From: Desulfovibrionales bacterium
GTDB lineage: Bacteria > Desulfobacterota > QYQD01
Direction of reading: 5' to 3'
DNA: 64,000 nucleotides
Assembly: GCA_028715605.1 (NCBI GenBank)
Contig: JAQURM010000004.1
Span: 124,001-188,000, forward strand
This document shows positions 1 through 64,000 of this stretch, one piece after another (positions within the stretch are counted from its first letter, which is position 1; each line of letters starts with the position of its first letter). The notes below the pieces were generated by a model, which saw only the letters and a program-made list of their open reading frames with translations, was not told the DNA's origin and made no database searches. The position numbers and the translations under genes are program-made.

Positions 1-86
1 AAAAAATAGCCGAGATTTTATGTAAACCCGAAGTTTATCTTTGGCCCGAGTCCCATATTAATTAGCCTTATTAGCACGGATTTAAG
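1..86. repeat. Possible left-end repeats of the Mu-like element
   Basis: This AT-rich stretch precedes the transposase gene. Two weak matches to the reverse complement of the right-end 21-mer can be seen, around 7-24 (core CCGAGATTTTATG) and 27-41 (core CCGAAGTTTATC), compared with GCGAGGTTTGAAC from the right end. Inverted placement is what Mu/Tn7-type ends require. The similarity is low (roughly 12 of 21 positions for the first), so this is a suggestion only. If correct, the terminus lies at or just before the first base of the window. Confidence 0.25.
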
Positions 87-2072
87 ATGTTCTCAAATAA
101 AAAATACTTATTAAAAATCGTCGAATTTGCTCGTTATGAGGGGGTTACCGTTAGGACGGTAAAGAGAAAGATCAAGAGCAACATCCTCTCCGTCGTAAAG
201 GTTAAAGGTGAGAGTGGCTATAGGAAGAACCACCTTGAAAATCGCCTCCACTACACCCTACTAAGCAACCCCGAGACCCAGGAAGCTTTTCTACAAGACC
301 GGGGTTTACTTGAACCCGAAAACGAAAAGCCAGCGCTGGAACCCGGTGAAGAAAAGAGCTTTAATGGTCTCAAAGACTGGCAAAAAAAGAAATTAAATGA
401 GAGAGACGATTTACTCCGAGAGTTATTTGAGGTTCGCGTAAGCATACCCAAACGTAAAAAGACCCCCTTTTATAAAGATTTTGCCCGCCAACACAATATC
501 TCTTTTAGCACACTAAGGCGGTGGATGGCGGATCATGAAAGCGACGGGCTTTGGGGCTTGATTCCAAAATACAATTGCGGAAAACGAGAGCCAATCCTTA
601 CCAAAGAGATGAAGGAATTCCTCACCGGAATCTACATGGTTCCCAACGGTCCGACTAAAATAGAGACCTTTAGAAAAATCAAACTTCGGTGTAAAGACCA
701 AAACCTACCTTGTCCATCGTACCAGACGCTTGTAGCTTATATTAACAGCACCTGGCCGCCCGCACAGCAAGTCCTGATCAGAGACAAGAGGCGATGGGAC
801 CGTGAATATGGCCCTTATGTCCTCAGGGATGCGGACGCCCTGGCGCTTAATGAATGCTGGATCGGGGATGCCAAGCAACTCGATATATTTGTGAAGTTTC
901 GCGGGAAAAATTTAAGGCCTTGGCTCACGGCGGTTCTCGATTGGAAATCGAGAATGTTTGTCGGTTGGGTGCTGACACCGGTTCCTGATTCTCAGGCTGT
1001 TGCCCAGAGCCTTTGCTACGCTATAGATAAATATGGGGTGCCGCAGACCTTGTATTTCGACAGAGGCAAGCCCTACAAGTCGAAGAGAATCGCGGGCGAA
1101 AAAAATGAGGATAAAGAGTCTGGTAAAATATATATTACCGGTGTTTGCCAAGACTTAAATATTAGGATTTTTTATGCCAGTCCTTATAATGCCCGCGAGA
1201 AGGCCATTGAGCCCAATTTTCGGTTTCTTACTTACATATTTAGGAATCTACCCGGTTTTTGTGGGCATAATTCAAAGGTTCGGGACTCAAAACGGCTGGC
1301 TCGGGAGATCAAAAACAAGAAGTTGTTGAGTTTCGAGGAATTTTCAAAACTATTTGATCAAGCTATGGAAGGCCGAAATACTCGCGTACACACCACAACC
1401 AAGCGCTCCCCTAAGTCTTTTTATGATGGTTATGTCCCCAATATCCCCGCTCAATGGCCTGCGTTCCGGGATTTCTTACTTCAGGATGTGCATATCAAGA
1501 CGGTCAAAAATAGTGGAGTTGTCATCGATGGCATGTTTTATCGTGGCGAGCAGTTATGGGAGCTTTCCGGCGAAAGGGTCGAGGCCAGAAGAGATTTTAA
1601 AGATATTACCCGCGCCGTAATTATACACAAGAACAAGGTTTTTGGTAGTGCCTTCCTGGAAGAGGCTGGCCATTATCGATCGCCTATAACTCTTGAATCA
1701 GCCCAGAAATGTCAAAATATCCGTAAAAAGGCACGTAAATGGCGGGAAAACCTTATTGAACATAAGGACGTTCTGGACGATCCAATTGAAGCTGCTGCCA
1801 AGATGAGTAAAGAAGGAAGCCTACAACCACGGGATATTCGCCCGGCCGATTTCAAAGTTGTGAGTTTGAACAGGAAAAGCAGGTTGGCAAGGGAGGTCGG
1901 GAAGGCCATAAAAGAAGGGGAAAAGCAGGAACGACAGAAGAAAACGGCCGCTGGAGGCGGCGATAGTCTGATTAGCCAGATGCTGGATGGTCTTGAGCGG
2001 GAGAGGGAAGCAGTCGAGCAGGAAGAGCCGAAATATAGGCTCTACAATGATAATTATTTCGATGATGATTAG
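87..2072 (+). CDS. Mu-like (MuA/TnsB-type) DDE transposase
   Basis: Catalytic subunit for strand transfer of a Mu/Tn7-type element. The N-terminal 60 residues look like a winged-helix end-binding domain, and a second HTH lies around residues 125-150 (ISFSTLRRWMADH). An rve-type DDE core follows: D261 in WIGDAKQLDIFV, D325 in LYFDRGKPY, and E375 in AREKAIEPNFRF. After residue 450 comes a Mu-type C-terminal beta domain, then a charged tail that probably contacts the ATPase. At 661 residues it is the normal size for MuA. The ATPase gene begins 13 bases downstream. The ATG start lacks a clear ribosome site. No key residue is missing, so the protein may be active. Confidence 0.9.
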   Translation: MFSNKKYLLKIVEFARYEGVTVRTVKRKIKSNILSVVKVKGESGYRKNHLENRLHYTLLSNPETQEAFLQDRGLLEPENEKPALEPGEEKSFNGLKDWQKKKLNERDDLLRELFEVRVSIPKRKKTPFYKDFARQHNISFSTLRRWMADHESDGLWGLIPKYNCGKREPILTKEMKEFLTGIYMVPNGPTKIETFRKIKLRCKDQNLPCPSYQTLVAYINSTWPPAQQVLIRDKRRWDREYGPYVLRDADALALNECWIGDAKQLDIFVKFRGKNLRPWLTAVLDWKSRMFVGWVLTPVPDSQAVAQSLCYAIDKYGVPQTLYFDRGKPYKSKRIAGEKNEDKESGKIYITGVCQDLNIRIFYASPYNAREKAIEPNFRFLTYIFRNLPGFCGHNSKVRDSKRLAREIKNKKLLSFEEFSKLFDQAMEGRNTRVHTTTKRSPKSFYDGYVPNIPAQWPAFRDFLLQDVHIKTVKNSGVVIDGMFYRGEQLWELSGERVEARRDFKDITRAVIIHKNKVFGSAFLEEAGHYRSPITLESAQKCQNIRKKARKWRENLIEHKDVLDDPIEAAAKMSKEGSLQPRDIRPADFKVVSLNRKSRLAREVGKAIKEGEKQERQKKTAAGGGDSLISQMLDGLEREREAVEQEEPKYRLYNDNYFDDD

Positions 2073-2084
2073 GGGGGGTTATTT

Positions 2085-3056
2085 ATGGAGCTAGCGGCTT
2101 TAGGGGAGAATCCGGATATCCAGCAGGAGGATTTTATTTATCGGGAGACCAAGGCTCGATTTTTCCGTCACAAGGAACAGTCTGGCGACAAAATTGAGGC
2201 AATAGCACACCGGATGGGAAAGCCGCCAGGGATGCTAGTTCAGTATCTCAGTGGTGGCCTGGATCCTTATGGAAAGATGGTGATCCAAGGGGCAGTTCTA
2301 GATTATTTAGATCGCCAGGAGAAATCGAAGCCCTCACTCGAAGACCTGATTTTATCTACTACGGTCGTGAAGGATGTTTTGGAATCTATTCGATGGTGCG
2401 ATGAGTTTGGAAAAATGGGGAGCATTACCGGTGATGCGGGTTGCGGTAAAACCACGGCGATCCGGAAATATCTAAAGAAACATGGCGAAACTACGGTTGT
2501 TATGACCTGCGGGATTACAGTGAAGTGTGTTCGCGCCGTCCTTGAAGGCGTATCCGACAACCTGGGGGACCGGCGACTTTATAGTAAGTCAAATTCTTTT
2601 TACCTAAAAAGGATTATTGAGTGTCTACAGGAGCGGCCTAGGGTGTTGATCTTCGACGAAGCCCCATTTTTATCCTGGGACGCCTGGGAGGCTCTGAGGC
2701 AGATATGGGATAATACAAAAACGGGGATGGTTTTCATCGGCCAGCAGCGACTTTTGAGCGAAATGAGAGGTCGAAGGAGCGCATACCTTTTTGATCAGAT
2801 ATTGAGCAGATTGGCCATTCGACGGCAGGTGGGGGGAAGCATTTCAAAAGGAGATGTTGAGTTAATCTCGGGGGCGGTTTTTTCTGAGGGGTTAGATAGA
2901 AAAAGTCTTGATTTTCTTTATGAGAAGACGACTGGCGATGGCAAATTTAGGACATTAAACAATATTTTGACGCTGGCAAGGCAGATGAGTGGAGTATCCA
3001 AAAAGCCCATAAATTTGACCATCTTACGAGAGGCGAGTCGGTTTCTAATGGTCTGA
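2085..3056 (+). CDS. MuB/TnsC-like AAA+ transposition ATPase
   Basis: Target-selection ATPase that partners the transposase. The first 80 residues hold a small helical DNA-binding region (AIAHRMGKPPGMLVQYL). Walker A is GDAGCGKTT at about residues 116-124 and Walker B is VLIFDEAP at about 187-194. The middle matches the AAA_22/MuB fold, and the C-terminus has a helical lid. At 323 residues it is close to phage Mu B (312). A purine-rich ribosome site (AGGGGGGG, 2071-2078) fixes the ATG. Translation is probably coupled to the transposase gene. Confidence 0.9.
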   Translation: MELAALGENPDIQQEDFIYRETKARFFRHKEQSGDKIEAIAHRMGKPPGMLVQYLSGGLDPYGKMVIQGAVLDYLDRQEKSKPSLEDLILSTTVVKDVLESIRWCDEFGKMGSITGDAGCGKTTAIRKYLKKHGETTVVMTCGITVKCVRAVLEGVSDNLGDRRLYSKSNSFYLKRIIECLQERPRVLIFDEAPFLSWDAWEALRQIWDNTKTGMVFIGQQRLLSEMRGRRSAYLFDQILSRLAIRRQVGGSISKGDVELISGAVFSEGLDRKSLDFLYEKTTGDGKFRTLNNILTLARQMSGVSKKPINLTILREASRFLMV

Positions 3057-3068
3057 AAGGGGGGTTAT

Positions 3069-3425
3069 ATGATCGAAATAAGTGGTTTATCTCCTGAGGC
3101 ACAAATGGTCCTGGAGAGCCTCTCTGAAGAGGAAAAAAGGACCATTCAAAAGGATAATCCCTTCCGAAACGAGCGTGACAACGCCATCTATGGACTCAGT
3201 AAACGAGGGGTTATGATAGAAACCCTGGCCGAAATAACGGGCTTAAGCCGAAACGGGGTTCATTACATCGTAAAAAGAAGGGCTTACCCGGTAAACGACC
3301 GGCCATATAGCAGAAAACGGGGGCTAGCCAGATCCAGGATAAACCTGGAGGCCCTATATAAACAACTTTTATTTGCCCTTAATAAAGCCTTTGGGAAAGG
3401 AGCTGATGAAACTAACGCCAAATAA
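3069..3425 (+). CDS. Small HTH protein of the Mu-like element
   Basis: 118 residues, preceded by a good ribosome site (AAAGGGGGG). Residues 38-70 form a helix-turn-helix (MIETLAEITGLSRNGVHYIV) after a basic lead-in (NERDNAIYGLSKRG). The arrangement resembles the C-terminal HTH of Mor/C activators of Mu-like phages, but the protein is too divergent for me to assign to that family. Its position straight after the ATPase gene fits a regulator or accessory DNA-binding protein. The C-terminus is basic. Function is inferred from the HTH and context only. Confidence 0.6.
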   Translation: MIEISGLSPEAQMVLESLSEEEKRTIQKDNPFRNERDNAIYGLSKRGVMIETLAEITGLSRNGVHYIVKRRAYPVNDRPYSRKRGLARSRINLEALYKQLLFALNKAFGKGADETNAK

Positions 3426-3445
3426 GGGGCAAAGGAGGGGGTGCC

Positions 3446-3892
3446 GTGATTAGTAAGGACCAAATCAAATTAATCTGGGTACTGGCCCGGCAACTGGATC
3501 TGAATAGCGATGAACTCCACGAAGTGGTCGCCGGGATCACCGGTAAAGACTCAATTAAGGCCCTTTCAGTCGGGGAAGGCATAGAGGTTGTTAATACCAT
3601 GATCCGGGCCGGGGGCAAGGTGAAGAAAAAGAGGAAGCCCAGGCGAAAGTTGCCGCCCAATGTGGTGGAAATGGTAACCGGTGAACAGCTAGAATTTATC
3701 AGGTTTTTAGAGGGAAGACTCGGCTGGCAGGATAACCCGCAACGTCTAAAGGCCTTTGTCAGGAGAATAATAAAAAGGGAGGTGGTAAGGACCAAACAGG
3801 AGGGGAGCAAGGTTATTCAGGGGTTAAAAAGCATGGTTAGCAGGAATAAAGGAGGTGGAATGGATGGAGCCAACGAAATGTCAGGAAACTAA
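3446..3892 (+). CDS. GemA-like protein (DUF1018, Mu gp16 family)
   Basis: 148 residues. The opening ISKDQIKLIWVLARQLDL and the later EQLEFIRFLEGRLGW are the paired signatures of the GemA/gp16 (DUF1018) proteins of Mu-like phages, which are early-region proteins reported to influence host gene expression. The start is GTG at 3446, set by AAAGGAGG at 3431-3438. A lysine/arginine-rich stretch (residues 52-70) separates the two halves. Its presence ties the element to Mu-like phages rather than to plain Tn7-type transposons. The 3' end overlaps the next gene by 29 bases. Confidence 0.75.
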   Translation: MISKDQIKLIWVLARQLDLNSDELHEVVAGITGKDSIKALSVGEGIEVVNTMIRAGGKVKKKRKPRRKLPPNVVEMVTGEQLEFIRFLEGRLGWQDNPQRLKAFVRRIIKREVVRTKQEGSKVIQGLKSMVSRNKGGGMDGANEMSGN

Positions 3893-4196
3893 CGAGCCTG
3901 GTCAGGGAAAGGAAATGACCCCAGAGTCGCTTTCTGACTTAGCACACATGCTCAATGTCTGTTATGCCAAGGTTAATTTTATCATCGACTTTTTTGCCCA
4001 AGATGGAATCACAACCTTTCAGTTCTCAGACAGTGGTCTTTATGGGCTTTACTTGGTTCTTAGAGACATCGAAGAGGATTTGAAGCATGTAAGCGATGGA
4101 ATATCAGAAAACGATAGGAAAAATCAACGTGAAATCAATCGGCTTACTGAGCTGCTCAATAAACGGGAGCCTTTACCGAAGGTTGCAGCCGGGTAA
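3864..4196 (+). CDS. Hypothetical protein of the Mu-like element
   Basis: About 110 residues, not recognised. I chose ATG 3864 (MEPTKCQ) because AAAGGAGG at 3848-3855 sits eight bases before it; an upstream in-frame GTG at 3855 would lie inside that ribosome site. The middle (residues 25-75) is predicted helical and rich in aromatic residues (VNFIIDFFAQDGITTFQF). A charged coiled-coil-like tail follows. Shared orientation and tight packing put it in the same transcript as the GemA-like gene. It could be an early phage protein. Confidence 0.6.
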   Translation: MEPTKCQETNEPGQGKEMTPESLSDLAHMLNVCYAKVNFIIDFFAQDGITTFQFSDSGLYGLYLVLRDIEEDLKHVSDGISENDRKNQREINRLTELLNKREPLPKVAAG

Positions 4197-4247
4197 AGGC
4201 TCCTTAACGAAACTTGGGTGTTAACCCAATCTGGAGGTACAAATAGC

Positions 4248-4781
4248 ATGGCAAAGGATAAAAGTCAAGAAACACGGGACGATGTAGAGCAAGAAGAAAA
4301 AATAGAAAAAAAGCCATTTTCTACGGGTAATATTTATGAGGATTTAATTGGCTGGGCTTCTAGACTTGATGCGCTCGGCGCTCTTATGAGCTCTTTGGCG
4401 TCGTTTGAAGAAAGCGACGAGTTGATTACATCTGGTGAATATCTCGGCTATATTATTAGTGACTACGCAAAGGCAATCAATCTATCTGTACATGAAGCTG
4501 GAAATGTCTTTTGGAGGGCTCAACACGGGGTATATTTTTCTATTTCAGACCATAAAGACTCTTACGAGATGATTCGACAAGGCGCTTATTATCCCGAAAA
4601 GGCTCTGGAGGTTGTCAATAGAGAGATTAAGGAACTCAATTCTTTTATTAAAGAGGTGGCTGACCCGGTCATTGAGTTGGAAGTCAGCTATGAACAATTG
4701 AGGCGAGCCATTATCAAAAGAATAGAGGAGAATAAGCAAAAGGAAGCCCCTGCCACCGTAGGCGCGGTGACAGCGGCCTAA
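4248..4781 (+). CDS. Hypothetical protein of the Mu-like element
   Basis: 177 residues from ATG 4248, chosen because CTGGAGGT at 4230-4237 lies at proper spacing; the frame is open further upstream. The N-terminal 30 residues are highly charged and probably disordered. Residues 35-150 look largely helical. I do not recognise a family. Codon use and spacing match the neighbouring element genes, and the next gene starts 17 bases downstream, so it is probably expressed with them. Confidence 0.6.
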   Translation: MAKDKSQETRDDVEQEEKIEKKPFSTGNIYEDLIGWASRLDALGALMSSLASFEESDELITSGEYLGYIISDYAKAINLSVHEAGNVFWRAQHGVYFSISDHKDSYEMIRQGAYYPEKALEVVNREIKELNSFIKEVADPVIELEVSYEQLRRAIIKRIEENKQKEAPATVGAVTAA

Positions 4782-4798
4782 GTAAAGGAGGGTAATAG

Positions 4799-4987
4799 AT
4801 GGACAGAAAAGGCCCACGGCGGCTTTCAGGACCGGAACTGGAAAGGGTTGGAATAAAAAGAGTCGGGAGTAAAAATTCCATTCACTTTGAATGTATGAAA
4901 TGTGGACAGGTTTGGAACCCAAACCTATTGTCTGGAGGAAGACTTCCAAGAGGCTATTGGCATTGCCCCAACGGATGTAATCGATAA
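4799..4987 (+). CDS. Small zinc-ribbon protein
   Basis: 62 residues with a C-terminal four-cysteine zinc ribbon: CMKCGQVW followed by HCPNGC. AAAGGAGGG just upstream sets the ATG at 4799. Small zinc-ribbon proteins of this type are common in phage early regions, where they bind nucleic acid or partner proteins. No specific role can be given. It is the last gene before a strongly structured, non-coding 150-base interval. Confidence 0.6.
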   Translation: MDRKGPRRLSGPELERVGIKRVGSKNSIHFECMKCGQVWNPNLLSGGRLPRGYWHCPNGCNR

Positions 4988-5005
4988 CAGACTATTATAA
5001 ATAAG

Positions 5006-5057
5006 CCCTGGATAGGCTAGCTACCGAAAGGGCGGCTCCCTCGCCGCCCCTCCAGGG
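5006..5057 (+). ncRNA. Structured RNA or terminator-like hairpin
   Basis: A nested structure: outer stem CCCTGGA (5006-5012) with TCCAGGG (5051-5057), and inner stem GGGCGGC (5030-5036) with GCCGCCC (5043-5049) around the loop TCCCTC. A 17-base unpaired segment (TAGGCTAGCTACCGAAA) lies on the 5' side only. TTTT follows the outer stem, so it might act as a terminator. The asymmetric bulge is more than a simple terminator needs. I matched no known RNA family. Confidence 0.5.
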
Positions 5058-5083
5058 TTTTAAAATGAGGGACAGCAACTAAG

Positions 5084-5122
5084 AGGGGGTTGCATAAATA
5101 CTGTGCAGCCCCCTTTATTTTT
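5084..5122 (+). terminator. Rho-independent terminator ahead of the capsid operon
   Basis: AGGGGGTTGCA (5084-5094) pairs with TGCAGCCCCCT (5104-5114), giving 11 base pairs with one G-U, and TTATTTTT follows at once. This is a classic intrinsic terminator. It lies only 16 bases before the start of the next gene and just before its ribosome site, which is unusual and may mean that expression of the 5138 and capsid genes depends on read-through or anti-termination. Confidence 0.75.
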
Positions 5123-5137
5123 AAAGGAGACAATACC

Positions 5138-5416
5138 ATGCAGAAGGAAGAAAAAAGCTTACTTGATGAGGCCTTGAGGGTCTATAAGGTCCCGCCGGAG
5201 TACGTTTTCGCAAGCCGCGTCTATGATGAGATCGGCCAGGTTGTTATTGTGACGAATGGAGGCAAGAGGATTCGGCACCGTAGGGGTGAAGAGGCGGAGT
5301 TTGAGCTGTCCCAGACGGAGATCACCGGGGAGTTGCCCCAAGATGAAATGGTATGGAACGAAAAGCTTAACCAAAGAATCAGCGTTAAGAGCATCTTAAA
5401 CAGAATCAAAAAATAA
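5138..5416 (+). CDS. Hypothetical protein preceding the capsid gene
   Basis: 92 residues from ATG 5138, set by AAAGGAGAC; the longer open frame from 5090 runs through the terminator stem and is not credible. The N-terminus is helical, then a beta-rich core (EYVFASRVYDEIGQVVIVTN) and a basic patch (GGKRIRHRRGEE). The family is unknown to me. It ends 28 bases before the capsid gene and is likely cotranscribed, so a role in capsid assembly or its regulation is possible, but that is inference from position alone. Confidence 0.6.
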   Translation: MQKEEKSLLDEALRVYKVPPEYVFASRVYDEIGQVVIVTNGGKRIRHRRGEEAEFELSQTEITGELPQDEMVWNEKLNQRISVKSILNRIKK

Positions 5417-5444
5417 AATCCAAACAAAGGAGAGACAAGAGACT

Positions 5445-6623
5445 ATGAACAGAGAAAAGGTATTGAAAGATATAGAAAGGACTCTTTTTTATAGTGATCT
5501 GCAGGTAGGACTGAACCCGGTCGAAAAGCTTGAAGCCGCCCTAATCAAGCTTTTCGTGCCCGAATATGACACCAGGGGCGTGGGGGCCTTCAATAGTCTT
5601 CGTGATGCCTATGTCCACTTTACAGGTGACAATGACATAAACGGCATGTTTTACCCTCACAAGGCGTCAAAGGATTTGCGGGCCTGTGCTGATTTCGCCT
5701 CCAATTCCTTTGCTTATGGCTTGCAAAATGCGCTAAGCATGTATCTGTCCAAGATGTACAAGGCTTTTCCTTATCATGAAGAGATCCTTATCTCGGAAAA
5801 GAAGAAGGCCGCGGACTTTAGAAAAATCCATTCAGTCCAATTGGGCTATTTGGGGGATCTCCCCGATGTCGACCCGGAGACTGGCGACTATCAGAGCGCA
5901 GAACAATATACCGATACGGAGTCGCAATACGATCTGAACCATAAAGGAACCATTCTATGGGTTACCAGGAAACATATCCTGAATGACAGTATCGGTCTGG
6001 TAAAAGGCATGGTCAAAAGGATGGCCCGCAGCGCCCGAAAGACCCATGCCAGATATGTCTGGAATTTTTATATTAATAACGCTACATGCCCGGATGGGAC
6101 GGCCTGGTTCACCGCTGAGCATGGAAACCTTGGCAACAATGCCCTCGATCTAGCCCCTTTGGTGACTGCTATAACCGCACTGGCAAACATGACAGAACCC
6201 GGACCAAGCGCTGAAAAGCTGGGTCTGGATCTCGGTACTTTTAATTGGCACCTGGTTGTGCCTATTGATTTGTGGGATCTTGCGGTAAAGAAAAATCAAA
6301 GCCGGGATTACTACACGTCCAATGATCTGACCACAAAAGTCCCTAATCCTTGTCAACGGCTATTTGGCGATCGCAACGAGAGGATCGTTACCTGCCCGTT
6401 TATGACGGATACAAACGACTGGGGCGTTATCAGGGACCGGGAAGACGTACCCATCGTTGAAATGTCCTATTACGCGGGACATGAAGAGCCCGAGTTTATT
6501 ATTGAAGAAGGCCCCACGGAAGAGCATGTCTTCAGGGCGGACAAGATTGGTTACAAGATCCGACATGAATATGGCGGCACCCTGGCCGATTATCCGGGTG
6601 GATATAAATCTGTCGTAGCATAA
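5445..6623 (+). CDS. Mu gpT-like major capsid protein (HK97 fold)
   Basis: 392 residues. The segment WVTRKHILNDSIGLV, then the long helix ending ARYVWNFYIN, then DGTAWFTAEHGNLG is the signature of Mu gpT-type major head proteins, which have the HK97 fold. The C-terminal EEHVFRADKIGYKIRHEYGG also matches the end of gpT proteins. AAAGGAGAG precedes the ATG. No scaffold, protease or delta domain is fused, and no portal, terminase, head protease or tail gene lies between it and the element end. Either it forms a shell used differently from a phage head, or the other parts come from a helper or lie elsewhere. Family assignment is by motif recognition. Confidence 0.8.
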   Translation: MNREKVLKDIERTLFYSDLQVGLNPVEKLEAALIKLFVPEYDTRGVGAFNSLRDAYVHFTGDNDINGMFYPHKASKDLRACADFASNSFAYGLQNALSMYLSKMYKAFPYHEEILISEKKKAADFRKIHSVQLGYLGDLPDVDPETGDYQSAEQYTDTESQYDLNHKGTILWVTRKHILNDSIGLVKGMVKRMARSARKTHARYVWNFYINNATCPDGTAWFTAEHGNLGNNALDLAPLVTAITALANMTEPGPSAEKLGLDLGTFNWHLVVPIDLWDLAVKKNQSRDYYTSNDLTTKVPNPCQRLFGDRNERIVTCPFMTDTNDWGVIRDREDVPIVEMSYYAGHEEPEFIIEEGPTEEHVFRADKIGYKIRHEYGGTLADYPGGYKSVVA

Positions 6624-6628
6624 CGGGG

Positions 6629-6712
6629 TCCCAGAGCCAGGTTTCCCTCCTTTCCCTGGCCGCCCAAACCAGGGCGATTTCGCCGGCCGCTTAATCGCCC
6701 TGGTATCTGGGA
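6629..6712 (+). ncRNA. Three-way-junction RNA structure after the capsid gene
   Basis: Three perfect stems nest into a three-way junction: P1 TCCCAGA (6629-6635) with TCTGGGA (6706-6712); P2 GCCAGG (6636-6641) with CCTGGC (6655-6660); P3 CCAGGGCGAT (6669-6678) with ATCGCCCTGG (6694-6703). P1 and P2 abut with no unpaired base. No T-run follows, so it is not an ordinary intrinsic terminator. The role is unknown; an mRNA-stabilising element, a regulatory RNA or a capsid-associated RNA are all conceivable. Confidence 0.55.
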
Positions 6713-6726
6713 ATTGATAGAAGATC

Positions 6727-7122
6727 ATGCAAATCAGCCCTTTTTTGACCGATATAGCTAAGTCCTACAATCCCAAAGTCGAATATGTGGCTTTTTGTGA
6801 CTTACCAGGCAGACAGTTAGGAGAAGCCGGAAGGCCTCGTGCGATAGAAGAATATAAGATTCTGATAGATAGAAACAAGTTAATTTGTCCCTATCAGGTG
6901 CTTTTTATCCTTTTTCATGAAATAGGGCACATAGAGCTTTACCACCTTGGCTATAGATTTTATAAAGGAAACCATTCTAACCATGAGGAACAAGCCGATA
7001 ATTGGGCCTTTAATCAAATGGGTATTATGGATAACCAGGGAAGGGTAAAAGAAGAAGAAATCCTTTGTCTTAAATGCATAAAAGAGCGATCCCGGAAGTG
7101 TTTAAAGGGCCTTGTTTTGTGA
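6727..7122 (+). CDS. ImmA/IrrE-like zinc metallopeptidase
   Basis: 131 residues. ILFHEIGHIELYHLGY (about 61-76) holds the HExxH zinc site, and NHEEQADNWAF (about 85-95) supplies the third ligand glutamate typical of ImmA/IrrE gluzincins. In integrative elements such enzymes cleave a cognate repressor to trigger excision or gene expression. No XRE-type repressor is visible in the window, so its target may be encoded left of it or be one of the small element proteins. The gene lies 15 bases after the folded RNA and abuts the next gene directly. Confidence 0.75.
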   Translation: MQISPFLTDIAKSYNPKVEYVAFCDLPGRQLGEAGRPRAIEEYKILIDRNKLICPYQVLFILFHEIGHIELYHLGYRFYKGNHSNHEEQADNWAFNQMGIMDNQGRVKEEEILCLKCIKERSRKCLKGLVL

Positions 7123-7719
7123 ATGAAGAGAGAAGATGAAATCCTTAACATCCTTAACAGCCCTGAGTATTTTAAATGTGAGAGGACACGATGCCGGTTG
7201 CGAATCGCGATCTGCATTAAAAGACAAGAGGATAACCAACAAGGGCCGGTTTCCTTCCCGGTGTGTGAGGGATGCAGCCAGGGGGCTAAAATTCAGCTTA
7301 TGGCACAACCAGGGGGCAATATGTTAGAAAATCCAAGGTCAGAAGGGCAGGTAGATGTAAGACTATGTGAAGATTGTCAAAAGAAGCCCACAATGTCTCC
7401 TGGCTGCCCATATTGCCCAGGCTGCATGTCCAGGAGGGCACATAAGGCCCGGAAGTCCCAGAGAGGCGGCACAGAGACGCCCAGACGAGAACCCCAGAAG
7501 GGCGCAACTAAAGCGAAACTGGCTCCACGGGACAAATGCCTACCCCAGCCAAGGGAATCGCTTACAGAGGCCGATACAGCCCTTAAAGTCGATTTTGGCA
7601 AACATGTCCACGTCCTAAGAGAGATCGAAAAGCTGGCTGAACAGCAAATAAGGCCGGTTGAACTCCAGGTTATTTATATGCTTAAGACCTGTCTGGACGG
7701 GATGGGTTCTACAGCATAA
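7123..7719 (+). CDS. Cysteine-rich zinc-binding protein
   Basis: 198 residues, unrecognised. Two cysteine clusters are visible: C19, C24, C31, C48 and C51 in the first 55 residues, and LCEDCQ followed by CPYCPGC around 80-105. A long basic, low-complexity linker (KARKSQRGG and onward) separates these from a helical C-terminus. The ATG begins immediately after the stop of the metallopeptidase gene, so the two are translationally coupled. A DNA- or RNA-binding role is likely from zinc clusters and charge. It is the last element gene before the end repeats. Confidence 0.55.
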   Translation: MKREDEILNILNSPEYFKCERTRCRLRIAICIKRQEDNQQGPVSFPVCEGCSQGAKIQLMAQPGGNMLENPRSEGQVDVRLCEDCQKKPTMSPGCPYCPGCMSRRAHKARKSQRGGTETPRREPQKGATKAKLAPRDKCLPQPRESLTEADTALKVDFGKHVHVLREIEKLAEQQIRPVELQVIYMLKTCLDGMGSTA

Positions 7720-7860
7720 CCCCACCTTAGAAAAAGTTGCACTTAGTTTGAGAAAAATGAGCTGGTTGAAACTGGGTTTAAACGGCAATTAATTGACCTT
7801 TCCAAAGCCCCTTTTTTGATTCCATTTTGACGCCAAATTACCCCAAAAACGAAGCCCGAG

Positions 7861-7945
7861 TTTTGTTCAAACCTCGCTGTATTTTGTTCAAACCTCGCTG
7901 TAGCTATTATCAAACCTCGCTGTATTTTGTTCAAACCTCGCTGTA
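7861..7945 (+). repeat. Right-end tandem repeats (transposase-binding sites)
   Basis: Three full copies of the 21-mer TTTTGTTCAAACCTCGCTGTA (7861-7881, 7882-7902, 7925-7945) and one 3' part copy, CAAACCTCGCTGTA (7911-7924). GCTATTAT follows the second and fourth copies. Repeated short sites of this kind at the end of a MuA/TnsB element are typical transposase-binding sites. The element terminus should be a CA within the next few bases, for example at 7959-7960 or in TTGACA at 7968-7973. CRISPR was excluded because the spacers are absent or 8 bases long. Confidence 0.75.
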
Positions 7946-7967
7946 GCTATTATTGGGGCATTTTTTC

Positions 7968-7996
7968 TTGACAAATTAAAGCCCTGGCCATATAGT
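7968..7996 (+). promoter_or_regulatory. Sigma-70 promoter of the dcw operon
   Basis: TTGACA (7968-7973), a 17-base spacer, then TATAGT (7991-7996), nearly consensus. It lies 62 bases before the mraZ start and directly after the end repeats of the Mu-like element. The last two bases of the -10 box begin the first MraZ-type decamer, so MraZ binding would block RNA polymerase. Confidence 0.8.
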
Positions 7997-8034
7997 GGCG
8001 AAAAGGGGAGTAAAGTGGATTAAAGTGGGGCAAA
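7995..8034 (+). promoter_or_regulatory. MraZ operator: four 10-bp repeats
   Basis: Four consecutive decamers: GTGGCGAAAA, GGGGAGTAAA, GTGGATTAAA, GTGGGGCAAA. Exact 10-base periodicity with a GTGG start matches the known mode of MraZ, a ring-shaped AbrB-fold repressor that binds tandem TGG-type boxes one helical turn apart in the mraZ promoter. The repeats overlap the -10 box, which predicts autorepression of the whole dcw cluster. Confidence 0.8.
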
Positions 8035-8058
8035 ATCTATTTCGGAGGCAGAAATAGG

Positions 8059-8499
8059 GTGTTTCGTGGCAGGTCAACACATACCCTGGATAGTAAGGGC
8101 CGCTTAATTATCCCGGCGCGGTTTCGCGAGGTTCTCAGGGCCGGGTACGATGACCGCCTTATTATAACCAATCTCCACCGTTGCTTAGTAGCCTACCCTT
8201 TTGAAGAGTGGCGGCTGATTGAGAATAAAACGGCTTCTCTATCTGCCATAGATGAGAATGTCAAGGCCTTTTTAAGGTTGTTTATCTCCGGCGCTGTGGA
8301 ATGTCCGCTGGACCGGCAGGGGAGGGTCCTCATTCCTCCCAGCCTTCGTGAATATGCAGACCTGAATAAAGAGATTGTATTAGCCGGGATGCTTAAAAAC
8401 TTTGAGATATGGGATAAGGCCCTATGGGATGAGGAGATCAGTAAATCCCGGGAGAATTATCCGCAACTGAGTGCAACATTAGCCCAGATTGGGATTTAA
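8059..8499 (+). CDS. mraZ: Transcriptional regulator MraZ
   Basis: 146 residues, the usual length. Two SpoVT/AbrB-type swapped-hairpin domains are visible: the first has the family opening FRGRSTHTLDSKGRLIIPARFRE (split here by me at GR), the second has CPLDRQGRVLIPPSLREYA. MraZ represses the division and cell-wall cluster that it heads. The start is GTG 8059, set by GGAGG at 8044-8048. The four operator decamers just upstream support autoregulation. It overlaps rsmH. Confidence 0.95.
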   Translation: MFRGRSTHTLDSKGRLIIPARFREVLRAGYDDRLIITNLHRCLVAYPFEEWRLIENKTASLSAIDENVKAFLRLFISGAVECPLDRQGRVLIPPSLREYADLNKEIVLAGMLKNFEIWDKALWDEEISKSRENYPQLSATLAQIGI

Positions 8500-9433
8500 T
8501 TTTGACCCTGGAAAACCCGTGACCGGATGGCATGTACCCGTTATGCGTGAGGAAGTCCTTCATCATCTGGACTGTCATCCTGGCGGCATATATGTGGATG
8601 GAACCGTAGGCATGGGAGGTCACTCCGCGGCTATATTGGAAAGAATCAAACCTGATGGGATCCTGGTCGGTATTGACTGGGATGAGGACTCTCTGCATAT
8701 AGCGCGTGAGCATTTAACCCCCTTCGGCAACCGTGTTATCCTGGTAAAAGGGAATTTTGCCGACTTGCCGCTTATAGCGCAAGAGCTGAAGATTGAAAAG
8801 GTTGACGGGGTATTGCTGGATCTGGGCATTTCTTCTTATCATCTGGAGCAGAGCGGCCGTGGGTTCAGCTTTAAACAGGATGAAATACTTGATATGCGCA
8901 TAGACAAACAAAATCCATTGACCGCCCGGCATATTGTCAACCGTTTCCCTGAGAGAGAACTGGAGAAGATTATAAAGGAATTCGGAGAAGAAAGGTGGGC
9001 GCGGAGGATTGCCAAGGTAATCGGCCGACAGCGGGAAAGAGAGCCGCTTAACACCGCCGTACAACTGGCTTCGCTGGTTGCTTCGGCCATACCGCGCAAG
9101 TTCCATCCTGTCAATATTCATCCGGCCACACGTACGTTTCAGGCCTTGCGGATCGCGGTCAACCGGGAATTAGAGAATCTGGCCCGTGCGATACAGGGTG
9201 TTGTCAGTCTCCTCAAGCCGGGGGGGCGGGTCTGCATTATTTCCTTTCACTCCCTCGAAGATAGAATTGTCAAAAGAAAATTCCAGGAGATGGAACAGAC
9301 CGGACTCATGGGTGAACGGCCTGTGTTGCGTCGGATTACACGTAAACCCATTATTCCGTCACCTGAGGAATGTGCCGCTAACCCGCGGGCCCGCAGCGCT
9401 AAGTTAAGGGTGGCGGAGCGACTCGCGGCTTAA
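8489..9433 (+). CDS. rsmH: 16S rRNA (cytosine1402-N4)-methyltransferase
   Basis: SAM-dependent methyltransferase that modifies C1402 in the ribosomal P site. HVPVMREEVL opens the conserved domain, VDGTVGMGGHS is the SAM-binding motif, VDGVLLDLGISSYHL carries the DLG motif, and ISFHSLEDRIVK near the C-terminus is family-specific. About 310 residues is normal. The frame opens with TTG 8489 overlapping mraZ, but GTG 8519, just before HVPVM, is an equally likely start; neither has a strong ribosome site. Confidence 0.95.
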   Translation: MGFNFDPGKPVTGWHVPVMREEVLHHLDCHPGGIYVDGTVGMGGHSAAILERIKPDGILVGIDWDEDSLHIAREHLTPFGNRVILVKGNFADLPLIAQELKIEKVDGVLLDLGISSYHLEQSGRGFSFKQDEILDMRIDKQNPLTARHIVNRFPERELEKIIKEFGEERWARRIAKVIGRQREREPLNTAVQLASLVASAIPRKFHPVNIHPATRTFQALRIAVNRELENLARAIQGVVSLLKPGGRVCIISFHSLEDRIVKRKFQEMEQTGLMGERPVLRRITRKPIIPSPEECAANPRARSAKLRVAERLAA

Positions 9434-9446
9434 AGGAGGAGTAAGC

Positions 9447-9800
9447 ATGTCTAATGTTTCCACCATTCGCCTGCCCAAAAGGGCATTTATCGGAAACCTG
9501 ACCGTCGGAAAGAAGGCTAAACACAAGACCGCCAGGTTATCCTTGCCCGGCGGGAAAATTGCCCTGGCGTGCAGCCTGGCGATATGTCTCCTGTCACTTG
9601 TGGCATTAGGAAGCACGATTACAGAAAGCGAGTCACAGGGAATCGTTGCCGAGAGACAAAATAAGAAACTTCTAAGCGAAAATCACAGATTACAGCAGGA
9701 ATGGAAATATCTAAAATCTCCGGCACGGATAGAACAATCGGCAAAATGTGAACTGGGATTGCAACGTCCATCCAAAGAACAACTTGTGATTATTAGATGA
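9447..9800 (+). CDS. ftsL: Cell division protein FtsL-like
   Basis: 117 residues: a basic cytoplasmic N-terminus (1-35), one membrane segment (about 36-57, ALACSLAICLLSLVALGS), then a periplasmic coiled coil (ESQGIVAERQNKKLLSENHR). This is the FtsL/FtsB-type bitopic layout, and the place between rsmH and ftsI is the ftsL position. FtsL normally activates the FtsW-FtsI synthase with FtsB and FtsQ. AAAGGAGGA precedes the ATG. The gene overlaps ftsI by four bases (ATGA). Confidence 0.85.
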   Translation: MSNVSTIRLPKRAFIGNLTVGKKAKHKTARLSLPGGKIALACSLAICLLSLVALGSTITESESQGIVAERQNKKLLSENHRLQQEWKYLKSPARIEQSAKCELGLQRPSKEQLVIIR

Positions 9801-11728
9801 AAAGGGAAACCGGTAAGCGTAAGAATTATGTCCCCTATATTATTATTCTGGCGATCCTTATATCAGGGTCGGGCATTCTATTAGCCCGTGCCTTTCATGC
9901 AGGCGAACAGGATAAGAAAATTCCGGGGCATGGCCACACCCCGGAACCTGCCGTATCCCTTGCTCCTTATCGAGGCGGCATTTTCGACCGGAGCTACAGA
10001 GAGCTGGCTGTAACCGCTAGCGCCTACTCCGTTTATGCCTATCCTCTGGATGTTGACGATCCGGCCCAGACGGCGGCCGCCCTTTCCAACACACTCAGAA
10101 TCAATGAAGAAGATCTACTTAAGATGCTCGAGTGTGAGAAGGCCTTTGTATGGATAGCCCGTCGTGTGGCCTCCCATCAGGCAGAGATGATAAAGAATCT
10201 CAAGCTCAAGGGTATCCATTTTATTAATGAAAACTGCCGCCTTTATCCCCGGAACAGCCTGGCCGCTCAGATTATAGGCTTTGCCGATACGGATGGTCAC
10301 GGCATAGAGGGATTAGAGTCAGCCTATGATGATCTCCTGTGCAGCACCCCTTTGTCGCTTCAGAAGAAGTGCGACGAGTCAACCCGCTTGACATTCAATG
10401 GCGGGGTAACAGAGGTTAATGCCGGCAAGGGCAATAATATTATTCTGACTGTGGATAGCAACATTCAGGCCATGGCGGAGAGGGGGTTTTGTCCGGTTCC
10501 GGCCAAAGATAATATAGTTAAAGCAGGGGCCATTATTGTCATGGATATTAAGAGCGGGGCCGTATTGGCTATGGCCAATTATCCATCTTACAATCTTAAC
10601 ACCTTCTGGGAGGCTGATGCCTCGCTGCGCAGGAATCGGGCCGTCACTGATATATATGAGCTGGGTGAACTGGCCGGTTTTTTTGGAACGGCGGCGGCAA
10701 TTGAAGAGCAGACTTTAAGAGAAAAATCCGGTGTTCCGGCCATACAGGGGCTTGATAATGCAACACACGTGTCGCATGGCGATACAAAGGACAATGAAAA
10801 AGATCTCTCTGAATCCCCCCACACCCCTTCGCCGGAGTTTCTATATAATTTTCTTCTCAAGCTCGGATTCGGCAATAAGACGGGTATCTGTCTGCCTGCC
10901 GAAAATAGCGGCACTTTGCCGCCTTATAGCCAATATCAGGGCGATATATCCGCATTTTACCGGGGTGAAGGGATTACGGCAACTCCCCTTCAGCTCATTA
11001 CTGCCTTCGGGGCTATCTTAAACCGCGGCGTGTTTATGCCGCCTCACGTGGTCTCAAAGGTAACCGACAGCGAAGGTAAGTTAATAAAAGAATATCAGTG
11101 CGCTCCGGTAAGGCAGGCATGCACGCCGGAGACATCTGAAAAAATAAGCGCCATCCTTAGAACTCAGCAAGGCAAAGAGGATAAAAACTTTATCTTGCTT
11201 ACAGCTTGCAATTATGTCCGGCCCCCCGCCGGTATTTCATCCCCGGACGATCCCTCTCTCGACAATTCGTCCCGGGTTGATTATATTAAATACTTATTGG
11301 GGGGCGTGCCGGCTCATAATCCTAAGGTAGCTATACTGATGATAATCGAAGGAGCCCCTGGGGAAGAGGAAGTAAGGACAAAAATAGAACACCGGATAAA
11401 AGATATAGCCTATGCCTCTCTTAGAGTATTAAGCCGTCCCCGGGCAAAAGCGCCTGGTTCATATAGAGAAAAAAGAGACCGGAGGTACGCCGGAAGAGAG
11501 AATAAGGCTCAGAATAGCTGCAGGCAGGCCGCGGCCCCGGCTGCAAAGGCCATGGTTATGCCGAACGTACGGGGCAAATCCATGCGGGAAGCCCTGTATA
11601 TGCTTCAGGGATATGACGTCTCTCTGGTAGTCACCGGTTCCGGAGTTGCGGTTTGTCAATCACCGGCGCCGGGAACAAAGCTAAGAAAGAATTCTCGTTG
11701 TGTAATAGAATTCAAGCCGTCTTCATAG
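9797..11728 (+). CDS. ftsI: FtsI/PBP3-like protein without catalytic motifs
   Basis: By position and architecture this is the division transpeptidase: membrane anchor (about 13-31), PBP dimerisation domain (RGGIFDRSYRELAVTASAY), transpeptidase-like domain from about residue 215, and a C-terminal PASTA domain (about 585-643, MPNVRGKSMREALYMLQGY). But the active site is gone. Where FtsI proteins have EPGSTFK, this one has ELGELAG (288-294), so the nucleophilic serine and the lysine are Glu and Gly. The SxN loop is replaced by a polar, proline-containing stretch (LSESPHTPSPEF), and no KTG triad exists before the last strands. The frame is intact over 643 codons and flanking conserved blocks persist, so this looks like a structural pseudoenzyme, not a decaying gene. 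Confidence 0.9.
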   Translation: MKRETGKRKNYVPYIIILAILISGSGILLARAFHAGEQDKKIPGHGHTPEPAVSLAPYRGGIFDRSYRELAVTASAYSVYAYPLDVDDPAQTAAALSNTLRINEEDLLKMLECEKAFVWIARRVASHQAEMIKNLKLKGIHFINENCRLYPRNSLAAQIIGFADTDGHGIEGLESAYDDLLCSTPLSLQKKCDESTRLTFNGGVTEVNAGKGNNIILTVDSNIQAMAERGFCPVPAKDNIVKAGAIIVMDIKSGAVLAMANYPSYNLNTFWEADASLRRNRAVTDIYELGELAGFFGTAAAIEEQTLREKSGVPAIQGLDNATHVSHGDTKDNEKDLSESPHTPSPEFLYNFLLKLGFGNKTGICLPAENSGTLPPYSQYQGDISAFYRGEGITATPLQLITAFGAILNRGVFMPPHVVSKVTDSEGKLIKEYQCAPVRQACTPETSEKISAILRTQQGKEDKNFILLTACNYVRPPAGISSPDDPSLDNSSRVDYIKYLLGGVPAHNPKVAILMIIEGAPGEEEVRTKIEHRIKDIAYASLRVLSRPRAKAPGSYREKRDRRYAGRENKAQNSCRQAAAPAAKAMVMPNVRGKSMREALYMLQGYDVSLVVTGSGVAVCQSPAPGTKLRKNSRCVIEFKPSS

Positions 11729-11740
11729 AAGACAGGATTT

Positions 11741-13279
11741 TTGGATATGCTACTGACCCAATTAATAGGATCGATCGACAAAAAGCTCACGGAAGGCCTG
11801 CCGGATATTGAGATTGCCGATGTCGCCTATGACTCCCGGAAGGTAAGCCAGGGGAGCCTTTTTGTGGCTATTTCCGGGGCAAAGACCGATGGGCACGCCT
11901 ATATCCATGACGCTATCAGTCGCGGGGCTAAGGCCGTGGTAGTGCAAAACGGTTTTAAACTGAATTCCACTCCTGCCGGCTTAAGCATAATCAGGGTTCC
12001 CAATACCCGCCAGGCCCTGGCCTGCATCGCCGGCGCCTACTATGGAGACATAACAAAGAGATTGTGCCTTGTGGGTATTACCGGCACTAATGGAAAGACG
12101 ACCACATCTTACCTGGTAGAATCTGTTTTAAGAGCCGCTGGTTTTTCTACCGGGGTTATCGGAACGGTCAATTATCGCTTTGGATGTGAGGTGCTGAAGG
12201 CGCCTTTTACCACACCTGAGTCCCTGGAGTTGCAAAAGCTCCTCCGCCGGATGGCTGATCAGAAGATAACGCACGTGGTTATGGAGGTGTCATCTCACGC
12301 CCTGGATCAGGAGAGGGTTACGTCCTGCCGGTTTGATGTGGCGGTCTATACCAATTTATCGCGGGATCACCTGGATTATCATCACGACCTGGAAGATTAT
12401 TTCCACTGTAAGGAAAGGCTTTTTACCACAGTTTTGGAGGAGAGCAGAGGGGCGAAGCGACCTTGCTCAGTTATCAATATCGACGATCCCTGGGGCAGGG
12501 AGTTGCTCAAGACCCAGCGGGACCTTCTTTTGACCTATGGATTAAGAGAGCATGGGTCAGATATAACGGCACGGAACATGTCTTTTACCCTGGATGGGAT
12601 CGAGGCCGAGATAATTACCCCCAAGGGGACCTTCAACCTGCATTCAAAACTCCTGGGTGAGTACAACCTTTACAATATGCTGGCGGCCACAGGGGTAGGG
12701 TTGGCCCTGGGCCTTTCACGCGGAGTTATAAAAAAAGGGATAGAGGCATTGAGCGCTGTGCCGGGGCGTATGGATCGCATTGATAATGACTGTAAGGCCA
12801 CGGTCCTGGTAGACTATGCCCATACCCCGGATGCCCTGGAAAAGGTCTTAAGCGCCGTACAGGCCCTTAATCCTAAAAGGCTTATCAGTGTATTTGGTTG
12901 CGGCGGCAATCGCGACCAGGGCAAAAGGCCCATTATGGGGCGGATAGCCGCCCAATTCAGCCGGATAGTAATAATAACTTCAGACAACCCCCGGGATGAA
13001 GATCCTCTGGAGATTATCAGGCATATTGAAGAAGGGATAAAGGGATCTCCTTTGCGGCGGGTTGAGCCGGATAGCATCCTGGCCGGCCCGCTTGAGACGG
13101 GCTATGTCATTATGCCTGAACGACGTGAGGCTATCAGACTGGCCTCGCGCCTGGCCCGGCCGGGAGATGCCATCGTCATTGCCGGCAAAGGCCATGAAGA
13201 CTATCAGATCGTAAGGGGGAATATTTTATCCTTTGACGATCGGACGGAGGTGAGGCATGCCTTTGGCAGTCTGTCTTGA
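11741..13279 (+). CDS. murE: UDP-MurNAc-tripeptide ligase (meso-DAP adding)
   Basis: Adds the third amino acid to UDP-MurNAc-L-Ala-D-Glu in the cytoplasm. The ATP-binding loop is GITGTNGKTTTS, followed by the Mur ligase centre and a C-terminal domain with SDNPRDEDP. The DNPR signature marks meso-diaminopimelate specificity, as in Gram-negative bacteria. 512 residues is normal. TTG 11741 and ATG 11747 are both possible starts; no strong ribosome site separates them. It overlaps murF by 23 bases. Confidence 0.95.
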   Translation: MDMLLTQLIGSIDKKLTEGLPDIEIADVAYDSRKVSQGSLFVAISGAKTDGHAYIHDAISRGAKAVVVQNGFKLNSTPAGLSIIRVPNTRQALACIAGAYYGDITKRLCLVGITGTNGKTTTSYLVESVLRAAGFSTGVIGTVNYRFGCEVLKAPFTTPESLELQKLLRRMADQKITHVVMEVSSHALDQERVTSCRFDVAVYTNLSRDHLDYHHDLEDYFHCKERLFTTVLEESRGAKRPCSVINIDDPWGRELLKTQRDLLLTYGLREHGSDITARNMSFTLDGIEAEIITPKGTFNLHSKLLGEYNLYNMLAATGVGLALGLSRGVIKKGIEALSAVPGRMDRIDNDCKATVLVDYAHTPDALEKVLSAVQALNPKRLISVFGCGGNRDQGKRPIMGRIAAQFSRIVIITSDNPRDEDPLEIIRHIEEGIKGSPLRRVEPDSILAGPLETGYVIMPERREAIRLASRLARPGDAIVIAGKGHEDYQIVRGNILSFDDRTEVRHAFGSLS

Positions 13280-14699
13280 TACCGGGCGGGATATGAGAAG
13301 GCTGACGGCCTTAGATGTATTGTATGCTACAAAAGGGATGCTGCTCCAGGGTGGCACGGCCGTTTCTTTTAACCGTACGGCCATAGATTCCCGCACGGCA
13401 AAAGAAGGAGATCTTTTTCTGTGCCTGAAGGGGGAACGTTTTGACGGCCATGACTTTGTGCCGGAAGCGTTAGCTAAAGGGGTAAGCGGTATTTTAGTCC
13501 GTAAAGGCTGGTGGTCTGAGCAGGCCGGCCGGAACCTTTTTACTCCGGCCGTGGTCATTGAGGCGGATGATACCTTAACCGCCTTAGGCGACATCGCCTC
13601 TTTCTGGCGCCGCGCCAATCCTGTGCAGGTGGTAGCCATTACCGGATCCAGCGGCAAGACCACCACCAAGGAGATGACCGCCGGTATCCTGGCTAAATGC
13701 CTTAATGTGGCCAAGACCATGGGTAACTTTAACAACCTTGTCGGATTGCCTCTGTCACTCCTGGCGGTCAAGCCCACGGATAAAGTAGCCGTCCTGGAGA
13801 TGGGCATGAACAGACTCGGGGAAATAGAACGGCTGGCTCAGATTGCGAGGCCGGATATAGGGGTAATTACCAATGTGCAGATGGCTCACCTGGAGGGTCT
13901 TAAAACTATAGAAGGGGTAGCCAGGGCCAAAGGCGAACTTTATGCCGCTCTGGATGAGGAGGATATGGCCGTATTTAATGTGGATGACCCCCATGTTTTG
14001 AATCTGGCTCAAAAATGCAGGGCGCGTAAGCTAGGTTTTGGGTTTGGTCCCGGGGCGGAGGTTACCGCCCGGGAGATTATATCCCGACCGGAAGGGACGC
14101 TAAGTTTCTCTTTGGTGTCACATGAAGGGGCTGCCCAAGTAACCCTACAGACGCCGGCGAGGCACAACATCACAAATGCACTTGCCGCAAGCGCTGTGGC
14201 ATTGGCTATGGGCGTGGATATCAAGACTATCAAAGAAGCCCTGGAAGAATTCCGTCCGGCAACGAACCGGTTAGAGCTTATCAAACTTCCCCAGGGAATG
14301 ACCGTAATAAATGACACGTATAACGCCAATCCGGGCTCTATGCGGGCCGCTCTGGAAACCCTTAAAGAGATCAAAGGGAGCAGCCCCGGAATAGCGGTTT
14401 TGGGGGACATGCTGGAATTGGGTGAGCAGACGGCAGAGGCCCATCGCTCCATTGGAAGATATATTGCCGGGCTGGGGATAGAATATCTTATCGTTATGGG
14501 CGAGTTTGCTCCGGCGTTTATTGCAGAAGGGGCTGTCTCAGGCGGTATGGATAAAGGCCGCATCCTTACCGCGTCCAGCCATGAAGAAGCAGTCAGAATA
14601 ATCAGGCAAAAAACCTCCGGCCACGATTTTGTGCTGGTCAAAGGATCGCGTCGCATGCGGATGGAAGAGATTGTAAAGGGGCTCCGGGGAGAGGCATAA
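13257..14699 (+). CDS. murF: UDP-MurNAc-tripeptide--D-Ala-D-Ala ligase
   Basis: Adds D-Ala-D-Ala to complete the pentapeptide precursor. The P-loop is AITGSSGKTTTKEM, with MGMNRLGEIERLA and NDTYNANPGSMRAAL typical of MurF. 480 residues is normal. The ATG lies inside the end of murE, preceded by CGGAGGTGAGG, so translation is coupled. The mraY start codon follows its stop directly. Its substrate D-Ala-D-Ala requires a Ddl ligase, which is not encoded in this cluster. Confidence 0.95.
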   Translation: MPLAVCLDTGRDMRRLTALDVLYATKGMLLQGGTAVSFNRTAIDSRTAKEGDLFLCLKGERFDGHDFVPEALAKGVSGILVRKGWWSEQAGRNLFTPAVVIEADDTLTALGDIASFWRRANPVQVVAITGSSGKTTTKEMTAGILAKCLNVAKTMGNFNNLVGLPLSLLAVKPTDKVAVLEMGMNRLGEIERLAQIARPDIGVITNVQMAHLEGLKTIEGVARAKGELYAALDEEDMAVFNVDDPHVLNLAQKCRARKLGFGFGPGAEVTAREIISRPEGTLSFSLVSHEGAAQVTLQTPARHNITNALAASAVALAMGVDIKTIKEALEEFRPATNRLELIKLPQGMTVINDTYNANPGSMRAALETLKEIKGSSPGIAVLGDMLELGEQTAEAHRSIGRYIAGLGIEYLIVMGEFAPAFIAEGAVSGGMDKGRILTASSHEEAVRIIRQKTSGHDFVLVKGSRRMRMEEIVKGLRGEA

Positions 14700-15779
14700 A
14701 TGTTATATTACTTACTGTATCCCCTGCATGTATATCATACTGTTTTCAATGTCTTCCGGTATATTACCTTTCGCACTATCTACGCCACGTTGACGGCCCT
14801 TTTGTTGTCTTTCATAGTCGGGCCTTATTTGATCAGGCGGCTCAGCGAACTTCAGGTAGGGCAGTATATTCGTGAAGAAGGCCCTCAGTCCCACTTCTCG
14901 AAGCAGGGGACGCCCACTATGGGCGGCCTCATGATCATCTTTGCCGTGGCTGCGTCCACGCTCCTGTGGGCGGATTTAAGTAGTCATTATATCTGGTTGG
15001 TCTTACTGGTCACCGTCGGCTTTGGCAGCATCGGGTTTCTGGACGACTATCGCAAGGTAATCAAGAAGAACAATAAAGGCCTGGGCGGTCGTTACAAGCT
15101 GGCCGGACAATTAGCCATCACCCTGTTTATCGGTGTCTATCTCTATACGCATCATAATTTCGATACCCGCCTCAGCATCCCGTTTTTCAAGACCATCAGG
15201 CCTGATATCGGCTGGGCCTATATCCCCCTGGCCATAATAGTTATTGTTGGGGCATCCAATGCCGTCAATCTGACCGATGGGCTGGATGGGTTGGCCATCG
15301 GCCCGACCATCATCGCCGCTGCCACCTACCTCATTTTTGCTTACTTAACCGGGCATATTAAGATAGCTAATTATCTGCAGATTGCTTACGTGCCGGGCGT
15401 CGGAGAGATAGCCGTATTTTGCGGGGCATTAGTAGGCGCCGGTCTGGGGTTCTTATGGTTTAACAGCTATCCGGCTCAGGTCTTTATGGGTGATGTCGGT
15501 TCGCTGGCCTTGGGGGGAGCATTAGGGACGGTGGCCGTGATAACCAAGCACGAAATTTTGCTGGCCATTGTGGGCGGTATATTCGTGGTCGAGGCCCTGT
15601 CCGTCATCTTTCAGGTGGGATATTTTAAGGCCACCAACGGCAGACGTATTTTCCGAATGGCCCCGCTCCACCACCACTTTGAGCTTAAAGGATGGCCGGA
15701 GTCCAAGGTCATCGTGCGCTTCTGGATTATTGCTATTCTTCTGGGATTGGTAGCCATAAGCACCCTGAAGCTAAGGTAA
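14700..15779 (+). CDS. mraY: Phospho-MurNAc-pentapeptide transferase
   Basis: Integral membrane enzyme that makes lipid I on undecaprenyl phosphate. About ten membrane segments are apparent. Conserved catalytic motifs are present: [19 protein letters not shown] and [13 protein letters not shown]. 359 residues is normal. It starts directly after the murF stop. With MurG and the other Mur enzymes intact, lipid II synthesis appears complete even though the division synthase downstream of it is missing or inactive. Confidence 0.95.
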
Positions 15780-15797
15780 TCAGAGGATACATCGGGT

Positions 15798-17168
15798 ATG
15801 GACTTGAAATATAAAAAGGTTTTGGTAGTAGGGCTGGGTGCAAGCGGTAAGGAATCTGCCGCGTTTTTGCTGGAGCGCGGCGCTAAGGTCTCCGTATCCG
15901 AATCGGCGGCCCTTAAGGATATCCCTGCAGATAAGCTGGCCTGGATTGAAGAGAACAGGATTCCCTTGGAGGCCGGTGGACATAACATGAAGACCTTCCT
16001 TGCGGCCGGGTTGATCGTGGTCAGCCCGGGGGTGCCCCTGGAGATTGAACCCCTTCAGGCGGCAAGGCGCGCCGGTATTCCGGTCATCGGGGAGATAGAG
16101 CTGGCTGCCCGTTTCATAGATACGCCTGTCATCGCGGTAACCGGCACTAACGGCAAGAGCACGACTACGGAATTAATCGGGCACATCCTGGCGCATGCGG
16201 GCAAAAAGATATTCGTGGGCGGCAACATCGGCCGCCCCTTGATCGGCTATGCGGGGCAGAAACAGGACAGGGATTTTGTGGTGGCGGAGATAAGCAGTTT
16301 TCAGCTGGATACTACCGAATTCTTTCGACCCTGGCTGGGGCTCCTTTTGAACATAACCGAGGATCATCTGGATCGTTATCCATCTTTTAATGCCTATATC
16401 CTCTCCAAGTTCAGGATTTTTGCCAACCAGACAGCCGGTGACTTTGCCGTTATTAACGATGATGACCCTGTGGTGACGCAGTACGTAAGTAACATACCCT
16501 CCCGCATACTCACCTTCAGCCATAAGCCGCACGGCAAAGGGGCCTACACGGAGGGGAACGGGCTGACCTGCCGCCTGGATCAGGAAGCCGGGGAGACATA
16601 TTCATTGGAGAAGGTCAAACTGACGGGCGAACATAACCTGGAAAACATCATGGCCGCCGTGCTTGCGGCCCGGGTGTGCGGCTGTACGCCATCCGCCATA
16701 CAGGAGGCCTTGGAGACGTTTGAGGGTCTGCATCACCGTACGGAATTTGTCTGTGAGATTGGCGGCGTGAGCTTTTATGATGATTCCAAGGGAACCAACG
16801 TGGGTTCGGTGGTCAAGTCCCTGGCCGGGTTCAACCGGCCGGTCATACTGATTGCCGGCGGCCGGGACAAGGGCGGCAGTTATGCGGTATTGGAAGATAT
16901 GGTGCGCAATAAAGTGAAGGCGCTTATCCTTATCGGCGAGGCCGGAGAAAAGATACGTCAGACCCTGGGACATCTGACCCGGACTATGGAGGCCGGGACG
17001 CTGCCGGAGGCCGTGCGCATGGCCTATGCGGAGTCTGCGCCGGGGGATGTGGTACTCCTCTCCCCGGCCTGCGCGAGTTTTGATATGTTTCGTAGTTATG
17101 CGGAGAGGGGAGATATTTTTCAGGAAGCAGCCCGGAGCTTGCCAAAACAGCAGGCCGCCGCGATATGA
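15798..17168 (+). CDS. murD: UDP-MurNAc-L-alanine--D-glutamate ligase
   Basis: Cytoplasmic ligase adding D-glutamate. The N-terminal Rossmann region is VLVVGLGASGKESAAFL, the ATP loop is VTGTNGKSTTTEL, and the C-terminal domain has ILIAGGRDKGG. 456 residues is normal. murG begins only 30 bases after it. In related clusters ftsW occupies exactly this gap, so the short spacer here is direct evidence of its absence from the locus. Confidence 0.95.
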   Translation: MDLKYKKVLVVGLGASGKESAAFLLERGAKVSVSESAALKDIPADKLAWIEENRIPLEAGGHNMKTFLAAGLIVVSPGVPLEIEPLQAARRAGIPVIGEIELAARFIDTPVIAVTGTNGKSTTTELIGHILAHAGKKIFVGGNIGRPLIGYAGQKQDRDFVVAEISSFQLDTTEFFRPWLGLLLNITEDHLDRYPSFNAYILSKFRIFANQTAGDFAVINDDDPVVTQYVSNIPSRILTFSHKPHGKGAYTEGNGLTCRLDQEAGETYSLEKVKLTGEHNLENIMAAVLAARVCGCTPSAIQEALETFEGLHHRTEFVCEIGGVSFYDDSKGTNVGSVVKSLAGFNRPVILIAGGRDKGGSYAVLEDMVRNKVKALILIGEAGEKIRQTLGHLTRTMEAGTLPEAVRMAYAESAPGDVVLLSPACASFDMFRSYAERGDIFQEAARSLPKQQAAAI

Positions 17169-17198
17169 TAGATCCGTTCGAACCTTCGAACGCTTGAC

Positions 17199-18296
17199 AT
17201 GTATGAAGCAAAGAGAATACGCATCATTGTAGCCGGGGGTGGAACCGGCGGGCATCTTTTCCCGGGGATTGCTGTGGCCAGGGAACTGATGAGCAAAGGA
17301 GACGTGAGCATCCTGTTTGTAGGTACGGACAGGAAAATAAACGTAGAGGCCCTGCGCAGGTACGGGTTTTCGTTCAAGACGATACGGGCCGAGGGTATCA
17401 AGGGGCGTGGCGTGGTTGGTACGGTTCGGGCTCTGGCCATGGTCCCTTTAGCGATATTACAGACACTGGCTATTTTGAGAGACTTCCGGCCTCATTTAAT
17501 CCTGGGCGTCGGCGGTTATGTCTCCGGGCCGGTAACCCTTGGAGGTTGGCTTATGGGAATAAAGACCGCGATACAGGAACAGAACTCCATCCCGGGTCTG
17601 ACTAATCGTATCTTAGGTCGTATTGCAGACCGGGTATTTATCTCTTATCCGGAAAGCGGAGATTATTTCCCCGGACGAAAGGCCATGCTTACCGGGAATC
17701 CGGTACGGAAAGATTTACTGGATTCAGTCGGCAAAAATAAGGGGGTGAACGACCGGTTCACCGTCCTTATCCTGGGCGGCAGTCAGGGCGCACACCGCAT
17801 AAATGAGATTATAACCGCTGGACTGGCCGGTCTGAATGACCTGAAGGAACGACTTTACTTTATTCACCAGACCGGCGAGAAAGACGAGGTCTGGGTAAGA
17901 GATGCTTATCGGCAGGCCGGGTTTGAGGCCACAGTCTCCGCATTTATTAATGACATGGGATGGGCCTATGGCCGGGCAAGCGTTGTGGTATGCAGGGCCG
18001 GGGCCGGTACTCTGGCTGAATTGACCGCTATCGGGAGGCCTGCCCTGTTAATCCCTTATCCTTATGCGGCCAATAACCATCAGGAGGTAAATGCTCGCTG
18101 TCTGGAAAGGGCCGGCGCTGCCAAGGTATATCTACAGGCCGACCTCAGGCCGGATATTCTGGCCGGGGAGATTAAATCGCTGTATGAAGATCAGAGCGCC
18201 CTTAAGAATATGGCGGGCCGGTCATTGGCGCTGGGCAAGTCAAACGCCGCTGCGCTTATTGCGGAAGAGTGTCTTAAGATGATAGGTGGCCAGTAA
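17199..18296 (+). CDS. murG: Lipid II synthase (GlcNAc transferase)
   Basis: Peripheral inner-membrane glycosyltransferase converting lipid I to lipid II. The N-terminal glycine-rich loop VAGGGTGGHLFPGIA, LGVGGYVSGPV, IQEQNSIPGLTNR and the UDP-binding ILGGSQGAHRIN are all diagnostic of MurG. 365 residues is normal. The stop codon abuts the murC start. Confidence 0.95.
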   Translation: MYEAKRIRIIVAGGGTGGHLFPGIAVARELMSKGDVSILFVGTDRKINVEALRRYGFSFKTIRAEGIKGRGVVGTVRALAMVPLAILQTLAILRDFRPHLILGVGGYVSGPVTLGGWLMGIKTAIQEQNSIPGLTNRILGRIADRVFISYPESGDYFPGRKAMLTGNPVRKDLLDSVGKNKGVNDRFTVLILGGSQGAHRINEIITAGLAGLNDLKERLYFIHQTGEKDEVWVRDAYRQAGFEATVSAFINDMGWAYGRASVVVCRAGAGTLAELTAIGRPALLIPYPYAANNHQEVNARCLERAGAAKVYLQADLRPDILAGEIKSLYEDQSALKNMAGRSLALGKSNAAALIAEECLKMIGGQ

Positions 18297-19670
18297 ATGT
18301 ATAAGACCGGTCAACATGTACATTTTGTAGGCATAGGCGGCATCGGCATGAGCGGCATAGCCGAGGTTCTAATCAACCTGGGCTATAAGGTCAGCGGCTC
18401 TGATCTGGCCGAGACGGATATTACCCGCCGCCTCAGCAGACTGGGTTGCGCCGTACATAAAGGACATGATCCCAAAAACGTGCATGGGGCCGATGTCCTG
18501 GTTACTTCTTCGGCCGTAACCAGGGACAACCCTGAGGTGCAGTATGCCCGGGAGGCTATAATCCCGGTCATCCCGCGAGCGGAGATGCTGGCGGAGTTGA
18601 TGCGTCTGAAGTACGGCATTGCCGTGGCCGGCGCACACGGCAAGACCACCACCACTTCCATGGTAGCCACGGTACTGGCTCAGGGCGGTCTTGATCCCAC
18701 GGTGGTTATCGGCGGCAAGCTCAACAGCCTGGGAAGCAACGCCAAGCTGGGACAGGGCAAATTTCTGGTGGCCGAGGCCGATGAGAGCGACGGTTCCTTC
18801 ATGCAGCTTTCTCCAAGCATTGTGGTGGTAACCAATGTCGATGTCGAACACCTCGACTACTACGGCAACCTGGAGTGCATTAAAACTACCTTCCTCGAAT
18901 TTATAAATAAAGTGCCCTTTTATGGGATAGCCATCGTCTGCCTGGACGATAACCATATTCCATCTTTTATCCCCTATATTAAAAAACGCCATGCTACCTA
19001 TGGCCTCAGCGCTCAGGCCGATTTTCAGGCGCGGGATGTCCGCTGGGCAGGGTTGGGAGGACGCTATATTGCTTATCATCTGGGGCAGGAACTTGGAGAG
19101 ATCAACCTGAACGTCCCCGGCATACATAATGTCTATAATTCCCTGGCGGCGGTGGCCTGCGGTCTGGAACTCGATATACCATTCGCCGACATACAGGCCG
19201 CCCTGCAACAATTCAGCGGCGTCCAGCGACGTTTTCAGATCAAAGGGGAAATCAACGGTATTATATTCGTAGATGATTACGGTCATCATCCCACGGAAAT
19301 TAAGGCCACCCTTACCGCGATGCGACAATGCTGGGAAGAGAAGCGGCTCATCGTCATTTTCCAGCCTCACCGTTACACGCGGACGCAGGCCCTTTTCGAG
19401 GATTTTGTGAAGGCCTTTTACCAGACAGACGTGCTCATACTGACCGAGATTTATGCGGCCGGCGAGAAGCCGATCCCGGGTGTGGAGGCAAAAGATCTGT
19501 GTGAGAGTATCCGCCGGCAGGGGCATAAGGACGTGCAATTTATACCGGACAGAGCGGCTATAGCCTCTCATCTCGAGTCGATAGTCCGTCCCGGGGATGT
19601 GGTCTTGACCCTGGGAGCCGGCAATATCTGGCAGGTAGGAGAAGAGCTGCTGCTGCGGCTTGGAAAATGA
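18297..19670 (+). CDS. murC: UDP-MurNAc--L-alanine ligase
   Basis: First amino-acid ligase of the peptide stem. [18 protein letters not shown] is the N-terminal Rossmann motif, [13 protein letters not shown] the ATP loop, and [15 protein letters not shown] the C-terminal signature. 457 residues is normal. It overlaps murB by four bases (ATGA). A 459-codon open frame on the opposite strand is only a shadow. Confidence 0.95.
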
Positions 19671-20587
19671 ACAAAAGGGTAAAAAAGCAATTAGAGAAGT
19701 TATGTGACGGCGCGGTACTGTTTGATGAGCCGCTGGCGCGGTGGACATCCCTTAAAGTGGGCGGACCGGCCGGCGCCCTGGTTATGCCCCGCAGTCTCAA
19801 CGCCCTGGGACAAATCCTGGCATTTGCGCGCCAGGAAGGCGTACCTTATTTTGTTATCGGCCGGGGGACAAATCTGGTAGTTAAAGACCGTGGATTTCAC
19901 GGTGTAGTTATCTCCCTGAAGATGGGATTCAAAAAGATGACGGTCACGGACTCAAAGGACAGGCCTACCGTTTTGGTTACCGTGGAGGGAGGGGTTTATC
20001 TCCCGCAACTGGTTCGGTTTACGGCCAAGGCCGGATTTTCCGGCCTGGAGTTTGCTGCCGGTATCCCCGGCTCAACAGGTGGAGCCATATCCATGAACGC
20101 CGGCTCCTGGGGCGGTGAGATAAAAGACCGGTTGCAAGAGATCAGCGTCCTGGATGAGGAAGGAAAAGTCAGGCGATGGGAGAGGAGCCGGCTCTCCTTT
20201 GGCTATCGCACTCTTTTAGCCCCTAAAAGGGGCGCCATCCTTTCCGGAACTTTTTGCCTGGAGAGGAGCAATCCCGGGCAGGTTCAGGATATGGTTACCT
20301 CTAATCTGGCGCGTAAACGCGCCACCCAGCCCCTTCGTCAGCCCAGCGCCGGTTCTATTTTTAAAAACCCGGCCGGTCTGGCCGCCGGTAAATTGATCGA
20401 GATGGCCGGATTAAAGGGTATGCGTTGTGGAGGGGCCTTGGTATCACGGAAGCACGCCAATTTCATAGTCAATACCGGCGGGGCCACGGCCTCGGATATC
20501 CTCGGCCTGCTGGGCCTGGTTCGCGATCAGGTCCAGGCCCGCTTTGGAGTGAAATTGGAGCCGGAGGTAGAGATCATTGGTGCGTAG
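19667..20587 (+). CDS. murB: UDP-N-acetylenolpyruvoylglucosamine reductase
   Basis: FAD- and NADPH-dependent enzyme producing UDP-MurNAc. The FAD-binding region shows [13 protein letters not shown] and [30 protein letters not shown] carries the conserved active-site serine of the short (type II) MurB proteins. 306 residues fits type II. It overlaps ftsQ; no ddl gene intervenes, unlike the common murB-ddl-ftsQ order. Confidence 0.95.
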
Positions 20588-21386
20588 CTATAAAAGGATG
20601 CCTCAAAGGGCGGACAGCCGCCGTAAAAGGCGCATAATCTTATTGCTTGGCCTGGCGCTGCTGCTGTCTTTGTCCGCGGGCGGCATCTTTTTGACAAGGA
20701 CCTGTTGCCGCTGGATGTATCAATCCAGCCTCTTTCGTATTAATTCAGTGCACATTACCGGATGCCAGCGCATTTCCAAGGAAGAGATGCGTAATCTGGC
20801 CAATGTGGATATACACAGCAATATACTGGCTATTGATGCGGATAAAATCGGCCGGACACTGGAGACGCACCCCTGGGTCAAACAGGCCGTCGTGCGCAAG
20901 GAACTGCCCGACCGCCTTTATATCCGCATCGTGGAAAAACAGCCGGTAGCGCTGCTGCAGGATAACGGGCTTTATTACGTTGATAAAGAGGGCGTAATAA
21001 TCGCGCGGACAAATCTGGCTGAGAATATGGATTATCCGATTATAACCGGCTTAAAGAAGGGAGATCTGCTCTCTGATTCGGAAAAGGTCGGGCATCTGCG
21101 GGAGCTTTTGCCGCTTCTCTATGCCAAAAAGAACGTTGAAGATGTGCTGCCGGCCAGAAATATCTCCGAAATCCACATAGACCCCAGGATGGGCCTGGTT
21201 CTACATACAGTAGACGGCCGCTTTCCCATAAGAATGGGGATGGGAGATATGGCAAAAAAATTCAGGCGACTGGAAATGGTCCTTTACGACCTTTATTTGA
21301 AGGAGGCCTATAATTCGGTCAGCTATGTGGATTGCGAGTATTATAATGGAAAAATTATGATCCGGAAGACCATCAACCTATCCTAG
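20577..21386 (+). CDS. ftsQ: Cell division protein FtsQ
   Basis: 269 residues: basic cytoplasmic start (about 1-20), one membrane helix (about 21-42, LLLGLALLLSLSAGGIFLT), a POTRA domain (RINSVHITGCQRISKEEM) and an FtsQ/DivIB C-terminal domain (NGLYYVDKEGVII). FtsQ links FtsA/FtsZ to the septal machinery through FtsB and FtsL. GGAGG at 20562-20566 serves TTG 20577 or GTG 20580. Nothing in it looks degraded. Confidence 0.9.
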   Translation: MVRSYKRMPQRADSRRKRRIILLLGLALLLSLSAGGIFLTRTCCRWMYQSSLFRINSVHITGCQRISKEEMRNLANVDIHSNILAIDADKIGRTLETHPWVKQAVVRKELPDRLYIRIVEKQPVALLQDNGLYYVDKEGVIIARTNLAENMDYPIITGLKKGDLLSDSEKVGHLRELLPLLYAKKNVEDVLPARNISEIHIDPRMGLVLHTVDGRFPIRMGMGDMAKKFRRLEMVLYDLYLKEAYNSVSYVDCEYYNGKIMIRKTINLS

Positions 21387-21398
21387 GGGAATTTAATT

Positions 21399-22631
21399 AT
21401 GGATAAAGATCAAGGGGATATTATTGTCGGCTTGGATATCGGCACGACCAAGATCTGTGCGGTAGTAGGAGAAGTAAAAGAAAATACGATAAAGATCGTG
21501 GGAGTCGGATCCCATCCGTCTATCGGCCTGCGCAAGGGTGTGGTGGTTAATATTGAAAGCACCGTCAACTCTATCCAGAAGGCCGTAGAAGAAGCAGAAT
21601 TGATGGCGGGCTGTGAGATAAAGTCCGTCTATGCCGGTATCGCCGGCAGCCACATCAAAGGGTTTAACAGCCACGGCGTGATTGCCATTAAAGGGCGCGA
21701 GGTAGGGCAGAATGACATAGACCGGGTGATCGACGCGGCCCGGGCCGTAGCTATACCAATGGACCGCGAAGTCATCCACATCCTGCCGCAGGAATATATT
21801 GTAGATGATCAGGACGGCATACTTGACCCCTTAGGCATGACCGGTGTTCGCCTGGAGGCCAAGGTGCACATTATAACCGGGGCCGTTACCTCGGCGCACA
21901 ACATAATAAAGTGTTGCAACCGGGCCGGACTGGATGTCTGCGATATAGTGCTGGAGTCTCTGGCCTCGGCGGAAGCGGTTTTGAGCAATGAAGAAAAAGA
22001 CCTGGGGGTGGCGCTGATCGATTTTGGCGGCGGCACCACCGATTTAGCTGTTTTTACCGGCGGCAGTATAAGGCACACCTCGGTGCTGGGTCTGGGCGGC
22101 AACAACCTGACCAATGATATTGCCGTGGGCCTGCGCACACCCATGGCCGAGGCGGAAAAAATCAAGGTCAAACACGGTTGTTGTCTGAATACCATGATCC
22201 AGAAAGATCAGACCATCGAAGTCCCCAGCGTAGGCGGCAGGAAACCGCGCATCGTCTCGCGCTATATATTGAGTGAGATACTGGAGCCGCGGGTAGAAGA
22301 AGTTTTTAGCCTGATTGATCAGGAGATAATCCGTTCCGGTTTTAAGGAGCTTGTTGCCGCGGGTCTGATAGTTACCGGCGGCTCAGCCTTGCTGGAAGGC
22401 ATACCGGAGATGGCCGAACAGATCTTCAACTTACCGACACGCGTTGGTTATCCCAAGGGCGTTACCGGGCTGGTGGATGTAATAAACAGTCCCATGTATG
22501 CGACGGCTGTGGGTCTTCTCATATACGGACTCAATAATGAACCGGAAAGAAAATTCCGCATCCGGGACGAGCATATCTTTAACCGGGTCACAAACCGGAT
22601 GAAAAGATGGTTCAAAGATAAGATATTATAG
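21399..22631 (+). CDS. ftsA: Cell division protein FtsA
   Basis: Actin-like ATPase anchoring FtsZ to the membrane. IIVGLDIGTTKICAVVGE is the phosphate-1 motif, LIDFGGGTTDLAVF the phosphate-2 motif, and VTGGSALLEG the adenosine motif. The C-terminus ends in RMKRWFKDKIL, the usual amphipathic membrane-targeting helix. 410 residues is normal. A short spacer and a purine-rich site precede ftsZ. Confidence 0.95.
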   Translation: MDKDQGDIIVGLDIGTTKICAVVGEVKENTIKIVGVGSHPSIGLRKGVVVNIESTVNSIQKAVEEAELMAGCEIKSVYAGIAGSHIKGFNSHGVIAIKGREVGQNDIDRVIDAARAVAIPMDREVIHILPQEYIVDDQDGILDPLGMTGVRLEAKVHIITGAVTSAHNIIKCCNRAGLDVCDIVLESLASAEAVLSNEEKDLGVALIDFGGGTTDLAVFTGGSIRHTSVLGLGGNNLTNDIAVGLRTPMAEAEKIKVKHGCCLNTMIQKDQTIEVPSVGGRKPRIVSRYILSEILEPRVEEVFSLIDQEIIRSGFKELVAAGLIVTGGSALLEGIPEMAEQIFNLPTRVGYPKGVTGLVDVINSPMYATAVGLLIYGLNNEPERKFRIRDEHIFNRVTNRMKRWFKDKIL

Positions 22632-22659
22632 CATTCATATATAAAGGGGGTAGGGGGTT

Positions 22660-23880
22660 ATGCTCTTTACGTTTGCAGAAGATGATTACGCGGCGAAAAT
22701 CAAGGTCTTCGGCATTGGCGGCGGCGGCACAAACGCGGTCAGAAATATGATCAGGTCCGACTTAAAGGGCGTTTGTTTTGTAGCCGCCAACACAGACGCC
22801 CAGGCCCTGGAAGTGGCCAGCGCAGACATTAAGATCCAGCTTGGCACGGAAGTAACCCGGGGGCTGGGGGCCGGGGCCGATCCGGACAAGGGCCGCCAGG
22901 CCGCCCTGGAGAGTATAGACAAGATACGCGAAGCCCTGGCCGGCAGTGACATGGTCTTCGTTACCGCCGGTATGGGCGGCGGGACCGGCACCGGCGGCGC
23001 GCCGATTGTGGCCCAGATCGGTAAGGAGCTGGGCGCCCTCACCGTAGCTGTAGTTACCAAGCCATTTCATTTTGAGGGGAAAAAACGCATGCGGCAGGCC
23101 GAAGACGGCATCCGCGAATTAAAAAAACATGTGGATACCCTCATCACTATCCCTAATGACCGCCTCCTGAGTCTTGCAGAAAAGAATGCTACTTTCCTCG
23201 AAATGCTGAAAAAGGCCGACGATGTGCTTCTTTATGCCGTAAGAGGGATCTCAGATGTAATTACCGTGCCCGGTCTCATCAACGTGGATTTTGCCGATGT
23301 CAGAACCATTATGTCGGAAATGGGCCTGGCCCTCATGGGCACCGGCATTGCCTCCGGCGAAAACCGGGCCATTGAGGCCGCTCAGAAGGCTATTTCCAGC
23401 CCCCTCCTGGAAGATATATCCATAAGCGGAGCGCGTGGAGTCTTGATCAACATCTCCTGTAACCAGAGTCTGACCATGGATGAGGTATATGCCGCCTCTT
23501 CCCTTATCCAGAAAGAGGCGCATGAAGATGCCAATATCATATTCGGTTCGGTTCTGGATGATGCCTTGGGTGATGAACTCCGCGTCACGGTCATCGCCAC
23601 CGGCATCCATACAGAGGAAGAAAGCGAGAAGGAGGCATCCCCGCCTCAGACCGTTCTGCCGCGGCTTCAGCCCAGAAAACAGGATGCTCCGGCCCGGCCT
23701 TGGCTCGGGAGCAGAGGGCCGTCTTCGTCTCCGGAAGGCCAGACCGTGGAGCGTTTTCAGCCCAGGGCTGTACTGCCCGGAAATACTAACTTACAGCGAA
23801 AACGTAGTTTCTCCGATGCCGCGGCCATGGATGAAGAAGAACTGGATGTGCCGACATTTTTGCGCCGGCAGGCGGACTGA
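22660..23880 (+). CDS. ftsZ: Cell division protein FtsZ
   Basis: Tubulin-like GTPase of the division ring. [14 protein letters not shown] and the GTP-binding [17 protein letters not shown] are intact, as is the T7-loop region ([11 protein letters not shown]). A variable linker of about 60 residues leads to the conserved C-terminal peptide DVPTFLRRQ, which binds FtsA and ZipA-type partners. 406 residues is normal. The Z-ring therefore appears functional although the septal synthase pair is compromised. Confidence 0.95.
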
Positions 23881-23972
23881 TTTTGACGATTGCCACAGAG
23901 AACACAGAGGCAAAAAAGCGAAGGCGGTAACACCTTAGGTGTTTGAAACCGTCCTACATTCAGAAAAGGCTA

Positions 23973-24088
23973 TTAATCTGGAACTCAGAAAATCAGGAAA
24001 AGATAGACCCTCTTTATTTGGGTTTGCACTTCCCTGAGTTTCTGAGTTCCAGATTTGATATGTTTCTTTGCACTTCTTATCATGCATT
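23973..24088 (+). repeat. 115-bp palindromic repeat, copy 1
   Basis: Begins TTAATCTGGAACTCAGAAAA and ends TTATCATGCAT. It contains its own inverted arms (CTGGAACTCAG against CTGAGTTCCAG). A copy in the opposite direction lies at 26886-27000 with only a few mismatches. Size, terminal palindromy and intergenic location suggest a MITE-like element. The 256-base gap after ftsZ holds nothing else apart from a short ACAGAG-rich tract at 23893-23912. Confidence 0.8.
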
Positions 24089-24136
24089 CTCAAAACGCTA
24101 ACTTGTTACGAACCTTGAATTTCTTAAAGGAAATCA

Positions 24137-25840
24137 TTGTACAAAAAGCAGATTTTAAGCAAGGAACTTCTCGCCGCCGAAGAGGGAGTAATCAGGAAGA
24201 AATGGCACGGTAAATTACCCGTAGCCCTCATTTATCCCAACCATTACCATGTGGGCATGTCCAGCCTGGGCTATCAGGTTGTTTATGCCCTTTTTAATCG
24301 GAATCCATACGTGGTCTGTGAACGCGTCTTCCTGCCGGAGGAGGGCGAGCCTCCTGTTTCCATAGAGTCCCGCCGGCCCCTGGCCGATTTTAAGGTCCTG
24401 GCATTTTCCCTCTCTTTTGAAAACGATTATCTGAATGTCCTCAAGATTCTCCGGGCCGCGGGCATCCCCATACGGACGGAAGATCGCAGCGATAACCATC
24501 CCCTGGTCATGGCCGGGGGGGTAGCAACCTTCCTCAACCCGGAGCCATTGGCCGGATATATAGACTGCTTTTTACTGGGCGAGGGGGAAGAGACCATACC
24601 GCCTTTTCTCGATCTGTTGATAGAAACGCAGTTCGCCGGGCGGGGTCGCCGGAAGGCGCTCCGGGAACTGGCCTCCCGCCTTGACGGCCTCTATGTCCCG
24701 CAATTTTATCATCCGGGCTACGATAAAAGGGGACGGTTAATATCCTTTGAGCCGGACATAGGACTGCCGCGGAGAGTAAAGAGGATGAGTGTCCCTACAG
24801 GAAAGGCCGCCGAAAGACACACTATTATCCTTACCCCCAACACCGAATTTGGAGACAAATTTCTCATCGAGATAGGGAGCGGATGTTCGAGGGGATGTCG
24901 TTTCTGCGCAGCGGGGTTTATCTATCGTCCGCCCCGGCCCTGGCCTGAAGAGGTCATAGACAGCGTAATTGCCGGGGCCGGAGATATTGATAAGGTGGGT
25001 CTGGTAGGGGTAGAGATTGCCGATGCCGGGGCCATAGAGCGTATTTGCGGGCATCTTATCGCGCACGGTAAGGAGGTCTCGTTTTCGTCTCTGCGGGCGG
25101 ACTGCCTGACGCCGGAACTCCTGGCTACCCTTAAAACCGCCGGGTTAAAGACGGTTACCATAGCGCCGGACGCCGGATCGGAGCGCCTGCGGCGTGTAAT
25201 TAATAAGGGACTGGATGAAGACACTATATTGGAGGCCGCCGAGAGACTGTCGCAGTGGGACATCCTGAATCTCAAGCTCTATTTTATGATCGGTCTGCCG
25301 ACCGAAGAAAGAGGGGATGTGGAGGCCATCGTCCATCTGACCAAGAAGATAAAACATCATGTCCTTAAAGTGGGTCGGGATAAAAGGCGCATGGGCGCCA
25401 TAACGCTCAGTGTTAACTGTTTTGTGCCCAAGCCCTGGACGCCTTTCCAGTGGGTGGTTATGGATGAACTGGAGTCGTTACAGGATAAAGTCAAGATTAT
25501 TAAGAATGGATTAAGCCATGAGGGAAACGTTCGAACCACGTTTGATGTGCCCAAGTGGGCTTACGTGCAGGCCCTCCTGGCCAGGGGAGATCGCCGGGTC
25601 GGGTCCTTCCTGGAGGCGGCACTAAAGACAGGTAGTTGGAAGAAGGCTTATAAAGAGGCGGACTTAAATCCTGATTTCTTTGTCTCACGCGAGCGGGATC
25701 GGGATGAACTCTTTCCCTGGGATTTTATCGATCACGGCATAAATAAAGACTACCTGTGGGAAGAATACCAAAAGGCCCTCAAGGCGGAAAAGACCATCCC
25801 CTGCCAGGTGGGAATATGCAAGCGGTGCGGGGTGTGCTGA
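24137..25840 (+). CDS. B12-type radical SAM protein (TIGR03960-like)
   Basis: 567 residues. The N-terminal 200 residues look like the cobalamin-binding-like domain of this radical SAM group (VALIYPNHYHVGMSSLGYQ, SLSFENDYLNVL). The radical SAM cluster is GCSRGCRFCAAGF around 252-264. The C-terminus ends in a second cysteine group (CQVGICKRCGVC) that could hold an extra metal. This matches the TIGR03960 family of deltaproteobacteria, usually found beside a DUF2344 gene; that partner is absent here. The substrate is unknown. The start is TTG 24137 after AAAGGA. Confidence 0.8.
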   Translation: MYKKQILSKELLAAEEGVIRKKWHGKLPVALIYPNHYHVGMSSLGYQVVYALFNRNPYVVCERVFLPEEGEPPVSIESRRPLADFKVLAFSLSFENDYLNVLKILRAAGIPIRTEDRSDNHPLVMAGGVATFLNPEPLAGYIDCFLLGEGEETIPPFLDLLIETQFAGRGRRKALRELASRLDGLYVPQFYHPGYDKRGRLISFEPDIGLPRRVKRMSVPTGKAAERHTIILTPNTEFGDKFLIEIGSGCSRGCRFCAAGFIYRPPRPWPEEVIDSVIAGAGDIDKVGLVGVEIADAGAIERICGHLIAHGKEVSFSSLRADCLTPELLATLKTAGLKTVTIAPDAGSERLRRVINKGLDEDTILEAAERLSQWDILNLKLYFMIGLPTEERGDVEAIVHLTKKIKHHVLKVGRDKRRMGAITLSVNCFVPKPWTPFQWVVMDELESLQDKVKIIKNGLSHEGNVRTTFDVPKWAYVQALLARGDRRVGSFLEAALKTGSWKKAYKEADLNPDFFVSRERDRDELFPWDFIDHGINKDYLWEEYQKALKAEKTIPCQVGICKRCGVC

Positions 25841-25893
25841 AACACAAAATGGCAAAGCGCATTGACCCTTAGGTTAAGACGTTAAAGATTTTC

Positions 25894-25938
25894 TTGACAT
25901 GGTTATTTATGTGGATTACCATAGCTATGGTAATCCAC
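25894..25938 (+). promoter_or_regulatory. Toxin-antitoxin promoter with 28-bp palindromic operator
   Basis: TTGACA (25894-25899), a 17-base spacer and TACCAT (25917-25922) form a promoter. A perfect 28-bp palindrome (25911-25938), half-site GTGGATTACCATAG followed by its exact complement, covers the -10 box. Ribbon-helix-helix antitoxins bind such sites, so this is the likely autoregulatory operator. Confidence 0.8.
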
Positions 25939-25962
25939 ATACAGGGAGGGCCGATAGTTACT

Positions 25963-26196
25963 ATGAGAACTGTGCAGATGACACTCGATGACGATCTGGT
26001 AGAGGCGGTAGACCGTGCTGCGAAACGGCTTCACACATCACGATCGGCTTTTACCAGGGATGCGTTGCGTGATGCGCTCACGCGCTACAGTGTAGCAAGT
26101 CTCGAGCAGAAGCACCGCCGGGGATACAAGGCGCAACCCGTCAAGAAGGGCGAGTTCAGCTTGTGGGAAGATGAACAGGCGTGGGGGGGTGAATGA
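25963..26196 (+). CDS. Ribbon-helix-helix antitoxin
   Basis: 77 residues from ATG 25963, after AGGGAGGG. RTVQMTLDDDLVEAVDRAA is the beta strand and first helix of a CopG/MazE-type RHH DNA-binding domain, and RSAFTRDALRDAL the second helix. The C-terminal 30 residues are the likely toxin-binding tail. It overlaps the toxin gene by four bases (ATGA), the usual arrangement, and has its own palindromic operator upstream. Confidence 0.9.
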   Translation: MRTVQMTLDDDLVEAVDRAAKRLHTSRSAFTRDALRDALTRYSVASLEQKHRRGYKAQPVKKGEFSLWEDEQAWGGE

Positions 26197-26504
26197 AACG
26201 GGGAGAAGTTCGCTGGTACAAGTTCCTCCATCCTGATAAAAAGCGTCCCGTGCTCATACTGACGCGAGATTCCATTCTTGACTATCTCGGTGAAGTCACC
26301 ATAGCGCCTATTACTACCACCATCAGGGACATCCCAAGCGAGGTCTTTCTTTCTCGACAAGACGGGCTGCCTCACGATTGTGTTGTGAACTGTGATCATA
26401 TCCAAACTGTATCGAGAGGCAAGATAGGCTCACTCATCACAACTCTCCCGGCAAACAAGATGATTGAAGCCGGACGTGCCATCGCATTTGCACTGAATCT
26501 CTGA
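26193..26504 (+). CDS. MazF/PemK-family toxin (endoribonuclease)
   Basis: 103 residues. KRGEVRWYKFLHPDKKRPVLILTRD is represented by the family opening RGEVRW and the KRPVLILTRD strand; IAPITTTIRDIPSEV and NCDHIQTVSRGKIG are the other MazF core motifs. MazF enzymes cut mRNA at short sequences when the antitoxin is degraded. The arginine and threonine of the active site (R in KRP, T in APITTT) are present, so it is probably active. Confidence 0.9.
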   Translation: MKRGEVRWYKFLHPDKKRPVLILTRDSILDYLGEVTIAPITTTIRDIPSEVFLSRQDGLPHDCVVNCDHIQTVSRGKIGSLITTLPANKMIEAGRAIAFALNL

Positions 26505-26589
26505 AAAGGAGAAGGGTTGTCCATTGCTTTATAACTTTAAGGCATTTTCGCTCACTTACTATTCAGTTCCTCGGTCGGTACTGTCAAGA

Positions 26590-26885
26590 TTTTTGTGTAA
26601 AATTCTTATTAGCCAATTCTTTTTCGCCCCGGCGAATCTGCCTATGGCATGACAAGAACGGCAGGTTGTTACGCACTTTTCCTATGGGATTAGACCTCCA
26701 TTGTAGTTCCATCTTCAGACATATAAATGCCAGAAGCCGATAGCAGGAAGACTCACCGGCCAGTATCTCCATAGACCGCGTTCTACGTTTAAATTCTTTA
26801 TTGAGCCGCTCGATTATATTTGTAGTCCTTAACGAAATCCATTCTTCCTCCGGGCAGATTGAACGTAACAAATTAGCGTTTTGAA
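26590..26885 (-). pseudogene. IS256-family transposase, C-terminal fragment
   Basis: The reverse strand encodes WISLRTTNIIERLNKEFKRR and MEILAGESSCYRLLAFICL, the conserved end of Mutator/IS256 transposases, including the last catalytic region. The N-terminal two-thirds is missing, cut where the 115-bp repeat (26886-27000) begins. The remaining frame would need to start inside that repeat, so it is not functional. The stretch 26505-26589 holds nothing recognisable. Confidence 0.75.
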
Positions 26886-27000
26886 AATGCATGATAAAAA
26901 GTGCAAAGAAACATATCAAATCTGGAAATCAGGAACTCAGGGAAGTGCAAACCCAAATAAACATGGTCTATCTTTTCCTGATTTTCTGAGTTCCAGATTA
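26886..27000 (-). repeat. 115-bp palindromic repeat, copy 2 (inverted)
   Basis: Reverse complement of 23973-24088 with a few substitutions (for example GACCATG against GACCCTC on the complementary reading). With copy 1 it brackets the radical SAM and toxin-antitoxin genes. It truncates the IS256 fragment, so at least one insertion of the repeat came after that IS. Confidence 0.8.
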
Positions 27001-27045
27001 AAAGTTTCCCCCCCTGCTCATTAAGGAAAAGGCGGTAATATTTGT

Positions 27046-27843
27046 ATGCCCACGAAACACAAACGATTTAAACTCATTCTGGAGTACGATGGCAGCCGTT
27101 ACAGTGGCTGGCAGAAGCAGAAGGATGCAAAAACCATCCAGGGGAGTCTCTTGCGGTGCGCAGGCGAACTTTTCGGGGAGCAGGTGGATATTCAGGGCAA
27201 CGGGCGTACCGATGCCGGCGTCCATGCCCTGGAGTACGTTGCCCACCTGGAGGCAGCGACCGATCTCAGCCCGCAGGAGATCGGTCGGCGGCTCAATGAC
27301 ATTCTACCCCAGGATATAAATGTCCTGAAAGTGGAAAGGGCGGGATCCCAGTTCCATGCCCGTCATGATTGCGTGGGACGCAGTTACCTGTATCAGATTG
27401 CCAAGCGTAAAACCGTCTTCTGCAGGCATTACGCCTGGTGGGTGAAAGACCCCCTCAAGGTGCCGGTCATGCGGGAGGCGTCAACCTTACTGACCGGGAT
27501 GAATGACTTTTCCTCCTTTACCGACCACCAGGCCATCAAGAAGAAGTCTCCCTTGGTTATGGTCAACAATACGTTGCTGCACGAAACTGACGACATCATC
27601 CTTTTCCGTATTGTCGGCTCCCATTTCCTCTGGAAGATGATCCGCCGGATCGTCGGCGTGCTGGTTGCCGTGGGGAATGGCAGCCTCAGTGTTGATGAGG
27701 TACGGCGTTTTTTTGTGGAGCCGGTGAACTTGAGCCGTTTTACTGCCCCAGCCCACGGCCTCTTCTTTGAGCGTGCCTTTTACAACGATGAAGAGCTAAA
27801 AGGATTTATCAGTTCAGAAGAAATCCCGCCCACTTTTTTTTAG
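27046..27843 (+). CDS. truA: tRNA pseudouridine(38-40) synthase
   Basis: Converts U38-U40 in the anticodon arm of tRNAs. LILEYDGSRYSGWQKQ is the N-terminal motif, GNGRTDAGVHA holds the catalytic aspartate, and FLWKMIRRIVGVLVAVG is the conserved C-terminal block. 265 residues is normal. AAGGAAAAGG lies some distance before the ATG. It follows the 115-bp repeat directly and looks like an isolated housekeeping gene. Confidence 0.95.
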   Translation: MPTKHKRFKLILEYDGSRYSGWQKQKDAKTIQGSLLRCAGELFGEQVDIQGNGRTDAGVHALEYVAHLEAATDLSPQEIGRRLNDILPQDINVLKVERAGSQFHARHDCVGRSYLYQIAKRKTVFCRHYAWWVKDPLKVPVMREASTLLTGMNDFSSFTDHQAIKKKSPLVMVNNTLLHETDDIILFRIVGSHFLWKMIRRIVGVLVAVGNGSLSVDEVRRFFVEPVNLSRFTAPAHGLFFERAFYNDEELKGFISSEEIPPTFF

Positions 27844-27858
27844 TCCATGCTTTTTCGC

Positions 27859-28014
27859 TTACTTGCCCTTTAACTCCTCGATCCCTTCGGGCGGGGCTCC
27901 GGCGCGGTAGGCATCCCGGATGAGGCCCTGGTCAAGCATGAATTGGGCCTTTTTGAGTTTTTCTTCCAGCCCTGGCGTGATTTCCTGCAACCGTTTTAAT
28001 TCCCGGTAGTCATT
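27859..28014 (-). pseudogene. 3' fragment of a DUF4124 gene copy
   Basis: On the reverse strand this stretch encodes about 50 residues matching the C-terminus of the intact protein at 38111-38734 (YRELKRLQEITPGLEEKL, then RDAYRAGAPPE, IEELK and a stop). The similarity begins sharply near 28014 and no 5' part remains. It is a partial duplicate. The interval 28015-28184 shows nothing I recognise. Confidence 0.8.
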
Positions 28015-28244
28015 CACAGGTTTTTCTGCCCTGGAAGGCGGCCTTCAGTTGTGGGATTGTGAATGATACCCATAACACGTTTTCATCATATTCAATACCA
28101 TCACATGACCGGCGACTGACTGATTGGATCGCATTCTGATTTTCACAAAAGGATGCTGACAATCACCTTGCCCGTTTAGAATGAGTGGCCAATACCAAAA
28201 GTGCTGCAAGGCGGCGCACCCCAGCAAGGGGCACTGGAGCTATG

Positions 28245-28538
28245 ATAATGACAAGGCGTACAATTCCATATGTTGTTGCAGTGTACGATATGCTTGTGGT
28301 TGAGCAACAGACCCAGGAAAGGCAGTACTCATATCAGGTCAATCTGACTCAGGCTTTGTCTAAAATGAAAGATACAGTGGTCCTGTTTTTCAACCGCTCG
28401 AGTATTTTGGGGCTGATTTCAGATCTCCTTGATTTATTCATTAAAACCATTGAGCCAATCAGGCCCGACAGAAAATTCTCGAGGAAAAAGGGCATCAAAA
28501 AACAAGGCTTTTATCCATGCTACAAATCCGTTCGTTAA
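28245..28538 (+). pseudogene. Probable transposase C-terminal remnant
   Basis: An open frame whose 3' half (INLTQ-like NLTQALSKMKDTVV, LDLFIKTIEPIRPDRKFSRK, then CYKSVR and stop) looks like the basic C-terminus of an IS4-type transposase. Its 5' part has no start signal and no homology I can name. I judge it an insertion-sequence remnant. From 28539 to 28735 only a 51-codon frame (28584-28739) without ribosome site is seen. Confidence 0.35.
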
Positions 28539-28735
28539 GTTAATGACATTGAGTCACAGTTCACGAAACCGAAGGCCGCTAAAATGGCTGCTTCACAGAT
28601 CAGGACCCTAAGAAACCTGAACATACCCCATCAAAAAATCATACCTAATAATATCGACGGAATTTCCTTGCATGTAGAACTGATCTCTAAGAACAACGGA
28701 CAATCAGTGTCGGTCAAAGACTCCAACTTCCAGTG

Positions 28736-30058
28736 TTAGAAAGAGTGGCCAGAGGCCCCTCCCACTCCTCCGACACACCAAGTACAGGCCCAACATCTGG
28801 CATAGGCGTTGTGAGCGTGACAGTTTAGACAGCTTCCAAGATTACCGCAGTGCGCGTTATGAACGTGGCAACACTGGCAAAATGCTCTGGAGTTTATGCT
28901 GCTCCAGATTGCAGGATCGGCTCCGTTTACCGACTTGCGAATGAGGAACGGATTGGGTGAGCCATGGGGCTCATGGCAGTCGGTACAGCAGAGGATGAAA
29001 TTAATGTAATTGGCTGTAAGGTAGGGGTCTTTTATAGATCCCCAGTTTCTAAGCGTAGGCACAGGCGGATCTCCGCTTGTGCCGCACGTTGCGTCAACCA
29101 TCCCATCCACGCCCCAGCAGCGCGTAACCGATCCATGGTAATCCGCTTTCAAGTTGTAGGTCCGCGCTGTTTCGGACCAGCCTATCCCATTCACATTTCT
29201 AATTAGATTCGAGCTGTAAATAACGTTAGTCGCGTTGTGACAGTCGGAGCAGAATGTCACGTAATCGGGGAGATTGGAGCCGTCGGTCGTAGCAGAAGCA
29301 TCCGGCTCATATGTATTTGTCGAGTTGTAGCGGTAGGGAGCCTGGTATTGCCCACCGTGGGCCGCGGCATAGTCGCTCATTTTCTCTCCGGCCGAGTCGC
29401 CCCAAATATTGTTGCGGTCTGTGGGCCTTACGATCGGGTAGCCGCGCGTGGAAAGGTGGGGATTATGGCAGGCGTTACACGGGTTTGATTCGTTGCCGAA
29501 GGTGTCCGGCCATTTTGTCTTTACAAAGTCAAGTACATCCTGGAGATTGTGGGAAGAGCCGGATACGGGGTTAAAGGCATCATAGATATTATTGGGTGTT
29601 GCGAGAGTTATATTACCCCCAAACCAGTAACTATAGTTATAGTTTGTTCGTTCAAAGGATACCTGGACTGAACCCGCCCCTTTATGGCAATAGTAGCAAA
29701 AGCCCTCTGTCTGACTGGTAAAATTATCCGCGAAGATGGCATATTTTGAGGCGCTTCCTCCGGCTGGATTAGGTTCTTCTCCATCAATACTGGCATGCTG
29801 TTCATGGCAGTGGCCACAATGGCCTTTGGTGTAACCAATGGCAGCGGTAGCGCTCCGGTTGACTCCGCAGCCGGTATTCCCATGGGCCGAGTTAAAGTAG
29901 GTACCGGCAAAGAGCGCTTCGGCCCCGGATAACAACAGGCCGAGACATAGGAGTATGACGCGGCAACCACCTGGGAACAATTTAAGACGCACGGAGCAGT
30001 GCATTGATGTTAGTCTGGAAAACTTTCTTGATATAAGCGTTGTTTTACTTATCGGCAT
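28736..30058 (-). CDS. Secreted multihaem c-type cytochrome, copy A
   Basis: 440 residues with a signal peptide (hydrophobic VILLCLGLLLSGAEALFA) and seven CxxCH haem-binding sites: CGHCH, CYYCH, CNACH, CSDCH, CTDCH, CQCCH, CLNCH. The protein ends CWACTWCVGG...GHSF, with a histidine-free CxxCxxC. It is probably a periplasmic or outer-surface electron carrier. The copy at 35300-36565 is very similar through the central 250 residues. ATG 30058 or the internal ATG at 30004 could be the start. The exact role is unknown. Confidence 0.85.
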   Translation of the reverse strand: MPISKTTLISRKFSRLTSMHCSVRLKLFPGGCRVILLCLGLLLSGAEALFAGTYFNSAHGNTGCGVNRSATAAIGYTKGHCGHCHEQHASIDGEEPNPAGGSASKYAIFADNFTSQTEGFCYYCHKGAGSVQVSFERTNYNYSYWFGGNITLATPNNIYDAFNPVSGSSHNLQDVLDFVKTKWPDTFGNESNPCNACHNPHLSTRGYPIVRPTDRNNIWGDSAGEKMSDYAAAHGGQYQAPYRYNSTNTYEPDASATTDGSNLPDYVTFCSDCHNATNVIYSSNLIRNVNGIGWSETARTYNLKADYHGSVTRCWGVDGMVDATCGTSGDPPVPTLRNWGSIKDPYLTANYINFILCCTDCHEPHGSPNPFLIRKSVNGADPAIWSSINSRAFCQCCHVHNAHCGNLGSCLNCHAHNAYARCWACTWCVGGVGGASGHSF

Positions 30059-30217
30059 GTTGGCTGAAAGTCAATAAAAAAGTGAATAAAGAATATTTCA
30101 TATGTGATCAGTGGAAAATAGTTGCGCTGGGGTCAAGTTCTTGCAGGCTTGCGCCGTAAAGTATGGATGAATATACATCCCTGATTGAACGGGCTGTCTG
30201 TCACCGTAGGAGGCGTT

Positions 30218-31144
30218 ATGAAGTCTGGCATTGTGTCTTTCTTTTTTCTTTTGGTTCTATGCTGTTACAGCGCCCCGTGTCTCGCTTTTGATCAAAATGC
30301 AGGTGGTAATGAGTGCCACCTGACCATACTGTACTCGGGCAATACATGGGGGCATGTCAAACCCTGTCCGGGTTGAGGCGATCGTATGCTGGGCGGTCTG
30401 GCCCGGCGGGCAGGGGCTATCAGGCAGATAAGGGAGCGCAGTAATTGTGTTTTATTGCTCGATGCCGGCGACAGCCTCTTTGGACGGTGCAAGTATTCCC
30501 CGGGTGAGTTGCCGCTGGCCGGGGAAAGGGCGGAATTCATCTTAGAAAGCTATCTGGACATGGGTTACCAGGCCATAAATATTGGCCTGGAAGACTGGGC
30601 GGATGGCGATTTTCTCATGGCCAGGATAAAGGGGAAAAAGTACCCTTTTGTAGCCGCAAATTTAAAAGGCACCGATCCGGCTCTAACTTTGCCTCCATCC
30701 TTCGTTGTCATAGATGTTTGTGGGTGTAGGGTAGGTGTCCTAGGCCTTATGAACGATCGAAGAGGACACGTTGAGGGACATCCAGATATTATAGTAAGTG
30801 ATGCCGGGATCGTGATTAGGGACATTGTTTCCAGGCTGAAGAAGGAGTGTTCCCTTGTGGTGATGCTGTCTAATCTGGGAACCAAGGTGGATACGGACAT
30901 CGCTAAAGAGATTGACGGCCTGGACATCATTATTGAAAGCGGAAGCGGCGCCTTATGCAAACCATGGAAGATAGAAGATGCCTACATATGTTCTCCTAAG
31001 CAGGAAGGCCACTGGTTGGGCCGCTTTGACGTAATCGTGACTCCAGGCGGTGGAATCAAGCAAGTCAGCCATCAGATATTGATACTCGATGAGAGCATTC
31101 CGGAAGATGAGAGAATACGCAAGGAAATAGAAAATAGATTTTAA
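30218..31144 (+). CDS. Probable selenoprotein, 5'-nucleotidase-like
   Basis: Two open frames that share one reading frame and are separated by a single TGA (30374-30376). Read through, they give 308 residues: signal peptide (MKSGIVSFFFLLVLCCYSA), then LTILYSGNTWGHVKPCPG-U-GDRMLGGLARRAGAI, with U53, and LLLDAGDSLFG, all in the order of UshA/5'-nucleotidase-type phosphoesterases. Eleven bases after the TGA a hairpin, GCTGGGC/GCCCGGC around the loop GGTCTG (30388-30407), matches the place and loop (GGUCU) of the E. coli fdhF SECIS. The start is ATG 30218 after TAGGAGG. Several metal ligands of the family are absent: NTWGH for NDTHG, and no GNHE. A nonsense mutation is the alternative. Confidence 0.7.
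30374..30407 (+). promoter_or_regulatory. In-frame UGA with SECIS-like hairpin
   Basis: TGA 30374-30376, 11 unpaired bases, seven-pair stem 30388-30394 with 30401-30407 (one G-U), and six-base loop GGTCTG at 30395-30400. Bacterial SECIS elements lie directly after the UGA with a short upper stem and a GU-bearing apical loop, as here. An opal stop with no purpose would not need this structure. Confidence 0.65.
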
Positions 31145-31238
31145 CTGCGGAGCAATCGTAACGTGTTTTATCAGGATAAGAGCCGGTTATTACCGGGGTA
31201 AGGGCCCAATAAAATGTAAAGGATTTGTGAGAGTTCGT

Positions 31239-34200
31239 CTAGAGCTCATAAAGAGTCCTCTGATGTAAAGAAGTCTTGATGGAACTCCCGCCGTATTTTC
31301 TTATTGTATCCATCAGTCGGAGTAAGGTATTCCTGGCGGGTCCCAGATGCGGATCCAGCTTTAGCGCCATTTTATAAAAATCCAAAGCCTTAGCCAATTG
31401 TCCCGTGGCCTCGTAACACATGCCCAGATTAAGATGGATGACTGCTGCATTCGGATCAAGAGCCAGAATCCTCAGCAGGGCCTCTTCGGCCTCTTCGAAA
31501 TCTCCGCCCTGCCAGTATAGATTTGCCAATACACTCAGGATCTGACAGTATTTCTGGTTCGCGTCCGGGCCTTTCTGAATTTTTTTTAGCTCTTTCAGAA
31601 GATTAAGTTCCATTAGCTCTCTTTTTAATGCGCGGTCTTCGGGATTGCTTTTGGCCATGGTCTGAAGTCCCTCTATGGCATGATCATACAATCCCTGAAT
31701 CTTATACAAACTGACCAGGTCCGGGAGATGGTCTTCACAGTATCCCACTGCTTTCTCAAGTTCCCGCGTGGCTTCTATAAACCGCCTTTGCTTCCAAAAA
31801 TCCAGAGCGCTGCTATAATTATGGATGCTCCGGTAAGGCGGAGGTCTCAGATTCCTTGGCTCCTTCAATCGGGCGGTAGCATAGGCTATGATGTCTTCAG
31901 CACTCGTACGCCCGCTTAACCGGTCCAGACATTTTGGGGCTACTCGGTTTGCCCGGTCTAATTCCAACACTTTTAGAAAGCCCTTTTTTGCCTTAGCGAA
32001 TTGTAAGGCATTTTCATAACAGGTAGCCATGTTGAGATGATTCATTATGGAATTGGGCTGAAGCCTTACCACTCCTTCCAATTCGGCCAGGGCTAAATCA
32101 AAGCTTCCCCTTTCCAGGTAGGCGAGCCCCAGCCTTTGTCTGGCTTCCGGACTATTGGGCAGATAGTTTACCATCCTTTTGACATAGATCAGGTTGAGCC
32201 CCTTTCTAATCTTTTCAGAAAGCCAGGGTACAGGCCCAAGTTTAGTTGCAATATCCAACTGCTCTACTGCTTCGTCAAACTTATTCAAACCGAAATAGGC
32301 CTTTGCCAGTCCGAAATGGGCATCAATGGATTTGGGTTCTGTTTCGAGGGTCTTCTTAAACCAACCTGTTGCTGCGGAAAAATCTTCAGCGTTCAAGCAG
32401 GAGAAGCCCAGATTCTGGTAGATGGTATAGTCTTTGGGATTTTCCGTTAAGGCCCTGAGCAGGATGGCCTTTGAATTATGCGAACAGCCGAGCATATCAC
32501 GGGCTACTTCAGACACCGGATTCAGTTCCAGTACTCGCCGGTACATCATATTTGCCAGGTGAAACTGACCGTCGAGTTCGAGGAGTCGTCCAGCCAGTAT
32601 ATAATCCCTCTCCATAATATAGCGTTTCAAGGCGAGATCACCGGGACCGGTCTTTAGATATCGAACTATATCGCCCCGCCTGACCAGAAGCTCTTGCAAG
32701 ATTCTTTTCACTCCCCGATGTCGTTCCACAGGGCCAAAGTATTTCTTGGCTGCTGCGTATTCCAGATAGGAATTATCATCCGTGTTGCATAGTCCCTTCT
32801 GCCCGATGAGCTGCAAAATACCTTCATTGTCTAACAAAAAGAAACTTAGCAACTGCCGACAATCGAGGACTGAGATGGCAGCCAGGTCCTCCCGAATCGC
32901 TTTCCGGTTGAAATGCTGTTCCAGTTTGCGCAAGTCTATGGAGAGAGGCTGCATCATTCCCATAAGGATGCACCATTCGTTGCGGCCAGCCGGTGTATGC
33001 CAGAGATACACGTGGGGGAAAACCGTTTTCATAGATCGGAGAATCACCTTGAAATCCTCCGGAGTAAGCTCGTAGAGAGGTGCCCAGGTAGAGAATATTC
33101 CACCAGTTCTGAGTTTCTCTTTGCAAAGGCGAAAGTATTCTACGGTATAAAGCGACCCGTTGCCGGCGATAGTTGGATGAATGGAATCAGAGAGTATAAC
33201 ATCGTATCTTCGGGTTCCTCTCACTAAAAAACTTCGCACATCATCTATGACCAAGTTCAGTTTGGACTTATCGAGGACCTTCTGATTCACATCCGTAAAA
33301 AAACCAACGGCGTCTATCACTTCCGGGGAAATTTCCACACTATCTACGTGGCCTATATTGTGCCGGGTTACGGAACAGGCTGTCTCACCGCTTCCAAACC
33401 CGATTTGCAGGATTTCCCGGGCCTGGCTATGTATCAGGAGCGGAATATGAGCCTGCAGCTTTTGAGATGTCCTGAACTTGAAGTCCGTCCCAGAGACATT
33501 TGCTCCATTTATGGCCAGTTGCAGAGAGTAGTCAGGCAACCGGTGCACGGTAACGGTTCCGCCGACCCCCTCCCTTGCGAAGACAGTCCTGATTTCTTCA
33601 TTCCCTTTAGAAAATATAGAGATAAAAGCGTCTTGATCCATCCAGAAGTAGCCGCCCAGAAACAAGAAGGCTGCGGTGACTTGTGCAAAAATTACCCTTA
33701 CTCTGCGATCCAGGCACCGCATTAGAATCAAAGCCGCTACGATGATGTTGAGCAAAGCTATGAAAATCAGACTCCGCCTTGTACCTATAACAGGCAAGAA
33801 AATCAGACCGGCCATGATGGCACCAAGGATGGCCCCGATCGTATTTGCCGAGTAAATTGTCCCGATTTTGTGCCCTATTTCCTTTAGATTGTCGGTATAG
33901 ATACGGCTTGCCATGGGGAAGGTGGCACCGAGAAAAACGGAGGGTGCGAAAACCAATGACAGACAGGCGAGGGCAAAATAGGTCATACTGCGCCAGTATG
34001 GATCAGGAATAAGTTCAACATAATCTTTGGCGAATTCCTGGAGAGAATTCAATCTCACGACTAAAGGAATCGAAAGGACAGAGATGAAGGCGAGCGTAAT
34101 TTGCAGTCCGGCGAGAGTTTGCCTGAGGGGTCTGATCTTGTCGGCCAGGAAACTCCCGATATAACTCCCCACGGCAAACCCCAGCAAAAAAAGCGTAAGC

Positions 34201-35045
34201 ATGGTTGAAAAGGTATATACCAGTACCCCTGGCGAGAAAAAGACCAGTACCCTGGTCCAGACTATTTCGTAAGCCAGGCCGGTAAAACCCGAAAGCCCTA
34301 TAGCCCAGACTATCATGTTGTCCGGTCCGAATTTGCTTTTCTGGTTACCATAGCTCATGCGCCCGGTTCTATTTGAAGAAGCGGTCGCCAATGGGATTTC
34401 GACGTTGCTGTATCTATGGAGACCAAACGAGAGTAGTCCGGCTATTGCGGCTACTCCAAAATTCATGCCGACTGTGAGATGCGTCGTGCCTTGGATACCA
34501 AAGACCTCTATGAGAAAGAAACCACCTATGAAGCAACCAACAACTGCGCCCAAGGTATTTGCCGCATAGAGTTCACCCGTGATGCGGCCAATCTTATCAT
34601 TACTGGTTGCAGCGAACCGGCACAGGATGGGAAGTGTCCCTCCCATTAAAGTAGTAGGAGCAAGGATCAAAATGAAACAGAAAACAATTTGAGCCAGCCG
34701 GAACGAAAAGGGAGTGTTTCCCATGAAGCGGCAGATCCATATATAGACCGGGATAAGGGCTGAGAAGAGAAAAGGCAGGCTAAGGGCCAGGAAGGCGATA
34801 GCTGCTTCGATAATGGCATAGGTCAGAAGCGGTCTGTTTTTCCGGTCGATAAGCTTGCCTAATTTATAGCTGCCTATAGCCAGCCCTGCCATGAATGCGG
34901 CCAGGATAATACTGGCGGCAAAAGTAGTATTTCCCAGAATCCGCGCCAGTATCTTCACCCACAATACTTCATAGATGAGGGCGCAGGTCCCGGAAAGAAA
35001 AAACAATACGTATACCGCCCGTCTAATCCATTCTCTGCCGGACAT
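31239..35045 (-). CDS. Membrane / spermidine-synthase-like / TPR fusion
   Basis: 1268 residues. Residues 1-460 hold about a dozen membrane helices in two halves that resemble MFS-type or SpeE-associated transporters. Residues 500-720 are a spermidine-synthase-like methyltransferase fold (LQIGFGSGETACSVTRHN, DVRSFLVRGTRRYDVILSD). Residues 850-1250 are TPR repeats (for example TIYQNLGFSCLNAEDFSAA, AVIHLNLGMCYEATGQLAKA). Such fusions are common in deltaproteobacteria, and their substrate is unknown. It is transcribed towards the selenoprotein gene and sits between two cytochrome genes, so a role in the same envelope system is possible. Confidence 0.8.
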   Translation of the reverse strand: MSGREWIRRAVYVLFFLSGTCALIYEVLWVKILARILGNTTFAASIILAAFMAGLAIGSYKLGKLIDRKNRPLLTYAIIEAAIAFLALSLPFLFSALIPVYIWICRFMGNTPFSFRLAQIVFCFILILAPTTLMGGTLPILCRFAATSNDKIGRITGELYAANTLGAVVGCFIGGFFLIEVFGIQGTTHLTVGMNFGVAAIAGLLSFGLHRYSNVEIPLATASSNRTGRMSYGNQKSKFGPDNMIVWAIGLSGFTGLAYEIVWTRVLVFFSPGVLVYTFSTMLTLFLLGFAVGSYIGSFLADKIRPLRQTLAGLQITLAFISVLSIPLVVRLNSLQEFAKDYVELIPDPYWRSMTYFALACLSLVFAPSVFLGATFPMASRIYTDNLKEIGHKIGTIYSANTIGAILGAIMAGLIFLPVIGTRRSLIFIALLNIIVAALILMRCLDRRVRVIFAQVTAAFLFLGGYFWMDQDAFISIFSKGNEEIRTVFAREGVGGTVTVHRLPDYSLQLAINGANVSGTDFKFRTSQKLQAHIPLLIHSQAREILQIGFGSGETACSVTRHNIGHVDSVEISPEVIDAVGFFTDVNQKVLDKSKLNLVIDDVRSFLVRGTRRYDVILSDSIHPTIAGNGSLYTVEYFRLCKEKLRTGGIFSTWAPLYELTPEDFKVILRSMKTVFPHVYLWHTPAGRNEWCILMGMMQPLSIDLRKLEQHFNRKAIREDLAAISVLDCRQLLSFFLLDNEGILQLIGQKGLCNTDDNSYLEYAAAKKYFGPVERHRGVKRILQELLVRRGDIVRYLKTGPGDLALKRYIMERDYILAGRLLELDGQFHLANMMYRRVLELNPVSEVARDMLGCSHNSKAILLRALTENPKDYTIYQNLGFSCLNAEDFSAATGWFKKTLETEPKSIDAHFGLAKAYFGLNKFDEAVEQLDIATKLGPVPWLSEKIRKGLNLIYVKRMVNYLPNSPEARQRLGLAYLERGSFDLALAELEGVVRLQPNSIMNHLNMATCYENALQFAKAKKGFLKVLELDRANRVAPKCLDRLSGRTSAEDIIAYATARLKEPRNLRPPPYRSIHNYSSALDFWKQRRFIEATRELEKAVGYCEDHLPDLVSLYKIQGLYDHAIEGLQTMAKSNPEDRALKRELMELNLLKELKKIQKGPDANQKYCQILSVLANLYWQGGDFEEAEEALLRILALDPNAAVIHLNLGMCYEATGQLAKALDFYKMALKLDPHLGPARNTLLRLMDTIRKYGGSSIKTSLHQRTLYEL

Positions 35046-35160
35046 AAGGTATCAGCAATAAGTAAAGTTCATCGACATCTTAAAGCCTGTCATATCTGTT
35101 TTTCGGCTTTTGTAAACTAATGGATAAAAGTTTAGTAAGCCCTTTTGTCCGGGCTTATGC

Positions 35161-35290
35161 ATGCGGGACTTACCCATTTTCTTGGCAGGAGAGCATTACG
35201 AGCGTGGCCAAGGAGAGGTTAATCATCGCAACGGCTCTTATGATCGTAATTTTACCTTAAAAGGAATTGGTGAGGTACAAGCTAAATCAG
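35161..35290 (+). pseudogene. IS256-family transposase, N-terminal fragment
   Basis: Encodes GEHYERGQGEVNHRNGSYDR and TLKGIGEVQAKS, the N-terminal block of Mutator/IS256 transposases. The match stops after about 40 residues, where the end of cytochrome copy B begins. It belongs to the same IS group as the fragment at 26590-26885, which lies beyond the other cytochrome copy. Confidence 0.7.
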
Positions 35291-35299
35291 TTGGAGGTG

Positions 35300-36565
35300 C
35301 TAAAATGAATGTCCGTGAACTCCGCCCGCTCCTACGCACCAGGTGCAGGCCCAACACCTGACGTAGGCGGTGTGATAATGGCAGTTAAGGCAAGACCCTG
35401 TGCCGCCACAATGGGAATTGTGGTTATGGCAGGCGAGGCAAAGGGATCTGGAATGTGGAGCGCTCCAACTCGCTACAGTGACCCCGTTGACGGATTTTCG
35501 GAGAAGATAGGGACTGGGCGACCCATGCGGTTCATGACAGTCGGTACAACAGAGGATGAAATTAATGTAATTGGCCGCATGGTAAGGGTCTTTCAGGCTG
35601 CCCCAGTTGGAACAGCCCGGCTCTGCACATCCGCATCCTTGGTCGGTAGTGTTCCCATCCACACCAAAACAGCGGGTGATGGACCCGTGATAATCACCGG
35701 GCAGGTAACATGTTCGCTGCGTTTGACCAAAATCGACTTTTTTGAGGTTCCTGCCCAGTGTCGTACTATAGATGTCATTTGTCGCATTGTGACAATCAGA
35801 GCAAAAGGTCACATAATCCGGCAGATTAGAACCATCGGTAGTGGACGAGCCATCAGGTTCATAGGTGGAGGTGGTATTATAGCGGTATGGGGCATGATAC
35901 TGCCCGCCATGGGCAGTGGCATAATCACTCATTTTCTCCCCGGATTCGTCTCCCCAAATGTTATTTCGATCAGTTGGTCTTACAATGGGACCACAGCGTT
36001 TGGCCAGATGCGGATTGTGACAGGCGTTACAGGGATTGGATTCGTTGCCGAAGGTGTCCGGCCACTTTGTCTTTACAAAGTCAAGTACATCCTGGAGATT
36101 GTGGGAAGAGCCGGATACGGGGTTAAAGGTATCATAGATATTATTAGGTGTGGCGAGTGTCGTATTTCCCCCAAACCAGTAACTATAGCTATAATTTGTC
36201 CGGTCGAAGGATACCTGCACCGAACCCGCCCCTTTATGGCAATAGTAGCAAAAGCCCTCTGTCTGACTGGTAAAATTATCCGCGAAGATGGCATATTTTG
36301 AGGCGCTTCCTCCGGCTGGATTAGGCTCTTCTCCATCAATACTGCCATGCTGTTCGTGGCAGTGGCCACAATGGCCTTGGGTGTAACCAATGGTAGCGGT
36401 CGCGCTCCGGTTGACCCCATAACTAGTATTTCCATGGGCCGAGTTAAGGTAGGTACCGGCAAAAAGTGGAAGGGACTTGCACAGGAATATGCTGAGACAA
36501 AGAGAAAGGGCACAGACCGGGAGGCTCAACCATAGTTTCTTACGACGCGGCACTATAACCCTCAC
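35300..36565 (-). CDS. Secreted multihaem c-type cytochrome, copy B
   Basis: 421 residues: signal peptide (LSLPVCALSLCLSIFLCKS) and seven CxxCH sites (CGHCH, CYYCH, CNACH, CSDCH, CTDCH, CLACH, CLNCH), ending CWACTWCVG...GHSF. From GTYLNSAHGNT to the CSDCH region it is nearly identical to copy A (28736-30058), including long identical DNA stretches, while the signal peptide and the part after CSDCH differ more. This points to a fairly recent tandem duplication or gene conversion. The start is probably GTG 36565. It likely carries electrons across the periplasm or at the cell surface. Confidence 0.85.
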   Translation of the reverse strand: MRVIVPRRKKLWLSLPVCALSLCLSIFLCKSLPLFAGTYLNSAHGNTSYGVNRSATATIGYTQGHCGHCHEQHGSIDGEEPNPAGGSASKYAIFADNFTSQTEGFCYYCHKGAGSVQVSFDRTNYSYSYWFGGNTTLATPNNIYDTFNPVSGSSHNLQDVLDFVKTKWPDTFGNESNPCNACHNPHLAKRCGPIVRPTDRNNIWGDESGEKMSDYATAHGGQYHAPYRYNTTSTYEPDGSSTTDGSNLPDYVTFCSDCHNATNDIYSTTLGRNLKKVDFGQTQRTCYLPGDYHGSITRCFGVDGNTTDQGCGCAEPGCSNWGSLKDPYHAANYINFILCCTDCHEPHGSPSPYLLRKSVNGVTVASWSAPHSRSLCLACHNHNSHCGGTGSCLNCHYHTAYVRCWACTWCVGAGGVHGHSF

Positions 36566-36644
36566 TGAAGACAGGAAGTTATGACGGGAACATCTTTAAT
36601 TACTTATCGGCAATATTGCAGCAAGGATTAAGCCTTGTCCCGGG

Positions 36645-37769
36645 CTAGAGCTGATCGTCCTTTGCGGTATGGCAGACGTAGCACCCGGTTTCCTTTGCCA
36701 TGTTTTCGTAATTCCACCTTAGCATGTCAGGATAAGGGCTGCCATGGGCCCGGTGACAGGAGAGGCACATGACCCTGTCCACTCCCGGGGTTACGGTGCC
36801 GGAAACGATACTTACAACCGGACGGGAGACCGGCGTCTGGGGATTATAGGCGGTGTAGGCGGCATATTCGCCCCCGTTGGGTATCTCGGTATCTCCGGCC
36901 GGATGTCTCAGCCAGCTTCCGGCCGCATCCCGGTTGCGGTTCTGCAGGTCCCAACTGTGATAGTCCCGGTGACACCCGGCGCAGAAGTCGCTGATACCCA
37001 TAGGATTTGCAGAGCCCGGAGAGCATGGAGCAGCGGGTTTATCCGCGTCCCGGTACTCATTGTGATCTGCCTGGCCCACCGTCAGTTCCCAGTCAGGGTC
37101 TTCAATCCCTTCCACTCCCGGTCGGCTGGAATGCGGCGGGATATCCCATACCCAGCTCGGCCTGCCCAGGAAGCGATAACACCCGTTTTCTTCTTTTACC
37201 ACGCCGCCCGGAGTCTGGTCCGGGGCGTGATGTCTGGGCACATGGCAACCTATACACCCATTGCCCTGGATAGGATAATGGAACCAGTCGTATCCGGGGC
37301 CAAGCCGGATGCTGGCGAGAGATGCGTGGCATCCGCCGAATCCGCAGCCGACGCCTGTTTCCGAGGAACCCGGCGCCGAAGATAGGGTTTGATCCACGCT
37401 TATCACATTGTGCCCGTAATTGTCGCCGTTATGTTGAACGTAGTAGAAGTTTCCCCCAGCCGTCATCTGCGCGGGTTCAACCGTATTGTAAACAATAGGG
37501 ATCGTACTCTCCCCAAGTGGCTTTGTCGGGGAACCGCCGGTTGAGGAGTGGCAGCCAATGCACGTTGTGTTCAGCAAGTTGTAGCCCGGACCCCCGCGCT
37601 TTGCACTTTCCGTGTATATTTCCGCACCGTTTTGCGAATTGTGCATGGTGTGGCAATTCGCACAGGCGCCTTTTACAGACGCCCAACTTGCTGCAGGAAT
37701 AAACAGCAAAAGGGCCGATAAGAGAAGCAGGATCATACAAACATGGTTTTTTGAAGAAGTCAGACGCAT
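36645..37769 (-). CDS. Secreted multihaem cytochrome with CX4CH site
   Basis: 374 residues with signal peptide (ILLLLSALLLFIPAASWA). Six CxxCH sites are seen (CANCH, two CIGCH, CAGCH, CLSCH, CYVCH), and one wider CGFGGCH that fits a CX4CH haem site. The opening VKGACANCHTMHNSQNG and the MCLSCHRAHGSPYPDMLRW segment are typical of periplasmic cytochromes of the doubled-CXXCH type. It is unrelated in detail to copies A and B but adjacent to B, so probably part of the same electron-transfer chain. ATG 37769 may be too early: a sigma-54-like site lies 14 bases before it, which would favour ATG 37736. Confidence 0.8.
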   Translation of the reverse strand: MRLTSSKNHVCMILLLLSALLLFIPAASWASVKGACANCHTMHNSQNGAEIYTESAKRGGPGYNLLNTTCIGCHSSTGGSPTKPLGESTIPIVYNTVEPAQMTAGGNFYYVQHNGDNYGHNVISVDQTLSSAPGSSETGVGCGFGGCHASLASIRLGPGYDWFHYPIQGNGCIGCHVPRHHAPDQTPGGVVKEENGCYRFLGRPSWVWDIPPHSSRPGVEGIEDPDWELTVGQADHNEYRDADKPAAPCSPGSANPMGISDFCAGCHRDYHSWDLQNRNRDAAGSWLRHPAGDTEIPNGGEYAAYTAYNPQTPVSRPVVSIVSGTVTPGVDRVMCLSCHRAHGSPYPDMLRWNYENMAKETGCYVCHTAKDDQL

Positions 37770-37781
37770 GCCGAAAGCTTA

Positions 37782-37797
37782 CGCAATATATATGCCA
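37782..37797 (-). promoter_or_regulatory. Possible sigma-54 promoter for the cytochrome gene
   Basis: Reverse strand TTGGCATATATATTGCG: TGGCAT, five bases, TTGC, with the required GG-N10-GC spacing. It lies just ahead of the 36645-37769 gene. Only one such match was noticed and no enhancer site was identified. The rest of the 340-base gap 37770-38110 shows no gene or repeat. Confidence 0.35.
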
Positions 37798-38110
37798 AAT
37801 TTATTGCTGTGAGGGAAATTGTTTATCCGCGCGATCTTGCAAGGATTTTGATCTAATATTCTAAAATGTTATGAATTACAAGTAAAAAAACACGGTCTTG
37901 TGGAAGAGTATTTCCCTCGGTTGAGAAAAACTTTTCACACTATTGGATAATAGACTTCCATTTGCGCTTTTTCCTAAAACTAGACCGCAAAAGGTGAGTG
38001 GACCTGTATTTGTTTCTATGGGTGAGCAAAGGGCAACAACTACGTCAGTGACAGGTATTGTTGCTGTTATGAGTTGGTTGAACGCAAGTCCGATGTGACT
38101 CGTCCCTTGG

Positions 38111-38734
38111 TTACTTACTCTTCAGTTCCTCAATCCATTCCGGCGGGGCGCCGGCGCGGTAGGCATCCCGGATGAGGTTCTCTTCAAGCATGTACTTGGC
38201 CTTTTGAAGTTTTTCTTCCAGTCCCGGCGTGATCTCCTGCAACCGTTTTAATTCCCGGTAGTCATCAATGAGCGGGCCCTGGTTAAGGATGATACCCTCT
38301 TCTGTGCGTGTTCCCTGCCTTACCCTTCCCCGGCGTAAGGTCGCTATATCCTCATTATTTTTTTTAACTTGCTCGGTTAACCGCTTGACCTCATCCTGCC
38401 ACTTTTTCTTTTGCCCCAGCCACCATTCTTTATTCTGTCCCCTGACATCGGTGCGGGTATCCGGCTTTTCCTCCGATGATACATGCGGCAGCGCAGGTAA
38501 TACGGACGGCGCTACTGATTTCTCCGGTGCGGGTGGCGGGGATAGCCGCCTATCTATGGTTTTTTGCTCTGCGCGGCCTTTAAATTTGGAAGGTACATTT
38601 CCTGGATTATCTGTGTAATGTACTACGCCCTTCTCGTCTGTCCATTTATATATCGTACCTTGGGCGAAGGAAACAGATGCAGAAATCACACAGACGGTAG
38701 CGATAACCAGCTTAAACCAAAAGGATATTTTCAT
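38111..38734 (-). CDS. Exported DUF4124-domain protein
   Basis: 207 residues: signal peptide (MKISFWFKLVIATVCVISA), then a DUF4124 domain (GTIYKWTDEKGVVHYTDNPG, about residues 27-50), a proline-rich linker and a long charged coiled coil (90-200). DUF4124 proteins are periplasmic and common in proteobacteria; their function is not settled. The 3' end has been duplicated at 27859-28014. It is separately placed and not obviously part of an operon. Confidence 0.8.
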   Translation of the reverse strand: MKISFWFKLVIATVCVISASVSFAQGTIYKWTDEKGVVHYTDNPGNVPSKFKGRAEQKTIDRRLSPPPAPEKSVAPSVLPALPHVSSEEKPDTRTDVRGQNKEWWLGQKKKWQDEVKRLTEQVKKNNEDIATLRRGRVRQGTRTEEGIILNQGPLIDDYRELKRLQEITPGLEEKLQKAKYMLEENLIRDAYRAGAPPEWIEELKSK

Positions 38735-38750
38735 CTGAAAATCTCCCTGT

Positions 38751-38842
38751 ATCCCCCTTTTCCAAAGGGGGAATTGATGGGACCCCGTCTTTCCCCAAAG
38801 GGGGGCTTAAGGAATGCCCCCGTTTTAGTAAAGGGGGAGTAA
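38751..38842. repeat. Poly-C/poly-G palindromic repeats
   Basis: Several short inverted repeats: CCCCCTTTTCCAAAGGGGG, then TCCCCAAAGGGGGG, then CCCCCGTTTTAGTAAAGGGGG. A similar motif (CCCCCTTTTTGGAAAGGG) occurs at 53937-53954. They probably fold in RNA from either strand and may end transcription between the two reverse-strand genes. Confidence 0.6.
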
Positions 38843-38844
38843 GG

Positions 38845-40194
38845 TCAGAGTATGAGCTCAACAAATACAGTAGTGCCTTTGCCTACCTCACTCAATATCT
38901 TTATAGTACCGTTATGCCTTTTTAATATCTCTCGGGAAACAGTAAGCCCCAGGCCACTGCTTATGGTCTTGGTAGTAAAGAACGGTTCAAATATTTTGTC
39001 CAGGACATCGGCGGGTATGCCCACTCCTGAATCGGCTATCTCAATGCGCATGCGGGATGGCGGGGGATCCGACACGTGGCTGGTTATGATGCGGAGGTGT
39101 CCTCCCTTGGGCATAGCACTTACGGCATTGGAAAACAGGTGGATGAAAACCTCCTCCAGCTTTTTCTTATCGCCTAATACCATGGGCATGTTTTCTTCAA
39201 GGTATTGATGCACGGCAATGCCGCTCTTGGCAAGTGTATCTTCAAAGAGGAGCAACACATCTATAATCAACTTGTTGATATTTAACTGACGCCGTTCTAT
39301 AGGAAATTCCGTAGAGTAAGTCAGTACATCATTTAAAAAGCGTTCCAGGCGGCCGACCTCGCTTATGATAATCTCCACATATTTTTTTTCCGGCATTTTT
39401 AGCCTGGTCCGGCGCTGGATCAGATTGGCAAAACCGCCGACAACGGTCAGCGGATTGCGTATCTCATGGGCAATTTTGGCGGAGATCTGTCCGATGGCGA
39501 CCAACTTTTCCGCCCTAAGCAGATATTCGTGGGTCTCTTTAAGGGCCCTGGTTTTTTCATCAACGATCTGTTCCAAGAGGTCTATACGTCCTCTGATATC
39601 AATGGAACGGAGAAAATCGGACATTTCCTTGCCTGTCCTTCCCCACTCCGCAGCCGGCTTTACCTGCCAGGAACAGGCAGGGTCGCCTTTGCCGCGACAG
39701 GCTGTTTCTAAACAGAGGGCGGTATGGCCGATAACGGCGCTGACATAGCCCGATACCAAACCTTCCAGGGTCCAGCATACGCTATGTTTTTCCAGCCCGA
39801 AATGTTTGAGGTGTTGTTCGACCTCAAAGGAATCCAGCCACTTTCCTTCCATATAGAGATGTTTTTTGTCAGGGGCAACCTCTATTTTGATGTCAACCGG
39901 CTGGGCCAGGCCCTTTATAGTGTGTAAATCGCAGACTGCCTGCAGCCGTTCCCGGTCGTTTTCCCAGGAAAAATCCTTGGCCAGATTGATAGCCTCTACA
40001 TAACCAGCCTGGTATCCTAACCGGAAGAGGACCCCCTTGGTTATCTCGTCGCCCAGGGTATTAATAAGATCCTTTCTTAAAAAACCCAGCCCATCCGTGG
40101 AAAAGAGCAGAAAACGATTTTTACCCAGATGGATATGTCCGGCTTGAAAGTCGATCTTCATTGATGCAGCCAGGTCTTCAGGCTTCATAATCAT
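38845..40194 (-). CDS. Sensor histidine kinase with XylR_N/V4R sensor
   Basis: 449 residues. The N-terminal 180 residues match the XylR_N and V4R ligand-binding modules (NRFLLFSTDGLGFLRKDL; LVSGYVSAVIGH; CRGKGDPACSW, whose cysteines may bind metal). A short coiled coil leads to HisKA (AHEIRNPLTVVGGFANLI, with the phosphorylated His) and an HATPase domain (EVFIHLFSNAVSAMPKGG, ADSGVGIPADVLDKIFEPF). No membrane helix is present, so it senses a cytoplasmic signal. No response regulator is next to it. It is an orphan kinase, divergent from the cyclase gene. Confidence 0.85.
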   Translation of the reverse strand: MIMKPEDLAASMKIDFQAGHIHLGKNRFLLFSTDGLGFLRKDLINTLGDEITKGVLFRLGYQAGYVEAINLAKDFSWENDRERLQAVCDLHTIKGLAQPVDIKIEVAPDKKHLYMEGKWLDSFEVEQHLKHFGLEKHSVCWTLEGLVSGYVSAVIGHTALCLETACRGKGDPACSWQVKPAAEWGRTGKEMSDFLRSIDIRGRIDLLEQIVDEKTRALKETHEYLLRAEKLVAIGQISAKIAHEIRNPLTVVGGFANLIQRRTRLKMPEKKYVEIIISEVGRLERFLNDVLTYSTEFPIERRQLNINKLIIDVLLLFEDTLAKSGIAVHQYLEENMPMVLGDKKKLEEVFIHLFSNAVSAMPKGGHLRIITSHVSDPPPSRMRIEIADSGVGIPADVLDKIFEPFFTTKTISSGLGLTVSREILKRHNGTIKILSEVGKGTTVFVELIL

Positions 40195-40543
40195 CTCCCG
40201 GGAGCGCTGTTTGTGTTGTCAGATTAACCACAGAGCACACAGAGAAACAAAAAGGTATTAATAAGTTTAAAGTTCAAATCAATGACAAATCCCAAAGTTC
40301 AATAATCAACTGACACTACCGTTTTTTTGTTCCTTGGAAAATCTTTAATTTTCTCCGTGAAACCTGTGGCTATTTTGCCGCCATGGACGGACGCAGCAAA
40401 ATAATTGTATCAGTTTTGGGGTCAGGAATACAACCAAAAAGGTATAAATTTGTAAGGGAATTTAAAATCTTAGCCCAGGATGCCGATAAAAACAGATGAA
40501 TACATTCCACCGGAGTGGACTGTCTTTAAACAGGATGTCTTAA
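40195..40543. other. Intergenic region with dispersed repeats
   Basis: Divergent promoter region between the histidine kinase and cyclase genes. It holds an ACAGAG-rich tract (40229-40255) like that at 23893-23912 and a stretch AAGTTTAAAGTTCAAATC... (about 40264-40305) also found at 48993-49035. No gene or clear promoter box was seen. Confidence 0.5.
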
Positions 40544-43195
40544 ATGGCCATTGCAGACCCCAAAATACCGCCGATTACCCATAAGATAGCGGTTGTTTTT
40601 ACAGATATAGTCGCCTCCAGCCTCTTTTTCAAGACGTACGGCAACATGGCCGGACGCCGGATGCTCGAAGAGCATAATAAGATGCTCATCCCAATTATTA
40701 AGGAACACAGCGGGCTTGTAGTCAAGACGGTCGGCGACTCTATCATGGCCTACTTTTTAAATCCTGCTGAGGCCGTAAAATCGGCGATAAAGATGCAGAA
40801 GAGACTGGCCCAATTTAATTTAAGCCAGGAGGAAGACCATAAAATACGTATCCGTATAGCCATCCATTACGGTGACGGCCTTATCGAAAAGGAAGATATT
40901 TTTGGGGATGTAGTCAATGTCGCCGCCAAGATACTACCTCTGGCGGAATCAGGCACTATCTATGTGAGTGAGGAGGTAACATTAGTTATTGGCAACGGGC
41001 TGCCGCTTCGTTATGAAGAGGTGTCTCCGGGTGACGACTCCGATTTGCCGGGCCAGGGGGTCTATCGGGTATTATGGGAAGACGATTTAGATCTATTGCC
41101 CGTAACCAACATTATCGTTCTGGTCAATCCGGTCCCATTTCTTGGCGAGAAGGCTTTTGGCAAAAAGTGGCTGTTTTTTCTCCAGGCCGTATATAGCTAC
41201 CTGAATGAAGGGGCCACTGAAACCAGGATCCTGGGAAATAAGATGATCTTTTCTTGCTATGACGATCTGCCCGAGACGTTATCGCGCCTTCTTGATCTGT
41301 TGGTTGCCCTGCGGGGCAAGTATTTAATGGAAACACCCCTGGAGAGCCTCCCCCTTCAGATTATTCTGCATAAAGATACAACTAACTGTAAAGATGACTC
41401 CTTTGTTGGAGCGTTGTCCATAGGATGGGAAAACTTAAAACCGGATGTTGTTTACCTGACAAAGCCGGCCTATGATTCCTGGCTGGAAAACAGGCCGGGA
41501 GACTGCGATTTTAAGCTGGTTCCGCACGGCAAGGACATTTACCGTGTGGAGACAGATGGCGCGGACCTTATAGAAGATAGAGTGCTTTTCCCGCATCGTG
41601 AGATCATGGCCCTGGGCAATAGAAGGGAGTGTTTTTACTGTGGCTCGCGCCGCCACCACTTAAGCGCCTGCCCCTCAAAAAATCTGCAACTTCCAGCCAA
41701 GGCCCTCACGCAAATAGGCCACTTATCCCTTGATAGGGTGAGCCGGTGTTTTTCCCGGGCATTCAATAACCCGGAACAATACAACGAAGGTCTGGCTAAC
41801 CTTAAAGAGAGTGACCTGCAGTCTATTTCCGAACAGAATGAGGCGCAGATAGCTTATCACGCCTTTTTTGATCTTATGGAGATCTATCAACTGAGATTTG
41901 TACGGCGCGTCTGGCGTGCAGAGGCCACCGGCTGGAATAGGTTTCTGGGCGCCGAGAGCGGGCAGAAAGAAGAAGGCGGGACGTTGTGGCTGGCCATGGA
42001 TTGCCTCCGCGTAGGCCAACTGGAAAAAACCGAGTATTTTTTAAAAGCAGGTGAGGATAAAAGCGGCAGAGACTACAGGCTTTACATGCTCAAGGGATTT
42101 CTCCATCTGGAAAAGGAAAACCATTATGAGGCCCTTTACCAGTTTGAAAGGGCGCGGGAACTTTCAAATAATCCCTTACAACGCATTTATACACTTTTTT
42201 TGGTTGCCCGTATCCATGAGATACTTGAAGATTATGGCAAGGCAGAGGAGCTGATAAACAGTATTATATTTCTTGAACCCCAGTGCGTAGAGGCCCATTA
42301 TCGTAAGGTGGCGCTGCTCACTAAGATGGGCCTTTACGACTCGGCCATGAGCAGGTTAAAAAACATTATATTGCAACAAAAAGACTTTTTCCTGCCCGCC
42401 CTCATTGATCCTCAATTGCTTTCGATGCAGAGAATCCTGGAGCCGCTCCTGGCCGGGATGCTCGAAGAGTCACGACTCAGCGCCACCGATGCCGTTCAAC
42501 GGGCCGAGACCGCGATTAATGTCCTTGATGACTGGCTGGAAAAAGAAGAAGAGGCCTACAAGGAAAACAGGACGCTGGCAGATAAGATGAGGCAACTCAT
42601 GGCACAAAACAGCTATTTGGGCTATACAGAGGCTGAAGATATCGCCCGTTCGCTTGCCAGCCGTTGTCGTCAGGTTCTTATCAATATGAGGGCGGGCCTT
42701 CACAAGATAATCTTATTATATGGTCATCAGATAAAAGGATATGAACTCTACTGGAAGGGATACCCGCTTAAGGGGCTTTTCAAAGGCGTAGAGCCCCGGT
42801 TGCAGCAGATCCGGGAGAAGTTAAATTATGCGGCGGCGCTGGCCAGACGAGATGAGGCCAGTCTGTTTAAGCGGGCTCGAACCCTCGTGGATGAGATGGC
42901 ATCGGAACTGAAGGAAATGGTTTCTGTTGTGCATAAGATGGAACTAATGGAGAATCTTTTCCGGAACCTGCGGCAGTTCGGAAAACGAGTATTAATATTA
43001 GAAGCCGTAGTGCTCATCCTGGGGATAGCCGTGTACCCCGTTATTCTTTTTTATGTAAACCGTCTCTATCCGGTATTTGAATGGAATACCTTCAATGACC
43101 TCTGGCAGCATCAAAAAGGTGTTCTATTCATTGGGGGCATAGCCGGATTTCTCACGGCAGTGGCGCTGACCTTTAAAGACATCTGGCGAGACTGA
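40544..43195 (+). CDS. Class III nucleotide cyclase with CCHC zinc knuckle
   Basis: 883 residues. Residues 12-160 are a class III cyclase domain: metal aspartates D21 (VFTDIVASS) and D65 (TVGDSIMAYF) are kept, and N125 is present (DVVNVAAKI), but the usual catalytic arginine is K129. At 363-376 lies CFYCGSRRHHLSAC, an exact C-X2-C-X4-H-X4-C zinc knuckle. Residues 450-620 are TPR-like helices and the C-terminal 100 residues carry two membrane segments (VLILEAVVLILGIAVYPVIL and GVLFIGGIAGFLTAVAL). It may make cAMP or cGMP; activity with Lys in place of Arg is uncertain. Confidence 0.8.
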   Translation: MAIADPKIPPITHKIAVVFTDIVASSLFFKTYGNMAGRRMLEEHNKMLIPIIKEHSGLVVKTVGDSIMAYFLNPAEAVKSAIKMQKRLAQFNLSQEEDHKIRIRIAIHYGDGLIEKEDIFGDVVNVAAKILPLAESGTIYVSEEVTLVIGNGLPLRYEEVSPGDDSDLPGQGVYRVLWEDDLDLLPVTNIIVLVNPVPFLGEKAFGKKWLFFLQAVYSYLNEGATETRILGNKMIFSCYDDLPETLSRLLDLLVALRGKYLMETPLESLPLQIILHKDTTNCKDDSFVGALSIGWENLKPDVVYLTKPAYDSWLENRPGDCDFKLVPHGKDIYRVETDGADLIEDRVLFPHREIMALGNRRECFYCGSRRHHLSACPSKNLQLPAKALTQIGHLSLDRVSRCFSRAFNNPEQYNEGLANLKESDLQSISEQNEAQIAYHAFFDLMEIYQLRFVRRVWRAEATGWNRFLGAESGQKEEGGTLWLAMDCLRVGQLEKTEYFLKAGEDKSGRDYRLYMLKGFLHLEKENHYEALYQFERARELSNNPLQRIYTLFLVARIHEILEDYGKAEELINSIIFLEPQCVEAHYRKVALLTKMGLYDSAMSRLKNIILQQKDFFLPALIDPQLLSMQRILEPLLAGMLEESRLSATDAVQRAETAINVLDDWLEKEEEAYKENRTLADKMRQLMAQNSYLGYTEAEDIARSLASRCRQVLINMRAGLHKIILLYGHQIKGYELYWKGYPLKGLFKGVEPRLQQIREKLNYAAALARRDEASLFKRARTLVDEMASELKEMVSVVHKMELMENLFRNLRQFGKRVLILEAVVLILGIAVYPVILFYVNRLYPVFEWNTFNDLWQHQKGVLFIGGIAGFLTAVALTFKDIWRD

Positions 43196-43237
43196 TGTAA
43201 AGTTGACAGAACACCACTTTTTGTTTAATTTCGTCCC

Positions 43238-45118
43238 ATGTCCACTACGTATCCCAGGGTTTATGATGTCATCGTCGTTGGCGCCGGGCACGCCGGTTGC
43301 GAGGCGGCCCTGGCCGCGGCCCGTTTAGGGCATCCCACCCTGCTCATTACTATAAATATCGATACCATCGGGGCTATGTCCTGCAATCCGGCTATCGGCG
43401 GCCTGGCCAAGGGCCATCTGGTCAAGGAAATTGACGCCCTGGGTGGGGAGATGGCCATAAATACCGATGAGACCGCCATCCAGTTCCGGCGTCTGAATAC
43501 CAAGAAGGGCCCGGCCGTCTGGTCCTCGCGGGCCCAGGTGGACCGGCTCCTCTATCGGCTGCGCATGAAGTCGGTCCTGGAAAACCAGGTCAACCTGGAC
43601 ATCAAGCAGGCCATGGCGGATAGCCTCATAGTAGAGAACGGCGCAGTCAGGGGGCTTGAGACCTCCGTGGGCGAAAGGATCGGGGGGAAGGCGGTTATTC
43701 TGACTACGGGCACCTTTTTGAACGGCCTCATCCATATCGGTCTCAAACAGTTTGCGGCCGGGCGGATGGGCGATCCCCCCTCCCAGCGGCTTTCCCGGTG
43801 TCTGAAGGCTATGGGATTTACTATCGGGAGACTAAAGACCGGAACCACTCCCCGTTTAGATGGTAAGACCATCGACTTCAGTAAGCTGGAAGCCCAGCAT
43901 GGAGACGACCCGCCGCACCTCTTTTCTTTTCGAAGCAAGGGGGCCATACAGAAACAGGCGCCCTGCTATATAACTTATACCAACGAGCGCACCCATGAGG
44001 TTATCCGGCAGGGGCTGGACCGTTCTCCGCTCTTTACCGGCATTATAGAAGGCGTGGGGGCGCGCTATTGCCCGTCTATCGAGGATAAGGTGGTGCGTTT
44101 TGCGGATAAGGAACGCCATCAGATATTTCTTGAGCCTGAGGGACTTGATACTACAGAGATTTACCCTAACGGCACCGCCACCAGTCTGCCGGTGGATATA
44201 CAACTGGCCATGCTCCGGACTATTCCGGGACTGGAGAAGGTGGAGGTTATACGGCCCGGCTATGCCATAGAGTATGACTATGTTGATCCTCAACAGCTAA
44301 AACCGTCTCTGGAAACCAAGCTGGTATGCGGGCTGTTCCATGCCGGTCAAATAAACGGGACCAGCGGTTATGAAGAGGCAGCCGCCCAAGGCCTGATGGC
44401 GGGCATAAATGCGGTTTGTTATGTGGAGGGCAGGGAGCCGGTTATCCTGGATCGTTCGCAGGCCTATATCGGCGTGCTTATCGATGATTTGGTTACCAAA
44501 GGCACCAATGAACCTTACCGTATGTTCACCTCCCGGGCCGAATATCGTCTCCTCTTACGTGAAGATAACGCCGATCTACGGCTTACAGAGCTTGGCCGTG
44601 CTGTCGGCCTGGTTACAGACGATGCCTATGCCATCTGCCAGGCAAAAAAGAAAAAGATAGAAGAGGCATTAGCCGGATTACATGGGATTAAGCTCCCGCC
44701 TAATACCGCCAACAGCGATTGGCTGAGGGGCTGTAACAGCGCCCCGCTTAAAAATATCACTTCGCTGGCTGATCTTCTGCGCCGCCCCGAGTTGTCCCTG
44801 AAGGATATTATTCCATTGTATCCTGTTTTAGCCGATCTGCCGCCTCAAGCGGCCGGCGAACTGGAAGTCACGATTAAGTACGAAGGCTATGTGCGGAGAC
44901 AGGCTGAGCAGGTAGAGCGTTTCAAGAAGCTGGAAGGTTGTCTGGTCCCGGAAGATATAGATTTCAGAACTCTTCCGGGTATATCGCGGGAGGTACAGGA
45001 GAAGCTGGATCGTATCCGTCCCCGCTCCCTCGGACAGGCCGCGCGCATTTCGGGCATCACGCCGGCGGCTGTTTCCATCCTTCACATTCATCTTAAAAAG
45101 AGAGGTTATGCGCTATGA
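43238..45118 (+). CDS. mnmG: tRNA wobble-uridine modification enzyme MnmG
   Basis: FAD-dependent subunit that, with MnmE, installs the (carboxymethyl)aminomethyl group on U34. [21 protein letters not shown] is the FAD-binding loop (shortened here to [15 protein letters not shown]), [20 protein letters not shown] and [12 protein letters not shown] are family motifs. 626 residues is normal. nadE overlaps its stop by four bases. No mnmE gene is nearby. Confidence 0.95.
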
Positions 45119-45849
45119 GTCAGAATCAGGCCCTGGCCGCTTCTAACTGGATAAGGGAACAAGTCGGAAGGGCAGGGGGAAGGGGCACTGTTTTTGGATT
45201 GAGCGGCGGGGTTGACTCGGCGGTGGTGGCTGCCCTCTGCAAGGAGGCGACGGGTAAAGATGCCCTCGGCCTCATTATGCCCTGCCACAGTCTGGATGAG
45301 GACATCGCCCATGCCCGGCTGGTGGCAGACGCTGTTCAGATTAAAACGCTGACGGTTGATCTCAGCCTCGTTTTTGATAGCCTTAAGGCCATGTTGCCCG
45401 AAGGGACTCAACTGGCCTACGCCAACCTTAAACCACGCCTGCGCATGATGACGCTTTATTATTTTGCAAACCTTAATCATTATCTGGTGGTCGGCACCGG
45501 CAATAAGAGCGAGATCAGCGTCGGGTACTTTACGAAGTATGGTGACGGCGGGGTAGATATATTACCCCTGGGAGATTTTTTGAAACGTGAAGTAAGGGGG
45601 CTGGCCCGCAGTCTGAAGGTTCCCCAGGTTATTATCGACAAACCGCCCTCAGCCGGACTCTGGGCCGGGCAGACAGATGAGTCGGAGATGGGCGTGACCT
45701 ATGAGGAGATAGATAATTATCTGAAAGGACTTGGTGGGAAAACCACATCTGACCTTACTTCGCAGGTGAAAAACAAAATTAACACCATGATGACGACCTC
45801 GGAGCACAAGCGCTCGCCTATCCCGATTTATTACCGGAAAAAGGCTTAG
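45115..45849 (+). CDS. nadE: NH3-dependent NAD+ synthetase
   Basis: Last step of NAD synthesis, amidating deamido-NAD with ammonia. The PP-loop is [35 protein letters not shown] and [18 protein letters not shown] are typical active-site loops. 244 residues with no glutaminase domain marks the ammonia-using form. ATGA overlap with mnmG implies coupled translation. Confidence 0.95.
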
Positions 45850-45860
45850 ATAGTGTTCAA

Positions 45861-45942
45861 CATGTTTGTTATCCGTTAACCGTTGTCCGACATTTTCTTT
45901 CGGTAAACGGTCAACAGTGAACGGTGAACCGGCTTCATGCTG
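45861..45942 (-). repeat. Palindromic repeat family B, copy 1
   Basis: About 80 bases built from GTTAACCGTTGTCCGACA and GGTAAACGGTCAACAGTGAA type arms. Its reverse complement is nearly the same as the copy at 60288-60373, and related copies lie at 49924-50024 and 59040-59112. All are intergenic. Confidence 0.75.
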
Positions 45943-46003
45943 ACTGCTCCATCCGGCCGTAGGCCGACCGTAGGCCGGAAATCTTGGGTTTTCCGGATGA
46001 ACA

Positions 46004-46246
46004 CTATATACATCTTCTCTTGGCATCGTCCGTATCCAGCCGCATCCATCGCCCGTTTTTCTGGAACCACCATGCCTGTCCGTCAAATTTAGCGGCTAAG
46101 GTACCGTGATATCGCATCATCTTTTTGACTTGGGCCGAAGAGTAAACCTTATAGTAATATCCCTGTGATTCGCCGTCTGTGTATGATAGGGTAGCCCCTA
46201 CAGAGAATAGGGCCAGTAATATAACAAAAATGTAACTTTTACGCAT
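46004..46246 (-). CDS. Small exported protein, unknown function
   Basis: 80 residues: signal peptide (MRKSYIFVILLALFSVGATL), then YYYKVYSSAQVKKMMRYHGT and a tryptophan-rich end (GQAWWFQKNGRWMRL). I do not recognise the family. The signal peptide and even residue composition suggest a real gene, but no neighbour explains it. The 3' end is close to the family B repeat. Confidence 0.5.
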   Translation of the reverse strand: MRKSYIFVILLALFSVGATLSYTDGESQGYYYKVYSSAQVKKMMRYHGTLAAKFDGQAWWFQKNGRWMRLDTDDAKRRCI

Positions 46247-46559
46247 AATCCTTACTTCCTTATCAGATAGATGTATATATTGAACGCAAATTCAATGCCA
46301 GATAATCAGCCCTAATTAATAAATAATGTAAATACAATAGGTTAGCATAAATTTTTGATTATCTATATTATACCCTAAGAAACATTTTTCCCTTAATAAG
46401 GGCACTTTTTTTCCATTTTTGTGGAATTATTTTTCTCTTTGGCAATATCCTGTGCCCTTCTTTTTGAAGCTCCCCGCAGCAAGCTGCGGGGAATGCGCTC
46501 GCTATGCATGTTCAAAAGGGGAGAGGGGGCATTTATATATGGCAGAGAGGCAATAGATT
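46247..46559. other. AT-rich intergenic region with REP-like hairpin
   Basis: Divergent region between the small exported protein gene and rlmH. The first 170 bases are strongly AT-rich and may hold promoters for both genes. At 46471-46492 lies TCCCCGCAG-CAAG-CTGCGGGGA, a perfect nine-pair hairpin of REP type. No gene seen. Confidence 0.55.
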
Positions 46560-47036
46560 ATGGCCACGAAGCTAAGCTTCTTTTTTGTGGGCAAGACAAA
46601 AGAGCGATTTATCCAGATGGGGATAGATGAGTACCTGCATCGCCTGAGACGCTACGTTTCTACTGAGGTCAGGGTTGTGAAAGCCGGGAAGATTGGACCT
46701 AAAGCGGACACAAACAAGGTTATTGAGGCTGAAAGTAGAGATATCCTGACTAGAGTAAGCCCTGCTGACTATCGCATAGCCCTTGACAGCACAGGGAAAC
46801 AGCTTTCGTCCGTCGATCTGGCCCGATTTTTGACTGACCTCGAAAGGCAGGGCCGGGAAGAGATTGTCTTCATAACCGGTGGCCCTTTGGGACTTTCACC
46901 CACCCTGCTCAAGGAGTGCCACTTTATCCTTTCACTCTCAAAACTTACCCTTACACATGAGATGTGCCGCCTCATACTCTTCGAGCAGGTTTATCGGGCT
47001 TACACTATAAAGGCCGGCGAGAAGTACCACAAATAA
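46560..47036 (+). CDS. rlmH: 23S rRNA pseudouridine(1915)-N3-methyltransferase
   Basis: SPOUT-class enzyme that methylates pseudouridine 1915. LSFFFVGKTKERFIQMGI opens the protein; IVFITGGPLGLSPTLL is the SAM-binding trefoil region, and LSKLTLTHEMCRLILFEQVY the conserved C-terminal knot. 158 residues is normal. It converges on the NifU-like gene with only four bases between stops. Confidence 0.95.
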   Translation: MATKLSFFFVGKTKERFIQMGIDEYLHRLRRYVSTEVRVVKAGKIGPKADTNKVIEAESRDILTRVSPADYRIALDSTGKQLSSVDLARFLTDLERQGREEIVFITGGPLGLSPTLLKECHFILSLSKLTLTHEMCRLILFEQVYRAYTIKAGEKYHK

Positions 47037-47040
47037 CCGG

Positions 47041-47259
47041 CTAAACAGACTCGACGCTGACTACTTCCGGTATCTCTTTCTTGAGGTATTTTTCGATGCC
47101 GTTTTTAAGGGTCATCTGAGACATGGGACAGCCCTTACAGGCGCCGGTAAGGCGGACTGAAACTACCCCATCCTTGACATCCACCAATTCGACATCGCCG
47201 CCGTCTTTCTGTAAAACCGGCCTGATTTTGTCCAATACGCTTTGCACTTGTTCCTTCAT
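47041..47259 (-). CDS. NifU C-terminal-domain Fe-S carrier
   Basis: 72 residues forming a single NifU C-terminal (Nfu) domain: [18 protein letters not shown], and [18 protein letters not shown] with the CxxC that binds a 4Fe-4S cluster between two subunits. Such stand-alone domains pass clusters to apo-proteins. The gene runs towards rlmH. The gap 47260-47526 behind it is AT-rich and ends with small CTGAGGTTCC-type inverted repeats (47469-47516). Confidence 0.9.
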
Positions 47260-47553
47260 TTAATTAGCCTCCAGATAGAAATAAGAGGGATAAAACCTAA
47301 CACACCCCCAAAAAATTGCCAATAAAAAACATCGTAAAAAACATCGTGAAGTTTCCTGAGGTTTTTAATAAACATTCTCATAATGCTATCATTTATAATT
47401 TTATGGCTCTTTGGGGAATCCTGGTTTCTTCGCTTCACGGCTTGCACAGCGAGTTTCGCTCGAAACACTGAGGTTCCCTGAGAACTCAGGAAACCTCAGA
47501 AAAATATCTCAGGAATTTCTCCATCTTTGACTTTTGTCATAGTCTGGGCTATC

Positions 47554-48972
47554 ATGGCCGATATGAAACGCAAGGCAAAGATCGTCTGCACCATCGGCCC
47601 GGCCTCGCAATCCGAGGAGGTCATCTCTCAACTGGCTCAGGCCGGTATGAACGTGGCCCGTCTTAATTTTTCGCATGGCACGCATGATGACCACTTACGG
47701 AATATTACCCTAATCCGGCAGGTCTCCGCCAGATTAAAAAAGCCCATCGCCATATTGCAAGATCTCCAGGGGCCCAAGATACGCATCGGAACTTTTGCCC
47801 GCGGTCCGGCAAACCTCGTACCGGGCAGCCGTTTTATCATATCCACAAGGCCCAGGCCGGGGGACGAGGCCGGTGTTTTTACTCCTTATGGCAAGCTGGC
47901 CCGGGATGTTCATCCCGGCGATTTTATCCTCATTGACGACGGCTTAATCAAACTCCGTGTCCTGGAAACGGATACTGAAGACGTAACCTGCGAGGTAGTA
48001 AACGGCGGCGTGCTTTACGATCGCAAGGGGATCAACCTCCCTGGAGTACGCATCTCAGAGCCGTCGCTTACGCCTAAAGATAGAGAAGACCTGCGCTTTG
48101 GGCTGGAAAACGGGGTGGATTATATAGCCCTTTCCTTTGTCCGTGATCCACGGGATATAATTGAAATAAAAGAAGTGATAGGCGGCAAACGGGTTCCGGT
48201 CATAGCCAAGCTGGAAAAGCCGGAGGCCCTGGAAAAGCTCGATGCCATAATAGCCCTGGCGGACGGCATTATGGTGGCCCGTGGCGATCTGGGGGTCGAA
48301 ATCTCGCCGGCCAAAGTCCCTGCCCTCCAGAAGCGTATCATCGAAAAGTGTCACCAGCAGGGTGTACCGGCCATAACGGCCACCCAGATGCTTGATTCCA
48401 TGATGGTGCACCCCACACCGACCCGCGCCGAGGCATCGGATGTGGCCAACGCTATTTTTGACGGAAGCGACGCCGTCATGCTCTCCGGGGAAACCGCCTT
48501 TGGGAAGTATCCGGTCCAGGCCGTGGAGATGATGGCCCGCATCATTGAGGAGGCTGAAAAAACGCCGTACTTTCGTTTAGGACACCGCGATGTCCCGGCA
48601 GATACGGTCATTTCCTTTGCCCAGGCTATATGCCACGCCGCTTATCACAGCTCCAGGGAAATCGGCGCTAAATTTATCATCGCCTTCACCGAGACGGGTT
48701 TTACGGCCCGCCTTATCTCCAAATACAGGCCCGGATGCCCGATTATAGCCCTCACTCCGCACGAGGAGACGTGCCGGCGGGGTTCTCTTTACTGGGGGAC
48801 CATTCCTATCCTGATGGATTTCGCCCGCGATACCCAGGAGGCCATTCGAGAAATGGAAAACAAACTCTTAGTCGAAGGGTTGATAAACAGAGGTGACCAC
48901 TTAGTGGTTATGGCCGGCTCGTCTATGGAGGTCGGCGGGACGAATCTTCTTCGCCTCCACCGGGTGGGGTGA
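47554..48972 (+). CDS. pyk: Pyruvate kinase
   Basis: Makes pyruvate and ATP from phosphoenolpyruvate. KIVCTIGPAS opens the catalytic barrel; DLQGPKIRIG, MVARGDLGVEI and ATQMLDSMM are active-site motifs, followed by the C-terminal regulatory domain. About 472 residues is normal. I prefer ATG 47554 (or 47563) because residues encoded upstream are not part of the family and no ribosome site supports the longer frame. Confidence 0.95.
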   Translation: MADMKRKAKIVCTIGPASQSEEVISQLAQAGMNVARLNFSHGTHDDHLRNITLIRQVSARLKKPIAILQDLQGPKIRIGTFARGPANLVPGSRFIISTRPRPGDEAGVFTPYGKLARDVHPGDFILIDDGLIKLRVLETDTEDVTCEVVNGGVLYDRKGINLPGVRISEPSLTPKDREDLRFGLENGVDYIALSFVRDPRDIIEIKEVIGGKRVPVIAKLEKPEALEKLDAIIALADGIMVARGDLGVEISPAKVPALQKRIIEKCHQQGVPAITATQMLDSMMVHPTPTRAEASDVANAIFDGSDAVMLSGETAFGKYPVQAVEMMARIIEEAEKTPYFRLGHRDVPADTVISFAQAICHAAYHSSREIGAKFIIAFTETGFTARLISKYRPGCPIIALTPHEETCRRGSLYWGTIPILMDFARDTQEAIREMENKLLVEGLINRGDHLVVMAGSSMEVGGTNLLRLHRVG

Positions 48973-49037
48973 TAATCATCACTTAAGAAGTTCAAAGTTT
49001 AAAGTTCAAATGAATGACAAATCCCAAGGCTCAAAAC

Positions 49038-49128
49038 GTCACTGGCCACTGGTCATTAGTCATTGGTTAAGTCGGGAGAAAGATAGACCCCTTTTATCAG
49101 TGACAAATGACCATTGACTAATGACTTC
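49038..49128. repeat. Palindromic repeat family C, copy 1
   Basis: CACTGGTCATTAGTCATTGG (about 49047-49066) and CAATGGTCATTTGTCACTG on the other arm (about 49098-49116) form a long imperfect hairpin. A second copy lies at 52049-52130. The bases before it (48993-49035) repeat part of 40264-40305. The gap between pyk and cbiO holds nothing else. Confidence 0.7.
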
Positions 49129-49174
49129 TACTCTAGTCATTTGAGATTCGCGCAAGACATTTTGGGTTGAGGCT

Positions 49175-49918
49175 TCAGGCTTCTGCCCTGCCCTGTAGCG
49201 ATAGAGGTCTCTCCAGGTTATTTGCCGCCAGGAGTGCGTCATCCCGCAAGATATCCGGCGTGGGCCCGTCTGCCGCTATACGTCCGGCGTGCAGGACGAT
49301 GGTACGCTCACAGGTATCCAGTATGAGATCGAGATCGTGAGAGGCGATAACCCTGGTGTGCGTAAAGGTACGTAGCAGGTTTATGAGCTGCCGCCTGGCC
49401 CTGGGATCAAGATTGGAAGAGGGCTCGTCCATGACCAGGATATCCGGGTCCATGGATAGTACGGTAGCAATAGAGACCGCCCGCTTTTGGCCTATAGACA
49501 GCCTGTGCGGCGGCCGGTGTTTCAAATCCAGACAGCCTACTGTTTGCAATGCCTCCAGCGTCTTTTCCTCCACCTTCTTGCTGTCCCACCCCAGGTTGAA
49601 GGGGCCAAAGGCCACGTCATCATAAACCCTGGGCATAAAGAGCTGGTCATCCGGATTTTGAAAGACCACGCCTACTCTGCGCCGGACATCGTTTACGGTA
49701 TCCCTGGAGACAATGACATTACCGACATTCACCGTCCCCACGGTCGGAAAAAGATACCCGTTTATCTGGAGGAGCAGGGTCGATTTGCCCGCGCCATTGG
49801 ACCCCACCAGACCTACGGATTCACCATGCAGGACGGTGAATGAGATACCGGAGAGCGCCCGTGTACCATCGGGATAGACGTACCCGACATCTGTAAACTC
49901 AATGAAATGGTGACTCAT
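49175..49918 (-). CDS. cbiO: Cobalt/nickel ECF transporter ATPase
   Basis: 247-residue ABC ATPase of the energy-coupling-factor type. Walker A is LVGSNGAGKSTLL, the signature is HRLSIGQKRAVSIA (SIGQ in place of LSGGQ, common in CbiO), and Walker B is ILVMDEPSSNLD. It is the last gene of cbiM-cbiQ-cbiO. A 150-base gap with a family B repeat separates it from cbiQ. Confidence 0.9.
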   Translation of the reverse strand: MSHHFIEFTDVGYVYPDGTRALSGISFTVLHGESVGLVGSNGAGKSTLLLQINGYLFPTVGTVNVGNVIVSRDTVNDVRRRVGVVFQNPDDQLFMPRVYDDVAFGPFNLGWDSKKVEEKTLEALQTVGCLDLKHRPPHRLSIGQKRAVSIATVLSMDPDILVMDEPSSNLDPRARRQLINLLRTFTHTRVIASHDLDLILDTCERTIVLHAGRIAADGPTPDILRDDALLAANNLERPLSLQGRAEA

Positions 49919-49923
49919 AATTG

Positions 49924-50024
49924 TGGTAACCGTTCAGTGTTGACCGTTAGCCGTTCACCGAAGAAGACGTTTCTCGCGCTTTTCACGGACAACGGTGAAC
50001 GGTTAACGGATAACGAACATGCTG
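49924..50024. repeat. Palindromic repeat family B, copy 2
   Basis: Arms GGTAACCGTTCAGTGTTGACC and the complementary GACAACGGTGAACGGTTAAC-type end (each trimmed here to under 20 bases in the pairing core: ACCGTTCA with TGAACGGT). It fills the space between cbiO and cbiQ. Confidence 0.7.
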
Positions 50025-50069
50025 ATTCCCGAAAGCGCAAGGTTCGCCCCGGCGAATCTGCTCGCTATT

Positions 50070-50888
50070 CTAAATCATGTGCACGACCCTTAATGCCGCC
50101 TGGCCAATGATCTCGCTTATATTGCACCACCGGCACAGGACGAAAAAGGCCGTCCAGGCCAGGAAAAAGATGCCATCCTGACAGGTGATGCCGCTGCGCC
50201 TTGCCGCATAAAAACGACCGTTAAAGGCACGGCTGAACATGGCCTGATGGACGCGCTCCGCCCTGTCCACGGCCCTTAGAAACAAGGCCCCCAGGAGATG
50301 GACATAGACCCTTAACCCGGTTCCCCGGCCGTCAAAGGCCCGCATATTCCTGGCCCGTACCATACGCAAGGCCTCGTCCATGAGGACGAATATAAAATAG
50401 TAAAGGAAATAAAGCTGTACGATCAGCGCCCTTGGCACCTTTAGCCTTTCCAGGGCCAGGCAGATGCCCGGAAAAGAGGTCGTGGCTATGAGAATTAACG
50501 CGGCGGAAACCGTTAACATGAATCGGATCAGGATAGAGGCGAAGGAAATCCAACCCCCACTGACAGGCACACCGCCCAGGTACAGCTCAATCTGTTGGTC
50601 GAACAGGGGGTTAAAGGCCCCCACCAGGACGGCAAACGGAGAGACAGCGACTATCTTTTTAAGTAATAGCCCCACGGGCAGAGCAGCCCGGGATATGAGG
50701 ATAACCGGAAAAACAAGAAGAGGGGCCAGGCCCGTCAGTTCATACTTGGAGAAAGAAACCACGGTCAGTATAAAAATCGCTGTAGTCAGCAGCTTGACGC
50801 GGGGATCAAGCCGATGGATAGCGGTATCCTGGTAAGACAGGGTGTCGAGGTATTTAATATCAAAGTATGCGCTATCAAAAGAGGCCAC
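50070..50888 (-). CDS. cbiQ: Cobalt/nickel ECF transporter transmembrane protein
   Basis: 272 residues with about five or six membrane helices. DPRVKLLTTAIFILTVVS at the N-terminus and the cytoplasmic RARNMRAFDGRGTG and HQAMFSRAFNGRF coupling helices (A-R-G type) are typical of CbiQ/EcfT. It couples CbiO hydrolysis to CbiM. Confidence 0.9.
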   Translation of the reverse strand: MASFDSAYFDIKYLDTLSYQDTAIHRLDPRVKLLTTAIFILTVVSFSKYELTGLAPLLVFPVILISRAALPVGLLLKKIVAVSPFAVLVGAFNPLFDQQIELYLGGVPVSGGWISFASILIRFMLTVSAALILIATTSFPGICLALERLKVPRALIVQLYFLYYFIFVLMDEALRMVRARNMRAFDGRGTGLRVYVHLLGALFLRAVDRAERVHQAMFSRAFNGRFYAARRSGITCQDGIFFLAWTAFFVLCRWCNISEIIGQAALRVVHMI

Positions 50889-50936
50889 GTCGATTCAGGA
50901 ACCAGGCCTTGGGGCCAAATCCCTTAAGGCTCCTAT

Positions 50937-51971
50937 CTATCTCTTTTTTCTGAGGGCAAAGCCGATGAGCAGGGCCAGGCCGGCCGTGAGCGCCGCTCCC
51001 ACCACACCGGATACGGAGGTGCCGGCGCTGACCGCGGGCCATGGTTCCGGCTTATAAGTTTCGGGTATCGCATTCTCCGGCGAAGATGGTTCCTTAAAGC
51101 CATAATCAGGGAGAAAGGCAGACTTTTCCTGGAAACCACCCAGGATGCGGCCAAGGTTATGGGCAGATTCGGGCAGTTCCGCCTTCCCATAGACCTTTGC
51201 TATGGACCATTCCAGGCCATCCGGAAAACTGGATGCAAACCAGGAAAGTATGCTCCCGGTTAATAAGGCCAGAATCGCCAGGGAAGCCAGTATATTTCGT
51301 ATGGGAAGCCCGCTCAGCGGCCTTGATTTCGCGGCTCCCTCCAATATCTCAGGCCGCATCTGTCTTACAAAATTTACTATACCGGCCGTTATGAATCCCT
51401 CGACTACGCCGATGGCCAAATGAATCGGCAACATGGCCAGGACAAACGACATGAAGGGCAATTCGGACCTGCCGGAAAGCAGAGTTTGTAAGACCACGGA
51501 AAATGCGCCCATCTGAAGGGCCATGACCGATGAGCTGACCGAGGCTGCTGTGATTTTTCCGGCGGTGGGGTTGTCCCGAACCATATTCTTATAAATCAAG
51601 GGATAGGCCACAAAACAGGGGAAGACGCCCATATTAAAGATGTTGCACCCCAGGGCCAGGAGGCCGCCGTCGGCAAAGAACAGGGCCTGGATAATCAAGA
51701 CCGAGGCTATGGTGAGAAACGCTGCGTATGGGCCTAAAAGAATGGCCAGGATCATGCCCCCGCCCAGATGCCCGCTGGAGCCGGTGCCGGGGATCGTGAA
51801 GTTTATCATCTGAGCGGCAAAGATAAAGGCTCCCAGAACCCCCATGAGCGGGATTTTCTTCTCATCAATTTCCAGCCGCACTTTTTTGCTTGCGTAAATA
51901 ATGGCCCCTCCGCTGGCGGCCCAAAACGTGGCGCCCACGGCTGGAGATAACAAGGCATCGGCCATGTGCAT
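50937..51971 (-). CDS. cbiM: Cobalt/nickel substrate-binding protein CbiM with PDGLE domain
   Basis: 344 residues. The start MHMADALLSPAVG is confirmed by the conserved His2 that binds the metal. Helical CbiM domain to about residue 215; then a fused CbiN-like PDGLE domain (SFPDGLEWSIAKVYGK, about 255-270) and a C-terminal membrane helix. Metal is either cobalt, for corrinoids, or nickel, for hydrogenase; the hydrogenase maturation protease at 61020 makes nickel plausible. No riboswitch was seen upstream. Confidence 0.9.
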   Translation of the reverse strand: MHMADALLSPAVGATFWAASGGAIIYASKKVRLEIDEKKIPLMGVLGAFIFAAQMINFTIPGTGSSGHLGGGMILAILLGPYAAFLTIASVLIIQALFFADGGLLALGCNIFNMGVFPCFVAYPLIYKNMVRDNPTAGKITAASVSSSVMALQMGAFSVVLQTLLSGRSELPFMSFVLAMLPIHLAIGVVEGFITAGIVNFVRQMRPEILEGAAKSRPLSGLPIRNILASLAILALLTGSILSWFASSFPDGLEWSIAKVYGKAELPESAHNLGRILGGFQEKSAFLPDYGFKEPSSPENAIPETYKPEPWPAVSAGTSVSGVVGAALTAGLALLIGFALRKKR

Positions 51972-52626
51972 AATTGGTTCCTCCCTAGAATTCTACCTTC
52001 GCCAGATCAGCTTTATGCATTTGCATCTCACGGCATATTTATAGGCAACGTCACTGGTCATTAGTCATCGGTCATTGGTTAAGCGGGGAAGATTGATCAT
52101 TTTTTACCAGTGACAAATGACTATTGACCAATGATATTCGCTATAGTGCTACTATTATATGATTTGTGTTATTTAATGCGAAATTATTTTCCTGTCAAGC
52201 GGAAAGCCGTTTGCGATATCCAAAAGGATTCAACCCTCGACTCCTCGTTGCCGATTATTGACCGGCAGAGAGCGAAGACTTTGAAACTACGTCGGGTTGG
52301 TTTACTGGACGTCCCGCTTGCTCCCTATCTTAAAGGGCAAAATGAACAATTGGAACGGTGTTATCGGCCTCAAGCAAACAGCCGCGGGGGGTAATATCCG
52401 GAAGCCCGGTATGCTCCGGGCTGGTTAGGAACCGGGGATGAATGGTACTACAGTTGCCAAATTAGCTGGCATAACCCGGTCATCTGTCCGTAGGGGAGGG
52501 CATTACTGCGAGGGAGAAAATTGGCGCCGGATAATCAATTAAGTTTGGTGAAACTATAAATTGCATGAATTCATGCCCGTCACATAATCAGTGCTCTTTT
52601 GAGACAGCCCCAGTAAGTTACGACAG
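51972..52626. other. Intergenic region, repeats and small open frames
   Basis: Contains family C repeat copy 2 (52049-52130). A hairpin AGCCCGG/CCGGGCT (52403-52422) precedes a 34-codon frame (52438-52542) that encodes TVAKLAGITRSSVRRG, which looks like an HTH remnant. An 87-codon frame at 52131-52394 has no ribosome site and no recognisable homology. I call no gene here. Confidence 0.45.
52049..52130. repeat. Palindromic repeat family C, copy 2
   Basis: CACTGGTCATTAGTCATCGG at one arm and CCAGTGACAAATGACTATTG at the other. It is close to the copy at 49038-49128 with similar spacing, and lies upstream of cbiM. Confidence 0.7.
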
Positions 52627-53724
52627 TCATATAGTTAAGTCTAGCTGTTGAACAGTTCCCACCGTTCCATTTTCTGTTACATATAACCCTGTGGATTTTA
52701 CTTCTCCTTGAACTTCATTGGCGTCATTCTTAACTGCAAATTGTGTATTTAAGTTACCCAGATATAATGCCCCGATACCCTTTTGTCCCAGTGCAAACAA
52801 GTAGTCATTGCCCTGAGCGTCTTTTGACCAGATGCGCAGTTTGTCAAATATTGAATCGTTTTCATCTATCCACTGGTTGCCATCCTCGTTATATTGAGCC
52901 AGCTCAGCGAATCCATCCCCGCTGCTTGGCCCGAACAGTTCACTGCCATTGTTGATTATTTGGTCGTTATTTTTGTCTATGGCAAGAAATCCACTGCCCG
53001 GACTAACAAATGAAATATTATCTTTGTTTCCATCGGAATCTAAATCAAAACTGAATTTTGTGTCTGTTAATTCGGCGGCTAAACCGCCGTAATTTATTAC
53101 AAGAGGATCAATCTTTGCGGCATCCCCGGCTCTGATATGGATATCTTGTTCCTGCACGAACTCCCGGCTCATATTGATATTCACAGAGAAATTTATTTCC
53201 TTTCCATCCTCGGTTTTGATAATTCCTTCTGCTGAAAGTGATGTTTCCTCATATTCGTAACGAACTTCATGATAATCGTACTCAATTCCCCAGCCTTGCC
53301 TTTCAGGGGCTTGTCCCTGTTGCTGCTGATTCTGCAGATCAGATACTTTGCCTTTTAATTCAGCGCACTCTTCTCCACCTTCTTCAAGGTTGACGAGGAT
53401 CCTAATTTTGATCTTTTTGCCTGTTAGGGCTTCTAAAAGTTTTTCTATAAGTTTTACTTTAATTTGGTCCTCACCGCTTAGTTCACCATCGATTATTCCG
53501 TTTTTTTGTGCCGGCTGTGCCTCTTTTGCCTTGACCGACAAATCCACAATGTAATCTTTTGGCTTAGGGATATGTTCGGCTGGTAAGCGTCCTGCCGCTT
53601 GATTATTGCCTTCAAAATCAGGCCTTACGTTCCCTACCCACATTTTCAGGCTTTCATTTTTTTCATACTTTTCAAGGTACGTCCGATTGCTAAACATAGC
53701 AATGTTTGAATCTTGAATTTCCAT
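52627..53724 (-). CDS. Calcium-binding-type repeat protein
   Basis: 365 residues with no signal peptide. The C-terminal half has acidic Ca2+-loop motifs: DLDSDGNKDN, AIDKNNDQIINNGSELFGPS, YNEDGNQWIDENDSIF, like the VCBS/EF-hand-type bacterial family in which ELFG...GDGFAELA is conserved. The N-terminal part is charged and low complexity (QNQQQQGQAPE). Its AT-rich sequence contrasts with its neighbours, suggesting transfer. Function is unknown; related proteins are often surface-associated through non-classical export. Confidence 0.65.
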   Translation of the reverse strand: MEIQDSNIAMFSNRTYLEKYEKNESLKMWVGNVRPDFEGNNQAAGRLPAEHIPKPKDYIVDLSVKAKEAQPAQKNGIIDGELSGEDQIKVKLIEKLLEALTGKKIKIRILVNLEEGGEECAELKGKVSDLQNQQQQGQAPERQGWGIEYDYHEVRYEYEETSLSAEGIIKTEDGKEINFSVNINMSREFVQEQDIHIRAGDAAKIDPLVINYGGLAAELTDTKFSFDLDSDGNKDNISFVSPGSGFLAIDKNNDQIINNGSELFGPSSGDGFAELAQYNEDGNQWIDENDSIFDKLRIWSKDAQGNDYLFALGQKGIGALYLGNLNTQFAVKNDANEVQGEVKSTGLYVTENGTVGTVQQLDLTI

Positions 53725-54239
53725 AAGCAGCCCTCCTCCTTGAGTTTGAGAACATGCCGGAAAGTCCCTTTTCCAGCATTGTTTATATTATGTATAATTA
53801 TCGGTTTTCCAGGAAAAAACTTGAACTTTTATTCCTTCGAATTCCTTACGTCACCCGAAGTAGCCAAAGTCAGGCCTGAGGCGACGTTTCAGGTAAAGAA
53901 CGCATCTGCCCGTGGTTGGGAACAGAGATTGTATTCCCCCTTTTTGGAAAGGGAGGCGAGGGGGGATTTGGTCCTGGATTTTGCGGCATTTTCAAGATAC
54001 TAAAATGATACAAAAGATTGGATTCCGGAGCCTGCTCCGTGCTTGATAATGGGGTCAAGCCAGGAATGACAATCAAAGTAAAGGGACTTATGACGCACTA
54101 CACGAGAAAAAACAGACCGGGAGTGAAAAGCCCTTTGGATTGAACATGTATAGCGAAGGATTCCCCGCTGCTTGCCATCCAGGTCCGACATTGGCGGGCT
54201 GTGGGGAGCTTCAATCGTGGGAGGCGCTGGTATGCTGTC
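53725..54239. other. Intergenic region without recognised gene
   Basis: The AT-rich first part probably holds the promoter of the reverse-strand gene ending at 53724. At 53937-53965 is a C-rich/G-rich hairpin like those near 38751. A stretch around 54040-54075 (GGGGTCAAGCCAGGAATGAC) resembles a commonly dispersed intergenic repeat. No credible coding frame. Confidence 0.4.
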
Positions 54240-55535
54240 TCAGCCTTGTTTCTCCCAGCGCAGGAGTTCGGCTATCTTCGCCAGCGTGCCGCCTTCTTTG
54301 ATCTCGGCCCGCAAGCGGTTTTCCTTCTCCAGGACATCCATGGCCCGGTTGGCGTATTCGGCGGCTATGGCCTTCGGCAAGACCACAAGGCCGTCGTCAT
54401 CGCCCAGTATCCAGTCCCCGCTTTCTATTCTTACTGTGCCGATATTAATCGGCACGCCGATCTCGCCGAAGCCTTTCGGCTCGCCGGCGTTGGGCATTAT
54501 CAATCTGCTGAAGGCCGGAAATTTCAGTTCCTTTATATCGCGGGTATCCCGAATAGCGCCATCTATAACCACACCGGCCAGACCTTTCTGTATCGCCGAA
54601 TGCGTGGCCAGTTCCCCCCATATCGCCGGCCCCACGCCCCCGGCATCAATGACTATAACCTCGCCCTTAGAGGCAATATCTATGGCCTCGACCGGCTTGG
54701 CCCAGTCACCGGGGTAGGTGCGGACCGTAAGCGCACGGCCAAACATCCTGATGCCCGGAAAAAGGGGGCGCAGTCCGTGCACCACGCCGCCACGATGCAG
54801 GGCGTCAGAGAGGTTGGCTGTGGAAACCTGGCTTAATACCGTATTGATTTCAGCCCCGGTAACCCGTTTGAAAAGACGCGTGGGGACAGCCGCCCTTTCG
54901 GTCATGGCCTTCTTGATAGCCGAGGCCGCCTTTTTGGGATCAGCAGCCTTGGTAACAGCCCCGCCCACAATCACTATAGACGCCCCGGCCTCTACAGCCA
55001 GAGAGGCCGTCTCTGAATTTATGCCGCCGGCTACGCCTACGGGTACGGTAAGGGCCGCGCTGACCTGGCGGAGCGCCGCGAAGGGGTCTTTCCCCTCCAT
55101 CTGCTCATCAATAGAACAATGCACAGTAACAAAGTCAGCCCCCCACTCCTCGGCCTCACGGGCGCGGCTGACCGGATCGGGGACAGCAATGAGATCTACC
55201 ACAATCCTGGCGCCGTAATTCTTGCCGGCCTGGATACATTCACGGATAGTAGCCGGGCTGGCGGCGCCGAGGACATCGACGATGCCGGCCCCGGCCTTGG
55301 CCGCGGCCTCAACCTCTATCCGCCCTGCGTCCATGACCTTCATGTCGGCAACAATGGTCACATGGGGAAAAAGCCGCCGGAGTTCCCGGACTGCCTCTAA
55401 TCCTTCGCTCTTGATAAGGGGAGTACCGGCCTCCAGCCAGTCCACCCCTCCCGCCAGGGCAGCCTTCGCTACCTTAATCGCCCGTTTAAGATCTACAAAA
55501 TCCAGGGCTAACTGCAAAACAGGCTTCATCTTCAC
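54240..55535 (-). CDS. Hexulose-6-phosphate synthase / RraA-like fusion
   Basis: 431 residues in two domains. Residues 1-210 are 3-hexulose-6-phosphate synthase (LQLALDFVDLKRAIKVA, VADMKVMDAG, GVAGGINSETA), an orotidine-decarboxylase-like barrel that condenses formaldehyde with ribulose 5-phosphate or runs in reverse. Residues 225-425 are an RraA/HMG-aldolase-like domain (LSDALHRGGVVHGLRPLFPG, AVIDG-like GVVIDGAIRDTRDI). The fusion is known in archaea and some bacteria. It starts at GTG 55535, overlapping hxlB by four bases. Likely role: pentose-phosphate supply or formaldehyde handling. Confidence 0.85.
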   Translation of the reverse strand: MKMKPVLQLALDFVDLKRAIKVAKAALAGGVDWLEAGTPLIKSEGLEAVRELRRLFPHVTIVADMKVMDAGRIEVEAAAKAGAGIVDVLGAASPATIRECIQAGKNYGARIVVDLIAVPDPVSRAREAEEWGADFVTVHCSIDEQMEGKDPFAALRQVSAALTVPVGVAGGINSETASLAVEAGASIVIVGGAVTKAADPKKAASAIKKAMTERAAVPTRLFKRVTGAEINTVLSQVSTANLSDALHRGGVVHGLRPLFPGIRMFGRALTVRTYPGDWAKPVEAIDIASKGEVIVIDAGGVGPAIWGELATHSAIQKGLAGVVIDGAIRDTRDIKELKFPAFSRLIMPNAGEPKGFGEIGVPINIGTVRIESGDWILGDDDGLVVLPKAIAAEYANRAMDVLEKENRLRAEIKEGGTLAKIAELLRWEKQG

Positions 55536-56095
55536 TCCAGATTGGCATGACGCGCCAGAAGGGTCCGGTAATCACTGCCCTTTTCTCTGTAGATGGTCAG
55601 GATAATGGCCTCCAGGAACAGGAAGGCCGACTGCTCAAAAAGCGACCCCGGGGGTTGACCGGACAGCGTCTCTTTATCCCTCATACGTTTTGTTCCTCCC
55701 GGCAGCGTCAGCCGGCGGTCGGATAACCCGGCCAGAGGAGATTTTTCATCACCAAGGATCGCATACGTAAGCGCGCCCGCCTGCTTAGCTATTTTGACTA
55801 TTTCGCAGGGCCAGGCCGTCTCGCCGGATCCGGACAACACCACAAGCAGATCACTTTTTTTTATGGAAGGAGTTATGGTCTCGCCTACGAAATAGCAATT
55901 ATATCCAAGATGCATCAGCCGCATGCAAAAAGCGCGAAGTATATAGCCGGAACGTCCCTGGGCCGAAAAAAATATGGCCGGTGCGCTTTTTAAGCATTCT
56001 ATGAGACCTGCCGCCTCGGCCGCATCTATTTTGCTTAAAAGTTTCCGGTTCTCCTCCTGGACACATTTCAGGCAATCATTAATCATGCTCTTCAT
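55532..56095 (-). CDS. hxlB: 6-phospho-3-hexuloisomerase
   Basis: 187-residue SIS-domain sugar isomerase (IFFSAQGRSGYILRAFCMRL, LLVVLSGSGETAWPCEIV, SLFEQSAFLFLEAIIL). It interconverts 3-hexulose 6-phosphate and fructose 6-phosphate, the second step of the ribulose monophosphate route. GTGA overlap with the synthase-RraA gene shows a two-gene operon. Confidence 0.9.
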   Translation of the reverse strand: MKSMINDCLKCVQEENRKLLSKIDAAEAAGLIECLKSAPAIFFSAQGRSGYILRAFCMRLMHLGYNCYFVGETITPSIKKSDLLVVLSGSGETAWPCEIVKIAKQAGALTYAILGDEKSPLAGLSDRRLTLPGGTKRMRDKETLSGQPPGSLFEQSAFLFLEAIILTIYREKGSDYRTLLARHANLE

Positions 56096-56119
56096 ACCGG
56101 CTGATACTATACAAGATTT

Positions 56120-58234
56120 TTAAACCGGAGATACGAGAGAAAAGAATGACCGGCTTGTTCCCGTCTGCATACGGAGAAAGGAAATAGCCGCCTCCGGCCC
56201 ATAGCTGTTGAGGATCTCCAGGGCCATACTGGCAAAAGAAATCACTGATGATGCTTCATACGTATGGAGGAGTTCAAATACCTTTTGTCCGGCTAACATG
56301 GCCACTTCATCGTTTACGGCCATCATCCGGCTTATTATCTCCACAATCCGCTCGAATGTTTTGGCATCTGTCTTAGCCATAAGTTCGGGCAGATTTTCTA
56401 CCAACAGCACCGCCAGGCGCGGGCTCCGCCGGGAAGCTTTATTTACCGCCTCCAGGAAGGCTTCAGAAAATCCAGGCTTCTGAAAAAGACCGGACAACTT
56501 TGACGCCAATATCTTACCGGATTCATAATCCTTCACTGTGGCCTGATAGACGATGTCATTATAAGCGGCCAGATAATCAGGCCTGTTGCCTTTAATAATA
56601 AGCGGCAGTTCCCTTGCGGAAATAATGCCCGCCTCATAATCTCCTTCCACTATGCGGCGCAGACCTTCGGTATAGGCCAGCGCCTCCCAGTCATTCATTT
56701 CGGTTATACTCTCCGCTATGAATCGCGCGCTCTCTTTCGCAGCCGCATGATCCCGTTCAGCTATATGGGTTATAATCGCCTCATAATGATTCAGGACCGG
56801 CTGCGTTGACCTCCGCAAAAGATCAGGAAGAACCTCTGCCACCACCAGGACGACATCATGATCCTTTCGTGCCATACGCTGCAATATACCTTCATACCTG
56901 GTCAGGTCCTCTGTACGGTCTTCTTTTATGAGTTCAAAGACCTTTTCCGCAGCGATAGTACCCAGGCGGAAGTCTTTTTCCACTATGCCCCAGAGGCTTT
57001 TTAGATATGTGTCCCTTTGCCTGCCATCCAATTTTTCCATTAAGGCAGCTATCTTTTCAGCGGCCATCATGGCGATTTTATGATCGCCGCCGGCCAGATG
57101 AGCCAGTATCCTTTCATACTGGCCGATTAAGGCCCCATTTTCTTTGTCTATAAGCTCGGAGAATATCTTGGCCGCGCTAAGGGCGACACGCCCATGGAGT
57201 TTGGCCAGGCGGTGCACTACTTCCAGATAATTTACATGGAACCTGGATTCTACATCCCTGAGTAAATATGGGACTCTCTCCCCGGCCGCCATACCGACCT
57301 TCTCATCCTGTTCTGCGCACAGCGTTACAATGTTAGCATAAAGGGAAAGGGCCTTCTCATCAATTTTTTCTAATAATTGTAAAATCTTATCGGCGCAAAA
57401 TACCCCTACCCGGCCATTTCGCACCGCGATCATGCCCACTGTATCCAGGTAACGACGCCTCAGGGAGGCGGGGATCTCCGTCAGATAGTGCAATAGCTTA
57501 TCGGCCATAATAACGCCGGATTCCCTGTCTCTGGCCGCTATGTTGCCGGCGACTTCCCCGTATTTTTTGATAATAGCCTCATCCATATCCTTAAGCAGCG
57601 GGAGCAACTTCTCTGCCATTATCATGCCGACCTTATAATCATTTTCTGCGCCACGACTCACTACGGCTACATAGGTCTCCATCGTATCCTTACTGATACC
57701 AGAGATAAATGACGGCAAACTCTCGGCCGCAGCAAGACCTACCCTATAGCTTAACATACTGATATTACTAATTGTTTTTAAGTAATTGGCCCTGGCCGGT
57801 TTATTTACCTTGTCTATCCATTCAAGCAAATTCCTGGCAAAGGTAACGGCTACCTGGCAATTTTGTGCACAGGTTTGTTCAATAATATTTTCATATTCAG
57901 AGATCATTTCCGGGGTTAATTTATTCAGATAAGCAGGAAGGTGCTGAGCGACTGTGGCTGCCAAGCGATAACTTTTACCCGCAAAACGGGTAATAACCTG
58001 CGCATAGAGGTCTATTTTTTCCGGGGTCAACCCTGCATAAGCTGCAGATAACGTCTTTGCCGCAGTAATCCCAAGATCATGTTTGATGGCCGTAGTTTTT
58101 TTCACTGCGGCAATTAAAGAATCTTTTATCTCATCCCCTGCCTTATTCAGCGGGCCAAGTAATTTTATGGGATCAACCGGCTGGCCGGACTGAAATTCTT
58201 TTATGTGTTTTGCTATAATAAGTTCTCTATCCAT
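56120..58234 (-). CDS. Large alpha-helical repeat protein
   Basis: 704 residues made almost wholly of about thirteen repeats of 43-48 residues with the pattern Y..i...A..d..vgm..AeklpeLl (for example NDYKVGMIMAEKLLPLLKDM, DHKIAMMAAEKIAALMEKL, DFRLGTIAAEKVFELIKE). This is an alpha-solenoid of HEAT/armadillo type. It lacks signal peptide, membrane helix and catalytic motif, and no fused VWA or kinase domain is seen. A GGGGG ribosome site precedes the ATG. It is divergent from cheW across a 205-base AT-rich gap. It is probably a scaffold; I know no named family. Confidence 0.7.
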   Translation of the reverse strand: MDRELIIAKHIKEFQSGQPVDPIKLLGPLNKAGDEIKDSLIAAVKKTTAIKHDLGITAAKTLSAAYAGLTPEKIDLYAQVITRFAGKSYRLAATVAQHLPAYLNKLTPEMISEYENIIEQTCAQNCQVAVTFARNLLEWIDKVNKPARANYLKTISNISMLSYRVGLAAAESLPSFISGISKDTMETYVAVVSRGAENDYKVGMIMAEKLLPLLKDMDEAIIKKYGEVAGNIAARDRESGVIMADKLLHYLTEIPASLRRRYLDTVGMIAVRNGRVGVFCADKILQLLEKIDEKALSLYANIVTLCAEQDEKVGMAAGERVPYLLRDVESRFHVNYLEVVHRLAKLHGRVALSAAKIFSELIDKENGALIGQYERILAHLAGGDHKIAMMAAEKIAALMEKLDGRQRDTYLKSLWGIVEKDFRLGTIAAEKVFELIKEDRTEDLTRYEGILQRMARKDHDVVLVVAEVLPDLLRRSTQPVLNHYEAIITHIAERDHAAAKESARFIAESITEMNDWEALAYTEGLRRIVEGDYEAGIISARELPLIIKGNRPDYLAAYNDIVYQATVKDYESGKILASKLSGLFQKPGFSEAFLEAVNKASRRSPRLAVLLVENLPELMAKTDAKTFERIVEIISRMMAVNDEVAMLAGQKVFELLHTYEASSVISFASMALEILNSYGPEAAISFLRMQTGTSRSFFSLVSPV

Positions 58235-58439
58235 AGATTACCCCCACGCTTACGTGGTCTTTCTTTTGTCACCTTATAGCATAAAAGACTAAAAAAGGAA
58301 TCCAGAAAAATGTTATGAACATTCTGATTATCACCAACTAATCGTTAATGTTTTTATAAAACATGCCGTTAATAATATGTAAGTAATTTTTGCCACGTTA
58401 ATTTTCAGGAGAAAACCTAAGCAAAAAGGAGTAATCGCC

Positions 58440-58937
58440 ATGGGAGAAGCAGTAACACAAGTCGAGGCCGGCTTTCAGGAATTAGCGGCCAGGGAAGGGA
58501 AATATTTAACTTTTGTGTTAGGTAAGGAAGAATATGGCCTGGAAATTTTAAAAGTGAAAGAAATTATCGGCATGATGGATATAACTTCCGTACCAAATGT
58601 ACCGTCTTATGTCAAAGGTGTAATCAATCTGCGGGGCAAGGTTATACCTATAGTGGAATTGCGTTTAAAATTTGGCATGGAATCTATCCCTTATACGGAA
58701 CGGACCTGCATTATTGTGGTGGATGTTCAGGTCAAAGGCCGCCCCGCCCTGGTCGGGATAGTGGTGGATGCCGTCTCCGAGGTTTTAAACATCAATCGGG
58801 AAGAGATAGAAAACACACCTAACTTTGGGACTGGAATGGACACGAACTATATCCTGGGCATGGCCAAGGTCAAAGGACAGGTTAAGATACTGCTGGACAT
58901 CGATCAAGTCCTTGATAATAGCGAACTGGCCCTTTAA
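58440..58937 (+). CDS. cheW: Chemotaxis coupling protein CheW
   Basis: 165 residues, single CheW domain: YLTFVLGKEEYGLEILKVKE, VPSYVKGVINLRGKVIPIV and VDAVSEVLNINREEIE are diagnostic. It bridges chemoreceptors and CheA. No receptor or CheA is nearby, so it is an orphan. AAAAGGAG precedes the ATG. An intrinsic terminator follows. The divergent solenoid protein is its only close neighbour. Confidence 0.9.
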   Translation: MGEAVTQVEAGFQELAAREGKYLTFVLGKEEYGLEILKVKEIIGMMDITSVPNVPSYVKGVINLRGKVIPIVELRLKFGMESIPYTERTCIIVVDVQVKGRPALVGIVVDAVSEVLNINREEIENTPNFGTGMDTNYILGMAKVKGQVKILLDIDQVLDNSELAL

Positions 58938-58966
58938 GAAATCAAAAATATGGCTCTCCTTACGGC

Positions 58967-59010
58967 GGCGGGATAGAGTAGGCTATAACTTCTGTCCCGC
59001 CTCTTTTTTT
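58967..59010 (+). terminator. Rho-independent terminator after cheW
   Basis: GGCGGGA-T-AGA pairs with TCT-G-TCCCGCC, followed by TCTTTTTTT. It lies 30 bases after the cheW stop. Confidence 0.8.
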
Positions 59011-59039
59011 CTAACAACAAGACGTTATATTTAATAAAC

Positions 59040-59112
59040 GTTCACCGTTTACCGAAGAAGAGTTTTTCACGTTCTTGGGGACAACGGTAAACTGATAACG
59101 GTGAACGGTTAC
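59040..59112. repeat. Palindromic repeat family B, copy 3
   Basis: GTTCACCGTTTACCGAAGAA and the complementary AACGGTGAACGGTTAC arms. It lies between the cheW terminator and the K+ channel gene. Confidence 0.7.
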
Positions 59113-59224
59113 TATCTTTTCGGCTTGCCGTGGGTTTGTTAAAGCATTTGCCTTGACTATAAGGAAATGCTATAAATTTAAAAACATCGCGTCCAAACTT
59201 TGACTTTTTACGAGTTCATCAGCT

Positions 59225-60238
59225 ATGGCGCCATCTCAAGCCCGCAATATTCTCATCGGCATCACTATCCTCATTTTCGTTATAGCCTTCGGAACGAGCG
59301 GCTATATGCTTATCGAGAAATGGGAATTTTTAGACGCCCTTTACATGACCGTTATTACTTTAACCACCGTCGGATATGGGGAAGTTCGGCCACTGGGCGG
59401 TTCAGGGCGGGTCTTTACAATCTGCCTGCTTATCATGGGCGTTGGTTTTGTGTTTTACATGTTCGGAACCATAACCCAGATCATGGTAGAAGGCCAGTTT
59501 AGAAGGCTTTTGGGGAGGAGAAAGTTGGAAAAACAGCTTGCCGCATTAAAGGACCATTACATTATATGCGGTTATGGCCGCATTGGACAGATTATCTCCC
59601 GGGAAATTGCCAAAAAACCCTTGCCGCTTGTGATTATCGAAAACAACCCGGACCTGATAAAAACCATTGAAGAGCAGGGGCATCTATTTATCGAAGGCGA
59701 TGCCACACGGGAAGACACATTACTTAAAGCCAATATTCAAAAGGCCAAGGGCCTGGTAGCCACGGTATCTTCCGACGCTGATAACGTATATATCATACTC
59801 ACTGCCCGCGGCCTGAACCCCGGTCTTTATATCATGGCCCGGGTCGTTGATGAAAAGGCTGAACGAAATCTCTTACAGGCCGGAGCAAACCGGGTTATAT
59901 CACCATACCATATCGGAGCGCGTAAGATGGCCCAGGCGATCTTGCGGCCGGCCGTGACTGATTTCATCGAGTTAGCCGTACACCGGGGAGGGATAGAGCT
60001 GCAAATAGAGGAGATCCCGGTGCGCGCCCCGTCTCGTATCACAGATGTGCCGCTTAGGGAATCCGGGATAAGGCAGGAATTAGGACTGATTATAATTGCT
60101 ATCCAGAGGGCTTCAGGTGAAATGCTTTATAACCCCCCGCCGGATGCCAGGATACAGGTAGGCGATATACTTATAGCTATGGGTGACCCAAAGAACCTCA
60201 ATAAGTTGGAAAAAATGCTGGGAATTTCTACAAGTTAA
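59225..60238 (+). CDS. Potassium channel with TrkA-type RCK domains
   Basis: 337 residues: membrane helix 1 (about 7-28), pore loop with the K+ selectivity filter (ITLTTVGYGEV), helix 2 (about 58-82), then an RCK/TrkA-N Rossmann domain (HYIICGYGRIGQIISREI) and a TrkA-C domain from about 255. This is the two-helix MthK-type channel, probably gated by Ca2+ or nucleotides. No strong ribosome site is seen at ATG 59225. Confidence 0.9.
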   Translation: MAPSQARNILIGITILIFVIAFGTSGYMLIEKWEFLDALYMTVITLTTVGYGEVRPLGGSGRVFTICLLIMGVGFVFYMFGTITQIMVEGQFRRLLGRRKLEKQLAALKDHYIICGYGRIGQIISREIAKKPLPLVIIENNPDLIKTIEEQGHLFIEGDATREDTLLKANIQKAKGLVATVSSDADNVYIILTARGLNPGLYIMARVVDEKAERNLLQAGANRVISPYHIGARKMAQAILRPAVTDFIELAVHRGGIELQIEEIPVRAPSRITDVPLRESGIRQELGLIIIAIQRASGEMLYNPPPDARIQVGDILIAMGDPKNLNKLEKMLGISTS

Positions 60239-60287
60239 CTAATTTTCATCTGGAAACCAAGAAGTTCCAGATGAGCTGTCAGCACTC

Positions 60288-60373
60288 AGCAATCAGCATG
60301 AAGCTGACCCACCGTTCACTGTTCACCGTTTACCGAAAGAAAATGTCGGACAACGGTTAACGGATAACAAATA
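60288..60373 (+). repeat. Palindromic repeat family B, copy 4
   Basis: TCAGCATGAAGC, then CCGTTCACTGTTCACCGTTT, ACCGAAAGAAAATGTCGGAC, and AACGGTTAACGGATAAC. It is almost the reverse complement of copy 1 (45861-45942), including the outer TCAGCATGAAG segment. Confidence 0.75.
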
Positions 60374-60414
60374 TGCTGAAGGCTGAAAGCCCAACTTCGG
60401 CATTTGGGCTTTGT

Positions 60415-61041
60415 TTACCTGCCCCCTGGAACAATAATACGCCGTTCGGTAACAATCATATCCATCAGAAAATCGTGCTCATCTAAAGGCACTAAAGGCA
60501 CTATCTGAATCTCATAGGCCAGGGCTACTTTCAAGGAACCGGCCGGCAGGCCCGGTAAAAAACGATCATAAAAGCCCATCCCATATCCGACACGTCCTCC
60601 CCGGTTGTCAAAAACGCAACCCGGCACCACGGTAATGTCTATATCCTTTGGGGATAATGGGCTGAGGCTGGTATCCCTGGGTTCCATAAGGCCGAAACGG
60701 CGCGGGGCTAAATCGCATTTCCAGTCTTTTAAAACAGACGGGACTATGATACCCCGCTCATAATCCGTGTACGGAACGGCCACCACCTTACCTTGCTCCA
60801 GCGCCACCTCTAGTATGTACTGCGTCTCTGCCTCGCTCCGGAAGGAGACATACAAAAAAACGCCCCTGGCCTGCTTCCATTCCGGCAGGGCCATAAGGCG
60901 AACGGCGATGGCTTCTGAGCGTGTCTTGCGCTCTAAAGGGGTGAGGCTGTCGCGGAGCTTGAGGATGCGACGTCTTAATTCAGCCTTGGTCTCCATTTCC
61001 TCAAGTGTAGCCGTCAGCTCTAGCCTCCATTTCTCTGACAT
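60415..61041 (-). CDS. fau: 5-formyltetrahydrofolate cyclo-ligase
   Basis: ATP-dependent salvage of 5-formyl-THF to methenyl-THF. KAELRRRILKLRDSL opens the family; VPGCVFDNRGGRVGYGMGFYDRFL carries the family signature (quoted core GGRVGYGMGFYDRFL). About 190-208 residues. The frame begins at ATG 61041, inside the end of the upstream gene, but ATG 60996 fits the usual N-terminus better. Confidence 0.9.
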   Translation of the reverse strand: MSEKWRLELTATLEEMETKAELRRRILKLRDSLTPLERKTRSEAIAVRLMALPEWKQARGVFLYVSFRSEAETQYILEVALEQGKVVAVPYTDYERGIIVPSVLKDWKCDLAPRRFGLMEPRDTSLSPLSPKDIDITVVPGCVFDNRGGRVGYGMGFYDRFLPGLPAGSLKVALAYEIQIVPLVPLDEHDFLMDMIVTERRIIVPGGR

Positions 61042-61496
61042 TCCTTTAATATGATATCGATGATGGCCGGCACCTGCTTCTGAACCTCATCCGTTAGCTC
61101 CATCCCCCAGTCAATGGCCCTGGGTTCTACGCCGATTATTACCACCTCCGGCGCATAACCCAGTTTTTTGGACATGGAAAGGGACTCTACCACACCGAGG
61201 TCATGCAGGGAAACCGGACCTTCTTTATCTGCAATGAGGTCTTCAGGACGGCACTGATAAATTGTCCCCGGCTTCTGCCCGGCCTTAAGGGCATCAACAA
61301 TTATCACCTTTTGCACCCCATCCAGATAAAAGGCCAGGTTCATAGTGGCCGTACCCATATCCAACAAATCCACATGGGCCGGAAGCTCCCTGTTTCGCAA
61401 GGCCTGGATGATATGCACCCCTATCCCCTCATCCTGGAGGAGAAGATTACCTATGCCGACAATTAATATCTTCTGATCATGCATAATCCATCCCAC
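61020..61496 (-). CDS. Hydrogenase maturation protease (HybD type)
   Basis: 158 residues. ILIVGIGNLLLQDEGIGVHI with the conserved Glu, DALKAGQKPGTIYQ with an Asp, and SLHDLGV with a His give the three nickel-sensing residues of HyaD/HybD endopeptidases, which cut the C-terminus of the NiFe hydrogenase large subunit after nickel insertion. No hydrogenase genes are in the window. GTG 61496 or ATG 61484 may be the start. It follows intI by one base on the same strand. Confidence 0.9.
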   Translation of the reverse strand: MGWIMHDQKILIVGIGNLLLQDEGIGVHIIQALRNRELPAHVDLLDMGTATMNLAFYLDGVQKVIIVDALKAGQKPGTIYQCRPEDLIADKEGPVSLHDLGVVESLSMSKKLGYAPEVVIIGVEPRAIDWGMELTDEVQKQVPAIIDIILKECQRNGG

Positions 61497-61497
61497 A

Positions 61498-62832
61498 TTA
61501 AAAATCCAGGGGGCTTTTAGCTTCTTTCACCGTCCTGCTCGGCACGCAGTGCGTATAAATCATCGTAGTCTTCACGTCGCTGTGGCCGAGGAGTTCCTGG
61601 ATTGTCCGAATGTCGTAATTTGCCTGTAAAAGATGAGTGGCAAAGCTGTGGCGGAAGGTGTGAGACGAGACGCGCTTGGTGAGCCTTGCCCGCCGGACTG
61701 CTTCATAAAGCGCTCTCTGGACATGCGTTTCATGAAGATGATACCGTCGAAGCTCTTTTGTGCCCGGAATCGGTGTAAGCGTCTTTTGCGGAAAGAACCA
61801 CTGCCAGATGAAATCCTTCGCGGCGGAAGGATATTTCTTTTCGAGCAAGCTGTCGAGAAAGACGCCTGTAAAGCCTGCCGCAAGATCCTCGTCATGGAGC
61901 TTACTCACGGCTTCAAGCTGGGCCGTCAGCTCAGGTACGATTGTCTGCGGAATAGGCACGGTTCGGTCTTTTTTCCCTTTTCCGTGGATCGTAAGAATTT
62001 CGGCGTCGAAGTTAAAATCCTTTACCCGCAGTTGCAGACATTCGAATAACCTGAGCCCGCATCCGTACAGCAATTTGACTACAAGGTCATAGGGATATTC
62101 GAGATGCTTCAATACGGTATCTATCTCACGCCGGGAAAGGACCACGGGGATATATCTCGACCTCTTCGCGCGGGGGACGTCCCGGTGATCGCCGAAGTCC
62201 TTCTTGAGAACATGCCGAAAAACAAACAGCAAGGCATTGAACGCCTGGTTTTGAGTCGAAGCGGCGACATGGCATTTCACGGCGAGATAGGTGAGGTATT
62301 CTTTCACATCAGCCGACGACAGTTCATGAGGCGGTTTATCCCGCAGGAACTTCTGAAACTGACGACTCCAGAGCGCATAGGCCTTGAGAGTTCTCCGGGA
62401 ATAGTGGCGCGTTTTGATCTCAGATGCCAGATCGGCGATAACCTTATCCCATTCAGGAGAGACCGACTTCTCCGCATATTCGGCTTCAGGAACGCGTTTC
62501 GGCGGCTGCGGGTCAGGAACGGGAGACAATATTGTGTTTGAATTAACACTCACAGACGGGGTTTTGTTATCAAGGTTCCGCAGTATCTCAAAATAAAGAG
62601 ACACGGCATAAGCGGCCTGTTTTTGCTGGTCCGGGGTCTGCTTTTTTTCCCGCAGCTTTTCGATAAATAAGCGCACCCGCTCCGACTTGGAATCCGGCAC
62701 GGGGTATTTACCGCAAAAATCCAAAAAGTACCGAAGCCATTTTTTATAATCAGAGTGAACAGAAACAGCCGGTACTTTTTTTGTGAGGATGGCCTCATAT
62801 TGAACTAAAATATTGTCCGGTATTTTGAGCAT
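61498..62832 (-). CDS. intI: Integron integrase IntI
   Basis: 444-residue tyrosine recombinase. Catalytic residues R261 (YGCGLRLFECL), H391 and R394 (HTFRHSFATHLL), H417 (GHSDV) and Y426 (TTMIYTHC) are intact. The IntI-specific extra patch between the second and third motifs is present (LEKKYPSAAKDFIWQWFFP, about 330-348), which separates it from XerC/D. An extra N-terminal region of about 120 residues holds a second SAM-like core-binding segment, as in some deltaproteobacterial integrases. It is divergent from the cassette at 63067. Probably active. Confidence 0.9.
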   Translation of the reverse strand: MLKIPDNILVQYEAILTKKVPAVSVHSDYKKWLRYFLDFCGKYPVPDSKSERVRLFIEKLREKKQTPDQQKQAAYAVSLYFEILRNLDNKTPSVSVNSNTILSPVPDPQPPKRVPEAEYAEKSVSPEWDKVIADLASEIKTRHYSRRTLKAYALWSRQFQKFLRDKPPHELSSADVKEYLTYLAVKCHVAASTQNQAFNALLFVFRHVLKKDFGDHRDVPRAKRSRYIPVVLSRREIDTVLKHLEYPYDLVVKLLYGCGLRLFECLQLRVKDFNFDAEILTIHGKGKKDRTVPIPQTIVPELTAQLEAVSKLHDEDLAAGFTGVFLDSLLEKKYPSAAKDFIWQWFFPQKTLTPIPGTKELRRYHLHETHVQRALYEAVRRARLTKRVSSHTFRHSFATHLLQANYDIRTIQELLGHSDVKTTMIYTHCVPSRTVKEAKSPLDF

Positions 62833-62846
62833 AGTATGTAACAGAC

Positions 62847-62976
62847 ACTAGATAACATGACGGAAGGGATATTATTCAACTTGCCAAATATAATGAATTT
62901 AAGTGGTTACGTCAAGATGTACTTTTTATTTTATTGACCATACTGAAAGTTCCTGATATTATCCAGAAAACTAGAT
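62847..62976. promoter_or_regulatory. Candidate attI region and cassette promoter Pc
   Basis: TTGACC (62934-62939), a 17-base spacer and TATTAT (62957-62962) form a strong promoter pointing at the cassette. Two direct copies of ACTAGATAA lie at 62847-62855 and 62970-62978; each resembles the cassette core GTTAGAT and could be an IntI site. The exact attI crossover point was not found: no perfect GTTRRRY occurs in the expected place. Confidence 0.55.
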
Positions 62977-63066
62977 AATAATATGTTGTGCTTACGAAAA
63001 AAACAAAAATCTGCGTATACCTTTCCTGACACAGGGGGTCTGTGGCTTCAATAAAAGGATATTTCT

Positions 63067-63888
63067 ATGCTTCAACTGAAAATGATAGAACTCTTCAAGG
63101 AAGGTTGTCATGAGGATGCACGAATAATCGCGGCATTGATGTTCGGCTCATTTGCTATCGGAGAGGGTGACGAGTTCTCTGATATCGAATTCGCAGTGTT
63201 CATCCAGGATGACCATTTTGAAAATTTCGATCAGCGCTCGTGGCTTAATGCCGTAAGTCCGGTTGCTGCTTACTTTCCGGACGACTTCGGCCACCACACC
63301 GCACTTTTTGAAAACGGCATTCGCGGTGAATTCCATTTCATGCGAAAATCGGACATACCGGTCATTTCCACTTGGCAAGGCTATGGGTGGTTTCCCTCGC
63401 TTGAGGCGGCTGTTTTGTTGGACCGATCAGGAGAGTTGTCAAGGTATGCAAGCGCTCTCGTGGGCGATCCCCCGATACGTGAAGGCGCACCGCTGGTGGA
63501 AGGGCTTGTGTTGAACCTCATCAGCCTGATGCTCTTTGGGGCCAATCTTTTAAATCGGGGAGAGTACGCTCGCGCCTGGGCTTTGCTCAGCAAAGCACAT
63601 GAAAACCTACTCAAGCTGGTTCGACTCCACGAAGGGGCAACAGACCACTGGCCGACACCTTCACGCGCGCTCGAAAAGGATATCTCGGAGGACTCGTATA
63701 ATCGCTATCTGGCATGCACAAGCAGTGCAGAACCAAGAGCACTATGTGCAGCCTATCATCAAACGTGGACGTGGAGTCTCGAATTGTTCAAGAGCGTGAC
63801 AGAACCTCTGAATATCGAGTTTCCGAGAACTGTAATTGCGCAGGCAAAAAGGTTGCTCAATGAGTCTGCGACGCCGCACAACAAGTAA
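63067..63888 (+). CDS. Lnu(F)-like lincosamide nucleotidyltransferase (cassette)
   Basis: 273 residues. MLQLKMIELFKEGCHEDARI, GSFAIGEGDEFSDIEF (the GSx...DxE metal and nucleotide site of polymerase-beta-type transferases), RGEFHFMRKSD, and HWPTPSRALEKDISEDSYNR recall the Lnu(F)/LinG group, which adenylylates lincomycin and clindamycin and is known from integron cassettes. Here it is the first cassette next to intI and is followed by attC. The sequence is clearly divergent from the clinical protein as I recall it, so its substrate may differ. AAAGG lies 8 bases before the ATG. Confidence 0.8.
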   Translation: MLQLKMIELFKEGCHEDARIIAALMFGSFAIGEGDEFSDIEFAVFIQDDHFENFDQRSWLNAVSPVAAYFPDDFGHHTALFENGIRGEFHFMRKSDIPVISTWQGYGWFPSLEAAVLLDRSGELSRYASALVGDPPIREGAPLVEGLVLNLISLMLFGANLLNRGEYARAWALLSKAHENLLKLVRLHEGATDHWPTPSRALEKDISEDSYNRYLACTSSAEPRALCAAYHQTWTWSLELFKSVTEPLNIEFPRTVIAQAKRLLNESATPHNK

Positions 63889-63933
63889 ATCCAGCGGACG
63901 CATAAAAACGCGCCGCTGATTTTGACGTTAGAT
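63877..63933 (+). repeat. attC recombination site
   Basis: 57 bases. CACAAC at the 5' end is the inverse core; ATCCAGCGG (63889-63897) pairs with CCGCTGAT (63913-63920) leaving one bulged C, which is the extrahelical G of the bottom strand; the variable part is ACGCATAAAAACGCG; the 3' core is GTTAGAT (63927-63933), with crossover expected after the G at 63927. It overlaps the end of the cassette gene, as is usual. Confidence 0.85.
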
Positions 63934-64000
63934 GAAATACACCTTTGCGTATGGTTCCTTCCCCAATGAAGGATGTTTTGTGAATATCCAGTGAACCACT
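63932..64000 (+). other. Start of the next integron cassette (incomplete)
   Basis: An ATG overlapping the attC core opens a 20-codon frame, MKYTFAYGSFPNEGCF, then stops at TGA 63992. The FAYGS start is like gamma-glutamylcyclotransferase-type (AIG2) proteins common in cassettes, but the early stop means it is either broken or a coincidence. The cassette continues beyond the window. Confidence 0.3.

What the first reader, a model, noticed from the sequence alone, without database searches (positions are those of the whole stretch)
30218..31144. Probable new selenoprotein: 5'-nucleotidase-like protein with in-frame UGA
One TGA separates two parts of a single conserved protein in the same frame (CPG-U-G, then LGGLARRA). 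Eleven bases downstream is a seven-pair hairpin with loop GGUCUG, matching the distance and loop of known bacterial SECIS elements. The signal peptide indicates an exported selenoprotein.
Basis: partly seen in the sequence, partly recalled or inferred. Interest (0 to 1): 0.82.

Follow-up and report, generated by a model that had tools for sequence, protein, structure and literature searches.

The report
UshA-like selenoprotein beside multiheme cytochromes
A Desulfobacterota bacterium carries a probably secreted protein whose UGA "stop" is very likely read as selenocysteine; it belongs to an already described but uncharacterised selenoprotein group that has the fold of a nucleotide-cutting enzyme but has lost its metal-binding residues, so it probably does redox chemistry instead.

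Summary
Window 30218-31144(+) is a 308-codon gene with one in-frame UGA (30374-30376), a CPGU motif and a hairpin with loop GGUCUG 11 nt downstream. The genome has selA, selB, selD and a UCA-anticodon tRNA-Sec. Of 147 aligned homologues, 103 have UGA in exactly this column; most other members of the family proper have Cys. A same-genus ortholog (80% identity) keeps UGA, hairpin and purifying selection on both sides. Across homologues the hairpin shows synonymous-codon constraint and a compensatory pair. Sec insertion is very likely (about 0.96).

It is not a new selenoprotein family: UshA-like selenoproteins (CxU) were reported by 2008 and a CxxU "family 2" is in NCBIfam. This protein scores below both curated cut-offs; it is a single-domain, heme-free CxxU variant.

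"5'-Nucleotidase" describes only the fold. All but one of the aligned metal-site residues and the catalytic His are gone, and the nucleotide-binding domain is absent. Relatives fused to tetraheme cytochrome c and a conserved multiheme-cytochrome neighbourhood suggest a periplasmic Cys-x-x-Sec redox protein (inference, about 0.5). In a related clade the gene is followed by a B12/radical SAM gene and selA.

The parts
30208..30213 (+). Shine-Dalgarno-like AGGAGG
   Evidence: sequence
30218..31144 (+). UshA-like selenoprotein gene, 308 aa with Sec53, TAA stop
   Evidence: ortholog L004 with dN/dS 0.29 before and 0.24 after the UGA
30218..30286 (+). probable signal peptide, residues 1-23 (by eye; cleavage near A23 assumed)
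   Evidence: translation; inference
30365..30376 (+). Cys50-Pro-Gly-Sec53 (CxxU) motif; UGA at 30374-30376
   Evidence: UGA in the same column in 103 homologues
30387..30408 (+). bacterial SECIS-type hairpin in the mRNA, loop GGUCUG at 30395-30400
   Evidence: model constraints from PMC13188914
28736..30058 (-). multiheme c-type cytochrome (7 CXXCH), divergent neighbour; context, possible electron partner
   Evidence: an ortholog adjoins the selenoprotein in G001 (L060)
35300..36565 (-). second 7-CXXCH cytochrome, similar to the first; context
36645..37769 (-). 6-CXXCH cytochrome; context

Best explanation
The gene encodes an exported selenoprotein. The UGA at codon 53 is decoded by SelB with Sec-tRNA-Sec, directed by the hairpin at 30387-30408, giving a 308-aa protein with a Cys50-x-x-Sec53 pair (inferred from very strong comparative evidence, about 0.96). 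It belongs to the UshA-like selenoprotein superfamily, in its single-domain, heme-free CxxU branch near NCBIfam 'UshA-like family 2' (about 0.9). The fold is the N-terminal metallophosphatase domain of 5'-nucleotidases, but the metal site is lost, so it is most likely not a phosphoesterase (about 0.85). The most likely role is a periplasmic redox protein that uses the Cys/Sec selenenyl-sulfide couple and exchanges electrons with multiheme c-type cytochromes (about 0.5, inference). The confidence given refers to the first three steps together.
For: SelA, SelB, SelD and tRNA-Sec(UCA) in the genome. UGA in the same column in 103 homologues, Cys in most other members of the family proper. dN/dS 0.29/0.24 before/after the UGA. 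Loop codons GGC-GGU and stem covariation. NCBIfam matches to two UshA-like (seleno)protein models. Tree placement in a CxxU clade holding true family 2 members. AlphaFold2 model pTM 0.82, Foldseek to CD73/UshA/SoxB N-domains. Metal ligands lost across the group. Tetraheme Cytochrome_C554 fusions in CxU relatives and conserved multiheme neighbours.
Against: No direct proof of Sec (no labelling or mass spectrometry). The single-sequence hairpin statistics are modest. Scores lie below both curated cut-offs. The cytochrome link is association only: opposite strands, no shown interaction, and other CxxU relatives have different neighbours.
Confidence: 0.82

Rival explanations
1. UGA is an ordinary stop: a 52-aa exported peptide is made and the 252-aa ORF from ATG 30386 is translated separately by re-initiation (TGAGGCGATCGTATG offers a GAGG just upstream of that ATG).
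For: The sequence offers such a start, and a gene caller would report this ORF.
Against: Only 6 of 103 UGA homologues have an ATG within 7 codons after the UGA; homologues with Cys in the column are one continuous protein; both parts form one predicted domain and are under the same selection; the downstream part would lack a signal peptide.
Confidence: 0.03
2. It is an active metallophosphoesterase in which Sec53/Cys50 act as metal ligands or modulators near the old active site, with an altered substrate.
For: Fold retained; D85 retained; the Sec loop follows the former NDxH metal motif in sequence.
Against: The GNHE Asn and His are each kept in 2 of 103 UGA forms and no UGA form keeps six ligands; the C-terminal nucleotide-binding domain is missing.
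Confidence: 0.12
3. Pseudogene or sequencing error: the UGA is a nonsense mutation.
For: A single nonsense-like codon.
Against: The same UGA occurs in an independent same-genus genome at 86% nucleotide identity with dN/dS 0.24-0.29 and in about 100 others.
Confidence: 0.005

Closest known systems
UshA-like selenoprotein, CxU (COG0737; NCBIfam NF041198 UshA_like_PCGU; PMC2398784, PMC13188914)
   Same: Homologous over residues 22-283 at 165.6 bits; Sec in the same column; metal site degenerate; the genome's own paralog L003 is of the CxU type.
   Different: CxxU instead of CxU; no C-terminal tetraheme domain; below the 275-bit cut-off.
UshA-like (seleno)protein family 2, CxxU (NCBIfam NF049981; PMC13188914 table)
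   Same: CxxU motif, single domain, no heme, same clade in the tree (SH-aLRT 89).
   Different: 84.5 bits against a cut-off of 140; only the N-terminal 84 positions give the best stretch; true members (L171-L175) form a separate clade with a different middle region.
5'-nucleotidases (UshA, CD73)
   Same: Fold of the N-terminal metallophosphatase domain; GG.ARR and DAGD motifs.
   Different: Metal ligands and catalytic His lost; no C-terminal nucleotide-binding domain.
SoxB thiosulfohydrolase (TIGR04486)
   Same: Weak profile match, 55 bits, and fold match, Foldseek rank 47.
   Different: Far below the 550-bit cut-off; metal site missing.

Membership tests
bacterial selenoprotein | in-frame UGA conserved in homologues and aligned with Cys in others | tested here: met
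   103 UGA rows and 26 Cys rows in the column, 4 or more of the latter being non-family nucleotidases
bacterial selenoprotein | bSECIS hairpin 16-37 nt downstream with G in the first two loop positions | tested here: met
   loop at +18, GGUCUG, 8 pairs; family-wide codon and pair conservation
bacterial selenoprotein | selA, selB, selC, selD in the genome | tested here: met
bacterial selenoprotein | Se in the protein (75Se or mass spectrometry) | not testable with these tools
   needs an experiment
NF041198 UshA-like (seleno)protein | score above the curated cut-off of 275 bits | tested here: not met
   165.6 bits; the profile is 519 positions long, the protein 308 aa
NF041198 UshA-like (seleno)protein | CxU motif | tested here: not met
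   CPGU (CxxU)
NF049981 UshA-like selenoprotein family 2 | CxxU motif | tested here: met
   CPGU
NF049981 UshA-like selenoprotein family 2 | score above the curated cut-off of 140 bits | tested here: not met
   84.5 bits; 58.8 in the genome scan
5'-nucleotidase (UshA/CD73) | dinuclear metal ligands and catalytic His | tested here: not met
   one of the aligned ligand positions kept, catalytic His replaced by Glu
5'-nucleotidase (UshA/CD73) | metallophosphatase fold of the N-terminal domain | tested here: met
   Foldseek E down to 2.2e-20, TM-score 0.75 on the query
5'-nucleotidase (UshA/CD73) | C-terminal nucleotide-binding domain | tested here: not met
   308 aa, no Pfam match; targets covered only in part (TMt about 0.45)

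The most novel reading that the evidence does not exclude
The whole UshA-like selenoprotein superfamily is a metallophosphatase scaffold that lost its metal site and was rebuilt around a Cys/Sec pair as a periplasmic redox enzyme wired to multiheme cytochromes: fused to a tetraheme domain in many CxU forms, and in the CxxU branch working with separate cytochromes or, in some lineages, with formate dehydrogenase and the sel genes.
Probability: 0.4. Interest if true: 0.6.

Novelty: new variant of a known kind. Interest (0 to 1): 0.4.

Why it matters
UshA-like proteins are among the commoner bacterial selenoproteins, and the 2008 survey named them as one of only three major families without a conserved Cys-based redox motif (PMC2398784). 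I found no functional study of them in the library searched. Showing that Sec goes with loss of the phosphatase site, and with heme domains or multiheme loci, turns "nucleotidase" into a testable redox hypothesis. Practically, a standard gene caller would see only a truncated 252-aa ORF, and homology transfer would name it a nucleotidase.

Tried and rejected
Viral contigs: no match. Folding z-scores as a SECIS test are weak for single sequences, so I relied on codon choice and pair covariation. selA co-occurrence was not informative because selA is in 355 of 395 genomes of the phylum. Rejected: pseudogene, split gene with ordinary stop, active 5'-nucleotidase. UGA read as Trp was considered unlikely: no aligned homologue has Trp in the column. 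Stem pairs 6 and 7 lose significance with one sequence per family, so only pair 4 and the loop codons are claimed after correction for relatedness.

Full report
Observation. Window 30218-31144(+) starts with ATG behind AGGAGG, runs 308 codons with a single TGA at 30374-30376 and ends in TAA. It fits the published bSECIS constraints (PMC13188914). Exactly one TGA and no other stop in 308 codons has probability about 3e-7 by base composition. The hairpin taken alone is not compelling: z -1.06, synonymous-shuffle p about 0.08, and 2-5% of all TGAs in the window have a similar one.

Machinery. The genome (2.56 Mb, 97.5% complete) has SelA on C1, SelB on C1, SelD on C3 with its own in-frame TGA, and a tRNA-Sec with anticodon TCA on C3. 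A second UshA-like gene on C3 (L003, 458 aa open frame, PCGUG, 31% identical) also has one TGA.

Homologues. Of 148 relatives, 87 have a match, and of 395 genomes of the phylum 97 have one at E 1e-20 or better. Named relatives are a Syntrophaceae, a Desulfarculaceae and another deltaproteobacterial MAG, so I read the phylum as Desulfobacterota (inference). After alignment, 103 of 147 rows have a UGA in exactly the column of U53 and 26 have Cys there; at least four of these Cys rows are outside the family proper, and most of the remaining rows are ordinary 5'-nucleotidases with NDxH and GNHE motifs. One family member (L014) has Arg in the column. The motif before the UGA is CxU (PCGU), CxxU (CPGU, CPTU, CPSU, CHTU) or, rarely, without Cys. 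The same-genus ortholog (L004, 80% identity) has the same UGA and hairpin; dN/dS is 0.29 for codons 1-52 and 0.24 for 54-308, so both parts are under similar selection.

SECIS evidence. The hairpin overlaps the conserved Gly59-Gly60-Leu61. In UGA forms these Gly codons are GGC in 83/103 and GGU in 80/103, against 31% and 19% elsewhere in the same genes. With one sequence per family, GGU is found in 20 of 28 (p about 2e-9), but also in 5 of 8 families of Cys forms, so the contrast between Sec and Cys forms is suggestive rather than clean. In the full set, stem pairs 4, 6 and 7 are paired far more often than shuffled columns allow in UGA forms and not in Cys forms; pair 4 (G-C alternating with U-A) survives the one-per-family test, pairs 6 and 7 do not.

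What the protein is. Pfam gives nothing. NCBIfam gives NF041198 UshA-like (seleno)protein at 165.6 bits (cut-off 275), NF049981 UshA-like family 2 at 84.5 (cut-off 140) and SoxB at 55. The literature lists UshA-like selenoproteins with CxU by 2008 (PMC2398784) and a CxxU family 2 known from GenBank annotation (PMC13188914). In a tree of 145 rows the window and its ortholog fall in a 23-row, almost wholly CxxU clade that also holds the true family 2 members (SH-aLRT 89), but on a long branch of their own. The AlphaFold2 model (pLDDT 80, pTM 0.82) matches the N-terminal domain of CD73, UshA and SoxB with E down to 2e-20; the C-terminal domain of these enzymes is absent.

Why not a nucleotidase. 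Aligned to the metal-site positions, the window protein has N42, W44, D85, L124, E125 (catalytic His position), N219, G242 and G244: one of these is kept. Across 103 UGA forms the GNHE Asn and His are each kept in 2, the NDxH His in 8 and the second GGHxH His in 1; none keeps the six positions tested together, while 14 of 16 homologues with neither Sec nor Cys in the column do. Loss of the metal site is therefore a property of the whole selenoprotein group, not of this member. The identification of the positions rests on motif alignment, not on a superposition.

Why redox. A Cys-x-x-Sec pair is a usual arrangement of thiol/selenol oxidoreductases (general knowledge). Most of the CxU relatives read in full end in a domain with four CXXCH motifs, which Pfam calls Cytochrome_C554. 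The CxxU relatives read in full, like the window protein, have none. The window gene lies among multiheme cytochromes (7, 7 and 6 CXXCH motifs), and in the same-genus genome it lies directly between a 7-motif and a 6-motif cytochrome that are 81-94% identical to those of the window. This is association only: the strands are opposite and no interaction is shown.

A second context. In about ten genomes, mainly of one family (f8, which includes the Syntrophaceae record), the heme-free CxxU gene is followed by a TIGR04190-type B12/radical SAM gene and selA (the radical SAM identity was scanned in L183 and L184 and read by similarity in the others). In L183, L184 and L185 formate dehydrogenase lies upstream; an fdhE-like gene is confirmed in L183 and read by similarity in L185. 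The window genome has its selA elsewhere and no close relative of the radical SAM protein.

Verdict. A real selenoprotein gene by all comparative tests, correctly spotted from raw sequence. It is a new variant within a known but uncharacterised superfamily, not a new family, and probably not a nucleotidase. Interest is moderate.

Noticed in passing
L183, L184, L185, L186, L187, L188, L189, L190, L191 (mainly family f8, and G278): Conserved gene order UshA-like CxxU selenoprotein - B12/radical SAM protein (TIGR04190 in L183) - selA, with formate dehydrogenase upstream in L183, L184 and L185 and an fdhE-like gene in L183. This suggests a link between this UshA-like branch and Sec synthesis or formate dehydrogenase maturation.
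   Followed up: partly
G000:C3:234208-235134 (L036): selD of this genome has one in-frame TGA, so SelD is probably itself a selenoprotein here.
   Followed up: no
G000:C3:38672-39514 (L003): A second UshA-like selenoprotein gene of the CxU type in the same genome, with a C-terminal four-CXXCH Cytochrome_C554 domain.
   Followed up: partly
window 28736-36565: The 7-CXXCH cytochrome gene is present in two similar copies flanking the selenoprotein and a 1268-aa spermidine synthase-like/TPR protein; the same-genus genome G001 has one copy and lacks the 1268-aa gene at this place.
   Followed up: partly
window 5005-5071 (+): Match to Rfam int-alpA RNA (RF02996, 43.3 bits), possibly marking an integrative element.
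   Followed up: no
window 25894-26504 (+): Two small overlapping ORFs that look by eye like a ribbon-helix-helix antitoxin and a MazF/PemK-like toxin (not scanned).
   Followed up: no
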